Below, one piece after another: positions 1-64,000 of a DNA stretch of 64,000 bases. Under the pieces are notes generated by a model. That model did no database searches. It was given only the letters and a program-made list of their open reading frames with translations, and was not told the origin of the DNA. Origin of the DNA: an uncultured Alteromonadaceae bacterium (GTDB taxonomy: Bacteria; Pseudomonadota; Gammaproteobacteria; Pseudomonadales; Halieaceae); contig CAJYAI010000002.1 of the NCBI GenBank assembly GCA_913064725.1, positions 1-64,000 of the forward strand, written 5' to 3'. Positions within the stretch are counted from its first letter, which is position 1. Each line of letters starts with the position of its first letter. The position numbers and the translations under genes are program-made.

Positions 1-1
1 G

Positions 2-190
2 CTCATTTACAGTGAGCATAATTACGCTATCTCTGGAGCCTCAAGTGTTGTTCTCAACGGTGAGACGCTTGCTGAGCGGCAGCGGGCAGGGGCGTTTACG
101 GTCATAGAGATTTTGCCAGACAGCGTGATACTGCGTTGGCGCGAAACCGTGTTTCGAGTGCGGGCTCGTAACAGTTGGATCAATCTGTAG
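2..190 (+). CDS. C-terminal fragment of a GspB-like (type II secretion assembly) protein, truncated by window start
   Basis: Open frame from base 2 to TAG at 188-190: LIYSEHNYAISGASSVVLNGETLAERQRAGAFTVIEILPDSVILRWRETVFRVRARNSWINL; pattern resembles the GspB C-terminal domain. Confidence 0.5.
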   Translation, partial: LIYSEHNYAISGASSVVLNGETLAERQRAGAFTVIEILPDSVILRWRETVFRVRARNSWINL

Positions 191-212
191 TCACGGCCAG
201 TAAAAAGCCAAA

Positions 213-287
213 ATCCCAAGACCCAAGACCCAAGACCCAAGACCCAAGACCCAAGACCCGGCCGAGACCCGAGACCCGAAACCCAAG
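213..287. repeat. 7-bp tandem repeat (CCCAAGA)n with degenerate CCGAGA-type copies at the 3' end
   Basis: cccaagacccaagacccaagacccaagacccaagacccaagacccggccgagacccgagacccgaaaccc read directly. Confidence 0.95.
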
Positions 288-306
288 GTTTCATAGCCGA
301 GGCAAA

Positions 307-1335
307 TTAAGGTGCTGGGTTGGGAATCGCTTGCTGTATAGCTTCGATGGCCTTTAGAACGTCTTTACTGAGCACGACATCGAGGCTGTCAATATTCATT
401 TTTAGCTGCTCCATCGTGGTCGCGCCAATGATATTAGAGAGCAAAAAGGGACGCGTATTGACGAAGGCCAGCGCCATATGCGTGGGGTTTAGCCCATGGT
501 CATCGGCCAGCTGCAGGTAACGTTCTGTCGCCTCGAGGGTTTCTCGACCATCGTATCGGGTAAAGCGCTCAAACACCGCCATTCGTGAGTCGTGTGGCAT
601 GGCTCCGTGTCTGTATTTGCCCGTAAGCAGGCCCATACCCAGCGGTGAGTAGGCCAATAGGCCAACATCTTCTCTGTGCGATACCTCTGCCATGGCAATT
701 TCATAGGTGCGATTGAGCAGGCTGTAGGGATTTTGGATGCTTTCAACTCTGGGTAATCCCGCTTGGTCAGCTAAGTTTAAGAACGTCATTGTCCCCCAGG
801 GCGTCTCGTTGGATAGGCCTATGGTTCGAATCTTCCCCGATGTCACTAGTTCTTCTAGTGCGCGCAGCGTTTCTTCAATCGGTGTTTCGGGTTGTTCCCG
901 ATGGTAGTAGCCGCGCTGACCAAAAAAATTGGTATACCGATCTGGCCAATGGAGTTGGTAGAGGTCAATGCAGTCCGTTTGTAGACGCTTCAATGAGCCG
1001 TTTAGCGCTTCGATTAACTGTATTCTTGTGAAACGCGGCCCGCCTCTCAGATAGTGAAACTCGGGGTTGGGCCCTGCGGCTTTTGTCGCCAGTACATAGT
1101 GGTCACGCAATCCGGTCTTTTTGAACCACGAGCCTATGTACTCTTCAGTCCGGCCCTGTGTTTCCGCTTTTGGCGGAACGGGATACATCTCGGCCGCGTC
1201 AAGCATGTTGATGCCTCGATCCAAGGCATACGATATCTGTTCATGCGCCTGGGCCTCACTGTTTTGTTGCCCCCAGGTCATGGTTCCAAGACAGATCTTG
1301 GAGACCTCTCGACCATTAATAGCTCGTAATGTCAT
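307..1335 (-). CDS. tas: Aldo/keto reductase (Tas family)
   Basis: 342 aa; MTLRAINGREVSKICLGTMTWGQQNSEAQAHEQISYALDRGINMLDAAEMYPVP typical of Tas-like AKRs. Confidence 0.88.
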   Translation of the reverse strand: MTLRAINGREVSKICLGTMTWGQQNSEAQAHEQISYALDRGINMLDAAEMYPVPPKAETQGRTEEYIGSWFKKTGLRDHYVLATKAAGPNPEFHYLRGGPRFTRIQLIEALNGSLKRLQTDCIDLYQLHWPDRYTNFFGQRGYYHREQPETPIEETLRALEELVTSGKIRTIGLSNETPWGTMTFLNLADQAGLPRVESIQNPYSLLNRTYEIAMAEVSHREDVGLLAYSPLGMGLLTGKYRHGAMPHDSRMAVFERFTRYDGRETLEATERYLQLADDHGLNPTHMALAFVNTRPFLLSNIIGATTMEQLKMNIDSLDVVLSKDVLKAIEAIQQAIPNPAP

Positions 1336-2699
1336 CGCTCCAGCTCCAAATAGCGCATCATGGCCTGATAAATGTCACGTTGATGCATAAACGGTTTTAG
1401 TACGGTCCGGCCCTCGGCATTTGCGAATAGAGGGACGTTCACACCGGTGTGTTCTTCCGAGTCAATGTTGTTGGTAGCATAATTTATGCGCATCACACCG
1501 CCCTCGGGTGTTGCCACTCGTGCCACTTTGCCAGGGCTGTACACCGGTATCGGTAAATACTTGTATAGCGTTGGGTCAGGAACAATTTGCGCGGCTTGCC
1601 CGTGATCGGCTGTGACGATAATGAGGGTGTTAGGGTGTTCTTGCGCGTAAACTAGAGCAACTTTTAACGACGCTTCAAGCTGTTCAATTTCACCAATCGA
1701 GCCGCAAGGATCTCGCTCATGGGCGCGCTTGTCGATCGACGCCGATTCGATCGTTAAAAAGAAGCCTTTATCGTTGTCACGTGAAAGGTGATCAATGGCA
1801 TAGCGTGTCATCGCCTCGAGCGAAGGCATACCGGCAAACTCGGGATTGGCCTCGCAGCGTATAATTTCAGGCTGCGTTACAGAGCCGATCATGTCATAGA
1901 TATGATTCAGCCAGCTCCGCTTCATCGATTCGGCAGTGCGGCCCTCTGATCCCCGCCACTTCACGGGCATGGTGTCCTCAGAGAAGAGCCCTATGACCCT
2001 GCCCGGGTGGCTGCCGCGTAGGTCTGCTGCGTCTGATAGGAACGTCACGCCAGCTACCGTGGCAAGCGTTCGCGCCGATGGTTGCGATCCATACTGTGGA
2101 GTAAAATGCTCTTCGCCCCCGCCAAGGATGACATCAACCTGGCTTGTCGCAAGTTGCTCGGCAATCGAGCCTAAGCCGCCATTTTCGACCAGATCCTCTG
2201 GACAGCCATCAAAGGTCACACCGTATTTTTTACCACCATGTATTGTCATAGGGCTCTCGCAAGCTCTTACCGCGACATGCGCTGCAAAGGCTGCGGGTGT
2301 CGCGTCGGTGACAGAGGCGGTGCTGACGATGCCGGTTTTGTATCCGTCCGCTGCGGCAGCCTCGAGAACCGTCGGTACGACTGTGTTATTGCCATCCTTG
2401 CCGACGCGTCCTATTTGCGTCACGGCACCTGTGGCTAATGAGGTCGCGGTATTAGCAGAATCCGCAACATAGAGCGGATTGCCCTCGCTATCGATTGTCT
2501 CCACCTGCACAGCGCCCCTTACAGAGAGTTCATCGAGCAAGAGGCTGCCAGATTGGCCCGCAAGATAATTACGTCCCATGGTCACATGGGTATCGTCAAA
2601 TCCATCGCCCACGATCAGGATGACCGAACGCGGACTAGCGTGGATCGGGCTCGATAGTAACCAGGTGCAGGCGAGTGCTGTAAGAATCAGTGATCGCAT
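1332..2699 (-). CDS. Alkaline phosphatase, exported
   Basis: Internal start MRSLILTALACTWLLSSPIHA gives a signal peptide; VILIVGDGFDDTHVTMGR, DSANTATSLATG, TADHGQ motifs; 4-bp overlap with the downstream AKR start. Confidence 0.88.
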   Translation of the reverse strand: MRSLILTALACTWLLSSPIHASPRSVILIVGDGFDDTHVTMGRNYLAGQSGSLLLDELSVRGAVQVETIDSEGNPLYVADSANTATSLATGAVTQIGRVGKDGNNTVVPTVLEAAAADGYKTGIVSTASVTDATPAAFAAHVAVRACESPMTIHGGKKYGVTFDGCPEDLVENGGLGSIAEQLATSQVDVILGGGEEHFTPQYGSQPSARTLATVAGVTFLSDAADLRGSHPGRVIGLFSEDTMPVKWRGSEGRTAESMKRSWLNHIYDMIGSVTQPEIIRCEANPEFAGMPSLEAMTRYAIDHLSRDNDKGFFLTIESASIDKRAHERDPCGSIGEIEQLEASLKVALVYAQEHPNTLIIVTADHGQAAQIVPDPTLYKYLPIPVYSPGKVARVATPEGGVMRINYATNNIDSEEHTGVNVPLFANAEGRTVLKPFMHQRDIYQAMMRYLELER

Positions 2700-2869
2700 C
2701 GTGGAATGCCTTTTAGGGTGTCGGGCTTGGGTGTTTTCGTGCCAAGAGAATAAACGCAATACGACGTGATAAACACCCCGACGATGTGACAGTTTTTTAA
2801 GGCGGGTGGGTCGCGGGCCAAGCCACAATGTGACAAAATTCAACATCAAAATAATACTGAGGTATCACC

Positions 2870-4177
2870 GTGTTCAATTTATCCAATAGCGCCCGCTGCG
2901 TCACGCTGCTGGCGCTAACAAGCTTTAGTGCGCCCAGTTTTGCATCAGATACCGGGCACACGGCCTGGATGCTGACAGCGACTGCGTTGGTACTATTTAT
3001 GACGATCCCCGGCTTGTCACTGTTTTACGCGGGTTTGGTGCGGGCAAAAAATGTGTTGTCAGTGTTGATGCAGTGCTTTGCAATCACAGGCCTGATGTCA
3101 CTGCTGTGGTTTTTTGCCGGCTACACGATAGCTTTCGGTACCGATGGGGTCGATCCGGGCCCTTATGTTGGTGACATGGGTAATCTATTCCTAGCCAATG
3201 TGTCGATGGATAGCATGAGAAATGGCATTCCTGAAGCCTTGTTTGTCATGTTCCAAATGACCTTTGCGGTGATTACCCCGGCACTCATTGTCGGTGGTTT
3301 TGCTGAGCGCATGAAGTTTTCTGCAATGCTGCTTTTCAGCGCAGCCTGGATGCTCCTTGTGTACGCACCCGTGTGTCACTGGGTATGGGGTGGCGGCTGG
3401 CTCGGTAGCATGGGATTGCAAGATTTTGCGGGTGGAACGGTGGTTCATATCACAGCAGGCGTGGCGGCGTTAGTAGCCGCTGTGATGATGGGGTCGCGAA
3501 AAGGATTTGGATCGACCGCTATGCCTCCGCATAATCTCACCATCACCGTCACGGGCGCAGGTATGTTGTGGGTCGGATGGTTTGGCTTTAACGCAGGGTC
3601 TGCGCTAGCTGCCGACAATAGTGCCGCGATGGCCATGTTGGTAACGCATTTGAGTGCCGCCTGTGGCTCTTTAGCGTGGATGACCATGGAGTGGCTTCGA
3701 CATGGTAAGCCCTCGGTGTTGGGCATCGTGACTGGGATGGTCGCAGGTCTGGGTACGATAACGCCCGCCTCGGGCTCTGTCGGTCCTGCCGCCGCGGTGG
3801 TTATTGGACTTACAGCAGGTGTTGTTTGCTATTTCGCAACGATTACCCTCAAGAACACCTTAAAAATCGACGATAGTTTGGATGTCTTCCCGGTTCACGG
3901 CGTCGGGGGCATGCTGGGCACCCTCTTGATTGGTGTATTTGCAGCGCCGTCCATTGGCATTTTCAGTGGCAATGGCTTCTCAGAGGGTGTCTCGTCAATG
4001 GGCGGTCAGCTCTACATCCAATTCTATGGTGTTGTGGTCACGTTTGTATTCACTGTGATTGCTAGCTGGATTTTGCTCAAAGTCGTCGATCAGCTAGTGG
4101 GCCTGCGGGTGGATGAGGACGAAGAGACCGAGGGTCTCGATCTCGTATTACACGATGAGCGTGGATACGATCTCTGA
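2870..4177 (+). CDS. amtB: Ammonium transporter (Amt/AmtB)
   Basis: 435 aa, many TM segments; PGLSLFYAGLVRAKNVLSVLMQ, GGTVVHITAGVAALVAA, DVFPVHGVGGMLG. Confidence 0.95.
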   Translation: MFNLSNSARCVTLLALTSFSAPSFASDTGHTAWMLTATALVLFMTIPGLSLFYAGLVRAKNVLSVLMQCFAITGLMSLLWFFAGYTIAFGTDGVDPGPYVGDMGNLFLANVSMDSMRNGIPEALFVMFQMTFAVITPALIVGGFAERMKFSAMLLFSAAWMLLVYAPVCHWVWGGGWLGSMGLQDFAGGTVVHITAGVAALVAAVMMGSRKGFGSTAMPPHNLTITVTGAGMLWVGWFGFNAGSALAADNSAAMAMLVTHLSAACGSLAWMTMEWLRHGKPSVLGIVTGMVAGLGTITPASGSVGPAAAVVIGLTAGVVCYFATITLKNTLKIDDSLDVFPVHGVGGMLGTLLIGVFAAPSIGIFSGNGFSEGVSSMGGQLYIQFYGVVVTFVFTVIASWILLKVVDQLVGLRVDEDEETEGLDLVLHDERGYDL

Positions 4178-4200
4178 GTTAATTTGGTAAGGGGCGTTGC

Positions 4201-5736
4201 TCAGTTGAGGTCTTTTGAGACTTTTACTTTAATGCCCAGTTTTTCAAAAGCCGGTTTTGACTCGGATATTTCCCAAATCGTCAGTGGAAATTCGTCCTGC
4301 CACCGCTCTGAGAAATGCACTTTTAACTTGTCGTCTTTGGCGTTTGCGGTAAAGGTCGGTTGCACATTGGATGTGCCCGCGTGTTTTAGAATCACCGCTA
4401 GTCGCAGTATGACGAGCATGCGGGCGAATTTATCCCGCTGCTTATTGGGGATATCGTCGAAGAGGTAGGAGGGTAGTTTGCCGCGGTGTCCACGTAAAAG
4501 CCGACTCATGGTGAGCTGATCTCCCTGTGAGAAGCCAGGCATATCCGAGTTTTCGACGACGTACGCCGCGTGCCGATTGTAATGTTTCTGGGAGATGGCA
4601 ATGCCGATCTCATGGAGGCGGGCCGACCAAACCAATAACTCGATGTCACTGTCTGACAAGCTCCATGAGCTCGCAGTTTGGGATGCCAAATGCCGTGCAT
4701 AAAGGCCAACCGTCTCGGCCGTAGCGATGTCCACTGAATAGCGTTGCTGCATGGCTTGGATCGTTCTCTCTCGAACATCTTCATGCCTCAGCCTTCCCAT
4801 CAGGTCATAGATTACTCCCTCTCGGAGTGCGCCTGCGGAAGTTCGCATCGTGTCTACACCAAGGACATCAAAAATCGCACTCGTGATGGCGACTCCTGCG
4901 GTAATTACGCCTCTACGCCGCTCATTGAGGCCCTCTAGATCAATGTCCTCAAAAGAGTCAAAACTCAGTAATGCTTTGCGAAGCTTTTTGAGCGACTTCG
5001 AGTCAATGCCTTCACTCCGCCATCCAGCAGACGTGATGAGCAGTTCGATCGCCTGGAGTGTCCCCGATGATCCGACAGCCTCGGCCCAGTGACTGTGTTT
5101 AAAATTCCGGCGAATATGCGAGATCTCCAGACTCGCTTGATCATAGGCCTTTACGAATCGTTCCTTTGTGATCTTGCCGTCGGAGAAAAATCTATCCGAG
5201 TAGCTTACACAGCCAAGTTGTAAGCTCTCGAGTCGCCGAGGCTCAAATCGCTGTCCAAGAATGAACTCCGTACTGCCGCCACCAATATCGACCACTAGGC
5301 GGCTCTTTTCGTCATCGGAAAGGGTATGCGCTACGCCCAGATACACAAGCCGCGCTTCCTCACGGCCGTAGATCACCTCGACAGGAGCCCCGAGAATGGC
5401 CTCCGCTGGTTCCGTGAACTCATTGCGATTCCAGGCTTGCCGCAATGCGTTGGTTCCCACAGCACGAATCTGTGTCGGCTTGACGGAGCTGAGTAATTGC
5501 TGAAAGCGCTCTAGGCACACCAAGCCCCTGTCGATGGCCTCAGATGTCAGCAAATGATTTTTAAGTTCTTTACCTAGCTGTACTTTTTCAGCGAGCACAT
5601 GCAGTGGCCGAATTTCACCATGCTCTAGACGGGCTACGATCAAATGAAAGGAGTTACTGCCGATATCGATTGCCGCGTAAACGGGATCACTGCCTGAATC
5701 TGTCTCGGTTGGTATGACGGAAAGATCAAGTTTCAC
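4201..5736 (-). CDS. ppx: Exopolyphosphatase / pppGpp phosphohydrolase (Ppx/GppA)
   Basis: AAIDIGSNSFHLIVAR, VVDIGGGSTEFILG motifs. Confidence 0.92.
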   Translation of the reverse strand: MKLDLSVIPTETDSGSDPVYAAIDIGSNSFHLIVARLEHGEIRPLHVLAEKVQLGKELKNHLLTSEAIDRGLVCLERFQQLLSSVKPTQIRAVGTNALRQAWNRNEFTEPAEAILGAPVEVIYGREEARLVYLGVAHTLSDDEKSRLVVDIGGGSTEFILGQRFEPRRLESLQLGCVSYSDRFFSDGKITKERFVKAYDQASLEISHIRRNFKHSHWAEAVGSSGTLQAIELLITSAGWRSEGIDSKSLKKLRKALLSFDSFEDIDLEGLNERRRGVITAGVAITSAIFDVLGVDTMRTSAGALREGVIYDLMGRLRHEDVRERTIQAMQQRYSVDIATAETVGLYARHLASQTASSWSLSDSDIELLVWSARLHEIGIAISQKHYNRHAAYVVENSDMPGFSQGDQLTMSRLLRGHRGKLPSYLFDDIPNKQRDKFARMLVILRLAVILKHAGTSNVQPTFTANAKDDKLKVHFSERWQDEFPLTIWEISESKPAFEKLGIKVKVSKDLN

Positions 5737-5790
5737 GGTGAGTCCAAGTACAGCGTATTGTCGCAGAATAAATCAATCTGATGAGCATGG

Positions 5791-6885
5791 TTAGTCCACG
5801 TCGCTCCCAATGGGATTAAATTGGCGTGGCACACGCTCAGTGATTCGTGTGCAGAGCTCATACCCGATGGTGCTGCAGTGACGGGCTATGGTGTCGACAG
5901 AGGGGTTGCTACCCCACAGTACAATCCTGTCACCCACATTGAGGCTCGCTTGATCCGTGATGTCCGCGGTAATCATATCCATCGATACGGTGCCTATCAG
6001 CGGGATGTGACCTGAAGCTGAGCCCAGTGGCGTACCGTTTCTTGCTGAGCGCGGATAGCCATCGGCATAGCCAACGGGAATGGTTGCGATGCGGGTCGGA
6101 CGCTCAGCTACCCATCGGCCGCCATAGCCAACAGACTCGCCAGCCGCAATGCTGCGAATACTGGCGATGCGAGACTCAAACTGCATCACGGGCTTGAGCG
6201 GTGATAGGTGCGCCGCGTCAATGAGGGAACCACCGTAGAGTGAATAGCCCAGCCTGACCCAAGTCTCTGCTGGGCCGATGTTACCTACCGTAGCGGCCGA
6301 ATTTGAAAAGCTGCCTTGGTTGTTGTGGCCATGACCAGCCTCGTTCACTGCACGCCAGCGATCAAGCTGTTTTGCTGTCAGCGCCGATTGCGACGACTCC
6401 GCATCCGCAAAGTGACTCATTAAAACCGTTTCTGTTACGCCGAGCTGGCTCAGTCGAGCCTGTATAGCAGGCATCTCTTCCGGCATAAAACCAAGGCGGT
6501 GCATGCCCGTATCGCACTTAATCCAAACCTGCTCGAACTCACAACGTTTCTGACTGAGCCAATCCAGGTGGTGGTGGCTGGACAGAGCCGGCCAGAGTGA
6601 TGCAGCTGACATCACTGACAGATCTTCGAGGGTATGCGGTCCTTGGAGCACCAAAATGGGTGTATCGATACCTGCACTTCGCAACGTCAGTGCTTCTTCC
6701 GTGAAGGCTACGGCAAAGGCATCGACCAGCGGCGATAGCGTTTGCGCGCAGTCGACAGCGCCATGACCGTAGGCGTCGGCCTTCACAACGGCCATTACTT
6801 TACGAGAGCCCGCTTGCAAGCGCAGCGTCGACGCGTTGCGGCGCAATGCGGCTAAATCAATGGTAACGCGGGTTGGGCGACTCAT
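5791..6885 (-). CDS. alr: Alanine racemase
   Basis: AVVKADAYGHGA PLP-lysine motif; GTVSMDMITADIT; C-terminal Alr domain. Confidence 0.95.
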   Translation of the reverse strand: MSRPTRVTIDLAALRRNASTLRLQAGSRKVMAVVKADAYGHGAVDCAQTLSPLVDAFAVAFTEEALTLRSAGIDTPILVLQGPHTLEDLSVMSAASLWPALSSHHHLDWLSQKRCEFEQVWIKCDTGMHRLGFMPEEMPAIQARLSQLGVTETVLMSHFADAESSQSALTAKQLDRWRAVNEAGHGHNNQGSFSNSAATVGNIGPAETWVRLGYSLYGGSLIDAAHLSPLKPVMQFESRIASIRSIAAGESVGYGGRWVAERPTRIATIPVGYADGYPRSARNGTPLGSASGHIPLIGTVSMDMITADITDQASLNVGDRIVLWGSNPSVDTIARHCSTIGYELCTRITERVPRQFNPIGSDVD

Positions 6886-7745
6886 TCGAAGTGATCAAAT
6901 CGATGCTCGTCGAACAGCGTTTGTGCCCGAGACCAGATTGGCCCGGGCGCGCCGTTCCCTACGGATTGGCCATCGATGCTCACAATCGGTTCCAGCTCTT
7001 TAGTTGAGCTACTCAACCAAACCTCATCAGCGTCAAATACCGCATCGCGGCTCAGGTGTTCCTCTCGGACAGTAAATTCGCTGTGCTCGCGCAGAATCAC
7101 GAGAGCCATATCACGTGTCACGCCTGCGAGCTTATGCCGATCTAACGGTGGCGTGCTGACTGTCTCTCCCTTGACCACAAACACGTTGCAAGCAGCGGCC
7201 TCTGTTAGTTGATCACAGTCGTCAAATAATAAGGTCTCGCCAGCGCCGCTGTTCACCCCGTCCATCATATGAAGGACATTGCCGAGTAAAGATGTACTTT
7301 TGATATGGCAGCGCTGCCACCGCATATCTTGCGCTGTTGCAACCTGCCAATGCGTTACCTTTGAGGGATCGCCGGGCACTGGCTGCGGAATCTCGAACGT
7401 ATAAGCGAAGATCGTCGGTGTGGGCTGTGCTGGAAACGCGTGCTGGCGTGTCATGGTGACGCCGCGTGTGATTTGCAAATAGATGCCGAGATTGCCGGCG
7501 CCATTTCTGGTGAGGAGATCTTGGAAGATATTAGTTAGTTCAGCGCGGCCCCAGGACGTCTCAATGCCAATATCGCGCAGTCCAGACTCAAGTCGAGCTA
7601 GGTGCAGGTGGAGCCCTACGAGCCTCCCACCATAGGAGGGTATGACTTCGTAAATACCGTCACCGAAAAGGAAGCCACGGTCCATGGGCGAGATCTTGGC
7701 ATCTTCTAGCGCAATAAACGCACCATTTAAAAAGGCGATGGTCAT
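6882..7745 (-). CDS. dat: D-amino-acid aminotransferase (class IV PLP enzyme)
   Basis: Start at internal MTIAFLNGAFIALEDAKISPMDRGFLFGDGIYEV; HIKSTSLLGNVL; 4-bp overlap with alr. Confidence 0.85.
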   Translation of the reverse strand: MTIAFLNGAFIALEDAKISPMDRGFLFGDGIYEVIPSYGGRLVGLHLHLARLESGLRDIGIETSWGRAELTNIFQDLLTRNGAGNLGIYLQITRGVTMTRQHAFPAQPTPTIFAYTFEIPQPVPGDPSKVTHWQVATAQDMRWQRCHIKSTSLLGNVLHMMDGVNSGAGETLLFDDCDQLTEAAACNVFVVKGETVSTPPLDRHKLAGVTRDMALVILREHSEFTVREEHLSRDAVFDADEVWLSSSTKELEPIVSIDGQSVGNGAPGPIWSRAQTLFDEHRFDHFE

Positions 7746-7840
7746 CGAAATCTTATCCTTTGCTCTACTGTCTCTTGCCACCCGTGCTGAAGGTTTTATA
7801 GTACTCGAGTAGCGCAGTACATAAAAAGGATAAGACGAAC

Positions 7841-9358
7841 ATGCCGACTATTACAGATCATGCGGTTGCCAATCCGCAAAAGCCCGCGTTCATCATGGGC
7901 GCAAGCGGAGAGGTCGTGACCTTCGGAGAGCTTGATGCGACTGCTAATAAAGTCGCACAGCTGCTTCGTGCCGAGGGCATTGAACAAGGGCAGCATATTG
8001 CGATGATGATGAAAAATTGTCGCGAGTTTATGGAAGTCATGTTCGGTTGTATGCGCGCGGGTGTTGTCTTTACACCGATTAGCACACACCTGAAAAAGGA
8101 AGAGACCGCGTACATCATCAATAATTGTCGCGCGCAGCTTTTTATCGCTTCGGCGTCGCTGATCGACGTGGCTGCGGAGGCCGCGGATCAGGCGCCGGCA
8201 TTGACGAGACGCTTCATCGTTGGAGGTGAGAAGGCTGGCTTCTCGGATTGGCATGCGGCTTTGGCCTCGTATCCCTCAGAACCCATAGCAGACGAAAGTC
8301 TGGGTGTGCCCATGCTGTATTCCTCGGGAACAACCGGGAAGCCCAAGGGCGTGTTCCGAGCACCTGAAAATATCGATTTGGATGCGCCGCATCCGCTCAA
8401 GTTGGCGGGCGCCTATTACGGATTTGATGCCGACACCAGATATCTATCACCGGCACCGCTTTATCACGCCGCCCCGTTGCACTACAACACGCTCAATCTG
8501 ATTCAGGGTGGGACATCAATCATTATGGAGCGGTTCGATCCCGAGCAAGCCCTTGCATTGATCGAGCGCTACAAAGCCACGCATAGCCAGTGGGTGCCCG
8601 TCATGTTCGTTCGTATGCTCAAGTTGCCCGAGGCGATTCGAGAAAAATATGACGTTTCGAGTATGCGCAGAGCTATTCACGCGGCCGCACCTTGTCCCAT
8701 AGACATCAAACGCCAGATGATTTCGTGGTGGGGTCCTGTGATTTGCGAGTACTACTCCTCCAGCGAAGGTGTTGGCTTCACGTTAATTGATGCCGAGGAT
8801 TGGTTGAATCATCCGGGTTCGGTGGGGCGTCCGCTCACGGGAATTCCTAAAATTCTCGATGATGACCTCAATGAGCTGCCCGTTGGTGAAGTGGGACAGA
8901 TCTACTTCGCAGAGGTCGCACGTTTTGAGTATTTCGACGAACCCGATAAGACGGATGAAGCATTCGATGCCCGGGGCTGGGGTACCGTTGGTGATATGGG
9001 TTACCTCGATGAGGAAGGTTATCTGTATCTGACAGATCGCAAGAATTTCATGATCATCACGGGCGGAGTCAATGTCTATCCTGCCGAAATTGAGGGGCTG
9101 TTAGTGACTCATCCGAAAGTGGCTGACGTTGCCGTCTTTGGGATTCCGAACGAGGAGTTTGGAGAGGAAGTAAAAGCGGTGGTGCAGTTAATGAATCACG
9201 CGGACGCGACTGATGAGCTGGCAGAGGAGCTCACACTGTGGATGAAGGATCGGCTGTCTTCAGTCAAGGTTCCGAAATCCATCGACTTTATGGTGCAACT
9301 ACCTCGCATGGATAATGGCAAGCTTTACAAGCGTCACCTGATGGATGCGTATCGTTGA
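7841..9358 (+). CDS. AMP-forming acyl-CoA synthetase
   Basis: YSSGTTGKPKGVF, GDMGYLDEEGYLYLTDRKNFMIITGGVNVYPAEIE. Confidence 0.92.
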   Translation: MPTITDHAVANPQKPAFIMGASGEVVTFGELDATANKVAQLLRAEGIEQGQHIAMMMKNCREFMEVMFGCMRAGVVFTPISTHLKKEETAYIINNCRAQLFIASASLIDVAAEAADQAPALTRRFIVGGEKAGFSDWHAALASYPSEPIADESLGVPMLYSSGTTGKPKGVFRAPENIDLDAPHPLKLAGAYYGFDADTRYLSPAPLYHAAPLHYNTLNLIQGGTSIIMERFDPEQALALIERYKATHSQWVPVMFVRMLKLPEAIREKYDVSSMRRAIHAAAPCPIDIKRQMISWWGPVICEYYSSSEGVGFTLIDAEDWLNHPGSVGRPLTGIPKILDDDLNELPVGEVGQIYFAEVARFEYFDEPDKTDEAFDARGWGTVGDMGYLDEEGYLYLTDRKNFMIITGGVNVYPAEIEGLLVTHPKVADVAVFGIPNEEFGEEVKAVVQLMNHADATDELAEELTLWMKDRLSSVKVPKSIDFMVQLPRMDNGKLYKRHLMDAYR

Positions 9359-9390
9359 TGGCTGCGTATCGCTGATGGCTGCGTATCAAT
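9340..9390. repeat. 17-bp tandem repeat, 3 copies, containing the stop codon of the upstream acyl-CoA synthetase
   Basis: gatggatgcgtatcgtt / gatggctgcgtatcgct / gatggctgcgtatcaat. Confidence 0.95.
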
Positions 9391-9466
9391 AGTCACCTGA
9401 GATCTGCCAAGCCGTGTTGACGACGCGTGAAGCGCGGTTTTGCAAAGCCCTTGTTAAGCCGATTTA

Positions 9467-10834
9467 TCACCGAATGCCCATGGTAGCCGCCAGCATGATA
9501 GTCAAGGTTGCTATGACTGGGATGACCACGGTGATCACACCCGTGTCACGATATGCCTCTTTGTGTGTCAACTGTGTAATCGTCAGCATGGTAATGACCG
9601 CGCCGCAATGTGGTAACGAATCAAAACCGCCGGCGGCGACTGTTGCAACGCGATGCACTACCTCGGGGTCGAGCCCCATTGCAATGTAGTCCTGCGCCAT
9701 GGTCTGCATGAAGATTTGTAATCCGCCTGAGGCGGATCCTGTAATGGCCGAAATCACACTTACAGAGCCAAACAGAGACAGTAGTGGCGGCAGGGACGAA
9801 TTTAAGACCACATCGCCCAGCTGCTGGAATCCAGCTGTTTGGACGACAACGCCCCCGTAGCCAATAATCGCGGCGCTATTAAGCATGGGCATCAGCGAAT
9901 CATTGGTGCCGTTACCAAGGGTGGTGAAGGCTGTCTTTCGAATGTTGCCAAACAGAGCGAGACAGATAATGGTGCCAACGCCAAGAGAGATACTGGGCCA
10001 CATAATGGGCTGAGCACTTGCAAACTGCATCAATTCGGCCAACGCGCCAAACTCAAAAGTAAACAGTCGCGGGGACACAATAAGTGCGATCACGATCACA
10101 AGCGGTAATGCAGCAAACGGCCATGATGGCAGATCTGAACTGTCTCGCTCCTGAATAACGTCGCGGGGCCCTGGGATGAAGCCTTCGCCTGCCACTTTCG
10201 CTCTCACTCGCTGATGCTCGAGATACCAAATGCCAAGGACGATCATGACCGCGGCAGCGATAAAGCCAAGAAGTGGTGCCGCAGTTAGGCTTGTTCCTAG
10301 CGCTGACGCCGAAATGGCATTTTGAATGGAGGGCGTGCCCGGCAAGGCGGTTAAGGTAAAGGTGCCAGCGCCCAACGCCAGTGCTGCACAGAATAAGCGC
10401 TTCGGAATGTCGGCTTCTTTGAGTAATTGAAGCCCTAGTGGATAAACCGCAAAGATGACGACAAAAACAACGACACCCCCGTAGGTCAGGGCAGCACAGG
10501 CGATGGTTGTAATAATGAGCGCTCGGTCTGCCCCCAGCCTTCTTACCAATGCGAGTGCGATGCTGGCGGCAGCGCCGCTGTCGCCCATGGCGCGACCAAA
10601 TACCGCACCTGCCGCAAATAAAAAGAAAAACTTCCCAGCAAAAGTGAACGCACCCAGTGGCCCGCTCGCAAATCCATTGAGCAAGGAGTCGGCGAGTGGC
10701 AGGGCGTTTGTCACAATGATAAACAGCGAGCTCAAGATAGCCGCAAACATAATGTCCACACCACGCAGTGCGAGCCAAATGAGCAGGGCAACGCTACCGA
10801 GCAACCCAAAATACCCCACAATCTCCATTATCAA
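9467..10834 (-). CDS. GntP-family permease
   Basis: 455 aa polytopic membrane protein; GVVVFVVIFAVYPLGLQLLKEADIPKRLFCAALALGAGTFTLTALPGTPSIQN. Confidence 0.75.
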   Translation of the reverse strand: MIMEIVGYFGLLGSVALLIWLALRGVDIMFAAILSSLFIIVTNALPLADSLLNGFASGPLGAFTFAGKFFFLFAAGAVFGRAMGDSGAAASIALALVRRLGADRALIITTIACAALTYGGVVVFVVIFAVYPLGLQLLKEADIPKRLFCAALALGAGTFTLTALPGTPSIQNAISASALGTSLTAAPLLGFIAAAVMIVLGIWYLEHQRVRAKVAGEGFIPGPRDVIQERDSSDLPSWPFAALPLVIVIALIVSPRLFTFEFGALAELMQFASAQPIMWPSISLGVGTIICLALFGNIRKTAFTTLGNGTNDSLMPMLNSAAIIGYGGVVVQTAGFQQLGDVVLNSSLPPLLSLFGSVSVISAITGSASGGLQIFMQTMAQDYIAMGLDPEVVHRVATVAAGGFDSLPHCGAVITMLTITQLTHKEAYRDTGVITVVIPVIATLTIMLAATMGIR

Positions 10835-10917
10835 TCCTCAGTGCTAACCTGATGTGCATGTAAAAGCCTGTCGACAACGGCAGTTTAGCTTGAGACCCTA
10901 CCTGACGGTAGATTTCA

Positions 10918-12723
10918 TTGCGTGCCAACGCGTGTGGAGCAGTTTTGACTGAAGCGAGCAAAGATACTAAAGGCGGCGGCGCGATAGCGCGTCATCGCTA
11001 TCTCGAAGTCTTGCACCAGTTTACGATGAGCCAAGCATCGCTCACCGCGGTTGATGATATTTGCTGGAACATCGCGAAAACCGCCATCGGTGATCTCGGT
11101 TTTGTCGATTGTGTAGTTTACCTACTGAACGATGAGGGTTCTGCTCTTACCCAGCGCGCCGCGCACGGCGATAAAAATCCCGGTGACCGCCAGATTCTCG
11201 ATCCTATCGTTATTCCAGTGGGGGAGGGTATCGTCGGTTCCGTTGCCAAGTCCGGGCAATTACAGCTAGTCAATGACACGCGTTACGATCCACGCTATAT
11301 CCTTGATGACAATTTTCGCTGCTCCGAGCTGGCAGTACCGATTCTTCACGATGGGCGTGTCGTAGGTGTACTGGACTCTGAACACCCTGAGCCCCACTTT
11401 TTCTCCGAGGAAGACGTCGCTTTGTTTACGACCATTGCTTCGTTGGCGTCGACGCGTCTAGATACGGCATTGGCCCTCGAGCGCTTAGAGGCGCAAGCGA
11501 TTGAGCTCGAGGAGGCGCGCTCTGCGGCCGAGGCCGCGTCCCATGCAAAGAGCCAGTTTATCGCCAGTATCTCGCATGATATGCGGACTCCGCTGACGGC
11601 GATTATTGGCTATTCGCACTTACTGGAAGAGGGCTCCGGTAGTTCTGAGCAACGCGACAAATGGCAGCGTGCTGTTATTTCTAATGCGCAGTATATGAAC
11701 GGCGTGATTGGCAATATTCTCGATATGGCTGCTATCGAGAGGGGGCAGCTATCGCTAACCATGGACCGTATCGAGGTCAAGGCATGGGTAGCGAGTCTCG
11801 AGCCGTTGATTGAGCAGCGTGCGGAGCAAAAAGGGTTGTCAGTTCTGTTTATAGTCGACAGCAAAGCACCGATTTTTTGGGTGTCTGACCGCGCGAAACT
11901 CAGCGAACTTACGATGAATTTATTAATAAACGCTATCAAATATACAATGCAAGGCCATGTAAAAATTGAAGTTTCTAAGGAAGCTATTAACTCAACTGAG
12001 TATCTCAAAATACTGATTAGTGATTCAGGTATTGGCATCAGTAGTGAATCACTAAGTGCCATTTTCGAGCCCTTTGTGCGGGTCCACGATCTGAAGCACT
12101 ATTCGAAAGTGGAGGGCACAGGACTAGGACTGACCGTCGTTAAGTCCTTTACCGAGGCTCTGCAAGGCAAAATTCATGTGGAGTCCGAGGTCGGGAAGGG
12201 GACATGTGTCGAGGTGCTGATTCCAAGCGGAGAGCGCAACGTCCGCCTCGACAATTCGAGTCAGATTGCCTCTGCTAAGGCCACTGATCCTCACCTCGCA
12301 CAGGTAGAGACCGATACAGGGTGCCTGCTTGAAGCGCGGTCGATTCTTGTTTGCGAGGATAGTCAGACTGTCGCAATGCTCATTCAGGCCATACTCGAGC
12401 GCGCGGGAGCACGTGTCACCGTAGTTGAGAACGGTGCGTTGGCCATTGCGGCTATTGCGCCAGACACCGATCACTTTGACGCAGTCGTTACTGACATTCA
12501 GATGCCCATCATTGACGGGTATGAGTTGGCAAATCAGCTGAGACAACTGGGTTGGGCCAAGCCTATCATTGCGTTGACGGCGCTTGCGGCACCCGAGGAT
12601 AAGGCCCGGTGTCTCGCCGCCGGCTGTTCAGATTACCTCACAAAGCCAATAGACCCTGCCGACTTCCCGACAGCTCTTGCAAACGCAATTCGATCTCACT
12701 CACAAGAGGCGGTGATGCCTTAA
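10918..12723 (+). CDS. Hybrid sensor kinase: GAF - HisKA - HATPase_c - receiver
   Basis: ISHDMRTPLTAIIGYSHLLEE (H box), GTGLGLTVVKSF (G box), VVTDIQMPIIDGYEL and SDYLTKPID (REC); N-terminal GAF-like region. Exact start uncertain. Confidence 0.88.
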   Translation: MRANACGAVLTEASKDTKGGGAIARHRYLEVLHQFTMSQASLTAVDDICWNIAKTAIGDLGFVDCVVYLLNDEGSALTQRAAHGDKNPGDRQILDPIVIPVGEGIVGSVAKSGQLQLVNDTRYDPRYILDDNFRCSELAVPILHDGRVVGVLDSEHPEPHFFSEEDVALFTTIASLASTRLDTALALERLEAQAIELEEARSAAEAASHAKSQFIASISHDMRTPLTAIIGYSHLLEEGSGSSEQRDKWQRAVISNAQYMNGVIGNILDMAAIERGQLSLTMDRIEVKAWVASLEPLIEQRAEQKGLSVLFIVDSKAPIFWVSDRAKLSELTMNLLINAIKYTMQGHVKIEVSKEAINSTEYLKILISDSGIGISSESLSAIFEPFVRVHDLKHYSKVEGTGLGLTVVKSFTEALQGKIHVESEVGKGTCVEVLIPSGERNVRLDNSSQIASAKATDPHLAQVETDTGCLLEARSILVCEDSQTVAMLIQAILERAGARVTVVENGALAIAAIAPDTDHFDAVVTDIQMPIIDGYELANQLRQLGWAKPIIALTALAAPEDKARCLAAGCSDYLTKPIDPADFPTALANAIRSHSQEAVMP

Positions 12724-13733
12724 TCGGTGTAAGCCGCTCCCATCGCTGACAGGGGTTCTACCATGGCCGCTTTTGCTGCGGCTTCTGGGCTTGATGCGGT
12801 GCCTATTTGAGCTCGCTTTCGTATTCCCTGCGTAATTGATGCCAGGCGGAAAAAGCAAAACGCCATATAAAAGTGCCAATCTTTGATACCAGGTTGCCCG
12901 GTGCGCTCGCAGTACAGATCAATATAGCTGTCATCATCAGGGATGCTTAGCTCCGATCGATTCAAACCCGCTAAGCCGTTGATGCCAGATTCTCTTGGAA
13001 ATTGCCACGCCATAAGCTGGTAGGCGAGATCGGCAAGGGGATGCCCCAACGTCGACAGTTCCCAGTCTAGAATGCCGATAATGCGCGGTTCGGTTGGATG
13101 AAAAATCATATTGTCGAGACGGTAATCCCCGTGCACTAGTGCGACGCGACCATCGTCCTCTGGCATGTTGTTGGGCAACCACTCAATGAGTTTTTCCATC
13201 TCCGCGATGCTGTCTGTCTCGGCGGCTCGATATTGTTTGGTCCATCTCCCAATCTGACGCTCAAAATAGTTACCCGGCTTTCCGTAATCACTTAGGCCAA
13301 CCTCCTCAAGGTTGAGCATATGCATATCGGCCATGACCTGGTTCATTTGATCGTAAATCGCTGCCCGGTGGTGGTCGCTTACCTCCGGTAATGCGGGATC
13401 CCAGAAAATCCGTCCCTCGAGGTGTTCCATGATGTAAAACATGGAGCCAATGACCGCGTCGTCGTCGCATAGGGCGATAGCTCTCGGGACCGGGACACGC
13501 GTCGGCTCTAACGCCGATAAGACCTTAAACTCCCGATCTACTGCATGCGCCGAAGCGAGCAGTGTGCCCATGGGCTTGCGGCGCAGCACGTAGTGTCGGT
13601 CACCTGACGTAAGCTTAAATGTGGGATTGGACTGTCCCCCGGCAAATTTTTCGGCGGTTAGATTGCCCGCAAACGAGGGTACGTGATCCTTCATCCAACC
13701 ACTCAGATGCGTTAAGTCGAGTTCTTGCGCCAT
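12720..13733 (-). CDS. APH-fold phosphotransferase (ACAD10/11-N / LvaA-like kinase family)
   Basis: GGQSNPTFKLTSGDRHYVLRRKP, LVHGDYRLDNMIFHP, GILDWELSTLGHPLADLAY. Confidence 0.85.
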   Translation of the reverse strand: MAQELDLTHLSGWMKDHVPSFAGNLTAEKFAGGQSNPTFKLTSGDRHYVLRRKPMGTLLASAHAVDREFKVLSALEPTRVPVPRAIALCDDDAVIGSMFYIMEHLEGRIFWDPALPEVSDHHRAAIYDQMNQVMADMHMLNLEEVGLSDYGKPGNYFERQIGRWTKQYRAAETDSIAEMEKLIEWLPNNMPEDDGRVALVHGDYRLDNMIFHPTEPRIIGILDWELSTLGHPLADLAYQLMAWQFPRESGINGLAGLNRSELSIPDDDSYIDLYCERTGQPGIKDWHFYMAFCFFRLASITQGIRKRAQIGTASSPEAAAKAAMVEPLSAMGAAYTD

Positions 13734-13895
13734 TTTTTGTTCTCCGATGTAGCTAAGTGCCTGCCGATTAAGTATTGTTCTTCAGCGCCTTATACACGTG
13801 GCGATAGTGACTCGCAAATGGAGCCCCTGTGTGGTGGATGCGTTGCTCGCGCGGCCAATAATTAAAAACAAAAGTTGTATGGAGATGAAAGCCCT

Positions 13896-15605
13896 ATGTC
13901 TGTTGTAGCCCGTTTCAAAGAAGCATTAGAGATGACCACTGCTCCCGGTGGACTACTAGAGCTAACAACCATCGAGAGAGATGGCGTCCCGGTAAAAGCA
14001 TTTGCACAGGCGCCAGGATCGATGCGCGACCTTTGGGCGCTGTCAACAGGGCACGGCGATGCCGAATATATGGTCTACGGCGACGAACGCTGGACGTACT
14101 CAGAGACGGCAAAAGTGGTCGCCGAGTTCGCTGGGTGGCTTACTCAGCAGGGGATAGGTCCTGGTGATCACGTTGCCATTGCCATGCGCAATTATCCCGA
14201 GTGGATGATGGCGCATTGGGCTGTCAATAGCCTTGGAGCGGCCATCGTCGGCATGAACGCCTGGTGGGTGGCTGGCGAGATGGATTACGCGCTGAACGAC
14301 TCGCGCCCCAAGGTGCTTATCGCGGATGACCGACGTCTTGAGGCGTTTGCTGAAATCCAGCATAAGTACCCTGATGTAAAAGTGGTGTCAGTGAGGGAGA
14401 AAGCATCGCCGGTAGAGGCTGTTGATTTCCATGCAGCGAGGATCGAAGGCGCGCAACTACCGGCTATTGAGATAGATCCTGACAGCGTCGCCTGTATTTT
14501 CTACACCTCCGGTACTACGGGCAGACCGAAGGGTGCGCAGCTGACTAATCGGGGCTGTGTTACTAATGTGCTAAATGTTGTCGCAATGGGTCGCACCTAT
14601 GCGACGGCGGCAGCCTTGGGTAAAGCCTCGGACGCGTCAGATGTTGAGGTGCAGTCTCCTCCTGCTGCGACGGCATTGATCGCAACACCACTCTTTCACG
14701 TGACGGCGAATAATTGTGCGGTACAGGCCGGCACGTTGGCTGGCAGCCGTTTCATTTTGATGTACAAGTGGGACACGGTAGATGCGCTAAAGTTAATCGA
14801 AGCTGAGGGTGTAAATACCATCAGCGCGGTGCCGATGATGACTCGCGAGCTTCTGATGCATCCGGATTTTGCAGATTACGATACGTCAAGTCTGGCGAGC
14901 ATGGGTGGTGGCGGCGCGGCAATGCAGCCTGATCTTGCCCGAAAAGTTGATCAAATCACTCAAAAGGCCCGTCCCGCTCAAGGTTATGGTATGACCGAGG
15001 TCTGCGGGATCATTAGTTACATTGCGGGCGACGTGTTCTTAGATAGGCCCGAGAGCTGTGGTGCGTTGGCGCCAACCTTTGATGGCAAGGTCGTAGACGG
15101 CGAGGGTTGCGTCCTCCAGCCCGGAGAGATCGGCGAGGTATGTGTCAAAGGCGCGGCGGTCATCAAGGGTTACTTGAATCGCCCAGAAGCCACCGCAGAG
15201 ACCATCGTAGATGGCTGGTTGCACACCGGTGATATTGGCTATTTTGATGAGGATGGCTTTTTGTATTTGGTCGATCGCGCGAAGGATATGATTCTGCGTG
15301 GTGGGGAAAATATTTACGGGGCTGAAGTTGAGTTTGCTGTCTTTGATCATCCGGCTGTCCTTGAGTGTGTTGCATTTGCGGTACCTGACGAGCGTCTGGG
15401 TGAAGAGGTTGGTGTTGCGATTCACCTCAAAGAAGCGGCTATGCTCGATGCGGCGGGTCTGCGTGAGCATCTGTCAACACGCCTTTCTGCCTTCAAAGTG
15501 CCGAAATACATCTGGTTCCTCGCCGAGCCTTTGCCGCGTAACGCAAATGGTAAGTTTCTCAAGCGGGAGTTGCGCGACGTGCTCGATCCGGGATCTGCAG
15601 ATTAA
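13896..15605 (+). CDS. AMP-forming acyl-CoA synthetase
   Basis: FYTSGTTGRPKGAQLTNRG, GWLHTGDIGYFDEDGFLYLVDRAKDMILRGGENIYGAEVE; start at MSVVARFKEAL. Confidence 0.92.
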   Translation: MSVVARFKEALEMTTAPGGLLELTTIERDGVPVKAFAQAPGSMRDLWALSTGHGDAEYMVYGDERWTYSETAKVVAEFAGWLTQQGIGPGDHVAIAMRNYPEWMMAHWAVNSLGAAIVGMNAWWVAGEMDYALNDSRPKVLIADDRRLEAFAEIQHKYPDVKVVSVREKASPVEAVDFHAARIEGAQLPAIEIDPDSVACIFYTSGTTGRPKGAQLTNRGCVTNVLNVVAMGRTYATAAALGKASDASDVEVQSPPAATALIATPLFHVTANNCAVQAGTLAGSRFILMYKWDTVDALKLIEAEGVNTISAVPMMTRELLMHPDFADYDTSSLASMGGGGAAMQPDLARKVDQITQKARPAQGYGMTEVCGIISYIAGDVFLDRPESCGALAPTFDGKVVDGEGCVLQPGEIGEVCVKGAAVIKGYLNRPEATAETIVDGWLHTGDIGYFDEDGFLYLVDRAKDMILRGGENIYGAEVEFAVFDHPAVLECVAFAVPDERLGEEVGVAIHLKEAAMLDAAGLREHLSTRLSAFKVPKYIWFLAEPLPRNANGKFLKRELRDVLDPGSAD

Positions 15606-15722
15606 GAGCGGCACAGGAAGAAAAACAGGTCAGGGAAAGGGCGTGCTAATGTCGCCAAGCTACTGTGGTAAAGCTAACTTGGTTACCTATCACCGTGACG
15701 ATAAAAGCAAAGGATTAAGGCT

Positions 15723-16511
15723 ATGAACCAATACGATACGCTTGAGGTCAGCCATGACGGCGACGTCATGATTATTGCGCTCAATCGCCCCGAGAAAATG
15801 AATACGTTCAACACGGCGCTTCGCAGAGAGATTGCGACGGCGGCAATCGAGGCGAATTTGGACGACTCAGTCCGTGTTGTTGTGTTGACGGGTAACGGCC
15901 GGGCATTTAGCGCAGGAGCAGATCTATCCGAAAGCGACGGCATGGGAACTGGCAAGGCGGTAGAGAGCGACCTCAATTTTGAGTATAAGCCTGGTGTCCT
16001 TGCCATCCATAATAGCTCTAAGCCGTGGATTGCGCTCATCAATGGCCCGTGTGCCGGCATTGCCTATTCCTATGCAATGGCCTGTGACTTGGCCTGCATG
16101 GGCGATAGCGCCTACTTGTATCAACCCTTTTCGGCCATTGGCCTGGTGCCCGATGGTGGCGCAACCTGGTTGATCCCTCGATTGGTTGGCACCAAACGAG
16201 CCTACGAGTTAATGGCGTTGGGCGAAAAGCTAAGTTCAAGCAAAGCACTCGCAATGGGTATGGTAAATAGAGTGTTTCCCGACGCCTCATTGCGCGACGA
16301 CGGGATAGCGTACGCGCGTGAGGTAGCCGAGCGATCGCCCCTTGCTTTGAGTTACACAAAAGCGGCTGTCAATTTCGGACAGACGCACTCACTCGATGCA
16401 ACCATCTCAAAGGAAGCGGAGTTACAAGCTCTCTGCATCGATAGCGAAGACGCGAAAAACGCGGTCATCGCGTTTTTCAATAAAGAAAAGCCTCAGTGGC
16501 AAGGCCGCTAA
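15723..16511 (+). CDS. Enoyl-CoA hydratase/isomerase family protein
   Basis: LTGNGRAFSAGADLSE, ALINGPCAGIAYSYAMACDLACM (crotonase oxyanion-hole motif). Confidence 0.9.
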   Translation: MNQYDTLEVSHDGDVMIIALNRPEKMNTFNTALRREIATAAIEANLDDSVRVVVLTGNGRAFSAGADLSESDGMGTGKAVESDLNFEYKPGVLAIHNSSKPWIALINGPCAGIAYSYAMACDLACMGDSAYLYQPFSAIGLVPDGGATWLIPRLVGTKRAYELMALGEKLSSSKALAMGMVNRVFPDASLRDDGIAYAREVAERSPLALSYTKAAVNFGQTHSLDATISKEAELQALCIDSEDAKNAVIAFFNKEKPQWQGR

Positions 16512-16542
16512 TCGACTTTTTTATTGCGAGAGGATCAAACGA

Positions 16543-18405
16543 GTGAAATTAGCGCCATACCTAATTATTCTAAGCGTCATGGTCAGTACTCAAGTACTGG
16601 CGACAGAGAAGCAAATTTATTGGGGAGACACCCATCTCCACACCAATCGCTCGTTTGATGCCTTTACGAACCGCAACTTTTCAGTCGGTCCAGATGACGC
16701 CTATCGCTTCGCGCGCGGGCTACCGGTAGAGCACCCGGGGCACAAAGCACGGGTTCAGTTAGAGACACCGCTCGACTTTTTGGTTGTATCGGATCATGCA
16801 GAGTTTTTGGGAAGCATTCGTCACTTGTATAACGATGGCATTCCGACCGATGGGATGGGCTTTTTTCAGAAGTTACGGCTCTGGTACGGACAGTATTTGA
16901 TTCGCGACGCCATCGATAAAGGTGAGGGTCGGGCGTTTTTTGTCAGTCAGTTACCAGAACCTTTCGACACGCCCCAAGAGGGCATTTCTGAGTGGGATCT
17001 TGCCGGTTCAGTGTTTCCGCGGGTTCCCGTCATCGAGGACAAGGCGTGGGCTGACATAACGGACGCGGCTGACGCCAATAATATTCCGGGAGAGTTCTCG
17101 GCAATCTTAGGATGGGAGTACAGTTTAATCCCCGGTGGCGCCAATCTTCACCGAGTCGTTATGACCGACCTAGATGGCGAATCAGCTAAGCAATTTCAGC
17201 CTTTTGGATCAGACGACAGCTTATACCCAGAAGATCTATGGGCGTGGCTTGAGGAAACCAGTGAGCAAACCGGTGGCAACTTTATCGCCATCCCACATAA
17301 TTCAAATATCTCAAAAGGCGCCATGTTTGACACCATTACGATGCGTAATGAGCCGATTGGCCCAGAGTATGCTGAGGTGAGGCGCCGTTGGGAGCCCATT
17401 GTTGAGGTAACGCAATACAAAGGGGACTCGGAAACAGACCCAGCCTTGTCGCCAGATGACCCTTTTGCTGATTTTGAGGCTTATCCTTATTACATTCAGC
17501 GAGAGTGGACGCAGTACAAGCCCCAGGTCGGTGATTTTATGCGGTCGGCGCTGCTGCGCGGCCTGCAGATTGAGCGGGAAATTGGCGTCAATCCCTATCA
17601 GTTTGGTGTCATTGGCTCTACCGACGCGCATACAGGGTTGGCAGCCGCAGAGGAAAACAATTTTCACGGTAAGTTTGCGACCGATTCCACGCCGGCGCGA
17701 AAGCTAAATGGTTGGTCGGATAATGCCAATAGCTCATTTGGTTGGGCCATGGGCGCACAGGGACTTGCCGCTGTCTGGGCAGCCGAAAATACCCGCGAAG
17801 CTATCATGGCAGCGATGAAGCGACGTGAAACCTATGCAACGACCGGCCCACGGATTGGACTGCGTTTTATCGCTGGTTATGGCCTCGAGAAAGGCGCGCT
17901 TGAGGCGTCCTCGTTTCCATTTGAAAGCAGTGGTGCGGTCCCGATGGGAGGCGAGCTAACAGCGTCGAGCAGCGGATCCCCCGTATTCTTGGTTCATGCG
18001 ATGGCAGATCCAAAATCGGGAAGTCTTGATCGAGTGCAAATTATCAAAGGATGGCTCGGGCCGGACGGTAGCGCGAACGAGAAGGTATTTGATGTGGCAT
18101 GGTCTTCTGCAGATCGTCTCAGGCCTGACGGGACGCTGAAGCCCGTTCCTAATACGGTTGATCTCGATACAGGCACATGGCGTAACGACGCTGGTGCCAC
18201 AAATTTGACCGCCGAGTGGCGTGATCCGACCTTCGACCCTAGGGTCGCCGCGTTTTATTACGTTCGAGTGCTAGAGATACCCACGCCACGCCATTCGCTA
18301 TTAGACAAGATCGCCTTGGGCAGTGATGTAGACATCGATACTCGCCGACCTGATACCATTCAGGAGCGCGCCTATTCGTCCCCTATCTGGTATCGACCAA
18401 ACTGA
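16543..18405 (+). CDS. DUF3604 family exported protein (PHP-like metal-dependent fold)
   Basis: GTG start giving signal peptide VKLAPYLIILSVMVSTQVLA; IYWGDTHLHTNRSFDA, FLVVSDHAEFLG, FGVIGSTDAHTGLA. Confidence 0.88.
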   Translation: MKLAPYLIILSVMVSTQVLATEKQIYWGDTHLHTNRSFDAFTNRNFSVGPDDAYRFARGLPVEHPGHKARVQLETPLDFLVVSDHAEFLGSIRHLYNDGIPTDGMGFFQKLRLWYGQYLIRDAIDKGEGRAFFVSQLPEPFDTPQEGISEWDLAGSVFPRVPVIEDKAWADITDAADANNIPGEFSAILGWEYSLIPGGANLHRVVMTDLDGESAKQFQPFGSDDSLYPEDLWAWLEETSEQTGGNFIAIPHNSNISKGAMFDTITMRNEPIGPEYAEVRRRWEPIVEVTQYKGDSETDPALSPDDPFADFEAYPYYIQREWTQYKPQVGDFMRSALLRGLQIEREIGVNPYQFGVIGSTDAHTGLAAAEENNFHGKFATDSTPARKLNGWSDNANSSFGWAMGAQGLAAVWAAENTREAIMAAMKRRETYATTGPRIGLRFIAGYGLEKGALEASSFPFESSGAVPMGGELTASSSGSPVFLVHAMADPKSGSLDRVQIIKGWLGPDGSANEKVFDVAWSSADRLRPDGTLKPVPNTVDLDTGTWRNDAGATNLTAEWRDPTFDPRVAAFYYVRVLEIPTPRHSLLDKIALGSDVDIDTRRPDTIQERAYSSPIWYRPN

Positions 18406-18440
18406 CTTAACGATACCCCGATCCCTTAGGCTGCATCTCC

Positions 18441-21143
18441 TTAAGTAGCGACAACCACGCGTATGCCCTGTAGCTGGGGTTCTGCGCGCGCGACAGCGTC
18501 AACACTCTCTGACTGTAGCTGTCGGATCAGGTCAATTTCATCTCGCCGGACTGATCCGTTGCGGCGCCCGAGAGCTTCTAGTCGCTCAGCCTCGCCGGAT
18601 AAAGAGCGTTTAATGTTTTCCTGGGCGTAGGTGCGAAGTGCTATGACATCATGGGCGGCTCTGTCCTGGAGTCGCTTTAGTGTCTGTACGATACTGTGGC
18701 GTAGCTCACGGATCACTCCCGCACTTTGCGTCGGACTGACAGACGTCAGAAGCCCGGTTAATGTCTTGCAGTCAACGGCGCTACTAAGGTCGCGTCCATC
18801 AATGGTGACTAAATACCGGATGGGTGTTTGATCAAGATATCGTCCAATTTGTAGCCGCCTGGGTGCCGGACAATCGGCCGTAAAAAGCGTCTCCACCATG
18901 ACGGTGCCGGGTTTGATACTTTTCTGCTTGATTAGCGCGACCGCGGCATTACCAAGTTCAGAGTTGTAGACGACGTCGATCACCTCCCTCACGATCGGGT
19001 GTTCCCACGTCAAAAAGTGTAAGTCGTCGCGACTCAGTGCAAGCTCTCGGTCAAAGGTGCAGCTGATGCCACTGTCATCTAAAAATGGCAATTCACCAGT
19101 GACCAGGTTCTCGGTCGGTTTCAGTATGACAGTCTCATCACTGCCGGCCTCGGTATGAATGCCGAGTCGATCAAATAAGTTGTCTGTAAAGTCGACCAGC
19201 GCTGATTGACGCTCGTTCGCCACTATGGCGTCGATTAGATGAGCTGCTTTTTGAGGGTCATGCGACGTGATTTCTAGAAGTCGATCACGGCCCCGATCCA
19301 TCTGTGCGGAGAGTTGTTTATACAGCGCTTGCGTCTCGTGCAGCAGAGCTTCTGATAGGGAGCCACTCTGCTCGCAAGCATGCAGTCGCTGCCCCAGCTC
19401 TGCGTAGAGCAAATGGCCAATAGAGCAGCTCATCTCAAATGCATTTAAGCCTTCGTGAAACCAGCGAAAACGAACTTCCTCAAGGGAATTTGCTGCGACC
19501 GGTACGTGTATGTTTACAACCCCTACCTGACCGATTCTATCCAAGCGACCAATCCGCTGCTCTAATAGATCGGGATGCTCGGGTAAGTCGTAGCACACCA
19601 GATGTTGCGCGAATTGAAAGTTTCGACCCTCACTGCCAATCTCAGAGCAGATGAGGGCTCGCGCGCCACTCTCAGCATCGGCGAAATAGGCTGCTGCGCG
19701 ATCGCGTTCAATCAACGATAGATTTTCATGAAATGATGCACAGCGGATGCCAACCTGGAGGTGAAGGTAGTGTTCCAGATGCATTGCCGTCTCTTTATCT
19801 CGGCAAATGACTAAAACCTTTTGTTGCTTGAGCGACTTAAGAAGCGATGCCAGCCACTGTGAACGCTCTGTAGCGCCACCCTGATCGATCAACGCCTCTT
19901 CAGGCAGCGTATATCGATGAAGCTCACGTGACGGAAACCCGGTAACAGACTTCCTAGTGTTCCTAAACAAGACGCGCCCTGTACCGTACTGATCGACGAG
20001 CGAGCGAATCAACTCCGCTACTGGCAGGCTAGGGTCAATATCCGCAGGAAGGCGTGCGGGTGTTTCGCCACGGGCGAGTGCTTCAACAAGCGCGTTAGTC
20101 GCTTCAAATTCTTCTTGTTCTTTTACAAACTGCTCAAACTGATTGAATCGATTTGGATCTAATAATTGAAGTCGCTCAAAATGACTTTCGATACCTGACT
20201 GACCCGGTGTCGCAGTGAGCAGTAGTAATCCACGTGCGAGTTTCGCAAGCTGCGTCAGCGCTGCATCCAACTCTGTCTGTGCAGTCTCGCCTAAATTGCG
20301 ATGATGTGCTTCATCGACGATGAGGAAGTCCCACTCAGCAGCCAAGAGCTGGGCCCTGGCGATGTCATTGTGCTCGATAAATGACCAAGGCGTCAGAACA
20401 AGCTGATCATTCGCAAAGTCAAATGTGTCAGCTTCGGCATCGAATCTCGCCTCGTCATAGATCGCAAACCGCAAATTAAATCGCCGCAACATCTCAACTA
20501 GCCACTGATGCAGTAGTGGGTCTGGCACCGCAATAAGGGCCCGCTGTACTCGACCGCGAAAGATCTGCTGAGTCAGTATGAGGCCGGCTTCGATGGTTTT
20601 ACCCAAACCAACTTCGTCGGCAAGCAATACCCTGGGGGCAAATCGACTGCCAACCTCGCTTGCGACATAGATCTGGTGTGAAAGTAGAGACGTTCTTGCC
20701 CCAATCAAACCACTGGTATCGCTTGACAGAAGCCGGGCTCGCTCTGCGAGCGTCTGATAGCGAAGGAAGAAGTCAGTAACCTTGTCTAGTTGATTGTTAA
20801 GAAGTCGGTCATACGGTGTATTTACCGTCACTTCAGGAGCGATAAATTGTTCGTGGACAGTGAACGTTTCGCCGGTCTCGGGCTCTACTGTCTCGTAACT
20901 GAGAGTGCCTGAAATGTCATCGACCTGAGTCACCTCTAAAACGCGTCCGTTAATATGCAAAAGACGATCACCGACTTTAAGTTCGTAGCGTGTCAGTGGA
21001 GCTCGATCGGTTGCATAGGTTCGCTCTTCCTCGGCAGAGGGGTAGAGCAGGGTGACGCGGCGCATATCGGCCTCAACACAGATACCTAGGCCAAGTTCCA
21101 GATCTGCGTGGCTGATCCAGCGCTGTCCAATAGCAAAGCTCAC
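18441..21143 (-). CDS. rapA: RNA polymerase-associated SWI2/SNF2 ATPase RapA
   Basis: LLADEVGLGKTIEAGLI, VDEAHHR, CSEIGSEGRNFQFA, QRIGRLDRIGQ motifs. Confidence 0.93.
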   Translation of the reverse strand: MSFAIGQRWISHADLELGLGICVEADMRRVTLLYPSAEEERTYATDRAPLTRYELKVGDRLLHINGRVLEVTQVDDISGTLSYETVEPETGETFTVHEQFIAPEVTVNTPYDRLLNNQLDKVTDFFLRYQTLAERARLLSSDTSGLIGARTSLLSHQIYVASEVGSRFAPRVLLADEVGLGKTIEAGLILTQQIFRGRVQRALIAVPDPLLHQWLVEMLRRFNLRFAIYDEARFDAEADTFDFANDQLVLTPWSFIEHNDIARAQLLAAEWDFLIVDEAHHRNLGETAQTELDAALTQLAKLARGLLLLTATPGQSGIESHFERLQLLDPNRFNQFEQFVKEQEEFEATNALVEALARGETPARLPADIDPSLPVAELIRSLVDQYGTGRVLFRNTRKSVTGFPSRELHRYTLPEEALIDQGGATERSQWLASLLKSLKQQKVLVICRDKETAMHLEHYLHLQVGIRCASFHENLSLIERDRAAAYFADAESGARALICSEIGSEGRNFQFAQHLVCYDLPEHPDLLEQRIGRLDRIGQVGVVNIHVPVAANSLEEVRFRWFHEGLNAFEMSCSIGHLLYAELGQRLHACEQSGSLSEALLHETQALYKQLSAQMDRGRDRLLEITSHDPQKAAHLIDAIVANERQSALVDFTDNLFDRLGIHTEAGSDETVILKPTENLVTGELPFLDDSGISCTFDRELALSRDDLHFLTWEHPIVREVIDVVYNSELGNAAVALIKQKSIKPGTVMVETLFTADCPAPRRLQIGRYLDQTPIRYLVTIDGRDLSSAVDCKTLTGLLTSVSPTQSAGVIRELRHSIVQTLKRLQDRAAHDVIALRTYAQENIKRSLSGEAERLEALGRRNGSVRRDEIDLIRQLQSESVDAVARAEPQLQGIRVVVAT

Positions 21144-21967
21144 TGGGCGTTAACAAACAAACAGTCGAGACTGTTCTTGTAGGTAATTGCGAGGAGTTCA
21201 TCCACAGAGACCTCTTTGAGATCTGCAATTGTTTGCGCAATGAACGGCAGATAGAAGGGTGCATTGGGAACACCGCGGTAGGGTACTGGGGTCAGATAGG
21301 GGGCGTCTGTTTCCAACAGAATTCGCTCCAAGGGGGTCTGTCGGATCACCTCGCGCACATTTTCTGCATTCTTGAACGTCGCGATCCCATTGAAACCAAG
21401 ATAAAAGCCCTCTGCCAGGCAGAACTCGGCCAAATCCATACTGCTGGTGAAGCTGTGAATGACGCCCTTTTGGGGTAATTGCCGTGCGAGGTTACCCAGC
21501 ACATGCTTCGTGTCCGCTTCTGCTTCCCGTGTGTGAATGACAACGGGCTTACCGCAGTCAGCAGCTATGTTGAGCTGGCCCTCGAACGCAGCTATCTGAG
21601 TCTGTGCATCGGCATGCTCATAATAATAATCTAGGCCAATTTCACCGATGGCGAGTACCCTGTCATGCAAAGCAGACGCCTGTAGTTCAGCGTCGAAATC
21701 CTTGTTCCATGATGCTGCCTCATGCGGGTGTAGCCCTTGAGTACACCAGATTTGGTCATAAGTCTCAGCGATATCCCTGACCAACTGCTGGTTATCGCGG
21801 GAGACCGCGATGGTCACTATACGTTCTACGCCTACCGCCTGAGACTTACTCAGAGTCAACTCTAGTTGCTCACGGTCAAGATAGTCGAGGTGACAGTGCG
21901 TCTCGATTATTTTCCCATCTAGCAGGGGTATCGGTGGTCGAGCTTTTTTGCCCATGACTGTCTCCAC
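21140..21967 (-). CDS. TatD family metal-dependent hydrolase
   Basis: IIETHCHLDYLD, AIGEIGLDYYYEHA, PVVIHTREAEADT, LLETDAPYLTPVPYRG; true start may be internal MGKKARPP. Confidence 0.92.
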   Translation of the reverse strand: METVMGKKARPPIPLLDGKIIETHCHLDYLDREQLELTLSKSQAVGVERIVTIAVSRDNQQLVRDIAETYDQIWCTQGLHPHEAASWNKDFDAELQASALHDRVLAIGEIGLDYYYEHADAQTQIAAFEGQLNIAADCGKPVVIHTREAEADTKHVLGNLARQLPQKGVIHSFTSSMDLAEFCLAEGFYLGFNGIATFKNAENVREVIRQTPLERILLETDAPYLTPVPYRGVPNAPFYLPFIAQTIADLKEVSVDELLAITYKNSLDCLFVNAQ

Positions 21968-22014
21968 TAAAAGCGGCGCGGATTATGGCATAGGTCCGGT
22001 GAGAATTGTGAGTT

Positions 22015-22042
22015 GAGTTAGCCTCATTGAGTCAGCCTCGAT
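22015..22042. repeat. 14-bp tandem duplication covering the lysR-family stop codon
   Basis: gagttagcctcatt / gagtcagcctcgat, 12/14 identical; complement of the stop is tca at 22032-22034. Confidence 0.7.
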
Positions 22043-22973
22043 GCACCGTGCGGACTCGGAGCCCTCTCACGGCGTCTATAACCTCATTCCAAAACCATTG
22101 GTGTATCGGTGAGCGCGCGGTGCGGTCGTGAGCGACTAATGAATACGCAACAGTCTGTCCATAGTCACCCGGCAAAGGCAGTGTCACCAGGTCGAGCGTT
22201 GCACCATCATTGCGTGCCATATAAGCAGGGCAGACCAAGGTATAATTGGTGCTTCTGAGGATTTCAAATGCAGTTAGCAAATGCGATGTCTCTACGCTTC
22301 CTTTGGCACTACCTAGGACCTGGGATGTTGATTGGTCTACGTAATCCGTTTGTGCACGGTCGGCAATATATAAGTTTATTTGGGGAAATAAACGAAGATT
22401 ATCTTCAGTGAGCGGTTGCTGTGTTAGCGGATGATCTCGCCGGACAAAAATAGCCAGCGGCGAGCTCGCTAGCTCGAAATGTCGAAATTCGGACGGGTAT
22501 GCGTTGCGGCTGAGCTGGATCGCAAAGTCGAGTCTACCATCTGCCAGCATATCAAGCTGTTGTTCCGCCCGTGTAATCGTTCTGAGCTTGAGTTTCGGGG
22601 CTCGAGTTTCCAGCCGTGCTGTCAGGGATGGGAGTAGCGTAAAGCCCACATACTCTGAAATTGCTATGGCAATCTCGCCCCTAAATGCCTGCGGACTGAA
22701 CTCGCCAGCATCCAGCAGACCCTCGATATCGGCAAGGACGTGAATGAGTTCGTTAGCCAGGGCTTCTGCGCGGGGCGTAGGCTGTATGCCTCTTTTACTG
22801 CGTGCGAATAGGGGGTCGTCGAATGTGTCTCTAAGGCGATTTAAGGTCTTTGACATGGCGGGTTGTGTGACATTAAGACGATCCGCGGCTTTAGAAACGC
22901 TTCGTTCCTCTATGAGGACATGCAGCGCCACCAACAGATTGAGGTCCGCTTTTGCTAGCTTGCTGACATCCAT
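22032..22973 (-). CDS. LysR-family transcriptional regulator
   Basis: N-terminal HTH LNLLVALHVLIEERSVSKAADRLNVTQPAMSKTLNRLRDTFDDPLFARSKRGIQPT. Confidence 0.93.
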   Translation of the reverse strand: MDVSKLAKADLNLLVALHVLIEERSVSKAADRLNVTQPAMSKTLNRLRDTFDDPLFARSKRGIQPTPRAEALANELIHVLADIEGLLDAGEFSPQAFRGEIAIAISEYVGFTLLPSLTARLETRAPKLKLRTITRAEQQLDMLADGRLDFAIQLSRNAYPSEFRHFELASSPLAIFVRRDHPLTQQPLTEDNLRLFPQINLYIADRAQTDYVDQSTSQVLGSAKGSVETSHLLTAFEILRSTNYTLVCPAYMARNDGATLDLVTLPLPGDYGQTVAYSLVAHDRTARSPIHQWFWNEVIDAVRGLRVRTVHRG

Positions 22974-23013
22974 GATATAACCTCTAAGAATGTATTTTAT
23001 GATAATAATGAAT

Positions 23014-23041
23014 TTGAATTAATTTGCATTCTTTTTATACT
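23014..23041 (+). promoter_or_regulatory. Putative sigma-70 promoter (TTGAAT - 16 bp - TATACT)
   Basis: TTGAAT at 23014-23019, TATACT at 23036-23041 in the AT-rich lysR/hypothetical intergenic region. Confidence 0.5.
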
Positions 23042-23081
23042 TACTGCGTGTGTTTAGGCACATTCCGCTCAAGTTTCTTTT

Positions 23082-23107
23082 GCCCGCTCTCATGCGGGCT
23101 TTTTTTT
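23082..23107 (+). terminator. Intrinsic terminator upstream of the 23124 gene
   Basis: gcccgc-tctcat-gcgggc stem-loop followed by 8 T. Confidence 0.85.
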
Positions 23108-23123
23108 GAGCTATATTGACGGC

Positions 23124-24344
23124 ATGGTCACTTTATACCGACGCCTTTATCTATCGTCCATGCTGCTTTTGTTGCCCGATATTGCCGGGGCTGTGTTGGT
23201 GCCGCAGCCGGTAGGTATGTTTGTTGAGCCTGTTCGTGGCGTCTATGTCTCCGACGATAAGATGATTGATTCAACTGGGTTGCTGGACCACACAAGGCGA
23301 ACCAAGGACGTCGTAGAGCTGCAAGCAACGCTGGGAGCCTATCATGCGTCACTTGGCGAAAAGTGGCTCGAGTTAGCTCACGAGGCAGTTCTGCTGGGAC
23401 AGTCTGAAAACGCCGCGGCATTTTTTCAGCTAGGCCTGCACAATGTTAGGCTTAACTCCGGCTTGACCACAAAAAGCCAGGTAGGAGCTTTGTCTGACTG
23501 GATAGCGGTGCTTCGGAAGGTCGGAGATAGTGAGGCGCTAAGTCAGCAGTTGGCATACCGATATCGTCTTACGGGCCTTGACGCTACAGTTTTGACTGAG
23601 GAGCAGCTTGATTTTGCGTTGCAGTACTTCGATCACGAGCTAGCGATGCTCGCGACGTCGTCTTGGCATAATCGAGATCGGGAGATCCTAAGGTTACATG
23701 ACGATATTGAGGACGTAGTAGATCGCTCGTGTGAGGGGGATAGTGCCCAAGCGGCTGCGTGCCTCGCGTTTGTCAAACGACGCTTATATCTTCTTTATTT
23801 GACGGTTTACGCGGTTGAGCCCTACGTGCAAGACCAGAAGAGGTCGCTTCTATATTCACCTAGGTTAATGGCAGACCCTTCGCCTACAGATGAGCAGCTC
23901 GAAGTAATCGAACGGGGGGCTTTTTTGACGGGCATTAGAATGCTCGAGGATGCGCAGGATTTTGTCGGTGCTGATGACGAGTTGGAGCTGTTATTAGCCG
24001 ACTGGCGCTGGTTTTTTGATCGCACCGGTGTGGCCATGAAGACATTCTCACGTTTAGCGCAAGAGGATCCCGAGCGTTTCGAGCAGCCGGTGGAGCTACC
24101 GCATGGCCTTATCGAGCAAACCTCGCTGCCAGCAACGGCGTCCGACGCGAGGGCGACATTTACCTTCCAGGTATCTACGCGGGGGCGTGTTCGTAACCTT
24201 CGTGCAGTGTTGGGGACCGAGCAATCGTCCGTGCCACGTAAACTGAGAGCCGGAATACGGGAGCTCAGATTTAGACCCGCGGTATCGGCTGGCGGTGAGG
24301 CTCTGCAGGTGAACCTGACCAGGACTTATCGCGAGACGCGCTGA
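23124..24344 (+). CDS. Uncharacterised exported protein, helical/TPR-like N-terminal part and TonB_C-like C-terminal segment
   Basis: N-terminal MVTLYRRLYLSSMLLLLPDIAGA (signal-like); C-terminal ATFTFQVSTRGRVRNLRAVLGTEQSS..LRAGIRELRFRPAVSAGGEALQVNLTRTYRETR. Start revised from 23106, which overlaps the terminator. Confidence 0.65.
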   Translation: MVTLYRRLYLSSMLLLLPDIAGAVLVPQPVGMFVEPVRGVYVSDDKMIDSTGLLDHTRRTKDVVELQATLGAYHASLGEKWLELAHEAVLLGQSENAAAFFQLGLHNVRLNSGLTTKSQVGALSDWIAVLRKVGDSEALSQQLAYRYRLTGLDATVLTEEQLDFALQYFDHELAMLATSSWHNRDREILRLHDDIEDVVDRSCEGDSAQAAACLAFVKRRLYLLYLTVYAVEPYVQDQKRSLLYSPRLMADPSPTDEQLEVIERGAFLTGIRMLEDAQDFVGADDELELLLADWRWFFDRTGVAMKTFSRLAQEDPERFEQPVELPHGLIEQTSLPATASDARATFTFQVSTRGRVRNLRAVLGTEQSSVPRKLRAGIRELRFRPAVSAGGEALQVNLTRTYRETR

Positions 24345-24346
24345 AT

Positions 24347-24961
24347 TCAAGCGTTTTCAATGACAAGAATGACGCCCGAGGAGCGTGTGCCCTTGACACG
24401 CCACTCCAGTAATTCGCCACCGTAGCCTGAGAGAATGGCCTCTGCGACCCGCAAAAAGGGGGCTCTTTGAGGATCGGCAATAAGAATTCGTTTGGTACCG
24501 CTGTCGATGGCTCGACTGATCATTTCGGTAACGGGCTCTGCTAGGTCGTCCCAAAAACAGATGTCGGATCCGATCAGCCAGTCTGTCGCGCCTAGTATGT
24601 TTTCGTCGATGTCTTCAAAGTGCGCGACAATAGGATTGACGCTAACATCGTTGAGCTGGGCGGTGAGCTCCAGGTAGGGCATGACACAACGGTCAGCATC
24701 GACACTGGCGACCGCTGCACCAAATGTTTTAGCACACCAGATGCCAGCGAGTCCCCAGCCGCACCCTGCGTCGATGACCGACGTTGGGGCTAAAGATGAG
24801 TTTGATGCGATAAAGTCGATGAGCAGGTGCCCAGAACCCCAGAGCTTAGTGCCATGGATGCTTGGGTTGTGACCATTGCGCTTAAGACGACGGACCTCTG
24901 GATGGCGGGCAAACGGTACGGTTAAACCTGCCACGGTTTTTGATATGGGGTGCTTCCTCAC
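24347..24961 (-). CDS. Class I SAM-dependent methyltransferase
   Basis: SVIDAGCGWGLAGIWCAKTFGAAVASVDADRCVMPYLELTAQLN; DWLIGSDICFWDDL. Confidence 0.75.
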   Translation of the reverse strand: MRKHPISKTVAGLTVPFARHPEVRRLKRNGHNPSIHGTKLWGSGHLLIDFIASNSSLAPTSVIDAGCGWGLAGIWCAKTFGAAVASVDADRCVMPYLELTAQLNDVSVNPIVAHFEDIDENILGATDWLIGSDICFWDDLAEPVTEMISRAIDSGTKRILIADPQRAPFLRVAEAILSGYGGELLEWRVKGTRSSGVILVIENA

Positions 24962-25001
24962 GATACGCTCCTAGACAGCGAACGCGAGGTCTCGGTTCGC
25001 C

Positions 25002-25217
25002 TTAGCTGGTTTTTTTTACAGCCTCGGCTTGAAGCCCTTTCGGCCCTTCGACCAACTCAAACTCGACCTCTTCACCTTCGGCGAGACTTTTAAAGCCGTC
25101 GCCTTCTATGGCCCGAAAGTGCACAAATATATCCTCAGAGCGGTCCGGCATTGTGATAAAACCGAACCCCTTTGCATTGTTGAACCACTTTACGGTGCCG
25201 ATGCAGCGTTCCGCCAT
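25002..25217 (-). CDS. Cold-shock domain protein (CspA family)
   Basis: [49 protein letters not shown]. Confidence 0.95.
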
Positions 25218-25268
25218 CGTCTGCTCCGCTTTGCGTTATTATTTGGTAGCTATAACAGCGCTTGAGCG

Positions 25269-28028
25269 CTAACGCAACAGTTCGAGGTTGGTTTTTTGCG
25301 CCTGTACCGACGATATGGCGGTGGTCACCTCGGCCAATTTGGCCCTTTCTGCCTCAACGACGTGTTCGGGGGCCCGAGCCGTAAACTTCTCATTAGACAG
25401 CTTACCGGTCAGTCGGGTCTGCTCGCCGCCCAGCCTTGTAAGTTCTTTTTCAAGCCTCTCGAGCTCTTTTGCAAAATCAACAACACCAGCCATTGGGACC
25501 ATTACCTCTATGGTGCCCGCCAGTGCACTGAGTACCGGCATCTGATCTTCATCGGACTGAATGGCTCGGATGGTTGACACTTTTGCGAGCTTTTCTAGCG
25601 ATGGTTTGTGGCGTTGGATGCGCTCCAAGTCTGTGTCTACCGTATTACCCAACACGATATCTAGGCTATCCCCCGGTGGGATATTGGCTTCATTTCTGAT
25701 GGTCCGAATGGCGACGATGATGGTTTTTAACCATTCCATTTCAGCCTCGGCATCTACGTTTACAGCATCGCTGTCTGGCGCCGGCCATTGCGCAAGCATG
25801 ATGGTATCGCCCTGTAATCCTAGCCTTGGAGTCACGTTTTGCCAGATTTCCTCGGTGATAAAGGGAGTGAGCGGATGCATCAGACGCAGTATTGTTTCCA
25901 GCACTTCCAGTAGTGTTTTCAGTGTTCCTTGTCTCAGCTCGCTGGGGGCCGAGTCATCCCACAAAACTGGTTTAGATAATTCTAGATACCAATCGCAGTA
26001 TTCGTTCCATACGAAGTCGTACAATGTTTGCGCCGCATGATCGAAACGGTATTGCTCAAGATTTTTGGTGGTATCCACCACCGCGGTTTGCAGTTTGCTC
26101 CTGATCCACTGATCCGCCAAGCTATATCGATATTCGCAGGTGTGATCGAAGCCCTCCGTGTTCATAAGGACATAACGCGCCGCGTTCCACAATTTGTTGC
26201 AGAAATTTCTAAACCCCTCCATACGTCCGAGGTCGAATTTAATGTCACGACCGGTCGATGCAAGCGAATAAAAGGTATAACGCAATGCGTCGGTACCATA
26301 TCCGGGAATCCCATCCGGGAATTGTCGGCGTGTTGCCTTATCGATTTTCTGCGCTTGTTGGGGCTGCATCAGCGCCGAAGTGCGCTTTTGGACTAGGCTT
26401 TCAATGTCGATGCCATCAATGAGATCGATAGGGTCAAGTACATTGCCCTTCGACTTTGACATCTTTTGCCCTTCGGCGTCTCTTACTAGACCGTGAACGT
26501 AGACCTGCTTGAAGGGAACTTCCTTTTTTAAATGCAGCGACATCATGATCATGCGGGCAACCCAGAAGAAAATGATATCAAATCCAGTTACCAGGACCGA
26601 TGCTGGGTGGAAGCGCTTCAGCTCCTCGGTTTCTCGGGGCCACCCAAGCGTAGAAAAGGTCCAAAGTGCCGAAGAAAACCAGGTGTCCAGGACATCATCA
26701 TCCTGTGTCAGCACGCACGTGTCCGGGAGGTCGTGTGACTTACGAACTGCCGCCTCGTCGTTACCAACGTACACGTTTCCGCTTGAGTCATACCAGGCGG
26801 GTATGCGATGCCCCCACCACAGCTGGCGGCTAATGCACCAATCCTGAATATCCCGCATCCACGAAAAGTAGGTGTTTTCCCATTGTTTAGGGATAAATTC
26901 AACGGCACCAGTCTCAACTGCTTCAATCGCAGGACCCGCTAACTTCTTCGCATCGACATACCACTGAAGCGTCAACCACGGTTCTATGACCACGCCTGAC
27001 CGGTCACCTCTTGGAACCTTCAGCTGGTGATCATCAATCTTCTCGAGTAATCCAAGTGCGTCCATCGCTGCCACCACAGCCTTGCGGCCGTCGAAACGGT
27101 CTAATCCTTGGAATTGCTTCGGCACGTTTTCGTTAAGGCAGGCATCTGCGGTCAATATGTTAATGACTGGCAGCTGGTGGCGTTCGCCCATCGCATAATC
27201 ATTAAAGTCGTGCGCCGGCGTGATCTTCACGCAGCCTGATCCGAAGTCGGCATCGACGTAGTCGTCCGCAATGATAGGGATTTCTCGTCCGGTCAACGGC
27301 AGTAGGATGGTCTGACCGATGAGGTGTGCGTAGCGGTCGTCAACTGGATTTACTGCAACCGCCGTATCGCCGAGCATCGTCTCGGGCCGCGTGGTGGCGA
27401 CAATGACAGCCTCATCGCTGCCCTTGATAGGGTAGCGAAGGTGCCAGAGATAGCCGGCTTCTTCTTCTTGAACGACTTCGAGGTCAGAAATGGCCGTGTG
27501 TAGTTTTGGGTCCCAATTGACGAGGCGCTGGCCACGGTATATTAGACCTTCGTTGTAGAGCTGCACAAAGACCTCTCGGACGGCCTCTGATAGCTCCGGA
27601 TCCATGGTGAAGCGTTCGCGAGACCAATCAACGGACGCACCCAAACGCCTAAGCTGCTGGGTTATTGTTCCACCGGACTCGGCTTTCCATTCCCAAACTT
27701 TATCAATGAAACCATCGCGTCCCAAATCGTGGCGCGATATTCCCTTTGCTTCGAGTTGTCGCTCTACGAGCATTTGCGTTGCTATACCGGCGTGGTCAGT
27801 TCCCACCTGCCAAAGAGTGCTGTGCCCCTTCATACGATGAAAACGGATTAAGGCATCCATGATCGCTTGTTGAAAGCCATGTCCCATATGCAAAGTGCCG
27901 GTCACATTGGGTGGCGGGATTGGAATGCAATACGACAGGTCACCGTCTCTGGGTGCGAAGTGGTTTTTATCCTCCCACTCGCTATACCAACGCGACTCAA
28001 TGTCTCCTGGTGAAAAAGTCTTATCCAT
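25269..28028 (-). CDS. valS: Valyl-tRNA synthetase
   Basis: [21 protein letters not shown] (HIGH), [14 protein letters not shown] (KMSKS), C-terminal coiled coil. Confidence 0.98.
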
Positions 28029-28072
28029 GAATTGAATGAACCTCGTACGCTCGTCGCACCTTGCTAAACTTG

Positions 28073-28495
28073 CTAAGACAGATCATGTTTACTGAGAGGA
28101 TATCCACGATCTTTGTAGTGTCGCCACGCGCTGCGCAGTGCCTCTAATGAGTCGGCATCCTGAGTCACAACCTCTGCCACTCGTTGAAACCGCGCAAAAT
28201 AACTTGGTGGCGTTAATGCCAAATTAATCAACACATCATCGTGCGACGCTGGCGGCAGGTCATACGTCAGAACTACCTGTTCCTCGGGATCCGCGGATGC
28301 AAGACTATGTGGCACGAAGCTGGCTGGCTTAAAGTCCCATAGATACTGGTCTAAGGCTTCCATCTGTCCTTGCGATGCGCAGTTTATAAAAATGCGATGC
28401 CCCCTGCCGAGCGCTTTTTCAGCAAGTCGGGCGGCTACGCTCAGGCGAGCCTCAGCGCCGGCAGAATTAACCACATAAAAGTCGACTCGTGTCAT
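28073..28495 (-). CDS. holC: DNA polymerase III subunit chi
   Basis: [41 protein letters not shown]; position between valS and pepA. Confidence 0.9.
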
Positions 28496-28502
28496 GAACG
28501 CG

Positions 28503-29996
28503 TTAACGGCCGGACTTTTGACGGAGATACTCTACTAGCAGCGGTACCGGACGTCCTGTTGCGCCTTTTTGCATACTCTGAAATGCCGTGCCTGCCACAT
28601 CGAGGTGTGCCCACTTGTACTTTTCTGCGAAGCGAGCCAAAAAGCAGGCGGCGGTGATGCTGCCCGCAGTACCCGTGCCAATATTCTGCATATCTGCATA
28701 TTTACTGTTTAGCTGTCGGTCATATCGCTTATTGATTGGCAGACGCCACGCTTCGTCGCCTGATGCTGTACCGGCGTTACCGAGCGCCTCTGCGAGTCCG
28801 TCATCATTTGCAAACAAGCCAGATGCTTCATATCCGAGAGACATGATAATTGCACCCGTGAGTGTCGCTATATCGACCACTTCTTTGGGCTTAAAACGCT
28901 CCACGTAGGTGAGCGCATCGCACAATACCAAGCGTCCCTCGGCATCCGTATTCAGTATTTCAATGGTTTTGCCGGACATTGATGTAACGACATCTCCGGG
29001 CTTGGTTGCTCGACCGCTGGGCATGTTTTCCGCGGCGGCGACGACGCCAATGACATTGACGTTAAGGCCCAGTTCGGCAACCACTTGCATGACGCCAAAA
29101 ACCGAACCGGCGCCGCCCATATCAAATTTCATGGATTCCATGCCTTTCGGTGGCTTTAGCGAAATACCGCCGGTATCGAAAGTGATGCCTTTTCCGACAA
29201 GGCAGTAGGGCGCTTGTTTAGCGGGCCCACCAGCGTATTTCATGACGATGAGCTTCGACGGCTCGTCACTACCGTGGCCCACTGACAGCAGTGAACCCAT
29301 GCCAAGGTCCGCCATTTTTTTCTCATCGAGGACATTGACCGATATCGTGTCAAATCGGCGTCCAAGTGCACGCCCTTCCTTAGCGAGGTAGGACGGTGTA
29401 CATACATTCCCCGGTAAGTTGACGAGTTCGCGGGTTAGGTTGGCGCCATTGCCTATAGACTGCCCGGTCGTGAGGGCTTTTTTCGCTCGAGTCATTGGCA
29501 GCATATCGCCCGCCGCAACGGATAACTTCTTCAGACTGGGACCGGATTTTGGCGTCCCCAACGTAGCGGTGTAGTGATAGCAACTCATGACAACATCGCG
29601 ACTTAAAAATTCTAGAAAACGTTCGAGCTGATCAGCATCATCGGATACGACCTCGGCAATCACCGTGGCCGCTTTTACATTTGATCCCGCGAGTGCTTTT
29701 GCGATCGCGCCAGTGACAGTCAGTTGCGCGTCGAGGTCAAAGGCAGATCGCTCGCCACATCCAATTGCCAATACTCTGGCAATGCGGGTGTCTCCGATCA
29801 TGCTGGCGACTTTCCCTAACTTGGCGCTGGCATCTCCAATATCCATTGCGCGTTGCAACACATCGCCCGTGGCCTTGCTGACAGCTGAGGCGGTTGCACT
29901 AAGGTCTTCGCCAGCAAAAAGTGGAATAACGATAATGTCTGTCTTCGAGGTTGCTATGCTGGATAGTTTCGATGCGTGAACACTGACGTTGCTCAT
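28503..29996 (-). CDS. pepA: Leucyl aminopeptidase
   Basis: GKGITFDTGGISLKPPKGMESMKFDMGGA, NTDAEGRLVLCDAL motifs. Confidence 0.97.
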   Translation of the reverse strand: MSNVSVHASKLSSIATSKTDIIVIPLFAGEDLSATASAVSKATGDVLQRAMDIGDASAKLGKVASMIGDTRIARVLAIGCGERSAFDLDAQLTVTGAIAKALAGSNVKAATVIAEVVSDDADQLERFLEFLSRDVVMSCYHYTATLGTPKSGPSLKKLSVAAGDMLPMTRAKKALTTGQSIGNGANLTRELVNLPGNVCTPSYLAKEGRALGRRFDTISVNVLDEKKMADLGMGSLLSVGHGSDEPSKLIVMKYAGGPAKQAPYCLVGKGITFDTGGISLKPPKGMESMKFDMGGAGSVFGVMQVVAELGLNVNVIGVVAAAENMPSGRATKPGDVVTSMSGKTIEILNTDAEGRLVLCDALTYVERFKPKEVVDIATLTGAIIMSLGYEASGLFANDDGLAEALGNAGTASGDEAWRLPINKRYDRQLNSKYADMQNIGTGTAGSITAACFLARFAEKYKWAHLDVAGTAFQSMQKGATGRPVPLLVEYLRQKSGR

Positions 29997-30105
29997 GGTA
30001 TTTCCTTACGTAAATCGGGCTGGCTAAACTGGCGCGTAGTGTATGATGATGCGCAGCAGAACTAAACCTCGATAGTCAATTAAGCAACCCCAATTGTGAC
30101 TGAAC

Positions 30106-31200
30106 ATGCGCACATTACGGTACCTTACGTCCGATGTTATGACACACACACTGGCTGTATCGCTGGTGTTGTTTTTAGTCGTATTCAGCGGTCGCTTTAT
30201 AAAGTATCTCACTGAGGCCGCTATAGGCGACTTGGCTGCGGGCATACTTCTACCGGTTATGCTTTACAAGTTGCCGGCATTTTTCGAATTAATTCTGCCA
30301 CTGGGCTTTTATGTTGGCTTGCTACTATCATTTGGAAGGCTGTATGCAGACAGCGAAATGGTGGTTTTCAGAGCAAGCGGTATAAGTCAGTTTCAGCTAT
30401 TGCGTCTTGTCGCACCGGTGGTATTACTAGTTACTGTTACGGTGGCGCTTATTTCACTCTTTCTGGGGCCATACGGTGCGTCAAAGGCCAATCAACTTCT
30501 GGCTGAGCCACGATCTGCAGAGGGGATGCATGTGCTCTCAGAAGGACGCTTTAAGAAGCAACGAGGTGGTGACTACGTTACTTACGTCGAACGCATTGAG
30601 GAAGGCGGACTAATGGAAACGGTCTTTGTCGCAGAGCGCCAAAGGTCAGAGTCGGGCATTACGCTCTCTGCCACACTCGCAGACACCGGTTATATCGATA
30701 TCGATCCGTCGACTGCGAGGCGCTACCTAGTCTTGTCAAATGGTAAGCGCTACGACGTAACTCCAGGTAGCGCTGAATTGACGGCAGTACAGTTTAAGGC
30801 CTATCGATCACTTATTCCTCAGGTCGAGGGTGGGCTGCGGTCGCAAGTTTATGGTGAAACACTGGCGACGCACCGGCTGCTTCAAAGCCAAACCCCTGAG
30901 CATCTTGCAATAGTCGGCTGGCGAGTATCGCTACCGGTAATTGTGCCAATCGTGGCGCTGTTTGCTATTCCGCTCAGCAGAACAGACGCTAGGCGCGGGC
31001 GCTACGCCCGTCTGGGACCGGCTCTTTCGATTTTTTTGCTTTATTTTATTCTATTGTCGCAAGCTCGGACTGTGTCGGAGGAAACAGGTTCGGCCCTGAT
31101 GTATATCGGTGTGCACATGACTTTCGCCGCAGTTGGTGGCGCTCTGTTGTGGCTAGATGACATCAGTGCTTGGTTTAGGAAAACGCGTGAAGCAGCTTAA
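30106..31200 (+). CDS. lptF: LPS export ABC transporter permease LptF
   Basis: YjgP/YjgQ family membrane protein; first gene of an overlapping pair divergent from pepA. Confidence 0.92.
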   Translation: MRTLRYLTSDVMTHTLAVSLVLFLVVFSGRFIKYLTEAAIGDLAAGILLPVMLYKLPAFFELILPLGFYVGLLLSFGRLYADSEMVVFRASGISQFQLLRLVAPVVLLVTVTVALISLFLGPYGASKANQLLAEPRSAEGMHVLSEGRFKKQRGGDYVTYVERIEEGGLMETVFVAERQRSESGITLSATLADTGYIDIDPSTARRYLVLSNGKRYDVTPGSAELTAVQFKAYRSLIPQVEGGLRSQVYGETLATHRLLQSQTPEHLAIVGWRVSLPVIVPIVALFAIPLSRTDARRGRYARLGPALSIFLLYFILLSQARTVSEETGSALMYIGVHMTFAAVGGALLWLDDISAWFRKTREAA

Positions 31201-32248
31201 CCACTACCTGCTAAGCACGTTGTTCTGGGCAATTTTAGGGGTCCTTGTGGTGTTGGTGCTTTTGGACGGTCTGAGCGATCTCATCGATGGTTTGGGCGAT
31301 CTCAGTAGCACCTATAGCTTCACAGATTTACTGATTTACATTGGTTTGACCTTACCTCGGCGGATCGAAGAATTTGTCCCTTTTGCCACACTGATCGGTG
31401 CCTTATTTGGGCTGGGGCGGTTGGGCTCAAGTAGTGAGTTGACGATTATCCGTGGTGCCGGGGTCTCTATGCCGCAGCTCGCTTGGATGGCCGTTAAGCC
31501 CGCCCTACTAGTCGCCATGGGGGGGCTGGCTATCGGTGAATTCGTTGCGCCCGTGTCTGAGCAAATCGCGGTTAGTCAGCGTGCGATGGCGCAGCGTGAT
31601 GATCCGAATCTAGCGGGACGGTATGGCGCTTGGAATCGCGATGGGAGGACGTTTGTTCACGTCGATGCAGTTCAGCGAGGCGGCTTAATCTTTGGTGTCA
31701 CGCTCATTGAGTTTAATGACGCCGGTGCACTGACGCGATCTGTCAGTGCCGATCGAGGCACATTCCAGGGCGACCGCTGGCTTCTAGAAGGCGTATCTAC
31801 CACTGAGTTAACGACTTCTGGTACGTCTGTGACGCGTCAAACGACTCGCGAATGGCGTTCTGGCATCACCCCCAACTTATTGACATTGGATACCGTAAAG
31901 CCTGAGAGTTTGCCGGTGACACAGCTCTGGCAGTACGCGGCTTATTTGAGGAATCAGGGTTTATTAGCCAATGATATCGAGTTCGCGTTTTGGAATAAGG
32001 TATTACAACCCCTTTCGTGCGCGGGCCTCGTCGTTCTTGCAATGTCATTTATCTTTGGCCCATTGCGGGAGACTAATATGAGTGCCCGAATCTTTGCTGG
32101 CGTTCTAGCGGGCGTAGTCTTTCGCATCAGCCAAGATTTTTTTGGACCGGTAACCCTACTAGCCGGTTTAAGCGGTGGCGTTGCCGCAATGCTGACGGTA
32201 GCGCTGTGTTGGGGTGTCGGTTTGGCGTTGTTGTTAAGACGACAATAG
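31187..32248 (+). CDS. lptG: LPS export ABC transporter permease LptG
   Basis: VKQLNHYLLSTLFWAILGVLVVLVLLDGLSDLIDGLGDL; overlaps lptF end; start refined from 31157. Confidence 0.92.
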   Translation: MKQLNHYLLSTLFWAILGVLVVLVLLDGLSDLIDGLGDLSSTYSFTDLLIYIGLTLPRRIEEFVPFATLIGALFGLGRLGSSSELTIIRGAGVSMPQLAWMAVKPALLVAMGGLAIGEFVAPVSEQIAVSQRAMAQRDDPNLAGRYGAWNRDGRTFVHVDAVQRGGLIFGVTLIEFNDAGALTRSVSADRGTFQGDRWLLEGVSTTELTTSGTSVTRQTTREWRSGITPNLLTLDTVKPESLPVTQLWQYAAYLRNQGLLANDIEFAFWNKVLQPLSCAGLVVLAMSFIFGPLRETNMSARIFAGVLAGVVFRISQDFFGPVTLLAGLSGGVAAMLTVALCWGVGLALLLRRQ

Positions 32249-32800
32249 TCACGGTTTCCTCATGCCTTTGTTGCGAGGTGGCGTCAATCGTAAGTGGCTT
32301 TGAGATACGTAATCGTGAAAATATAGGCGCTCAGTGTTCGTCCAACGCCATAAAAATCCCGATGAAGCGATGATGCCTGATGTCACGTAAAGCACTATAC
32401 CCGCCGAGCGAATGTCAAAAAACACATAGGGTATTAACGCTAAGATGAGGGGGATAGAAGCGCTGATCACTCTGATCGTTGCCTGTTGCCAGGAAATAGG
32501 CGCCAGACCGACGCGGGATACAAGTTTCACTCGCCATGCTTGCATGCCAAGTGTTTGGCCTTTTTGTCGCCAAAACACGCCGTAAAAGCCAATTAAAGCG
32601 GCGTAGCCGAGAAGCCATTGTTGCCAGGCGGGTACCGATCGCGTAGCGGCTGTTTCGACTGGACCATGCACTGCGAGCAGAGCGGCGGATGTCAGCATAA
32701 GGAGTGGAACAATAAGGAATAGATCGTAAACCATAGCGACCAGGTGACGCCAAACTGGGAGTTCGGCAAGCGCGTCATGTTCGGCGGAAAGAGCCATCAC
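32249..32800 (-). CDS. RDD family membrane protein
   Basis: LPVWRHLVAMVYDLFLIVPLLML, KGQTLGMQAWRVKLVS. Confidence 0.85.
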   Translation of the reverse strand: MMALSAEHDALAELPVWRHLVAMVYDLFLIVPLLMLTSAALLAVHGPVETAATRSVPAWQQWLLGYAALIGFYGVFWRQKGQTLGMQAWRVKLVSRVGLAPISWQQATIRVISASIPLILALIPYVFFDIRSAGIVLYVTSGIIASSGFLWRWTNTERLYFHDYVSQSHLRLTPPRNKGMRKP

Positions 32801-32816
32801 AGGTTTCCTATCGTGA

Positions 32817-33197
32817 TTAATTCTCCAATTGTAAGTGATCTGTCCTTACTTTCGGAGGCGTCCTGTCACGCGGGTAGTTCGGTATCGTTTCGCCTGCGGC
32901 GGCAAGCGTCAATGGCGGTATTTTGTCATGATTTGGCTTGGTGGCGGTTTCGAGACTGTCGGCTGAGTTGACGTCGACAATGCTGACATATCCACCCCAG
33001 GACTCGAATTGTGTTGACAGTTGTTCGGCTTCTGCGAGGGAGCAATTCCGTTTTATTCGGTGCGTCTTGCCATTGACTAAAATGGTTGCCTGCTCAAGAG
33101 GTAAGTTAAATGTCAGCTGAAGTTGGGACTCAATGTATTGCAGTATCTCTGCGTCGACTGAGCTACCATCGAACCAAACGTCGAACGAAGCCATCAC
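32817..33197 (-). CDS. Hypothetical protein
   Basis: 126-aa ORF filling the gap between rdd and bolA-like genes, no recognised family. Confidence 0.5.
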   Translation of the reverse strand: MMASFDVWFDGSSVDAEILQYIESQLQLTFNLPLEQATILVNGKTHRIKRNCSLAEAEQLSTQFESWGGYVSIVDVNSADSLETATKPNHDKIPPLTLAAAGETIPNYPRDRTPPKVRTDHLQLEN

Positions 33198-33261
33198 GTA
33201 AACCCTCGCGTCCTTTAATGCCCATCTGATATTCTTGCACTACGTAGTGAGAGTCAATCGT

Positions 33262-33570
33262 ATGTCAACCATCCAAGATCACGTAAAACAGAGTCTGGCT
33301 GAGCGCTTTTCCCCGCTTTTTCTGGAGACTGTGAATGAAAGCCACATGCATAATGTACCGCCAGGTTCGGAAAGCCATTTTAAGGTGACGTTGGTATCTT
33401 CGGAGTTTGATGGACTGCGGATGGTCAAACGACATCAACAAGTTTACCAAGCATTGTCTGACTTAATGGGGTCGCCAATTCATGCGCTGGCATTACACAC
33501 CTATACTGAGGCGGAGTGGGCTGCGAGAAGTGGATCGCCAGCTTCACCCAAGTGCCTTGGTGGAAGTTAG
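33262..33570 (+). CDS. BolA family protein
   Basis: [65 protein letters not shown]. Confidence 0.92.
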
Positions 33571-33572
33571 GC

Positions 33573-34514
33573 GTGACATCGGTCGTCGAACCCAGCAACA
33601 CGCAAGTAGTCGCGCTTTACCGTTTTGTGCGTCTTGATGATTTCAAAGCCTTGCGTGAGCCGCTATTGACCTTTTGTACACAACGCCAGATCAAGGGCAC
33701 GCTGCTATTAGCCCATGAAGGGATAAACGGCACGATATCAGGGACCCCCGACGCTATTTCCGAGGTGCTGGCTTACTTGAGATCTGACGACAGATTGGCT
33801 GATTTGGATTGCAAAGTATCCTTTCACGAGGAGCGCCCGTTCCTGAGAATGAAGGTCAAGTTAAAGCGCGAAATCGTGACTATGGGTGTTGAAGATATTG
33901 ACCCCAATCAATGTGTCGGCCACTACGCTTCGCCCGATCAATGGAACGACTTGATCGACGATCCGGAAGTGTTAGTCGTCGACACGCGTAATGCCTACGA
34001 GGTCGAGATCGGAACCTTCCGCGGCGCGCTGAGCCCAAATACCAATAGCTTCAGGGAGTTCCCCGATTGGGTTGACCGTAATCTAGATCCCAGCAAGCAT
34101 AAAAAGATCGCTATGTTTTGCACTGGCGGTATTCGTTGCGAGAAGTCGACGTCGCTGCTAGTTGCCAAGGGCTTTAAAGATGTTTGGCATCTTAAGGGTG
34201 GTATTTTGAATTATCTCGAGAAGACGCCAAGAGATACGACGCGGTGGGAGGGGGAGTGTTTCGTCTTTGACAGTCGCGTTGCCGTTAACCACGAGCTGCA
34301 AAAGGGAAGCTATGATCAGTGCTTTGCCTGCCGGTTCCCCATCGACGAGGCGCAAAAACAGTCGTCGTTTTATGTGCCCGGTATCTCATGCCCTCGTTGT
34401 TATGACGAGCACAGTGCAGATCAGAAGGCGCGTTTTGCTGAGCGTCAGCGTCAGATAACACTCGCCAAAGCGCGTGGGGAGGTTCATCTTGGTGCAGCAG
34501 CGCCAGACGGGTAG
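33573..34514 (+). CDS. trhO: tRNA uridine(34) hydroxylase TrhO (rhodanese family, YceA)
   Basis: [32 protein letters not shown]-terminal [12 protein letters not shown] start inferred. Confidence 0.92.
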
Positions 34515-34516
34515 TA

Positions 34517-35332
34517 TTAATGACTGTCGCTGGGCAAGTGCGCGAGCGCGAACGCCAGCGATACGCTCGAGGAGTCGCCGCTCGAAATAATGCCAATGGC
34601 CTCCAGTTCCCCGCCCGGTAAACGGCGAGCAACCAAACCTCCAGAGTCTCCCTTTTTAAGACCGCAGTTGAGAGTGATTATTTTCTCTACCGATGAACCG
34701 GGACAGATCAAACTCCGTTGTTCAGATTGTCCTCCTGTTGAGATGCCGCCCCAGCCAATACCAATCAACGATTCAGCAGCTGATGCGGGTTGTGAGCTAA
34801 TTCGAATCGGAGTTATGTCTGCAAAGGCGTCTGCTGGCGCGGTCATTACAAGCCAATCATTCGCCATGTTGCCGCCAGATCGCACGATCCTTACGCTCAC
34901 AGTCTGTCCCAAGATAGAGACAGTGGGTGATTTTTGTAGAGATAGCTCACCGTCAATGCAGTGCCAAGCGGATAAGAGAATTGCACTATGCTCATCTTTG
35001 TTGATCAAAAAAGCGCTGCAACGCTCGATGAAGTGTCGTCGCACACCTGTTTCTATCCGTTGCAAACTAATCTCAAAAGGCAGTACGAAACGACGTTCAT
35101 GGGTTGTTAGGTGTGAGTCGTCAAGCTGATCCCCAGAGACCGCGTGCATCGCGCTAAATAACAGCAATACGACGGTAAAAACGGCAACATTTAACCGAGT
35201 GTATTGCAAAAACGCAGGAACGCAGCGATGAAACACTTCTTGCACCTCGCGGATCGGAGTGATTAAGTGGCGCCCCATTTCATGGCAACGCGATAGGGAC
35301 CATATCAGTTGAAACAACAGGATGCATTTCAA
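34517..35332 (-). CDS. Exported trypsin-like serine protease
   Basis: Catalytic-like motifs SAWHCIDG, NDWLVM, KKGDSGGLV; hydrophobic LNVAVFTVVLLLFSAMHAVSG; start uncertain. Confidence 0.7.
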   Translation of the reverse strand: MKCILLFQLIWSLSRCHEMGRHLITPIREVQEVFHRCVPAFLQYTRLNVAVFTVVLLLFSAMHAVSGDQLDDSHLTTHERRFVLPFEISLQRIETGVRRHFIERCSAFLINKDEHSAILLSAWHCIDGELSLQKSPTVSILGQTVSVRIVRSGGNMANDWLVMTAPADAFADITPIRISSQPASAAESLIGIGWGGISTGGQSEQRSLICPGSSVEKIITLNCGLKKGDSGGLVARRLPGGELEAIGIISSGDSSSVSLAFALAHLPSDSH

Positions 35333-36187
35333 GGCATTTCACTTGCGTTAGTCGCGAATTTGATATGGGGACTTGCCGCGCTGTATTGGATACAGACCAA
35401 GCCCGTAGGTGCTGTCGATATTATGGCCCATCGCGGGCTCTGGACCTTACCGGTGACCTTCGCAATTATCGTCTCCTTTGGCAGGCTGTCCGACACCATG
35501 GCGTTATTGCGATCTATGCGTTTCGTACTTTGGGTGGCGCTGGCCGCGCTTATGCTGTCTATCAACTGGGGCGTTTACGTCTTCGCTGTAACCAATGAAC
35601 GGGCGACTGAGGCAAGTCTTGGATACTTCATGTTGCCACTGCTCACTATCGCCCTGGGTATTGTTGCGTTCGGTGAGCGACCCAAGCCGATTCAGCTTGT
35701 GGCGATAGCGTTGGCTGTGGTCGCAGTCATCGTCCAGCTCGTGGCATATGGACGTTTGCCCTGGGTATCCTTGGTCCTAGCCCTGAGCTTTGCGCTGTAT
35801 GCGGCAATTCGTAAGCAAATCCAAGCGGATTCTCTTCAGGGGCTGTTTCTCGAGTCACTCTGTATGGCACCGTTTGCATTGGTGTGGATAGGTTTCAACG
35901 AAGGAGCCGGCTTGGGCGACTATGGTTTAAAGGTTGATATCTTTCTTGTGTTCGGTGGCATTTTTACGGCAGCACCATTACTAGCCTACGTGGCAGCGGC
36001 TCGAATATTGCCTTTGTCTACTCTCGGTTTGTTGACCTACGTCGGACCCACACTCCAGCTGTTGGTCGCGGTATTAGTACTAAAAGAGCCCGCTAATGTC
36101 ATCACCGCATTGACATTTGGTCTGGTTTGGCTCGGCGTTATCGCAGTCAGTTTTGAGACTTGGCGCTCTACTGAAAAAACGATCTGA
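35309..36187 (+). CDS. rarD: RarD / EamA family transporter
   Basis: GISLALVANLIWGLAALYWIQTKPVGAVDIMAHRGLWTLP. Confidence 0.9.
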   Translation: MKQQDAFQGISLALVANLIWGLAALYWIQTKPVGAVDIMAHRGLWTLPVTFAIIVSFGRLSDTMALLRSMRFVLWVALAALMLSINWGVYVFAVTNERATEASLGYFMLPLLTIALGIVAFGERPKPIQLVAIALAVVAVIVQLVAYGRLPWVSLVLALSFALYAAIRKQIQADSLQGLFLESLCMAPFALVWIGFNEGAGLGDYGLKVDIFLVFGGIFTAAPLLAYVAAARILPLSTLGLLTYVGPTLQLLVAVLVLKEPANVITALTFGLVWLGVIAVSFETWRSTEKTI

Positions 36188-39100
36188 TCACCGTTCGTAG
36201 GACGTCAGAAGCTGCGCGGGCGATAGCGCGACGGCGGAGTGTCGCTCCACAAAATCGATACCACTATCTTCAATACGCTGAGTGATCGAGGGATCCCTGA
36301 CTGAAATGGTCTGGCCCAAGATATGGTGTACATCGGTAATGATTTGCGGAAGAACATGAGACCAAGGCTCATTTTGAGCCGCTTTTTCCCAAAAGTTGGC
36401 CTCTAGTACTAGGTCAGTCGCATGAAGCTGGTTAATGGACTCTGAATTGCTACGAGCCGGATTGTACTCTTCAAGCACGATATGGCACCCGATTGATCGA
36501 AGGGCGTTGGTGAGACGGTGGCAAGCTACCGACTCTCGAATCTGCATTGAGTCGGCGATCAAAAAGCTCAATTGTGACGTGCCCACCGTATGCTCAGAGA
36601 TGAGCGTTAAAATACGATCAAGCGCTGCAGAGTGCAGACATGTTTCTGGCATAAGACGCACAAATATGTGGGGGGGGAGGTCGGTGAGACGCTCGATCTT
36701 CGCCAGTATGCGGCAGGCTTCCGCCAGCTCGACAAAGTTTGTTGCGATACGAATATCCCGCTGGTGAAACTGTTGCCTGACCTCTTGTCCCTTCTCGAAG
36801 GGGTTATGTCGAGTCATGAGATACGCGTGCTCAGCAGAGTCTGGTCGATCTACCGGCACACGCACAATGGATTGAAGTCTGATGTCGGCTGTTACCGATT
36901 CGAGGCGCAAAAAGGCTTCCTCTATGGCGACATGGAGTGTTTTAGGCGTGACTGTGCGCCGGTCATCTGGAACGGGAGAATTGCTTATCGAAGCGCTGAC
37001 ATCCCCCGTTATTCTGTCAATGACAGCTTGCGCTGAAGGTTCCGTTACCGGGTCAATGGGCTCTATACACACATCGATCACTGACTCCACGGCCAAGACA
37101 CGCGCAACGGATTCAACAATGTGCGCTGTATCGGTCGAAGTAACCACGACACAGGCTTTATTGGCAAAGGGCGCCTCTATGGCTCTTACGCTGAGACCAT
37201 CGCGTGTCAACGCGTCAGCCAGCGTGTCTTTATTGATCTCCGATCCAATTGAAAAAGAAATCGCAGACTCGTGGACCCCAGCTCTTCGAGCACGTCGCAT
37301 TGCCCGTTCGATTTCATGCAAAAGAGTGCCCGCAACGCCGTCTATGCCATTTAAAAATTGCGCGCTGAGATCGTTCTTGGTGTCGCTAAGTTTAGAGAAC
37401 AGCGTTTGCTCAACGAGGCTAAGTCGTTCGAGTGTGCTTAGCGGCCGCAGTGACCTTCCAAACTCTGCCGCCATCTGTAGCACCGATACATCTCGTTGTT
37501 TAACGCCTCGCTCGTCACTCAACACAAACCGGGTATTGTGTCGATTCACCCATACTACTTGGAGATATCGGCTGTGAGCCGCTCGCGCTTCCAAAAACCA
37601 TGTATCCAATTCGAGCTTTTGAACCGCACTAACTTTGCGCGCAAGGCGCGGGCGGCCCTTTACACAAACGGATAGCTCAGTGGGCAGTAAGTCAATATCG
37701 GCGCCCCAGTTGTATGGTGCGGTTACTAGCTCTGCCGGCGATGTTGTTCTCGCGCTCGCACAAGTCTCAATAGCTGCCTCAATCGCAGGCCTTTGCAGCG
37801 CCGCGTCTATAAATACGGCCATGATATCTGCTTTCGTGATTGACAAATCGGGTTCTTGACTAGAGCTACCGGCGAATCGAATAAGTACAGACAAGGCCTC
37901 TTCAAAGTGGCGGGGTTCCGCTCCTTTTAGGGTGTCCACCACCCATTGATCAAAAAGACCTGACGAGATTGTATCGATAAGATGCCTTGGCTGCGGTCCA
38001 TCGCCAGCGTTGGCAATGATCGAGTTCAAGACGCTTAAGCGTGCGGTATCAATTCGATCCGCTGCATTCTCTTTGGCAATTAGACGGTCGCGATTAAGTC
38101 TCTGTTGTGAGATCAGTTTGGTTGATAAGTCGCTGAGCGCATCACTCGCCCAAACCAGCGATACCAATGTGCCATCAAAGCGGGCGACGACTTGGGAAAC
38201 GATTTCGATGAAATCATGCAGGTATCGCTCTCTACCCCGCGGTAATAATGTTACGAGATCGGCGATACGGTCGACGAGCAACCGACCTGGATGGTCACCA
38301 TCGATCAGGAAATCCAGATCACTTAGTGAGAGTTCCAAAAAGCACAGCTCGAGTCCGTAGAAGGGCGATTGCATGCCTACCGGTGGAGCGATGCGGTCGA
38401 AAACATGGTCGAATAACCCGGCAGAAATTTTGACGGCTTCGATGAGTCTGTCGTAGATTGCCGCTTTCGGGGTGAAGCCAATCGCCTCAATTATCGAGTC
38501 CGCGGTATACCGTACGTCAATACCCTCCCGACGCAACCGCGCCAGTTCACGAGTAATGCGCAGCGATTCCGCTTCAATGTCCAAAGTGCTGGGAGGATTT
38601 GTGAAGAGTAAGTTATGCGTGCCGGTTAACAAGCGATTTCTCGCAGCTTCGTCACGAGCGGGCGGCGATAGGCGACGTGGCACAAACTCACCCCGCCCAC
38701 CCGATGCCGTTAAAAATACATCGGGTGGCAGTTGAGGCGCGGGCGCTTGGCGAGTGACTGGGGACACGTGGCCGGAGAGGGTGTCAATTGCCACCGAATT
38801 CACCCAATCTGACGAGTGCAGAAGCGGGTGACCAGCGGCACTGAGCGAGGCAGCTGCGGCCATGTCCTTTCGTCTCTGCTCGCTCATAGCTGACTGATCC
38901 GCGGCACTGACCGGATCGCTGGCATTTTGCGAGTTCGTGTCGAGCTCCGATGCTTGAGTCCTGTGATGGTCAGAAGATGAGCTCTGCGGAATCAGAATCT
39001 GTGATCCGGATTTGCCCAGCACTTCTCGAACATCAGGTAAAAGCCCCAGAGACTCTAAATGCGCATTCAATATGTTATAAATGGGTTCGAGTTCGGGTAA

Positions 39101-39694
39101 CAGGTTCCGAGCGAATGCAGAATCTGCATCGACTAAAAATGCTCTCGGAAATCCTATGGTTTGCAGTGCCTGACGGTAGGCGCTGCAAATCGTTCTTGGG
39201 CTCACCGGCAGTTCTATAGTGCTCGCTTCGACTCCTAAAACATGAGCAAGTCGCAGCATGAGACTCTCCAGATCGAGCCAAAAGCGTTCGGTACCCGATC
39301 GCACGATCTTTTCAATCGCCAAGGTGTCTTCAAATTCCTCAAGCGGTATCAGTGCCAATCTGGCTTCGGTTATGACTCTCCCATCGCCATCGCCATCGCC
39401 ATCACCGTTGTCGACAAACGCATTATTGTCGATCGTATATTCTTCGAATTTTTGAGAAACGGCAGCCGATATTTCAGCGACGACAGAACGTGATGCCCGC
39501 TGTAACGTGGTGAACGCGCGATAACATGCTTCTTGATTGTCGGGAGCTAGTCGAGAGCTTGTGGAGAGCGTAAAAAGATGTTCGGCTGTCTCGCCAATGA
39601 CTAATGATAAACATGGCTTTAGATGCTCAGTGCTGAGCGCCTTCAAAGACGTTATTGTGTCGCTATTAGTTATGGTCTTGCTCAAACGCGCCAC
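36188..39694 (-). CDS. DUF1631 family protein, large, with possible degenerate EAL-like C-terminus
   Basis: 1168 aa; VCVKGRPRLARKVSAVQKLELDTWFLEARAAHSRYLQVVWVNRHNTRFVLSDERG region typical of DUF1631. Confidence 0.78.
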   Translation of the reverse strand: MARLSKTITNSDTITSLKALSTEHLKPCLSLVIGETAEHLFTLSTSSRLAPDNQEACYRAFTTLQRASRSVVAEISAAVSQKFEEYTIDNNAFVDNGDGDGDGDGRVITEARLALIPLEEFEDTLAIEKIVRSGTERFWLDLESLMLRLAHVLGVEASTIELPVSPRTICSAYRQALQTIGFPRAFLVDADSAFARNLLPELEPIYNILNAHLESLGLLPDVREVLGKSGSQILIPQSSSSDHHRTQASELDTNSQNASDPVSAADQSAMSEQRRKDMAAAASLSAAGHPLLHSSDWVNSVAIDTLSGHVSPVTRQAPAPQLPPDVFLTASGGRGEFVPRRLSPPARDEAARNRLLTGTHNLLFTNPPSTLDIEAESLRITRELARLRREGIDVRYTADSIIEAIGFTPKAAIYDRLIEAVKISAGLFDHVFDRIAPPVGMQSPFYGLELCFLELSLSDLDFLIDGDHPGRLLVDRIADLVTLLPRGRERYLHDFIEIVSQVVARFDGTLVSLVWASDALSDLSTKLISQQRLNRDRLIAKENAADRIDTARLSVLNSIIANAGDGPQPRHLIDTISSGLFDQWVVDTLKGAEPRHFEEALSVLIRFAGSSSQEPDLSITKADIMAVFIDAALQRPAIEAAIETCASARTTSPAELVTAPYNWGADIDLLPTELSVCVKGRPRLARKVSAVQKLELDTWFLEARAAHSRYLQVVWVNRHNTRFVLSDERGVKQRDVSVLQMAAEFGRSLRPLSTLERLSLVEQTLFSKLSDTKNDLSAQFLNGIDGVAGTLLHEIERAMRRARRAGVHESAISFSIGSEINKDTLADALTRDGLSVRAIEAPFANKACVVVTSTDTAHIVESVARVLAVESVIDVCIEPIDPVTEPSAQAVIDRITGDVSASISNSPVPDDRRTVTPKTLHVAIEEAFLRLESVTADIRLQSIVRVPVDRPDSAEHAYLMTRHNPFEKGQEVRQQFHQRDIRIATNFVELAEACRILAKIERLTDLPPHIFVRLMPETCLHSAALDRILTLISEHTVGTSQLSFLIADSMQIRESVACHRLTNALRSIGCHIVLEEYNPARSNSESINQLHATDLVLEANFWEKAAQNEPWSHVLPQIITDVHHILGQTISVRDPSITQRIEDSGIDFVERHSAVALSPAQLLTSYER
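39381..39404. repeat. 6-bp microsatellite inside the DUF1631 gene encoding (DG)n
   Basis: ccatcg x3 + ccatca; translated NGDGDGDGDGR on the minus strand. Confidence 0.95.
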
Positions 39695-39792
39695 CTATTC
39701 GCCAGCATTGCTCACCGACACCGGTTCGGGTATTGAGTGTTACAGTAGTGCGACGCCACATCAAGCTGCGATACCTACAAGAGGAGCGATTG

Positions 39793-40473
39793 ATGCTAGC
39801 TGACGCGTGCCCCGAAAATTGGCGTCCTCATCTGCTGGATACGTTAAATGGCGACATTGGCCGTCACATTCAGGCCCAATTAAACGCTGAATCTACTGGT
39901 GGGTACGTCTATTTCCCCCCCGCAGGCACGTTATTTTCGGCCCTCGAGGGCTTGGACCCATCATCAGTGCGAGTAGTCATTTTAGGCCAAGATCCATACC
40001 ACGGTCGGGATCAGGCCACGGGCAGGGCCTTCGAGGTGATGAACGGTATGCCTATGCCACCGTCCTTGCGAAATATACGTAAGCTGTTGGAATGCGATGT
40101 TGGTGTAGTACCCGGAGATCGATTTGAGCTCGGGTGTTGGTGTAACCAGGGTGTGTTACTGCTTAATACTGCTCTCACGGTTCGAGCAAACTCGCCGGGT
40201 TCCCATCAGCATATAGGGTGGCAAGCGGTGACTGATCAAATCATTAAGATCGTCGTTGAGCAGCCTGAGCCTACTGTTTTTATGCTCTGGGGGGCACACG
40301 CTCAAAAAAAAGCGGCTCTGGTAAAGGGAGCACAGAATCAGGTGTTATCGGCTCCACACCCGTCGCCACTGAGTGCCTACCGCGGTTTTTTCAGTTGCCG
40401 CCACTTTAGTAAAGCGAATGAGTGGCTGATTAAACACCATGAGTCCGCCATTGATTGGACATGTGCCTGTTAA
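39793..40473 (+). CDS. ung: Uracil-DNA glycosylase
   Basis: VVILGQDPYHGRDQATGRAF, HPSPLSAYRGFF. Confidence 0.97.
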   Translation: MLADACPENWRPHLLDTLNGDIGRHIQAQLNAESTGGYVYFPPAGTLFSALEGLDPSSVRVVILGQDPYHGRDQATGRAFEVMNGMPMPPSLRNIRKLLECDVGVVPGDRFELGCWCNQGVLLLNTALTVRANSPGSHQHIGWQAVTDQIIKIVVEQPEPTVFMLWGAHAQKKAALVKGAQNQVLSAPHPSPLSAYRGFFSCRHFSKANEWLIKHHESAIDWTCAC

Positions 40474-40486
40474 ATTAGGCGTTAAC

Positions 40487-41287
40487 TTAAGCAAAAGGCA
40501 GCGTTACTGCAGGCTGTCCATTGATGCTGATACTCCGGGTAGCGACGTCCACGACTGCCTCGCAGAGGCTAAGTTGACCGTTGTCAGTTGATGTAGTTTC
40601 AACCACGGATCCTATATTTTTCTCAGATTCGTTATCGTAAATCCGATCACTAACTGAAGGCGGGTTGACCGACTTTGTCGACACAAGTGTAAGACGGCGC
40701 TTTGGCTGCCCCCGGTAATGCAGTCGCGCGATGATCTCCTGTCCTGTGTAGCAGCCCTTATCAAAATCAATGAAGCTACGAAGGTCGTAGTTAAGATCTT
40801 GAGGTAAAAATAGGTTCATTGTGGTCGAGCAAATTCGAGCATAGCCCGTCATGAGTCGGTGACGTTGCCATGCGACATCCGACATCGCAGCCTCAGGCGG
40901 CCGGTCGTGTTCCTGCCATAATTCAAAATGCTGATCGCCACGCGATATCGTAATGTCTGATCTGTACGTTGACGCATCGCCACTGCAGCCCCAACAGGTC
41001 CAACCGAGTGCCGTGACGGTGGTTTTAGAGAACATAAGGTATTTTGATAAGTGCGCGATAAGTGCACTTGCTACGCCCGTATCGGTTCTGAGTAAGATTC
41101 TCTCGTCTGCTACTGCAATCGCTGAAAAATCGGCGATGACGCGGCCCTTTAAATCGCAGAACGCACCATCCACTGGCGTGTTTAGTGTCAGGGTCTTAAA
41201 GTTTCGTGTGCTTTGTCCGTGTAAAACCGATCGAACGTCCGGACCTGTGAACGCCAGTACGGTGTCGCTCAATTGTTGATTAACCAT
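40487..41287 (-). CDS. ygfZ: YgfZ-type folate-binding Fe-S maintenance protein
   Basis: DKGCYTGQEIIARLHYRGQPKRRL signature; start refined to MVNQQLSDT. Confidence 0.93.
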   Translation of the reverse strand: MVNQQLSDTVLAFTGPDVRSVLHGQSTRNFKTLTLNTPVDGAFCDLKGRVIADFSAIAVADERILLRTDTGVASALIAHLSKYLMFSKTTVTALGWTCWGCSGDASTYRSDITISRGDQHFELWQEHDRPPEAAMSDVAWQRHRLMTGYARICSTTMNLFLPQDLNYDLRSFIDFDKGCYTGQEIIARLHYRGQPKRRLTLVSTKSVNPPSVSDRIYDNESEKNIGSVVETTSTDNGQLSLCEAVVDVATRSISINGQPAVTLPFA

Positions 41288-41347
41288 AAAAGTTCCTAAT
41301 ACCGCTAAGACCTCGAACGATGACTCACAATGCGTTACTGTGCCGCC

Positions 41348-41608
41348 ATGACAGATGATGACCATAACAGAATGCGTTGGGCAAGTCGGCGAGGACTACT
41401 TGAATTAGATTTATTCCTCGGCGACTTCGTTGCCTATGAATATCCTAAGCTGTCGATGGAAATGAAAGCTCAGTATAAGGAGCTGATGACGTCTGCTGAT
41501 CAAGACATATTTGAGTGGCTGATGGGAAGAAAGGTGTCAGATGCAGCGCTAACACCCATTGTGACCGCCATCCGTGACTATAAACGCACGGTTCGTAAAG
41601 GTTACTGA
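41348..41608 (+). CDS. sdhE: FAD assembly factor SdhE
   Basis: [20 protein letters not shown] (RGxxE motif). Confidence 0.93.
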
Positions 41609-43230
41609 TCGCTTGCAGCGTAATCTGGTAGGGTCAGTAGGCCACAGGTTGCGTTAACCGGCACGAGGACTGTATCTGAGGCTTGGTCCTGCAATCTTGG
41701 GTAGTCACTGTTAAAGTGAAGGCCCCGCGACTCCTTCCGATGCTGTGCGCAGGCGACCATCAGCTTTGCCACCTGTGTCAGGTTTCTGAGTTCTAGTAAT
41801 TCTTTGGTGATGGTGAAGCTTGCATAATAATCATCTACTTCCTGCTCTAACACGGCAATGTGATTAGCAGCTCGCTTCAGTCGCCTGTTGGTCCTAACAA
41901 TCCCTACATAATCCCACATCAGTCGGCGCAGTGCGTGCCAGCTATGCTGGATGACGACGGCCTCATCTGACATTCTGACTCGACTATCATCCCATTTAGG
42001 CAGACTTTCACTCATCACTTCAGGGAGATGAGACTGAATATGTTCGGCTGCACTCAAGGCGTACACGAAACATTCGAGTAACGAATTACTGGCCATTCGA
42101 TTCGCACCGTGCAATCCGGTACAGGCAGTCTCGCCGATAACATAGAGACCGTCGATGTCTGTTGCGCCAAAGCGATTAACGACGACACCACCGCAGGTAT
42201 AATGTGCAGCGGGAACGACGGGGATTCGGTCTCTTGTTATATCAAGTCCGAGACTGTCGCATTGGGCTAGCACGGATGGGAAATGCGCCTCAATCTCCGC
42301 TGATGGCTTATGGCTGATGTCCAGGTAAACACATTCGAGTCCGAGCCGCTTCATTTCGTAGTCTATAGCTCTTGCCACCACATCTCGCGGTGCCAGCTCT
42401 GCGCGGGCGTCAAATCGAGGCATAAACCGTTCACCCGATGGCAGGTGAAGCGTAGCTCCCTCGCCACGCAGTGCTTCGGTCAGAAGAAAAGTTCTAGCCT
42501 TTGGATGGTAGAGGCAAGTCGGATGAAATTGATTGAACTCCAAATTCGCCACGCGACATCCCGCACGCCAGGCTAGCGCAATACCGTCACCTGTTGCCCC
42601 ATCGGGATTACTGGTAAATTGATATGCCTTGCTCGCACCGCCGGTGGCTAAGACAATCGCTCTAGCACCGACCGTTTCCACTTCGCCAGTAAGTGTGTTG
42701 AGCACATACGCACCAACAGTGGCGCCGTTGTTTACGATTAGATCAACAACGCATCGGTCGGTTAGGATGCGGACGTTGTTGCGCTCGTTAATGCGTGCGT
42801 TAAGCGCTTTCGAAATGGCACTACCCGTGCTATCGGCAGAGTGCAGTATGCGTCGGATGGAGTGTCCACCCTCCATCGTCAGGTGAAACTCTCTAAACTC
42901 CTGGTCCGGTTGGTCGTTTCTTAAATCAAAATCAACACCTTGTGCGATTAACCAATCGACCACTTCGCGGCTTCGTTGAATTGTAAAGTTGACTGCAGCT
43001 TCATGGCAGAGGCCTGCCCCGGCTTGAAGCGTGTCAGCTACGTGAGATTCGATAGAATCTCGCTCGTGCAGTACTGCAGCCATGCCTCCTTGAGCCCAAG
43101 ACGTTGACCCTGAGTGCAGGTCGGCTTTGGATAATAAGCCGATAGAGAGTGTCTCTGGCAGTTGCAGCGCCAAGCTCAGACCAGCAGCACCACTTCCTAC
43201 AATCAGGACATCAAAATGTATATCGCGCAC
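41602..43230 (-). CDS. nadB: L-aspartate oxidase
   Basis: [54 protein letters not shown]; likely start MVRDIHFDV. Confidence 0.95.
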
Positions 43231-43301
43231 CATGGACTCCGTGTTCTCGCTGCGGCACCCTGTCACCTTAGGCTGCTGATGTCGCATTGTGACAAAGTTT
43301 T

Positions 43302-43329
43302 GGAACTTTTCGAATCAGTTGGCGTCTTA
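43302..43329 (+). promoter_or_regulatory. Putative sigma-E autoregulatory promoter of the rpoE operon
   Basis: GGAACTT (43302-43308) - 15 nt - GTCTTA (43324-43329), close to the GGAACTT-N15/16-GTCTAA/TCTGA consensus, 63 nt upstream of rpoE GTG. Confidence 0.7.
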
Positions 43330-43392
43330 GATCAGTGAACCAGATTGGGCACAAGCGAAAGATGCCAGATCTGTCAGGTGGGAAGAAGTACT

Positions 43393-43977
43393 GTGGCGCT
43401 CAGTGATGGTGACGATAAACTGGTTAAGCGCGCGAAAAAGGGCGACTCTCGGGCGTTTGACCTGTTGGTATTGAAGTATCAGGGGCGCGTAGCCCAGCTC
43501 GTGTCGCGGTATGTTCGCAACAACGCAGAGGTCGAGGATGTGACGCAAGAGGCCTTCATAAAAGCATATCGAGCCTTGCCTTCGTTTCGTGGAGACAGTG
43601 CGTTTTATACCTGGCTGTACCGCATCGCGGCAAATGCCGCAAAGAATCATTTGGTCGCCATGGGGCGCAGGCCGTCATCCGACGTGGCGCTCGACGGGGC
43701 AGAGGCGTTTGAAATTCCTGATCGCCTGACTGATGCTGAGTCGCCAGATGAGGTTATTATGGCGCAGGAGTTAAAGGACGTTATTGCAAAGGCTATCGAC
43801 GCCTTGCCTGCTGAATTGAGATCAGCCTTGACCCTCAGAGAGTTTGAAGGGTTGAGCTACGAAGAGATCGCTGAGGTCATAGAGTGCCCTATTGGTACTG
43901 TGAGGTCTCGGATTTTTAGGGCTAGAGAAGCAATTGATCAACGTGTGGCATTGCAGCTGCAGGGGGGTGCTAAGTGA
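43393..43977 (+). CDS. rpoE: RNA polymerase sigma factor RpoE (AlgU/SigE)
   Basis: DDKLVKRAKKGDSRAFDLLVLKYQGRVAQLVSRYVRN, EEIAEVIECPIGTVRSRIFRARE. Confidence 0.96.
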   Translation: MALSDGDDKLVKRAKKGDSRAFDLLVLKYQGRVAQLVSRYVRNNAEVEDVTQEAFIKAYRALPSFRGDSAFYTWLYRIAANAAKNHLVAMGRRPSSDVALDGAEAFEIPDRLTDAESPDEVIMAQELKDVIAKAIDALPAELRSALTLREFEGLSYEEIAEVIECPIGTVRSRIFRAREAIDQRVALQLQGGAK

Positions 43978-44612
43978 CTGAGAACGGTGGGTCGGATATG
44001 ACTGAAGATGACGTGATTAAGGCCAAGCAGAGTGTTTCCGCGCTAATGGACGACGAGGCCAATGATTTAGACGTCGCCAGAGCACTCCGTGGTGTTGCCG
44101 ATTCTGATGACTTAAGAGCATTTTGGCGTCGCCAGCAGTTAGTGCGTGAATCAATGCAGGGCAGCGCATTTAACACAGCGTCCCTTGATGTCAGCGATGC
44201 TGTCAAGCAAACGATTGCGGCCGATACGCGGCGGTATGCGAATCCGCTGGTATCAATGGCTGTAGCGGCCTCGGTTACCGTGGCAGTGGTGCTCGGTAGT
44301 CAACAGGCATTGCTCCTTAACACGCAACCGCTCAATGCTGTAACGGCCCCTGGCGCTGTGGTTCAAATGCCTGGAGCGGGCGTGATTCAAGCGAGTTTCG
44401 AGGAATCATCCGTCCCGCAGTTGCGGTCTGTGCCCTCTACGCAGGCGAGCCCCTCGATACAGAGTGACCAATACACTAATCGAGTCAGCTATAATCGCGT
44501 CGCTAGCGAGCGGCTCCAATCGTTGCTATCGGTTCACTATGCGGCTGCCTCTGAGGCATCCATTACGCCGTTCGTGACTCGCTCAATCGCTCCCGAAATG
44601 GCGCCCAAATAA
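43974..44612 (+). CDS. rseA: Anti-sigma-E factor RseA (MucA)
   Basis: SVSALMDDEANDLDVARALRGVADSDDLRAFWRRQQLVRESM, one TM segment; directly after rpoE. Confidence 0.9.
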   Translation: MTENGGSDMTEDDVIKAKQSVSALMDDEANDLDVARALRGVADSDDLRAFWRRQQLVRESMQGSAFNTASLDVSDAVKQTIAADTRRYANPLVSMAVAASVTVAVVLGSQQALLLNTQPLNAVTAPGAVVQMPGAGVIQASFEESSVPQLRSVPSTQASPSIQSDQYTNRVSYNRVASERLQSLLSVHYAAASEASITPFVTRSIAPEMAPK

Positions 44613-44625
44613 ATGGCGCCCTAAT
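44596..44625. repeat. 15-bp tandem duplication straddling the rseA stop codon
   Basis: aaatggcgcccaaat / aaatggcgccctaat, 14/15 identical; TAA at 44610-44612. Confidence 0.9.
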
Positions 44626-44632
44626 ATCAGAG

Positions 44633-45526
44633 GTGGCAGTGATCAAAGCAGTACAGGTTGTCATATGGATAGGCCTACTGACAGGTGTCGTCCCCCATGC
44701 ATTATCCGCGGATACTAACGCTGACTGTACTCTGAGTCCTGCCGTGACCGACGCTGTCGATAGGTTGCAGCGAGCTCATGCTAATTTTTCGGTTTCGGGC
44801 ACCTTTTTAAAAGAGTCGTCTGCGGAAAGGGCATTTATCTCCAGCTCGCTTGCCGCTGGGGACGAGACGGGCAGTCTGACATACCTCAACGCGTCGAACT
44901 CAGGATCATCACAGACCATATGGGCGCCACAAGGACCGACACTGTCTGCTTGTGACCTCCATCGCGTTTATGTGCTGTCGATTGAGACCAGAACTAAAGT
45001 GGCAGGGCGGTCAACATCGATATTGCACCTGCGGCCCCGGGATGGTTTGCGGTTAGGTTACCGTTTAGCGATAGATGATATATCCGGTCTGATACTGAGA
45101 TCAGAGTCGCTGGGTGGTGATGGCAGACTGTTAGAGCGTCACGAGTACGCGTCCGTGTCCATAACGCCGAATGATGGAGCCGTGGGGACTCAATTTTCGC
45201 AAGCAGATGAGAAGGCGGAGATTACCCTCATGCAAGACCTCGAGCTCGTCGGATTGCCCTTAGGTTACCGTGGCAGACTAGCGCGTGGCTCAGAGCAACG
45301 AGCACTGTTTGTCAGCGATGGTATAGCGTCGGCAACGGTCGTATTTGAGCCATTGCCAAACGGGCTATCACCGGGTGAAGGGGCTGCTCGACGCGGTGCT
45401 ACATTAACGTATTCTCGTGGCAGTATTGTCGGGGGAGCAGGGGTGCTGGTCACAGTGATCGGTGAGGTCCCATTGCCCGCAGCCCGTTTAATAGCGGACG
45501 CGGTAAAAGTGGTACCGAGGCGCTAA
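44633..45526 (+). CDS. rseB: Sigma-E regulatory protein RseB (MucB)
   Basis: Exported protein with GLRLGYRLAIDDISGLILRSESL pattern and operon position. Confidence 0.88.
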   Translation: MAVIKAVQVVIWIGLLTGVVPHALSADTNADCTLSPAVTDAVDRLQRAHANFSVSGTFLKESSAERAFISSSLAAGDETGSLTYLNASNSGSSQTIWAPQGPTLSACDLHRVYVLSIETRTKVAGRSTSILHLRPRDGLRLGYRLAIDDISGLILRSESLGGDGRLLERHEYASVSITPNDGAVGTQFSQADEKAEITLMQDLELVGLPLGYRGRLARGSEQRALFVSDGIASATVVFEPLPNGLSPGEGAARRGATLTYSRGSIVGGAGVLVTVIGEVPLPAARLIADAVKVVPRR

Positions 45527-45531
45527 CCCTC

Positions 45532-46011
45532 ATGAAAGTGCTTGAAATTGGCAGGGTTGTCGCATTGGAAAAGACCAAGGTCTGGGTAGAAACCATTCGC
45601 ACTTCTGCGTGTGGATCTTGTGCTGCCAGATCGGGTTGCGGTCATCGAACACTTGCCGGTGCGCTCACAAGTGACAAAGGCCTTGTCAGAGTTGGTGAGT
45701 CTGAATCGCTCAGAGCGGGCGCTTGTTCAGTCAATGACCGGGTTGAAATTTCAATACCGAGAACCACATTGTCTTCAGGCGCGCTACTGTTGTACGGGAG
45801 CCCTCTCGTAGCCGGCATTGTTGTAGCTACGGTCTTGAGCCCTGCGCACGACCTTATTATTGCCGCCGGCTTTTTTGGCGGTCTTTTCGCCGCGTTTCTT
45901 GCGCTGAAGTGGCTGTCGACGCGCGAGCTGTTCGGTAATGTTGAGCCGCGTTTGGAGCGTCTCGTTGAAATTAACGTGGGTGACTCACCAGTGCCGGTTG
46001 AGATCTCCTAG
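45532..46011 (+). CDS. rseC: RseC/MucC family protein
   Basis: N-terminal Cys motif CGSCAARSGCGHR, two TM segments, operon position. Confidence 0.88.
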   Translation: MKVLEIGRVVALEKTKVWVETIRTSACGSCAARSGCGHRTLAGALTSDKGLVRVGESESLRAGACSVNDRVEISIPRTTLSSGALLLYGSPLVAGIVVATVLSPAHDLIIAAGFFGGLFAAFLALKWLSTRELFGNVEPRLERLVEINVGDSPVPVEIS

Positions 46012-46094
46012 CGCTAATTGTGTGTCTGAGCGCAAAGATGAGCGTCACTAGCTAATCCCGGCTTTGCGTGAAAAATTTATGAGAGGTATTTATC

Positions 46095-47498
46095 ATGTTG
46101 CTGCGATTTTCCTTTGGTTTGCTGTTGTTGTGTTCCAGTCACGTCTTGCACGCTGCCCTTCCGGATTTTGCTCAGATCGTCGAGGAGCGGTCCCCTGCTG
46201 TGGTGAAAATCATCGCTGAGGCCACAGCGCCCGTGGCGACATCGCGAGATCAAATGCCGGAGCTAGAAGAGCTCGAGCAACTTCCGGAAGCACTCCGTCG
46301 CTTTTTTCAATACCGAAACCCGCCAGCTCCGAGGGCTGGGGGTACCGGCTCTGGTTTTATAATTTCCGACGATGGTTACATCGTAACGAACCACCATGTT
46401 GTCGACGGCGCGGATACTGTGATCGTGCGAATGTCTGATCGTCGTGAATTTGATGCAGAGGTCGTCGGTACAGATCAGCGCTCTGATTTAGCTCTCTTGC
46501 GGGTCAGCGCCACTAATCTCCCCTTCGTCAGTCTAGGGAGTTCGAGCGACTTGAGAGTAGGGCAATGGGTATTGGCCATCGGATCACCATTCGGACTTGA
46601 TTATTCTGTGACTGCTGGAATTGTCAGTGCCAAAGGGCGAAGCCTGCCGACTGAGCGCGGTGAGAATTATGTGCCCTTCATTCAAACCGACGTCGCGATT
46701 AATCCGGGCAACTCGGGGGGGCCACTTTTCGACCTGAGTGGCGATGTTGTGGGTGTTAACTCTCAAATCTTCACGCGGTCGGGTGGATCTATTGGTTTGT
46801 CGTTTGCCATTCCAGCAAAGGTGGTAGCAAACATCATAGACCAATTGAAAGCGCGGGGAGAGGTCGTGCGCGGTTGGTTAGGTGTCAGTATTCAGGATGT
46901 TAATAAGACACTCGCTGATTCATTTGATCTAGACCGTCCACGCGGCGCATTGATCGCGCAGGTTGGGGGCGGATCTCCAGCGGAACGAGCCGGTTTAGAG
47001 TCCGGCGATATCATCGTCGAGGTGGATGGGGAGTCAATCGAGGTATCGGCCGATCTGCCGCATGTTGTGGGTTTGCTCGCACCGGGCACGATAGTGGATG
47101 TCACCGTCATTAGAGAAGGAGAATCCAAAGGTCTACGTGTCGAGATCGGCGCTTTAGAGGCCGATGAAGTGGCTCGTATCGAGACCAGCACCAATGAGCC
47201 TGGCGTATTGCGTGTCCTGGGGATGACGCTGCGTGACGCCGAGGAGGCGGACGACGAAACTGCGGCTGATGTGCGTGGTGGAGCTGTGGTTGTCGATGTG
47301 GAAATGGCATCTCCGGCCTTTGAGGCAGGTATTAGACCCAACGATATCGTGACTCGGTTTGGACGGACTGCTATTAGCCGCTTAGACGACATGCAACAAG
47401 CCGTCGATAAAATCGATGCAGGTGATTCAGTGCCAATGAGGCTTACTCGGCAGGGGACCCCGTTATTCATTGGTATCAAAGTACCGGAAAATGACTAA
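46095..47498 (+). CDS. mucD: DegP/MucD-type periplasmic serine protease with two PDZ domains
   Basis: VTNHHVVDGAD, DLALLRV, NPGNSGGPLF catalytic motifs; signal peptide; PDZ repeats. Confidence 0.96.
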   Translation: MLLRFSFGLLLLCSSHVLHAALPDFAQIVEERSPAVVKIIAEATAPVATSRDQMPELEELEQLPEALRRFFQYRNPPAPRAGGTGSGFIISDDGYIVTNHHVVDGADTVIVRMSDRREFDAEVVGTDQRSDLALLRVSATNLPFVSLGSSSDLRVGQWVLAIGSPFGLDYSVTAGIVSAKGRSLPTERGENYVPFIQTDVAINPGNSGGPLFDLSGDVVGVNSQIFTRSGGSIGLSFAIPAKVVANIIDQLKARGEVVRGWLGVSIQDVNKTLADSFDLDRPRGALIAQVGGGSPAERAGLESGDIIVEVDGESIEVSADLPHVVGLLAPGTIVDVTVIREGESKGLRVEIGALEADEVARIETSTNEPGVLRVLGMTLRDAEEADDETAADVRGGAVVVDVEMASPAFEAGIRPNDIVTRFGRTAISRLDDMQQAVDKIDAGDSVPMRLTRQGTPLFIGIKVPEND

Positions 47499-47547
47499 GC
47501 ATTGAGTGGTCAGGGCATTGGCCCCTGCGCTAAACTCCGCCTCCGAT

Positions 47548-47578
47548 AGGGCCCGAGACCGGGCCCTTATTTATTATC
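47548..47578 (+). terminator. Intrinsic terminator between mucD and lepA
   Basis: Perfect 8-bp stem AGGGCCCG-AGAC-CGGGCCCT followed by TATTTATTAT. Confidence 0.65.
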
Positions 47579-47590
47579 TAGGGAGCCGCA

Positions 47591-49387
47591 GTGACCGATC
47601 TGAGTCACATTCGCAATTTTTCAATTATCGCGCACATTGATCACGGTAAGTCGACGCTAGCTGACCGGTTCATTCAGCATTGTGGGGGATTGTCAGCCCG
47701 CGATATGGCTGAGCAGGTGCTCGACTCGATGGATATTGAGCGTGAGCGCGGCATCACCATCAAAGCTCAGAGTGTCACCCTAGACTATACCGCGCGTAGC
47801 GGCAGAGTTTATCAGCTGAATTTTATTGATACTCCCGGGCATGTTGATTTCTCGTATGAGGTGTCGCGCTCGTTGGCAGCCTGCGAAGGTGCCCTTTTGG
47901 TGGTGGATGCAGGGCAGGGCGTAGAGGCCCAGTCGGTAGCGAATTGCTATACCGCTATTGAGCAGGGCCTTGAGGTGTTGCCCATTCTTAATAAAATGGA
48001 TTTGGCTCAGGCGGAACCCGATCGGGTAAAGAACGAAATCGAGGAAATCATTGGTATTGAGGCGAGTGAGGCTGTTCCCGTTAGCGCCAAGACCGGTTTA
48101 GGCATTGAGGATGCCCTTGAGTATTTAGTCGAGCATATACCGCCGCCTATAGGCGACTATGATAAGCCGCTGCAGGCTCTGATCATTGACTCCTGGTTTG
48201 ACAACTACCTCGGCGTCGTATCGCTGGTCCGAGTCAAAGAGGGCAGCTTGAGAAAGCGCGATAAATTTATGGTGAAATCCACCGGCAAAGTTCATCAAGC
48301 CGACATGATTGGCGTATTTACACCTCGTCGAACAGTGACTGATCAGTTGCGGGCAGGCGAGGTGGGTTTCATCGTCGCGGGCATTAAAGACATCAAAGGA
48401 GCTCCGGTTGGCGACACTTTAATTGCCTCTAACGCAGCCAATACGGCGGCCTTACCCGGATTCAAGGAGGTAAAACCTCAGGTATACGCCGGTATCTTCA
48501 CGATTAATGCCGATGACTATGAAGACTTTAGGGATGCGTTGGGGAAGCTGACCCTCAATGACGCCTCATTGTTTTACGAACCTGAATCCTCGGACGCATT
48601 AGGCTTTGGATTTCGCTGCGGCTTTCTCGGCATGTTGCATATGGAAATTATTCAGGAGCGACTCGAGAGGGAATACAACCTTGATTTGATAACGACCGCC
48701 CCTACGGTTATCTATGAGGTCGTGAAGAAGGGCGGCGATGTCGTTAACGTCGATAATCCATCGAAGCTTCCTGATTTGGGTGATATTGAGAGCATGCGCG
48801 AACCTATAGCGCGCTGCACGATTCTGACACCGCAGGATTACCTCGGCGCAGTCATTACTTTATGTGTCGAAAAGCGCGGGTCTCAAGTGGATCTGCAGTT
48901 CCTGGGCCAGCAAGTTCAAGTGGTTTACGATATCCCTATGGCTGAGGTGGTGTTGGACTTTTTCGATCGCTTAAAATCGGCTAGTAGAGGTTACGCGTCT
49001 CTCGACTATTCATTTGAGCGCTTCGAGACGGCGCCATTGTCGCGCTTAGATGTTCTCATTAACGGTGATAAAGTCGATGCACTATCGGTGATTGTGCATA
49101 GAGACTATATTCAGAGTCGCGGTCGCGTGTTGACGGAGAAGATGAAGGATCTCATTCCTCGTCAAATGTTTGATGTCGCGATACAGGCAGCTGTAGGCGG
49201 GAAAATAGTGGCTCGGCAAACCGTCAAGGCACTTCGCAAAAATGTGACAGCTAAATGCTATGGCGGTGACGTTACTCGAAAGAAAAAGCTGTTGGAGAAG
49301 CAAAAAGCAGGCAAGAAACGTATGAAGCAGGTAGGCAATGTTGAGATACCACAAACCGCCTTTTTGGCGGTGCTTCAAGTCGACTAG
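47591..49387 (+). CDS. lepA: Elongation factor 4
   Basis: [41 protein letters not shown]. Confidence 0.98.
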
Positions 49388-49411
49388 TGTACTGCCTGCG
49401 AGGATATAACG

Positions 49412-50251
49412 TTGAATATTGATCTGCCTCTGATACTTACCCTGATTGTCGGTGTGAGCGGCGCTATCTGGATGGTTGACGGGCTACTTTTTGCCAGGGC
49501 TCGCGCTGCACGGCTAGAACAACTTCAAAATCAGTACCCGGGCTGGCAGGATAGTGGCTCTTCGGATGCCAAACTGTTTGCCGCCGCTGCGGCTCGAGCA
49601 GCGACCGACCCCGTGGTTGTAGAGTATGCAAAGTCGTTTTTTCCGGTGTTGGCCTTCGTACTAGTATTGCGATCGTTTCTTTATGAGCCGTTTCAGATTC
49701 CCTCGTCGTCGATGGTGCCAACGCTGCAGGTCGGTGATTATATTTTGGTAAACAAATACCGATACGGCTTGAGACTGCCGGTTACGCGGACCAAGATCTG
49801 GGATATGGCGTCGCCGCAAAGGGGCGATGTGATGGTTTTTTATCCGCCCCATGCGAACGATCAGTATTACATCAAGCGGGTCATTGGTATCCCAGGGGAT
49901 CGTGTGCAGTACCGCAATAAGCAGTTGACGGTAAATGGTGAGGCGATCCCGCGAGAATGGCTAGTGGATGCCGAAGGTACAGCGCGAATGCAGATTGGGT
50001 TGGAGACACCGCGAGGCGATAGGGCTCATCCAATACAAGTGGATCGGATGCGGCCTGCGCGAGATTTTTTTGTTGTCGTGCGGCCCGGTCATTACTTCAT
50101 GATGGGGGATAACCGCGATAACAGCAGCGATAGCCGTGTTTGGGGACAGGTACCTGAGGCAGATATTGTTGGCGAAGCAGTGGCGATCTGGATGCACTGG
50201 GAGTCATTATTCAGTATTCCGAGCTTTGATCGAGTAGGCGGGCTGCATTGA
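49412..50251 (+). CDS. lepB: Signal peptidase I
   Basis: EPFQIPSSSMVPTLQVGDYILVNKY, MMGDNRDNSSDSR. Confidence 0.97.
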   Translation: MNIDLPLILTLIVGVSGAIWMVDGLLFARARAARLEQLQNQYPGWQDSGSSDAKLFAAAAARAATDPVVVEYAKSFFPVLAFVLVLRSFLYEPFQIPSSSMVPTLQVGDYILVNKYRYGLRLPVTRTKIWDMASPQRGDVMVFYPPHANDQYYIKRVIGIPGDRVQYRNKQLTVNGEAIPREWLVDAEGTARMQIGLETPRGDRAHPIQVDRMRPARDFFVVVRPGHYFMMGDNRDNSSDSRVWGQVPEADIVGEAVAIWMHWESLFSIPSFDRVGGLH

Positions 50252-50658
50252 TTAGCGCCTCAACTTGGCCCTCGTACCGAGGCTCGCAGGTACCGCCGAA
50301 GGGCGTTCGCGGCAGTGGTACCGTTTCCGTTTTTTGCGCAGTTATTACTGCCTGGGTATTACTCACGGCGATCTTACGCGTACTACCGGTGTATCTTGAG
50401 CACAGAACAATTGTCAGTGTGATGGGATCGGTTGTGGAAGGCTACGCATCGGGTACGGATTCGACGAGCGATGTAAGAGAAGCGCTGAATCGCGCTTGGT
50501 CCGTGAACCGTATCGATCAAGCGGACGTCGATGATGTGAAAATTGAGCGTTTAAGATCCCATGTTGTGCTCCGGCTGAATTATCAGGCTGAGTTTCCTCT
50601 GTTCGGACCCGTCAACGGTGTATGGGACTTCGATGAAGTGGAAGTCGATGGCCGATAG
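50248..50658 (+). CDS. DUF4845 membrane protein
   Basis: Small single-TM protein between lepB and rnc, 4-bp overlap with lepB. Confidence 0.8.
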   Translation: MISASTWPSYRGSQVPPKGVRGSGTVSVFCAVITAWVLLTAILRVLPVYLEHRTIVSVMGSVVEGYASGTDSTSDVREALNRAWSVNRIDQADVDDVKIERLRSHVVLRLNYQAEFPLFGPVNGVWDFDEVEVDGR

Positions 50659-51364
50659 TTCGATGACGGGCGCGCCGCGGTCGACGGTGAAGCTCACTCA
50701 TGTGGCTCTTCAGCGCGCGATTGGCTACCAATTTGCGGACGAAGCGCTGCTAGTCAGAGCTCTTACCCACCGTAGCTTCGGCGCAGACAATAACGAGAGA
50801 CTCGAATTTATTGGCGACGGTATTGTCAACGCTGTAGCCGCCAATCTCCTTTACCATTCGTTCCCAGCGCTTGACGAGGGCGATTTATCGCGTCTGCGAT
50901 CAAAGCTGGTATCAAAAGAGGGATTGGCCAGAGTAGCTGCCCGTTTTGATCTGAGTGCTTCGATACGCCTTGGCGCGGGTGAACGGAAAAGTGGTGGTAG
51001 ACAGCGAGCCAGTATTTTGGCCGATGCGGTAGAAGCTATTGCGGGCGCTGTCCTTATTGAGTCTGGATTTGACGTGGCGAGTAATGTTGTCGCTACTTGG
51101 TTTGACGAGGACGTGGCTTCCCTGGATGTAAGCCGTTCTCGTGACGCGAAGACACGATTGCAGGAGTGGTTGCAAGGCAGAGGCCACTCTCTACCGCAAT
51201 ACGCGGTTCGATCTATTAGTGGCGAAGACCACCATCAGATGTTTGATGTCGTCTGCTCCTGTGATGCTACCGATGTCACAGGTGAGGGCAGTGCGTCCAG
51301 CCGGAAAAAAGCCGAGCAAATTGCGGCTGACGCGTTGTTGGAGATATTGAGTAATGACAGATAA
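50648..51364 (+). CDS. rnc: Ribonuclease III
   Basis: ERLEFIGDGIVNAVAA signature, C-terminal dsRBD; start refined. Confidence 0.96.
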   Translation: MADSSMTGAPRSTVKLTHVALQRAIGYQFADEALLVRALTHRSFGADNNERLEFIGDGIVNAVAANLLYHSFPALDEGDLSRLRSKLVSKEGLARVAARFDLSASIRLGAGERKSGGRQRASILADAVEAIAGAVLIESGFDVASNVVATWFDEDVASLDVSRSRDAKTRLQEWLQGRGHSLPQYAVRSISGEDHHQMFDVVCSCDATDVTGEGSASSRKKAEQIAADALLEILSNDR

Positions 51365-52262
51365 ACCCGAAACGCATTGCGGTTTGGTCGCCTTGGTAGG
51401 TCGGCCCAACGTGGGTAAGTCTACGCTTTTAAACTTCATGTTAGAGCAAAAGCTGAGCATAACGTCTCGCAAGCCCCAGACAACGCGTCAGCAGGTCTTA
51501 GGCGTCAAGACTGTGGGCGCCGACCAAATGATTTTTGTTGATACACCAGGCCTGCATCGACACGAGCCTAAGGCGATTAATAAGGCTATGAACCGCTCGG
51601 CCACGTCCGCCATAGCTGACGTCGATATCGTACTTTTTCTGATCGACCGAGCGAAATGGACCGAGGAGGATGCGTGGGTCTTGGAGAAACTGGTTTCAGT
51701 CAAGGCGCCGGTAGCTCTGGTCATTAATAAAGTGGATTTACTCGACGACTACGGGGCACTGCTGCCGGAGATGGGTGAACTGCAGGCGCTGCACGAGTTC
51801 GCAGGAATTTTCCCAATTTCGGCATTACGCCAAAAAAACTTGGATGTTCTGGAGACGTTTATCAGAGATAAGTTGCCAGAGGGACACCATTTATTTCCCG
51901 AGGGGCAAATCACAAACCGGACAGAGCGCTTTCTGGCGGCAGAACTCATACGGGAAAAGATAATTCGTCAGCTGGGCGATGAGTTGCCACACACTACGGC
52001 CGTTGAAATTGAATCATTTCAGTCTGATGATCGGGGTGTACTGCACATTAATGCGATTATCTTCGTCGAACGAGACGGGCAAAAGCGGATCGTTATCGGG
52101 ACGGCTGGATCGCGGTTGCGATCCATTGGAACCGAGGCTAGGCGAGACATGGAAAAGGCCTTTGACAGTAAGGTCATGTTGAAGTTGTGGGTCAAGGTAA
52201 AGTCCGGTTGGTCCGATGATATTCGTGCCTTGCGGAGTTTGGGGCTCGAAGGCGAGTCGTGA
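51354..52262 (+). CDS. era: GTPase Era
   Basis: VGRPNVGKSTLLN, DTPGLHRHEPKAINKAMNR, KH domain. Confidence 0.97.
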   Translation: MTDKPETHCGLVALVGRPNVGKSTLLNFMLEQKLSITSRKPQTTRQQVLGVKTVGADQMIFVDTPGLHRHEPKAINKAMNRSATSAIADVDIVLFLIDRAKWTEEDAWVLEKLVSVKAPVALVINKVDLLDDYGALLPEMGELQALHEFAGIFPISALRQKNLDVLETFIRDKLPEGHHLFPEGQITNRTERFLAAELIREKIIRQLGDELPHTTAVEIESFQSDDRGVLHINAIIFVERDGQKRIVIGTAGSRLRSIGTEARRDMEKAFDSKVMLKLWVKVKSGWSDDIRALRSLGLEGES

Positions 52263-52996
52263 CTGCCTCGATGCAGCCTGCGTGGGTCTTAGGCCGCCAA
52301 CCGTACAGAGACTCTAGCTATTTGGTTCATCTGATAACCGCTCAAGACGGGCGAGTTTCAGCCGTTGTCAAAGGCGCACATCGGAAACAACAAGGAGGCA
52401 TGATGGCGAGTTTATTGCAGCCTTTTAACCCCCTGTTGGTGAAGCTGGGGGGGCTGAGCGAGCTGAAATACATGGCCTCCGCAGAAAGCGCCGGCATGGC
52501 GCTGGCTCTCAATGGTGAGAAGTGGTTGACCGGTTTATATCTTAATGAATTGCTTACTCGTCTCTTACCTAAGCACGACCCCGCGCCAACGGTATTCTCC
52601 GCTTACGGTCGATCGCTCGAAACGATTTCGAGATCCGATGAGGCCGAGCTGACCTTGCGCCGGTTTGAGCTCATTTTATTGGAGGTATTGGGCTACGAGA
52701 TCCAGTGGACGGTGGATGCAGCGGGAAGCAAAGTTCAGGCGGATTCGTATTATAACTATTACTCCGATAGGGGATTTATTGAGGTCGCCCCGGGTTCCGA
52801 TCGAGCCGAATTGTGTGGTGCTGATCTTATGACATTGAATCGGTGGTTCGCTGATAATGCAGCTATCGATGCCACCCTGCGTGTCAAATTAAAGCGGATC
52901 ATGCGCGAGGCCATTTCGTATCGACTTGGCGGGCAGCCTCTGAAGGTAAGAGACGCCTTTAACGAGTGGCGGCAGCTAAGGGGCATTCCGGAGTGA
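52259..52996 (+). CDS. recO: DNA repair protein RecO
   Basis: PAWVLGRQPYRDSSYLVHLITAQDGRVSAVVKGAHRKQ. Confidence 0.94.
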   Translation: MTASMQPAWVLGRQPYRDSSYLVHLITAQDGRVSAVVKGAHRKQQGGMMASLLQPFNPLLVKLGGLSELKYMASAESAGMALALNGEKWLTGLYLNELLTRLLPKHDPAPTVFSAYGRSLETISRSDEAELTLRRFELILLEVLGYEIQWTVDAAGSKVQADSYYNYYSDRGFIEVAPGSDRAELCGADLMTLNRWFADNAAIDATLRVKLKRIMREAISYRLGGQPLKVRDAFNEWRQLRGIPE

Positions 52997-53000
52997 CGGT

Positions 53001-53366
53001 GTGATTAAAGGTGTTGGTGTCGATATTGTCCTCATCTCCAGAGTTGATGCGGCTTTCGATCGTTTTGGATTGCGGTTTGCGCGGAAAATACTATCGGCGA
53101 CTGAGGTGGAAAACTGCGATATTAATGCGCGCTTTCTGGCCAAGCGATTTGCGGCGAAGGAGGCGATCGTCAAGGCCCTGGGTACCGGTTTTCGCGGTGG
53201 CATAACAATGCCAGCGATCACGGTGTCAAAAAGTGAGTTGAATCAACCTTTAGTTATTCTCTCCGGACCCGCATTAGCTAGACTAGAGGCGATCGGGGCA
53301 AGTGAGATTATGGTCTCCATTTCGGATGAAGTAGACTCAGTAATTGCATTTGCTATCGCACAGTGA
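53001..53366 (+). CDS. acpS: Holo-[acyl-carrier-protein] synthase
   Basis: IKGVGVDIVLISRVDAAFDRFG, RFLAKRFAAKEAIVKALGTGF. Confidence 0.95.
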   Translation: MIKGVGVDIVLISRVDAAFDRFGLRFARKILSATEVENCDINARFLAKRFAAKEAIVKALGTGFRGGITMPAITVSKSELNQPLVILSGPALARLEAIGASEIMVSISDEVDSVIAFAIAQ

Positions 53367-53407
53367 CGACTCTTTTTCAGGCGCGTTTATAGGATCAGAT
53401 ATTCCTT

Positions 53408-54304
53408 ATGTCAGCGGACAACTACCCAACCATAGAATCGACCATTGGAAATACTCCGCTAGTGCGGTTGCAGCGCATGCTGAAGAACCCCAAGAGCGTC
53501 GTTCTGGCTAAGTTGGAGGGGAACAACCCCGCTGGATCAGTCAAGGACAGACCTGCCATGAGTATGATCCGAGAGGCGGAAATAAGGGGTCGGATCAAGC
53601 CGGGCGATACCATTATCGAGGCCACAAGCGGTAATACGGGGATTGCGCTTGCGATGGCGGCCGCCATCCGGGGGTATCACCTAAAATTGATTATGCCCAG
53701 CCACATGAGTAGTGAGCGTAAGCAGTCAATGGCAGCCTACGGAGCTGAGCTTATAGAGGTTTCTCAGTCCGAGGGAATGGAGGGCGCCCGGGATCTGGCT
53801 GATGCGATGGCGATGGCGGGCGAGGGCATTGTCCTCGATCAGTTCGCTAATCCGGACAACCCCCTTGGGCATGTTGCGACCACGGGTCCCGAGATTTGGG
53901 AGCAAACGCAGGGTCGCGTGACGCATTTTGTTAGCTCTATGGGTACGACGGGTACGATTATGGGCGTGTCATCCTTTTTAAAAGCGCAGAACCCCCGCAT
54001 TCAAATCATTGGCCTGCAGCCGATTGAAGGATCACAAATCCCGGGAATAAGACGCTGGCCCGAGGCTTATCGACCCACTATTTTTGATGAATCCGCTGTT
54101 GACCAAGTGGTAGACGTATCTCAAGACGTGGCAGAGGCGACGATGCGCCGGATGGCACGCGAGGAGGGAATCTTTGCAGGTGTGTCCTCTGGCGCATCGA
54201 TTGCGACCGCCATTGGAATTGCAGAGGCCCACGACAATCTCACGGTCGTCGCAATAGTGTGTGACAGAGGCGATCGTTACTTATCCACTGGCGTTTATGA
54301 GTAG
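53408..54304 (+). CDS. cysM: Cysteine synthase B
   Basis: IGNTPLVRLQRM, EGNNPAGSVKDRPAMSMI, EATSGNTGIALA. Confidence 0.95.
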   Translation: MSADNYPTIESTIGNTPLVRLQRMLKNPKSVVLAKLEGNNPAGSVKDRPAMSMIREAEIRGRIKPGDTIIEATSGNTGIALAMAAAIRGYHLKLIMPSHMSSERKQSMAAYGAELIEVSQSEGMEGARDLADAMAMAGEGIVLDQFANPDNPLGHVATTGPEIWEQTQGRVTHFVSSMGTTGTIMGVSSFLKAQNPRIQIIGLQPIEGSQIPGIRRWPEAYRPTIFDESAVDQVVDVSQDVAEATMRRMAREEGIFAGVSSGASIATAIGIAEAHDNLTVVAIVCDRGDRYLSTGVYE

Positions 54305-54309
54305 CTGGC

Positions 54310-55137
54310 ATGGCGACGCATTCCTACGACATCAATGACCTCAAGCGACTGATGGAGCGGTTGCGGGATCCAGCTTATGGCTGCCCCTGGGATCTTCAGC
54401 AGTCCTATCAATCCATAGCGCCGTTTACGCTCGAAGAATGCTTAGAACTCATTGATGCGCTAGAGCAACACGACTACGGTCATGTCGAGGAGGAGCTTGG
54501 GGATCTTTTATTTCAGATCATATTCTACGCTCAACTGGGTAAAGAGGATGGGTGGTTTGATTTCGACAGTGTTGTGGCGCGCATCACAGACAAGCTGATA
54601 CGTCGGCATCCCCACGTTTTTCATGAGGGCCAGCTAGAGGGCGTTATTGAAGAGCATAGCTCGCTGGAGAGCATTAAAGCTAATTGGGAGCGGGGTAAAT
54701 CGTTAGAGCGTGCTCAGCGTGCTCAAATGAGCGTGATGGATGACATCCCAACGACGCTGAGTGCCTTGGCCAGAGCGCAAAAGCTTCAAAAACGCGCTGC
54801 AACCGTCGGGTTTGACTTTGCTGACGATGAGGCCGTGTCGGCGCAGTTGGCGAGCGAAATCGAGGAGTTGAGGCAGGCTACGCTTACTGAGAAGGCGGTT
54901 GAGATCGAGAATGAGCTTGGCGACGTATTATTTACTGTTGTAAATATGGCTCGGCATTTAAAAGTAGACTCGGAGGCGGCACTTCGCAAAGCAAACCGAC
55001 GTTTCGAGGGACGGGTAAGGGCCGCAGAGACAGCAGCTCGCGGTGAGGATAGCGAGCTTGAATGGGAGGACTCTGATCGCCTTGACGAGCGCTGGAAAGA
55101 AGCGAAGCGCAAGGAAAGAACAAATCACGACTTGTAA
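54310..55137 (+). CDS. mazG: Nucleoside triphosphate pyrophosphohydrolase
   Basis: LMERLRDPAYGCPWDLQQSYQSIAPFTLEECLELIDAL, EELGDLLFQIIFYAQ. Confidence 0.97.
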   Translation: MATHSYDINDLKRLMERLRDPAYGCPWDLQQSYQSIAPFTLEECLELIDALEQHDYGHVEEELGDLLFQIIFYAQLGKEDGWFDFDSVVARITDKLIRRHPHVFHEGQLEGVIEEHSSLESIKANWERGKSLERAQRAQMSVMDDIPTTLSALARAQKLQKRAATVGFDFADDEAVSAQLASEIEELRQATLTEKAVEIENELGDVLFTVVNMARHLKVDSEAALRKANRRFEGRVRAAETAARGEDSELEWEDSDRLDERWKEAKRKERTNHDL

Positions 55138-55178
55138 GCCGGTCGACCGATGTGTATTTTCTCGCCCTTCGGTTTTGA

Positions 55179-55850
<672 letters not shown>

Positions 55851-55905
55851 TACGCTGCGCCCCCCCATACCGCGTCTGTCTGACAGGCAAATAGGCAGGT
55901 CCAAC

Positions 55906-56823
55906 ATGGATGTTACGCCCATTATTTATCACTATCCCGCGTCGCCATACGCTGAAAAAGTACGCTTGTTAGCTGGCTACTTGGGCGTTCCCTGGCGCTC
56001 GTGTGATGTGCCTATTCAACCTCCACGGGATACATTGGCACTGCTCGCGGGTGGCTATCGCCGTATTCCAGTTATGCAGCTTGGTGCCGATATATTTTGT
56101 GATACCGCCATTATCTGCGATGAGATAATTGCCCTAGGTGAGAGACCGCTTGCGCCTTGCGATGACGAGGCCCTCGCGCTTGCTAGAGTAGCCGAAACGG
56201 AGGTATTTTTTGCTGCCATCCGCCAGAATACACAGTTCAAAATTGCGCTAGGACTCGTGCTGAGGCTGGGCATAAGAGGCATGTTGGCTTTTGCAAGAGA
56301 TCGACGATCTTTCGCGCAGGGGCACGGAGCCGCGGCATTGTCGCCCGAGGTAGCGAGAACCGTCTTTCGCGACTTTTTAGTGGAGTTAGATGCGCGACTT
56401 GGCAGTGACGATTTTGTTGGTGGTGAATCACCGTGTCTCAGTGACTTTTGTTGTTATCACCCTATTTTCCTCGCTAAGGGGTTTAACGCCATAAAGGATT
56501 CTCAGTTGTCTCCTGCGGTGAGGTCTTGGGTGAAACGGATGGCCGTATTGGGTTGGGGACACCATGACCCTGTCACCGGTTCTACTGCGATTGATGTGGC
56601 GAAACAGTCAGACCCGCGGATCTTGACTGGCGTCGGAACAAATTGCGCTAATGTGGGTCAGTGGGTAACAGTGACCCCGACGGATACTGGAAGAGTGCCG
56701 GTAACCGGTACGCTTGTTAGCCAAGACGAGCGCCGGACAGTCATTGCTCGGCGGTCGGATGACGTCGGTTTATGCCACGTGCATTTTCCGAGATTGGGAT
56801 TCGAGTGCCTCACTATTAGCTAG
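55906..56823 (+). CDS. Glutathione S-transferase family protein
   Basis: IIYHYPASPYAEKVRLLAGYLGVPWRSCDVPIQPPRDTLALLAGGYRRIPVMQLGADIFCDTAIICDEI thioredoxin-like GST N-domain. Confidence 0.82.
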   Translation: MDVTPIIYHYPASPYAEKVRLLAGYLGVPWRSCDVPIQPPRDTLALLAGGYRRIPVMQLGADIFCDTAIICDEIIALGERPLAPCDDEALALARVAETEVFFAAIRQNTQFKIALGLVLRLGIRGMLAFARDRRSFAQGHGAAALSPEVARTVFRDFLVELDARLGSDDFVGGESPCLSDFCCYHPIFLAKGFNAIKDSQLSPAVRSWVKRMAVLGWGHHDPVTGSTAIDVAKQSDPRILTGVGTNCANVGQWVTVTPTDTGRVPVTGTLVSQDERRTVIARRSDDVGLCHVHFPRLGFECLTIS

Positions 56824-56859
56824 GGCTGCATTAGTTAGGGCTACATTAGTGAAGGCTAC
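56815..56859. repeat. 15-bp tandem repeat, 3 copies, straddling the GST-family stop codon
   Basis: attagctagggctgc / attagttagggctac / attagtgaaggctac; TAG stop at 56821-56823. Confidence 0.9.
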
Positions 56860-56886
56860 GGATAACGTCAGGATGAGGCGAGACAC

Positions 56887-57648
56887 ATGAAGGGAACAGT
56901 CCTTATAACCGGTGCATCGGCGGGTCTTGGCGCCGAGTTTGCTAGGCAGCTCGACGGCTGCGCCGATCGGTTGATTCTAGTGGCGCGTCGTGGTGAAAAG
57001 CTTCAGTCCCTGGCTGCTACCTTGAGTATCCCGGTCACTATTATTGAACAGGATCTTAGCGTGATTGGATCACCTGCCGAACTGTGCCAGACAATCGATG
57101 ACGCGGGTCTGTGTGTTGATGTACTGATCAATAACGCCGGGATTGCAGGGCCCAATTTATTAGACGTGTCCGATTTTCAAGTCCAACGATCGTTTGAGCA
57201 GCTTATGATGAGTACGGTTGCCGAACTCTGTAGCCGTCTCATTCCCGGTATGCGTGAGCGCGGGTATGGACGGGTGATCAATGTAGCATCGGTGGCCGGA
57301 CGTTTTCCCAGTTCGGATACGGGTAACTATGGTCCAGCAAAAGCGTATGTCATTGCTTTGTCAGAAGAGCTCAACCTTGCCTGTCGGGGGGCTGATGTCG
57401 TTGTTTCTGCCTTGTGTCCGGGCTTCACCCACACGGAGTTTCACGAGGTGGCTGGCATGATGGAGGCAAAAACGAGTTCACCTGATTGGCTGTGGTATGA
57501 CGCGACTACGGTAGTTCGAGAGAGCCTGCAAGGATGTGATCAAGGGCGCTCTATCGTCATTTCTGGTCGGTTGTACCGATGGCTCGATCCATGGTTACGC
57601 TCCAGTTTGTTCCGAGGCCTTTTGCTGCGACTTGCTGGGCGGGGTTAA
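56887..57648 (+). CDS. Short-chain dehydrogenase/reductase
   Basis: VLITGASAGLGAEFARQL, LINNAGIAG, YGPAKAYVIALSEEL. Confidence 0.92.
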   Translation: MKGTVLITGASAGLGAEFARQLDGCADRLILVARRGEKLQSLAATLSIPVTIIEQDLSVIGSPAELCQTIDDAGLCVDVLINNAGIAGPNLLDVSDFQVQRSFEQLMMSTVAELCSRLIPGMRERGYGRVINVASVAGRFPSSDTGNYGPAKAYVIALSEELNLACRGADVVVSALCPGFTHTEFHEVAGMMEAKTSSPDWLWYDATTVVRESLQGCDQGRSIVISGRLYRWLDPWLRSSLFRGLLLRLAGRG

Positions 57649-57737
57649 GGTGAGCAACCACATCTTGGCTCTGGCACTTCGGGGGCAAATAATTCACAAT
57701 TCGCGCACGTTAAGTTCACTAGATTAGGGGTAGATCA

Positions 57738-58055
57738 ATGCCAGTTATAAAGTTCATTGAATTCGATGGGACCACGCACGAGGTCGATGCAGATGAGGGT
57801 ATGAGTGTCATGGAAGTGGCAATGAAGTATGACGTCCCCGGGATTGATGCCGACTGTGGTGGTGGTGCGGTCTGCGGAACGTGTCACTGCTTTGTGGAAA
57901 AATCCGCTGGGTCCTTGCCAACGGTTGATCCTCAGGAGGAATCAATGCTGGGGCTGCGCCCAGATCGAGAGAGTAATTCGCGCTTGAGTTGTCAGCTTCA
58001 GGTCAGTAACAGCATTGGCGATATGACGGTAAAGCTTCCCGAATTTCAGATGTAG
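57738..58055 (+). CDS. [2Fe-2S] ferredoxin (adrenodoxin/putidaredoxin type)
   Basis: DADCGGGAVCGTCHCFVE and SRLSCQLQV cluster ligands. Confidence 0.93.
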   Translation: MPVIKFIEFDGTTHEVDADEGMSVMEVAMKYDVPGIDADCGGGAVCGTCHCFVEKSAGSLPTVDPQEESMLGLRPDRESNSRLSCQLQVSNSIGDMTVKLPEFQM

Positions 58056-58069
58056 AGCGTCGGTGGGTT

Positions 58070-59323
58070 ATGAATGACAAGCGTGATCACATCATCCCTG
58101 ACTCACTAACGACACCACTTTCAGATCTTGATGTCTCAGATCCCAGACGGTTTGAGCAAGACTGCTGGCAACCCCTGTTTAGGAGGTTGCGAGCAGAGTC
58201 GCCGGTTCACTTTCAAGCGTCGAGTCCTGCCGGGCCGTTTTGGTCTATAACGCGCTTTGACGATATCGTTGAGATTGAAAAAAATACCCAAATTTTCTCG
58301 TCAGAGCCCACGATAGCCATCGTTGACCCGCCCCCAGATAGAGGCTCACTGATGTTTATTGCGATGGATCAGCCCGAGCATGATATTCAGCGGCGTGCGG
58401 TTCAGCCCGTTGTAGCACCAAAGAATCTCAGGGAGTTTGAGACCTTGATCCGCCAGCGCACGGGAGAGGCGTTGGACGCTCTACCCATTGGCGAGGTCTT
58501 TGATTGGGTTGAGCTTGTCTCACGCAACCTGACCACGCAGATGCTAGCTACGCTCTTTGATTTCCCTTGGCAGCTTCGTCATAAATTATCGGAGTGGTCA
58601 GATGCGATCACATCCGACGAGCGGATGACTGCGGGTCGCGGTCTAACCGAGGACCAGCGTTTAGATGTGATTATGGAGATTTTGGAGGTCTTCACGCGGC
58701 TATGGCACGAACGGGCGGGAGATGGTGTTGAGTCCTTTGACCTAATTCGACTTTTGCAACGTGACGCTCATACGGCCAACCTGGTCAATGATCCCAAAAA
58801 TTACATTGGGAATCTTATTTTACTGATAGTGGGGGGCAACGATACGACGCGGAACTCCATGTCGGGTGGCGTTTTATTTCTCAACGATTTTCCAGAGCAG
58901 TTTGAGCGTGTAAAGGCTGACAGGAGTCTTATCCCATCCATGGTCTCTGAAATTATCCGTTTTCAGACGCCACTGTCGCACATGCGGCGAACCGTGACAC
59001 AGGATACCGACTTTAAAGGTCATAGGATGAAGGCGGGTGACAAGGTGGTCTTGTGGTATTGCTCCGCCAATCGAGACGAATTGGTGATCCCCAATGCAGA
59101 TCGTTTCCTGATCGATCGATCCGGCGTGCGCAATCATGCGGCCTTCGGGTTCGGTATTCACCGTTGTATGGGCAATCGTCTGGCTGAAATGCAGCTGCGG
59201 ATTGTTTGGGAGGAGGCCCTGAAGCGTTTTGCCACCATCGAGGTTGTGACGCCTCCCACACGCCTTTGCCATAACTTTGTTCGCGGCTACTCACATATGC
59301 CAGTGCGCGTACAGCGTCATTAG
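58070..59323 (+). CDS. Cytochrome P450, CYP153-like
   Basis: GGNDTTRNSMSGG I-helix, EIIRFQTPLSHMRRT, FGFGIHRCMGNRLAEMQLRIVWEEALKRF heme loop; features recalled from CYP153 enzymes. Confidence 0.9.
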   Translation: MNDKRDHIIPDSLTTPLSDLDVSDPRRFEQDCWQPLFRRLRAESPVHFQASSPAGPFWSITRFDDIVEIEKNTQIFSSEPTIAIVDPPPDRGSLMFIAMDQPEHDIQRRAVQPVVAPKNLREFETLIRQRTGEALDALPIGEVFDWVELVSRNLTTQMLATLFDFPWQLRHKLSEWSDAITSDERMTAGRGLTEDQRLDVIMEILEVFTRLWHERAGDGVESFDLIRLLQRDAHTANLVNDPKNYIGNLILLIVGGNDTTRNSMSGGVLFLNDFPEQFERVKADRSLIPSMVSEIIRFQTPLSHMRRTVTQDTDFKGHRMKAGDKVVLWYCSANRDELVIPNADRFLIDRSGVRNHAAFGFGIHRCMGNRLAEMQLRIVWEEALKRFATIEVVTPPTRLCHNFVRGYSHMPVRVQRH

Positions 59324-59341
59324 ACGCAGCGTCCCAGTGTG

Positions 59342-59500
59342 ATGGTAAGAGTAATTTTGATGGTAGGTACTCGGATAGTAGTTGCTGGGATGGTAGGTAC
59401 TCGGATAGTAGTTGCTGGGACGGTAGGTGCTCGGATAGTAGTTGCTCGGATGGTAGGTGCTCGGATAGTAGTTGCTCGGGTGGTAGGTGCTCGGATGTGA
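59342..59500 (+). other. 52-codon repeat ORF between P450 and DUF429 genes; coding status unknown
   Basis: MVRVILMVGTRIVVAGMVGTRIVVAGTVGARIVVARMVGARIVVARVVGARM; TGA at 59498-59500 overlaps the DUF429 GTG at 59497. Confidence 0.3.
59359..59496. repeat. Minisatellite: 15-bp unit GAT(G/A)GTAG(G/T)T(A/G)CT(C/G)G, about 9 copies, organised as 30-bp dimers
   Basis: gatggtaggtactcg gatagtagttgctgg repeated 4 times plus partial, read directly. Confidence 0.97.
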
Positions 59501-60246
59501 ACAATAGTGTACTGCCCGCTGTCGGGATTGATGGCTGCAGAGCCGGATGGATTGTCGCGTACAGACATGAGGGGTGTGTTGCACTCAGGTTATTTACATC
59601 CCTGGCTGCTTTGAATGAGCGATTAGCGAGTGATGCGTCGGTTATGATTGATATGCCTATCGGGCTGCATGTCGCTGACAGCGTAAGACAGTGCGATGTG
59701 CTTGCTCGACGCTGTCTCAGTCCTTATCGATCAACCAGTGTTTTTGGCGTACCACCGAGACCCATCACACGCATAGGGGACTATGCGGAAGCAAATGCAG
59801 CGTCACGCGAACTGACTGGAAAAGGCTTGAGTAAGCAGTCTTTTTACTTGTTTCCCAAAATAAGGGAGGTGGACGACTGGTTGATCAATGAGCATCGGCA
59901 GGGGCGGTGGAGTGAATGCCATCCAGAGGTGGCCTTTGCGTCGTTGAACGGGGGGCTCCCTTTGGAAGAGTCAAAAAAAACGGATCTTGGCCGGCAGCAG
60001 CGCATCGATCTTCTTCGCGAGGTGGGTGATGTCGACGGATGCCTCGCCACAGCGCTGGAGATGTATCCGCGGAGGGCCCTTTTGGCAGACGATTGTGTTG
60101 ATGCTCTCGTGTGCCTCCTAACCGCGGAGAGACCACAGAGTGAGCGAATCGCCATTCCTGATAATGCCTTTCACGATGCGCGAGGACTGGCCATGCAGAT
60201 CGTGGCGCCCGCAGTCAAATTAACTGGCGACTTTGAGCGCGGCTGA
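59497..60246 (+). CDS. DUF429 family protein
   Basis: AVGIDGCRAGWIVAYRHEG, VMIDMPIGL, DDCVDALVCLLTAE; GTG start. Confidence 0.85.
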   Translation: MNNSVLPAVGIDGCRAGWIVAYRHEGCVALRLFTSLAALNERLASDASVMIDMPIGLHVADSVRQCDVLARRCLSPYRSTSVFGVPPRPITRIGDYAEANAASRELTGKGLSKQSFYLFPKIREVDDWLINEHRQGRWSECHPEVAFASLNGGLPLEESKKTDLGRQQRIDLLREVGDVDGCLATALEMYPRRALLADDCVDALVCLLTAERPQSERIAIPDNAFHDARGLAMQIVAPAVKLTGDFERG

Positions 60247-61971
60247 CTCCGGCGCGTCCTGAGGTCCTCTGATTAAGCCTCCTGGTGTTGTGCCTAGAAA
60301 GCGTCCGCCATCGAATGTTTGGACACCTGATTTGAAGGTGGCGCGATATCCCGTCGCAGATTGGAGCAATCGCTTGCCGCCTGCGGGTAGGTCACGAGCG
60401 ACCCATGGCTGACTCATACCGATCTTATCGAGTTCGATAATATTAATATCAGCGAGGTATCCCGGTGCAAGAATACCCCGATCCTCGAGTCCGTAAACGC
60501 GAGCCGTATCGGCACATTGGCGCTTTATCGCCTCGCTTAGAGTGATACGAAATCCATCACGATCTCGCACCCAATGCTGCAGCATGAAGGTAGGCGACGC
60601 TGCATCGCAAATCGTGCCGCAGTGGGCACCACCATCTGACAATGAGTTGATGCAGTCATCAGATTGCAAGACGGGCTCGAGAAAATTCAAGTTACCATCG
60701 GCGTAGTTAAGCAATGGAAAATAGATAAATCCCGTTCCATTTTGGCCCGTCATTAAATCGTAGGCATACTCAGCACCCGATACGCCGGCGCCAGCCGCGA
60801 GATGGGCAATGGATTGTTGTTCCGTGGGCTCGTAATTGAATCCTTCGGTTAGCGCATATTGCATGTCAAAGGCGTTGGCCATGAGTTGGCCCAGTAACTG
60901 TAGCTCACTATCGGGGAAAATAGAGTCTTCCGCTATGAGCTTTGCCTTGAAGTCAGGGTCCAGTAGCTTCTCGAGTTGTGCGGATTCGCCGAGATCTGCG
61001 GCTTCTGCCCAACTGGGTTTAAAGGAAAAAGGGTTAAACGTGGTCCGCCAACCGAGAACTAGGCCTGTGCCTCGCATGGAAATTTGAGCGAGAATATTGG
61101 CACCTTTGGCATTTTGCTCGCGCATCTGTGCCAGTTGATCGTCAAAGTTCATCGCTTTTATCGGTGACTGCAAGGCTGCGAACGTGACAGGTACTCCTGA
61201 CTCTCGACTCAGATCACCCATCCACTCAAACTCATTCCACTCGGGCAACAGATCGCTCGCCATTTCGAAGACGCCATGTCCTGCCCGCTTCATCCCTTTT
61301 CCTATGCCCATTAACTCTTCAGGTGTGGCGGTTGTCCCCGGCACTAACTCTCCGTCGATCGACTTGTGAAGAACGGTGCGCGATGTTGAGAACCCTAACG
61401 CGCCCGCTGTTAAACCCTCTTCAACGATCTGCGCCATTCGAGCAATATCAGACTCGGTTGGTGGCTCGTTTGCCGCGCCACGATCACCCATAACATAGGC
61501 TCTGACCGCTCCGTGCGGTACCTGCGTGGCAACATCCACAGCTCGGGGCATGGCTTCTAGCGCGTCTAGGTATTCAGGAAAGCTCTCCCAATTCCACTTC
61601 ATCCCTTCGGATAGTGCGGACCCCGGTATGTCTTCAACGCCCTCCATCAGGCCAATCAACCAGTCGTGTCGATCTGGAGCAGCAGGGGCAAAGCCGACTC
61701 CGCAGTTACCCATCACGACCGTTGTTACGCCATGCCAAGAGGAGGGAGCCATTTCTTCATCCCAGGTCGCTTGTCCGTCGTAATGTGTGTGTATATCGAC
61801 AAAACCCGGTGCAACATAGCAATCACGTGCATCGACAATCCGAGCCGCTTCTCCTAGATCAGTGCCAATCGCCATAACTCGGTCGCCTGTAACTGCTACG
61901 TCGGCGACGAAGGGCGCGGCGCCAGTACCATCAACGACAGTACCGTGCTTGATAATCAGATCGAATGTCAT
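60220..61971 (-). CDS. Amidohydrolase, N-acyl-D-amino-acid deacylase (D-aminoacylase)-like
   Basis: [57 protein letters not shown]. Confidence 0.88.
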
Positions 61972-62118
61972 ATTGCGTTCCCAATTTTTATTGTCAGTAC
62001 AATTTCCCTCGTCGCTGCGGGGTCTGTCAACCTGGTTTGTTAGCTGACGTTTGACGATTGAGTTTGTTCTCGATCAAACGTAACGTGTAAGGCATCCAGA
62101 TAATACGAAAGTGACGCT

Positions 62119-63384
62119 ATGAATTTCGATATTCCCACGGATGTTCGTCAGTTTCTCGATGAGGTGGAACAGTTCATTGAGCGAGAGATCAAGCCCCTTG
62201 AAAGCGCGGATGACAACATGCGCTTTTTTGATCACCGTCGGGAGGACGCAAGAACCGACTGGGATCGTCAGGGCCTGCCAAGCGAGGAGTGGGAAGCATT
62301 GCTTGCTGAGGCAAAGCGCCGGGCAATAGCGGCGGGAATTTACAGTTATCCATTCCCCAGCGGACACGGCGGACGAGACGGCAACAATCTCGGGATGGCG
62401 ATTGTAAGAGAACACCTCGCAGCCATGGGGTTGGGACTGCACAACGATCTTCAGAACGAGCATTCAATCGTCGGAAACAATATTGGATTGCTGTTGATGC
62501 TGGAGTACGGGACGCCTGAGCAGCAAGCAGAGTGGTTGCCAGGTCTAAAAAACGCGACTCGCGGTTTTGCCTTCGCGATCTCCGAGCCAGACCATGGCTC
62601 AGATGCTACTCACATGGAGACGGTTGCCCATCGTGATGGTGACGATTGGGTGATTAGTGGTGTTAAAACCTGGAATACCGGCGTTCACGCTGCCCACAGT
62701 GACATGGTGATGGCACGAACCTCCGGCAGCGCCGGGGACGCCCAGGGGATTACTGCATTTCTGGTTCCTATGGATGCCGCGGGTGTGGAAATAGAAGAAT
62801 ATCTGTGGACGTTTAATATGCCATCGGATCACGCTCGGGTTAGGTTCAACAGTGTCCGTGTCCCCGATGAGGCCATTTTTGGTGGTGAGGGGAGAGGACT
62901 GCAGGTAGTGCAGCACTTCTTTAATGAAAACCGAATTCGTCAGGCGGCCTCGAGTCTGGGCGCGGCGCAATACTGCGTTGATCAAGCTGTGGCGCACGCA
63001 AAGGAGCGAAAGCCGTTTGGTAAGGCCCTAGCGACTAACCAGGGTATTCAGTTTCCTCTCGTGGACCTGCAGGCGCGCTGTGAAATGCTGCGAGCGTTGA
63101 TTCACAAGACGGCATGGCTAATGGATCGTGACGGTGCTTTTTCCGCCTCAGACAAGGTTTCGATCTGTAACTATCAAGCCAACCAACTGTGTTGCGAGGC
63201 TGCCGATACGGCCATGCAGGTTCATGGTGGTATGGGCTACTCTCGCTATAAGCCTTTTGAGCATATTTATCGACATCATCGGCGATATCGGATTACCGAG
63301 GGCGCTGATGAAATTCAAAAGCGGCGCGTCGCAGGTTATCTATTCGGTTTCATGGGACAGAAAAAGCCCAAGGGCGTCAGTTAA
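62119..63384 (+). CDS. Acyl-CoA dehydrogenase (ACAD10/11-like)
   Basis: GFAFAISEPDHGSDATHMETVA, QVHGGMGYSRYKPFEHIYRHHRRYRITEGADEIQ. Confidence 0.93.
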   Translation: MNFDIPTDVRQFLDEVEQFIEREIKPLESADDNMRFFDHRREDARTDWDRQGLPSEEWEALLAEAKRRAIAAGIYSYPFPSGHGGRDGNNLGMAIVREHLAAMGLGLHNDLQNEHSIVGNNIGLLLMLEYGTPEQQAEWLPGLKNATRGFAFAISEPDHGSDATHMETVAHRDGDDWVISGVKTWNTGVHAAHSDMVMARTSGSAGDAQGITAFLVPMDAAGVEIEEYLWTFNMPSDHARVRFNSVRVPDEAIFGGEGRGLQVVQHFFNENRIRQAASSLGAAQYCVDQAVAHAKERKPFGKALATNQGIQFPLVDLQARCEMLRALIHKTAWLMDRDGAFSASDKVSICNYQANQLCCEAADTAMQVHGGMGYSRYKPFEHIYRHHRRYRITEGADEIQKRRVAGYLFGFMGQKKPKGVS

Positions 63385-63386
63385 TT

Positions 63387-64000
63387 GTGCTCGAGGTTGA
63401 TTTCGAATCAAAGTTGTCGAAGTTTGTTGAACGCTCACTTTCAGGGATGCGACTGGTCAGTGTTCAGCAGCTCACGTCAGGCGCCTCGCAACAAACGTTT
63501 AAAGTCAGCGTTAAAGACAGCGAGGCGAACGAGTATCATTATGCTCTGCGCCGCGCGCAGCCTGGGTTATCGGCAACGTCGCAAGGACAAGTAACGCCAT
63601 CCACCGAAGCGGCACTCCTGGGCCTGGCCGCAGATGCCAATATTCCCGTGCCCACTGTTGCGGCATCACTCAGGCCCTCAGATAACTTGGGTGAGGGTTA
63701 TCTAATGGCGTGGCTAGAGGGCGAAACTTTAGGTCAGCGTATTGTTAAAATACCTGAGCTCGGGAAGTTCAGACCAACACTGGCCTATCAATGTGGCCAA
63801 GCCCTTGCGCGCATTCACGCCATAGACGTGCCCAGCGCGATCAAGGATTCGCTGAGTTGTGTGTCTCCAGCATCCTTGGTCCACGCAACCTGGGAGACCT
63901 ACATCGCACTTAATACCCCGCAGCCAATGATTGATTTTACCGCGCAATGGCTACTGCACAATCTGCCACCCGACGTTGATGCTCGATTGGTACATGGCGA
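63387..64000 (+). CDS. APH-fold phosphotransferase, truncated by window end
   Basis: Open frame from GTG 63387 to window end: VLEVDFESKLSKFVERSLSGMRLVSVQQLTSGASQQTFKVSV...LARIHAIDVPS...LVHG; absent from the ORF track because the stop lies outside. Confidence 0.8.
   Translation, partial: MLEVDFESKLSKFVERSLSGMRLVSVQQLTSGASQQTFKVSVKDSEANEYHYALRRAQPGLSATSQGQVTPSTEAALLGLAADANIPVPTVAASLRPSDNLGEGYLMAWLEGETLGQRIVKIPELGKFRPTLAYQCGQALARIHAIDVPSAIKDSLSCVSPASLVHATWETYIALNTPQPMIDFTAQWLLHNLPPDVDARLVHG

Follow-up and report, generated by a model that had tools for sequence, protein, structure and literature searches.

A LysR-linked small RNA gene of Halieaceae whose conserved core may pair with a CrcZ-like RNA

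Results

The interval from 23048 to 23107 of the window (the whole 64,000-nucleotide stretch of DNA analysed here) is very probably a small RNA gene in its own right, which accompanies a LysR-type regulator throughout Halieaceae. Its exposed core may well base-pair with a CrcZ-like RNA that is encoded upstream of pcnB. Judged by its named relatives, the genome belongs to Halieaceae (OM60/NOR5). The features of the locus are collected in Table 1. The RNA has its own promoter and its own intrinsic terminator, with no gene in between. A preliminary description of this DNA had given the positions of the promoter, the hairpin, the run of eight T and the ATG at 23124, all of which agree with the sequence.

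Table 1. Coordinates of the features of the small RNA locus in the window.
Feature	Position	Strand	Remarks
lysR, LysR-type regulator gene divergent from the RNA	22032..22973	-	Pfam HTH_1 and LysR_substrate
T-N11-A LysR-box-like element TGAATTTGAATTA	23009..23021	.	Read from the sequence; overlaps the -35; putative binding site
Promoter of the small RNA, TTGAAT-16-TATACT	23014..23041	+	TTGAAT 23014-23019, TATACT 23036-23041; 16-nt spacer in 16/16 close relatives
Small RNA, about 60 nt	23048..23107	+	Predicted start 7 nt past the -10; end at the T-run
5' hairpin GUGUGU-UUAG-GCACAU	23048..23063	+	Letters differ among species, some hairpin usually kept
Unpaired core CCGCTCAAGTTT, putative seed of pairing with the CrcZ-like RNA	23065..23076	+	Unpaired probability 0.88-1.0; complement and co-variation
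U-rich stretch 5' of the terminator hairpin	23074..23081	+	Read from the sequence
Intrinsic terminator GCCCGC-TCTCAT-GCGGGC-T8	23082..23107	+	Hairpin 23082-23099, eight T 23100-23107
TATATT, -10 box of the exported gene	23112..23117	+	16/16 close relatives; putative leaderless mRNA
Exported protein gene of unknown family; neighbour outside the RNA unit	23124..24344	+	Conserved through the genus

The promoter matches the consensus at 9 of 12 positions. Such sites occur 3 times in a 10-kb region against 8.1 expected in shuffles, and since they are rarer than expected, the consensus match alone is no evidence for a promoter. The terminator is the sole one with at least six G-C pairs and T8 on both strands of the 64-kb window; when the intergenic region was shuffled 5000 times, even a weaker one with five G-C pairs arose only twice. 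All 16 close relatives have the 16-nt promoter spacer; their terminators end 58-65 nt past the -10, and the intervening letters vary. Thus the conservation of hairpin and promoter in close relatives, on which the preliminary description had made its proposal depend, is observed for both. The gene order tatD-lysR / exported-methyltransferase-csp is also retained. In relatives the terminator can be re-lettered yet still paired, for example GCCCACTC/GAGTGGGC at locus L029. More distant members of the genus carry a longer version of about 110 nt, in which a long hairpin is formed (z as low as -5.5) and the terminator is similar, often with letters that differ but still pair.

Orthologs of lysR are present in 68 of the 140 family genomes (E ≤ 1e-90), and none was found outside Halieaceae at E ≤ 1e-75 among 295 genomes of the order. 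A terminator-ended RNA lies divergent from lysR at 88 of 88 Halieaceae loci, these being the loci with a lysR ortholog and a readable lysR start, and mostly beside a T-N11-A box. The LysR-box-like element stands at the same place in relatives; in other genera, where it reads TACATTRGATATA, it is accompanied by a promoter-like -10 and by an RNA ending in AAACCCGCC-N4-GGCGGG-T7. The LysR neighbour had been named earlier as a candidate regulator, a proposal that is supported by the synteny and by the conserved box over the -35. The LysR regulator probably controls the RNA through this box.

Covariance model R1, which represents the 3' half of the RNA, matched about 17 Halieaceae genera with scores exceeding 40 bits, and outside the family nothing in the order genomes scored above 36.1 bits, which is the range of ordinary terminators. 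The R1 matches in the fetched loci adjoin lysR, except L126 and L130; at these two loci, from two genera, the RNA is retained beside tatD and lysR is absent. With a score of just 26 bits, the copy in the window is not recognised by the model alone; its membership of the family rests on position and on a chain of relatives. At the Rfam gathering cut-offs there was no match in the window and none in 18 relatives.

Folding of the RNA yields two hairpins with an exposed middle (z of -4.0 against shuffles). The 5' hairpin taken alone is weak, with a mean z of -1.3 against shuffles, and is missing in L004. RNAalifold recovered the terminator stem only, with zero compensatory changes in it, from the alignments of close relatives and of the 3' module; a distant subset gave two compensatory pairs. 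What supports the hairpins is thus chiefly that they persist although their letters change.

The most conserved unpaired element of the RNA is the core, with the family consensus CCATCCAGGTCC; positions 23065-23074 of the window read CCGCTCAAGT. The window RNA further has a U-rich stretch and a GC hairpin, and it ends in seven or more U. A U-rich stretch before the terminator hairpin is typical of Hfq-bound RNAs, and the genome has an hfq gene (PF17209 match at G000:C66, 102 bits). The order of 5' hairpin, exposed core, U-stretch and terminator is that of the Hfq-type design, and the RNA is predicted to bind Hfq.

A search for GGACCTGGATG, the complement of the core, in eight genomes of four genera gave 74 sites, of which 70 were examined and almost all proved to lie within long reading frames. 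The sites clearly outside coding sequence belonged to the small RNA itself or lay in the gap that separates pcnB from the gene of an NtrC-type regulator; the coding status of a few further sites (L267/L275, L146, L293) is ambiguous. In L267 and L275, from two g30 genomes, a conserved and possibly non-coding GGACCTGGATGAATTGGAGACTTG may be a second target of the RNA.

The region upstream of pcnB has a sigma54-like TGGCAC-N5-TGC promoter, repeated AAYAAnAA motifs and a GGGGAAG/CTTCCCC hairpin in all 40 genomes first fetched, and its RNA carries GGACCTGGATGG, which is complementary to the small RNA core. The complementary motif is found upstream of pcnB in all 41 paired genomes. Similarity to RF01675 (CrcZ) is weak in the relatives, the best score being 27.3 against a cut-off of 95 bits, and no match for the locus of the window genome itself (L172, G000:C9:47988-48100) is among the matches listed. 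By its position, sigma54-like promoter, A-rich motifs and weak RF01675 matches, the RNA of L172 and of the related loci L173-L231 appears to be CrcZ-like. The NtrC-type protein is called CbrB-like here by gene position only, and no NCBIfam equivalog above cut-off was obtained for it. In Pseudomonas, CrcZ titrates Hfq, and CbrB activates CrcZ from an RpoN promoter (PMC4063720). In many other genera the GACCTGG-hairpin element of the CrcZ-like RNA is duplicated.

Pairing between the two RNAs was followed in 40 RNA pairs. In cognate pairs, both RNAs coming from one genome, a mean of 11.15 of 12 positions are paired, with a one-base bulge allowed by hand in four genomes. Clade-specific changes largely preserve the pairing: in G078, G081 and G153, GGACCTGGACGG (AC type) in the CrcZ motif goes with a CCGTCC or CCGTTC core; in the window clade, GGACCTGGGCGG (GC type) goes with CCGC; and in part of the genus, GGACCTGGGTGG goes with AC in the core. 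The duplex energy is -25.3 kcal/mol for cognate and -23.2 kcal/mol for non-cognate combinations, a difference reached in 0 of 20000 permutations by a test that ignores phylogeny. On the LysR tree, core position 3 has changed independently just 2-3 times, each time concordantly, and position 4 is mixed.

It may be asked whether the stand-alone LysR-linked RNA instead acts mainly on mRNAs, the complement in the CrcZ-like RNA being a secondary decoy or two conserved motifs that match by chance. The predicted pairing in the window genome reaches -15.6 kcal/mol with one mismatch, a value that 8.5% of random sites in the window and 28% of shuffled sequences also attain, so the energy alone is no evidence there; so unremarkable a value would fit mRNA targets. 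Such targets would also fit the presence of the CrcZ motif in genera that yielded no copy of the small RNA. This presence suggests that the motif has some other role too, or that the partner was missed; in the genera with the motif only, the matched stretches of the sites returned by the RNA search lack the terminator motif. Within the folded CrcZ-like RNA, the CrcZ motif is partly paired. Finally, the about 110-nt version in distant members of the genus (L018-L026) exposes a C-rich loop, UCCCUUUU, which could pair with ribosome-binding sites. Against mRNAs as the main targets stand the 12-nt complementarity, across genera, between the most conserved elements of both RNAs, and the concordant changes in the AC, GC and part of the GT types. 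We regard mRNAs as the main targets as unlikely, although a serious competitor to pairing with the CrcZ-like RNA.

The preliminary description had proposed either an attenuator of the downstream exported gene or an sRNA of about 60 nt. The latter half stands, because the RNA stays with lysR where the exported gene is missing, and the former does not. A promoter driving the exported gene through a conditional terminator would agree with a same-strand terminator 16 nt ahead of the start codon and with the synteny retained within the genus. However, most of the other genera examined have no exported gene next to the RNA (a distant copy is found in L125), which argues that the RNA is not the leader of that gene, and the gene next to the RNA in other genera is often oppositely oriented. 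The CCGC at 23065-23068, put forward earlier as an antiterminator, is indeed present and falls within the conserved unpaired core, but its pairing with the terminator arm is not conserved; most distant relatives lack CCGC and keep a core complementary to the CrcZ-like RNA. Moreover, the window's small RNA contains no ORF, hence no leader ORF. The attenuator was rejected since the leader does not stay with the gene and no antiterminator pairing is conserved; we consider it very improbable.

The exported gene, whose product has no match in Pfam or NCBIfam, seems to have a start signal of its own. The TATATT box lies 6 nt before the ATG in 15 species and 7 nt in one (16 of 16 close relatives); in L012 the true box before the ATG is TATATTGGGCTCATG, and another TATATT lies further upstream. 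For comparison, a match of at least 5/6 to TATAAT stands 6-9 nt before 1.3% of the window ATGs. In part of the clade an insertion of about 16 nt separates the terminator from the box, which thus moves with the start codon. No Shine-Dalgarno sequence was seen before the gene in the 16 close relatives, and no good -35 for the TATATT box was found. The gene is thus predicted to be transcribed from TATATT as a leaderless mRNA, an exception for which the preliminary description had rightly allowed. With an invariant -10 box of its own, the gene need not be read through the terminator, which also speaks against the attenuator.

Equally improbable is a functionless RNA, left by a relic promoter and an insulating terminator that shields the exported gene from lysR-side transcription: the interval between promoter and terminator does vary strongly among clades and the 5' hairpin is weak by itself, but more than 15 genera have kept the exposed core, the U-stretch and the terminator, also where no same-strand gene needs protection, and the distant relatives have longer structures (z to -5.5).

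A version of about 210 nt occurs in three genera, g34, g36 and g42, and contains an ORF of 24-26 codons, MFIAATFGLYFALLGWIAWDEIQSAR and its relatives, with a good Shine-Dalgarno sequence. The small hydrophobic product of 24-26 aa is conserved with the pattern MFIxxMFGLYFALIGxIAWDD, and a profile search for it matched only these three genera, each time at the RNA locus. Between the ORFs of L262 and L266, 9 of 15 base differences fall at third codon positions. The RNA loci with the small protein are L127, L128, L129 and L133, upstream of lysR, and also L262-L266.

Discussion

The RNA described here is a new family of a known arrangement, in which a small RNA and a LysR-type gene are transcribed divergently. 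It was reported previously that GcvB of enterobacteria is divergent from the gene of the LysR-type protein GcvA, which activates it (PMC1557403). GcvB and the Halieaceae RNA share the divergent LysR-type gene, the intrinsic terminator and the features of an Hfq-type RNA. However, the window RNA scores 12.9 bits with GcvB RF00022 against a cut-off of 42, GcvB is about 200 nt long compared with about 60 nt in the window clade, the core differs, and the window LysR is not a recognised GcvA. RyhB (RF00057) is similar in overall layout and in CACAUU and gave the best sub-threshold Rfam score, 26.9 bits; since this is below half of the cut-off of 55 and the common letters are lost in relatives, identity with RyhB was rejected.

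The proposed partner resembles CrcZ (RF01675) in its location after an NtrC-type regulator gene and before pcnB, in its terminal hairpin, in its sigma54-like promoter and in its several A-rich motifs, but has one or two GGACCUGG elements that are lacking in the Pseudomonas consensus. A conserved core directed at CrcZ would be new. In the literature, which was covered in part, we found neither a small RNA that pairs with CrcZ nor a paper joining CrcZ and Halieaceae.

The form in g34, g36 and g42 is laid out like SgrS/SgrT and VcdRP (PMC4021124, PMC8672173), with an ORF and its Shine-Dalgarno sequence upstream of the pairing region and terminator, beside a regulator gene. VcdRP encodes 29 aa (PMC8672173). 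The likeness is one of layout, and unlike these systems the window RNA has no ORF.

The explanation that we prefer as a whole, and hold to be reasonably probable, is a trans-acting LysR-linked RNA whose core pairs with the CrcZ-like RNA, the exported gene being separate. The divergent LysR regulator would set transcription of the small RNA through the T-N11-A box over the -35. Probably as the main conserved function of the RNA, the exposed core would then base-pair with the GGACCUGG[AU/GC/GU]GG element beside the hairpin of the CrcZ-like RNA, itself made between the NtrC-type (CbrB-like) regulator gene and pcnB. In this manner the LysR signal may tune the Hfq-titrating RNA of carbon catabolite control, or the CrcZ-like RNA may soak up the small RNA; either direction is conceivable. 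The terminator would insulate the exported gene, separately transcribed as a leaderless mRNA.

We give about even chances to a circuit extending over all Halieaceae, in which a LysR-controlled sRNA pairs with an Hfq-titrating CrcZ-like RNA and which in one lineage is dual-function, with a membrane-type protein of 24-26 aa. If true, carbon catabolite control would have at its top one regulatory RNA that acts on another, and Halieaceae would provide a clean example from nature of RNA-RNA control whose co-evolution can be traced. The orthologs form a ready set for testing the pairing, and one lineage offers a non-coding RNA that carries a small protein gene. A conserved partner of CrcZ under its own LysR regulator would mean a second input to carbon-source control in these abundant marine bacteria.
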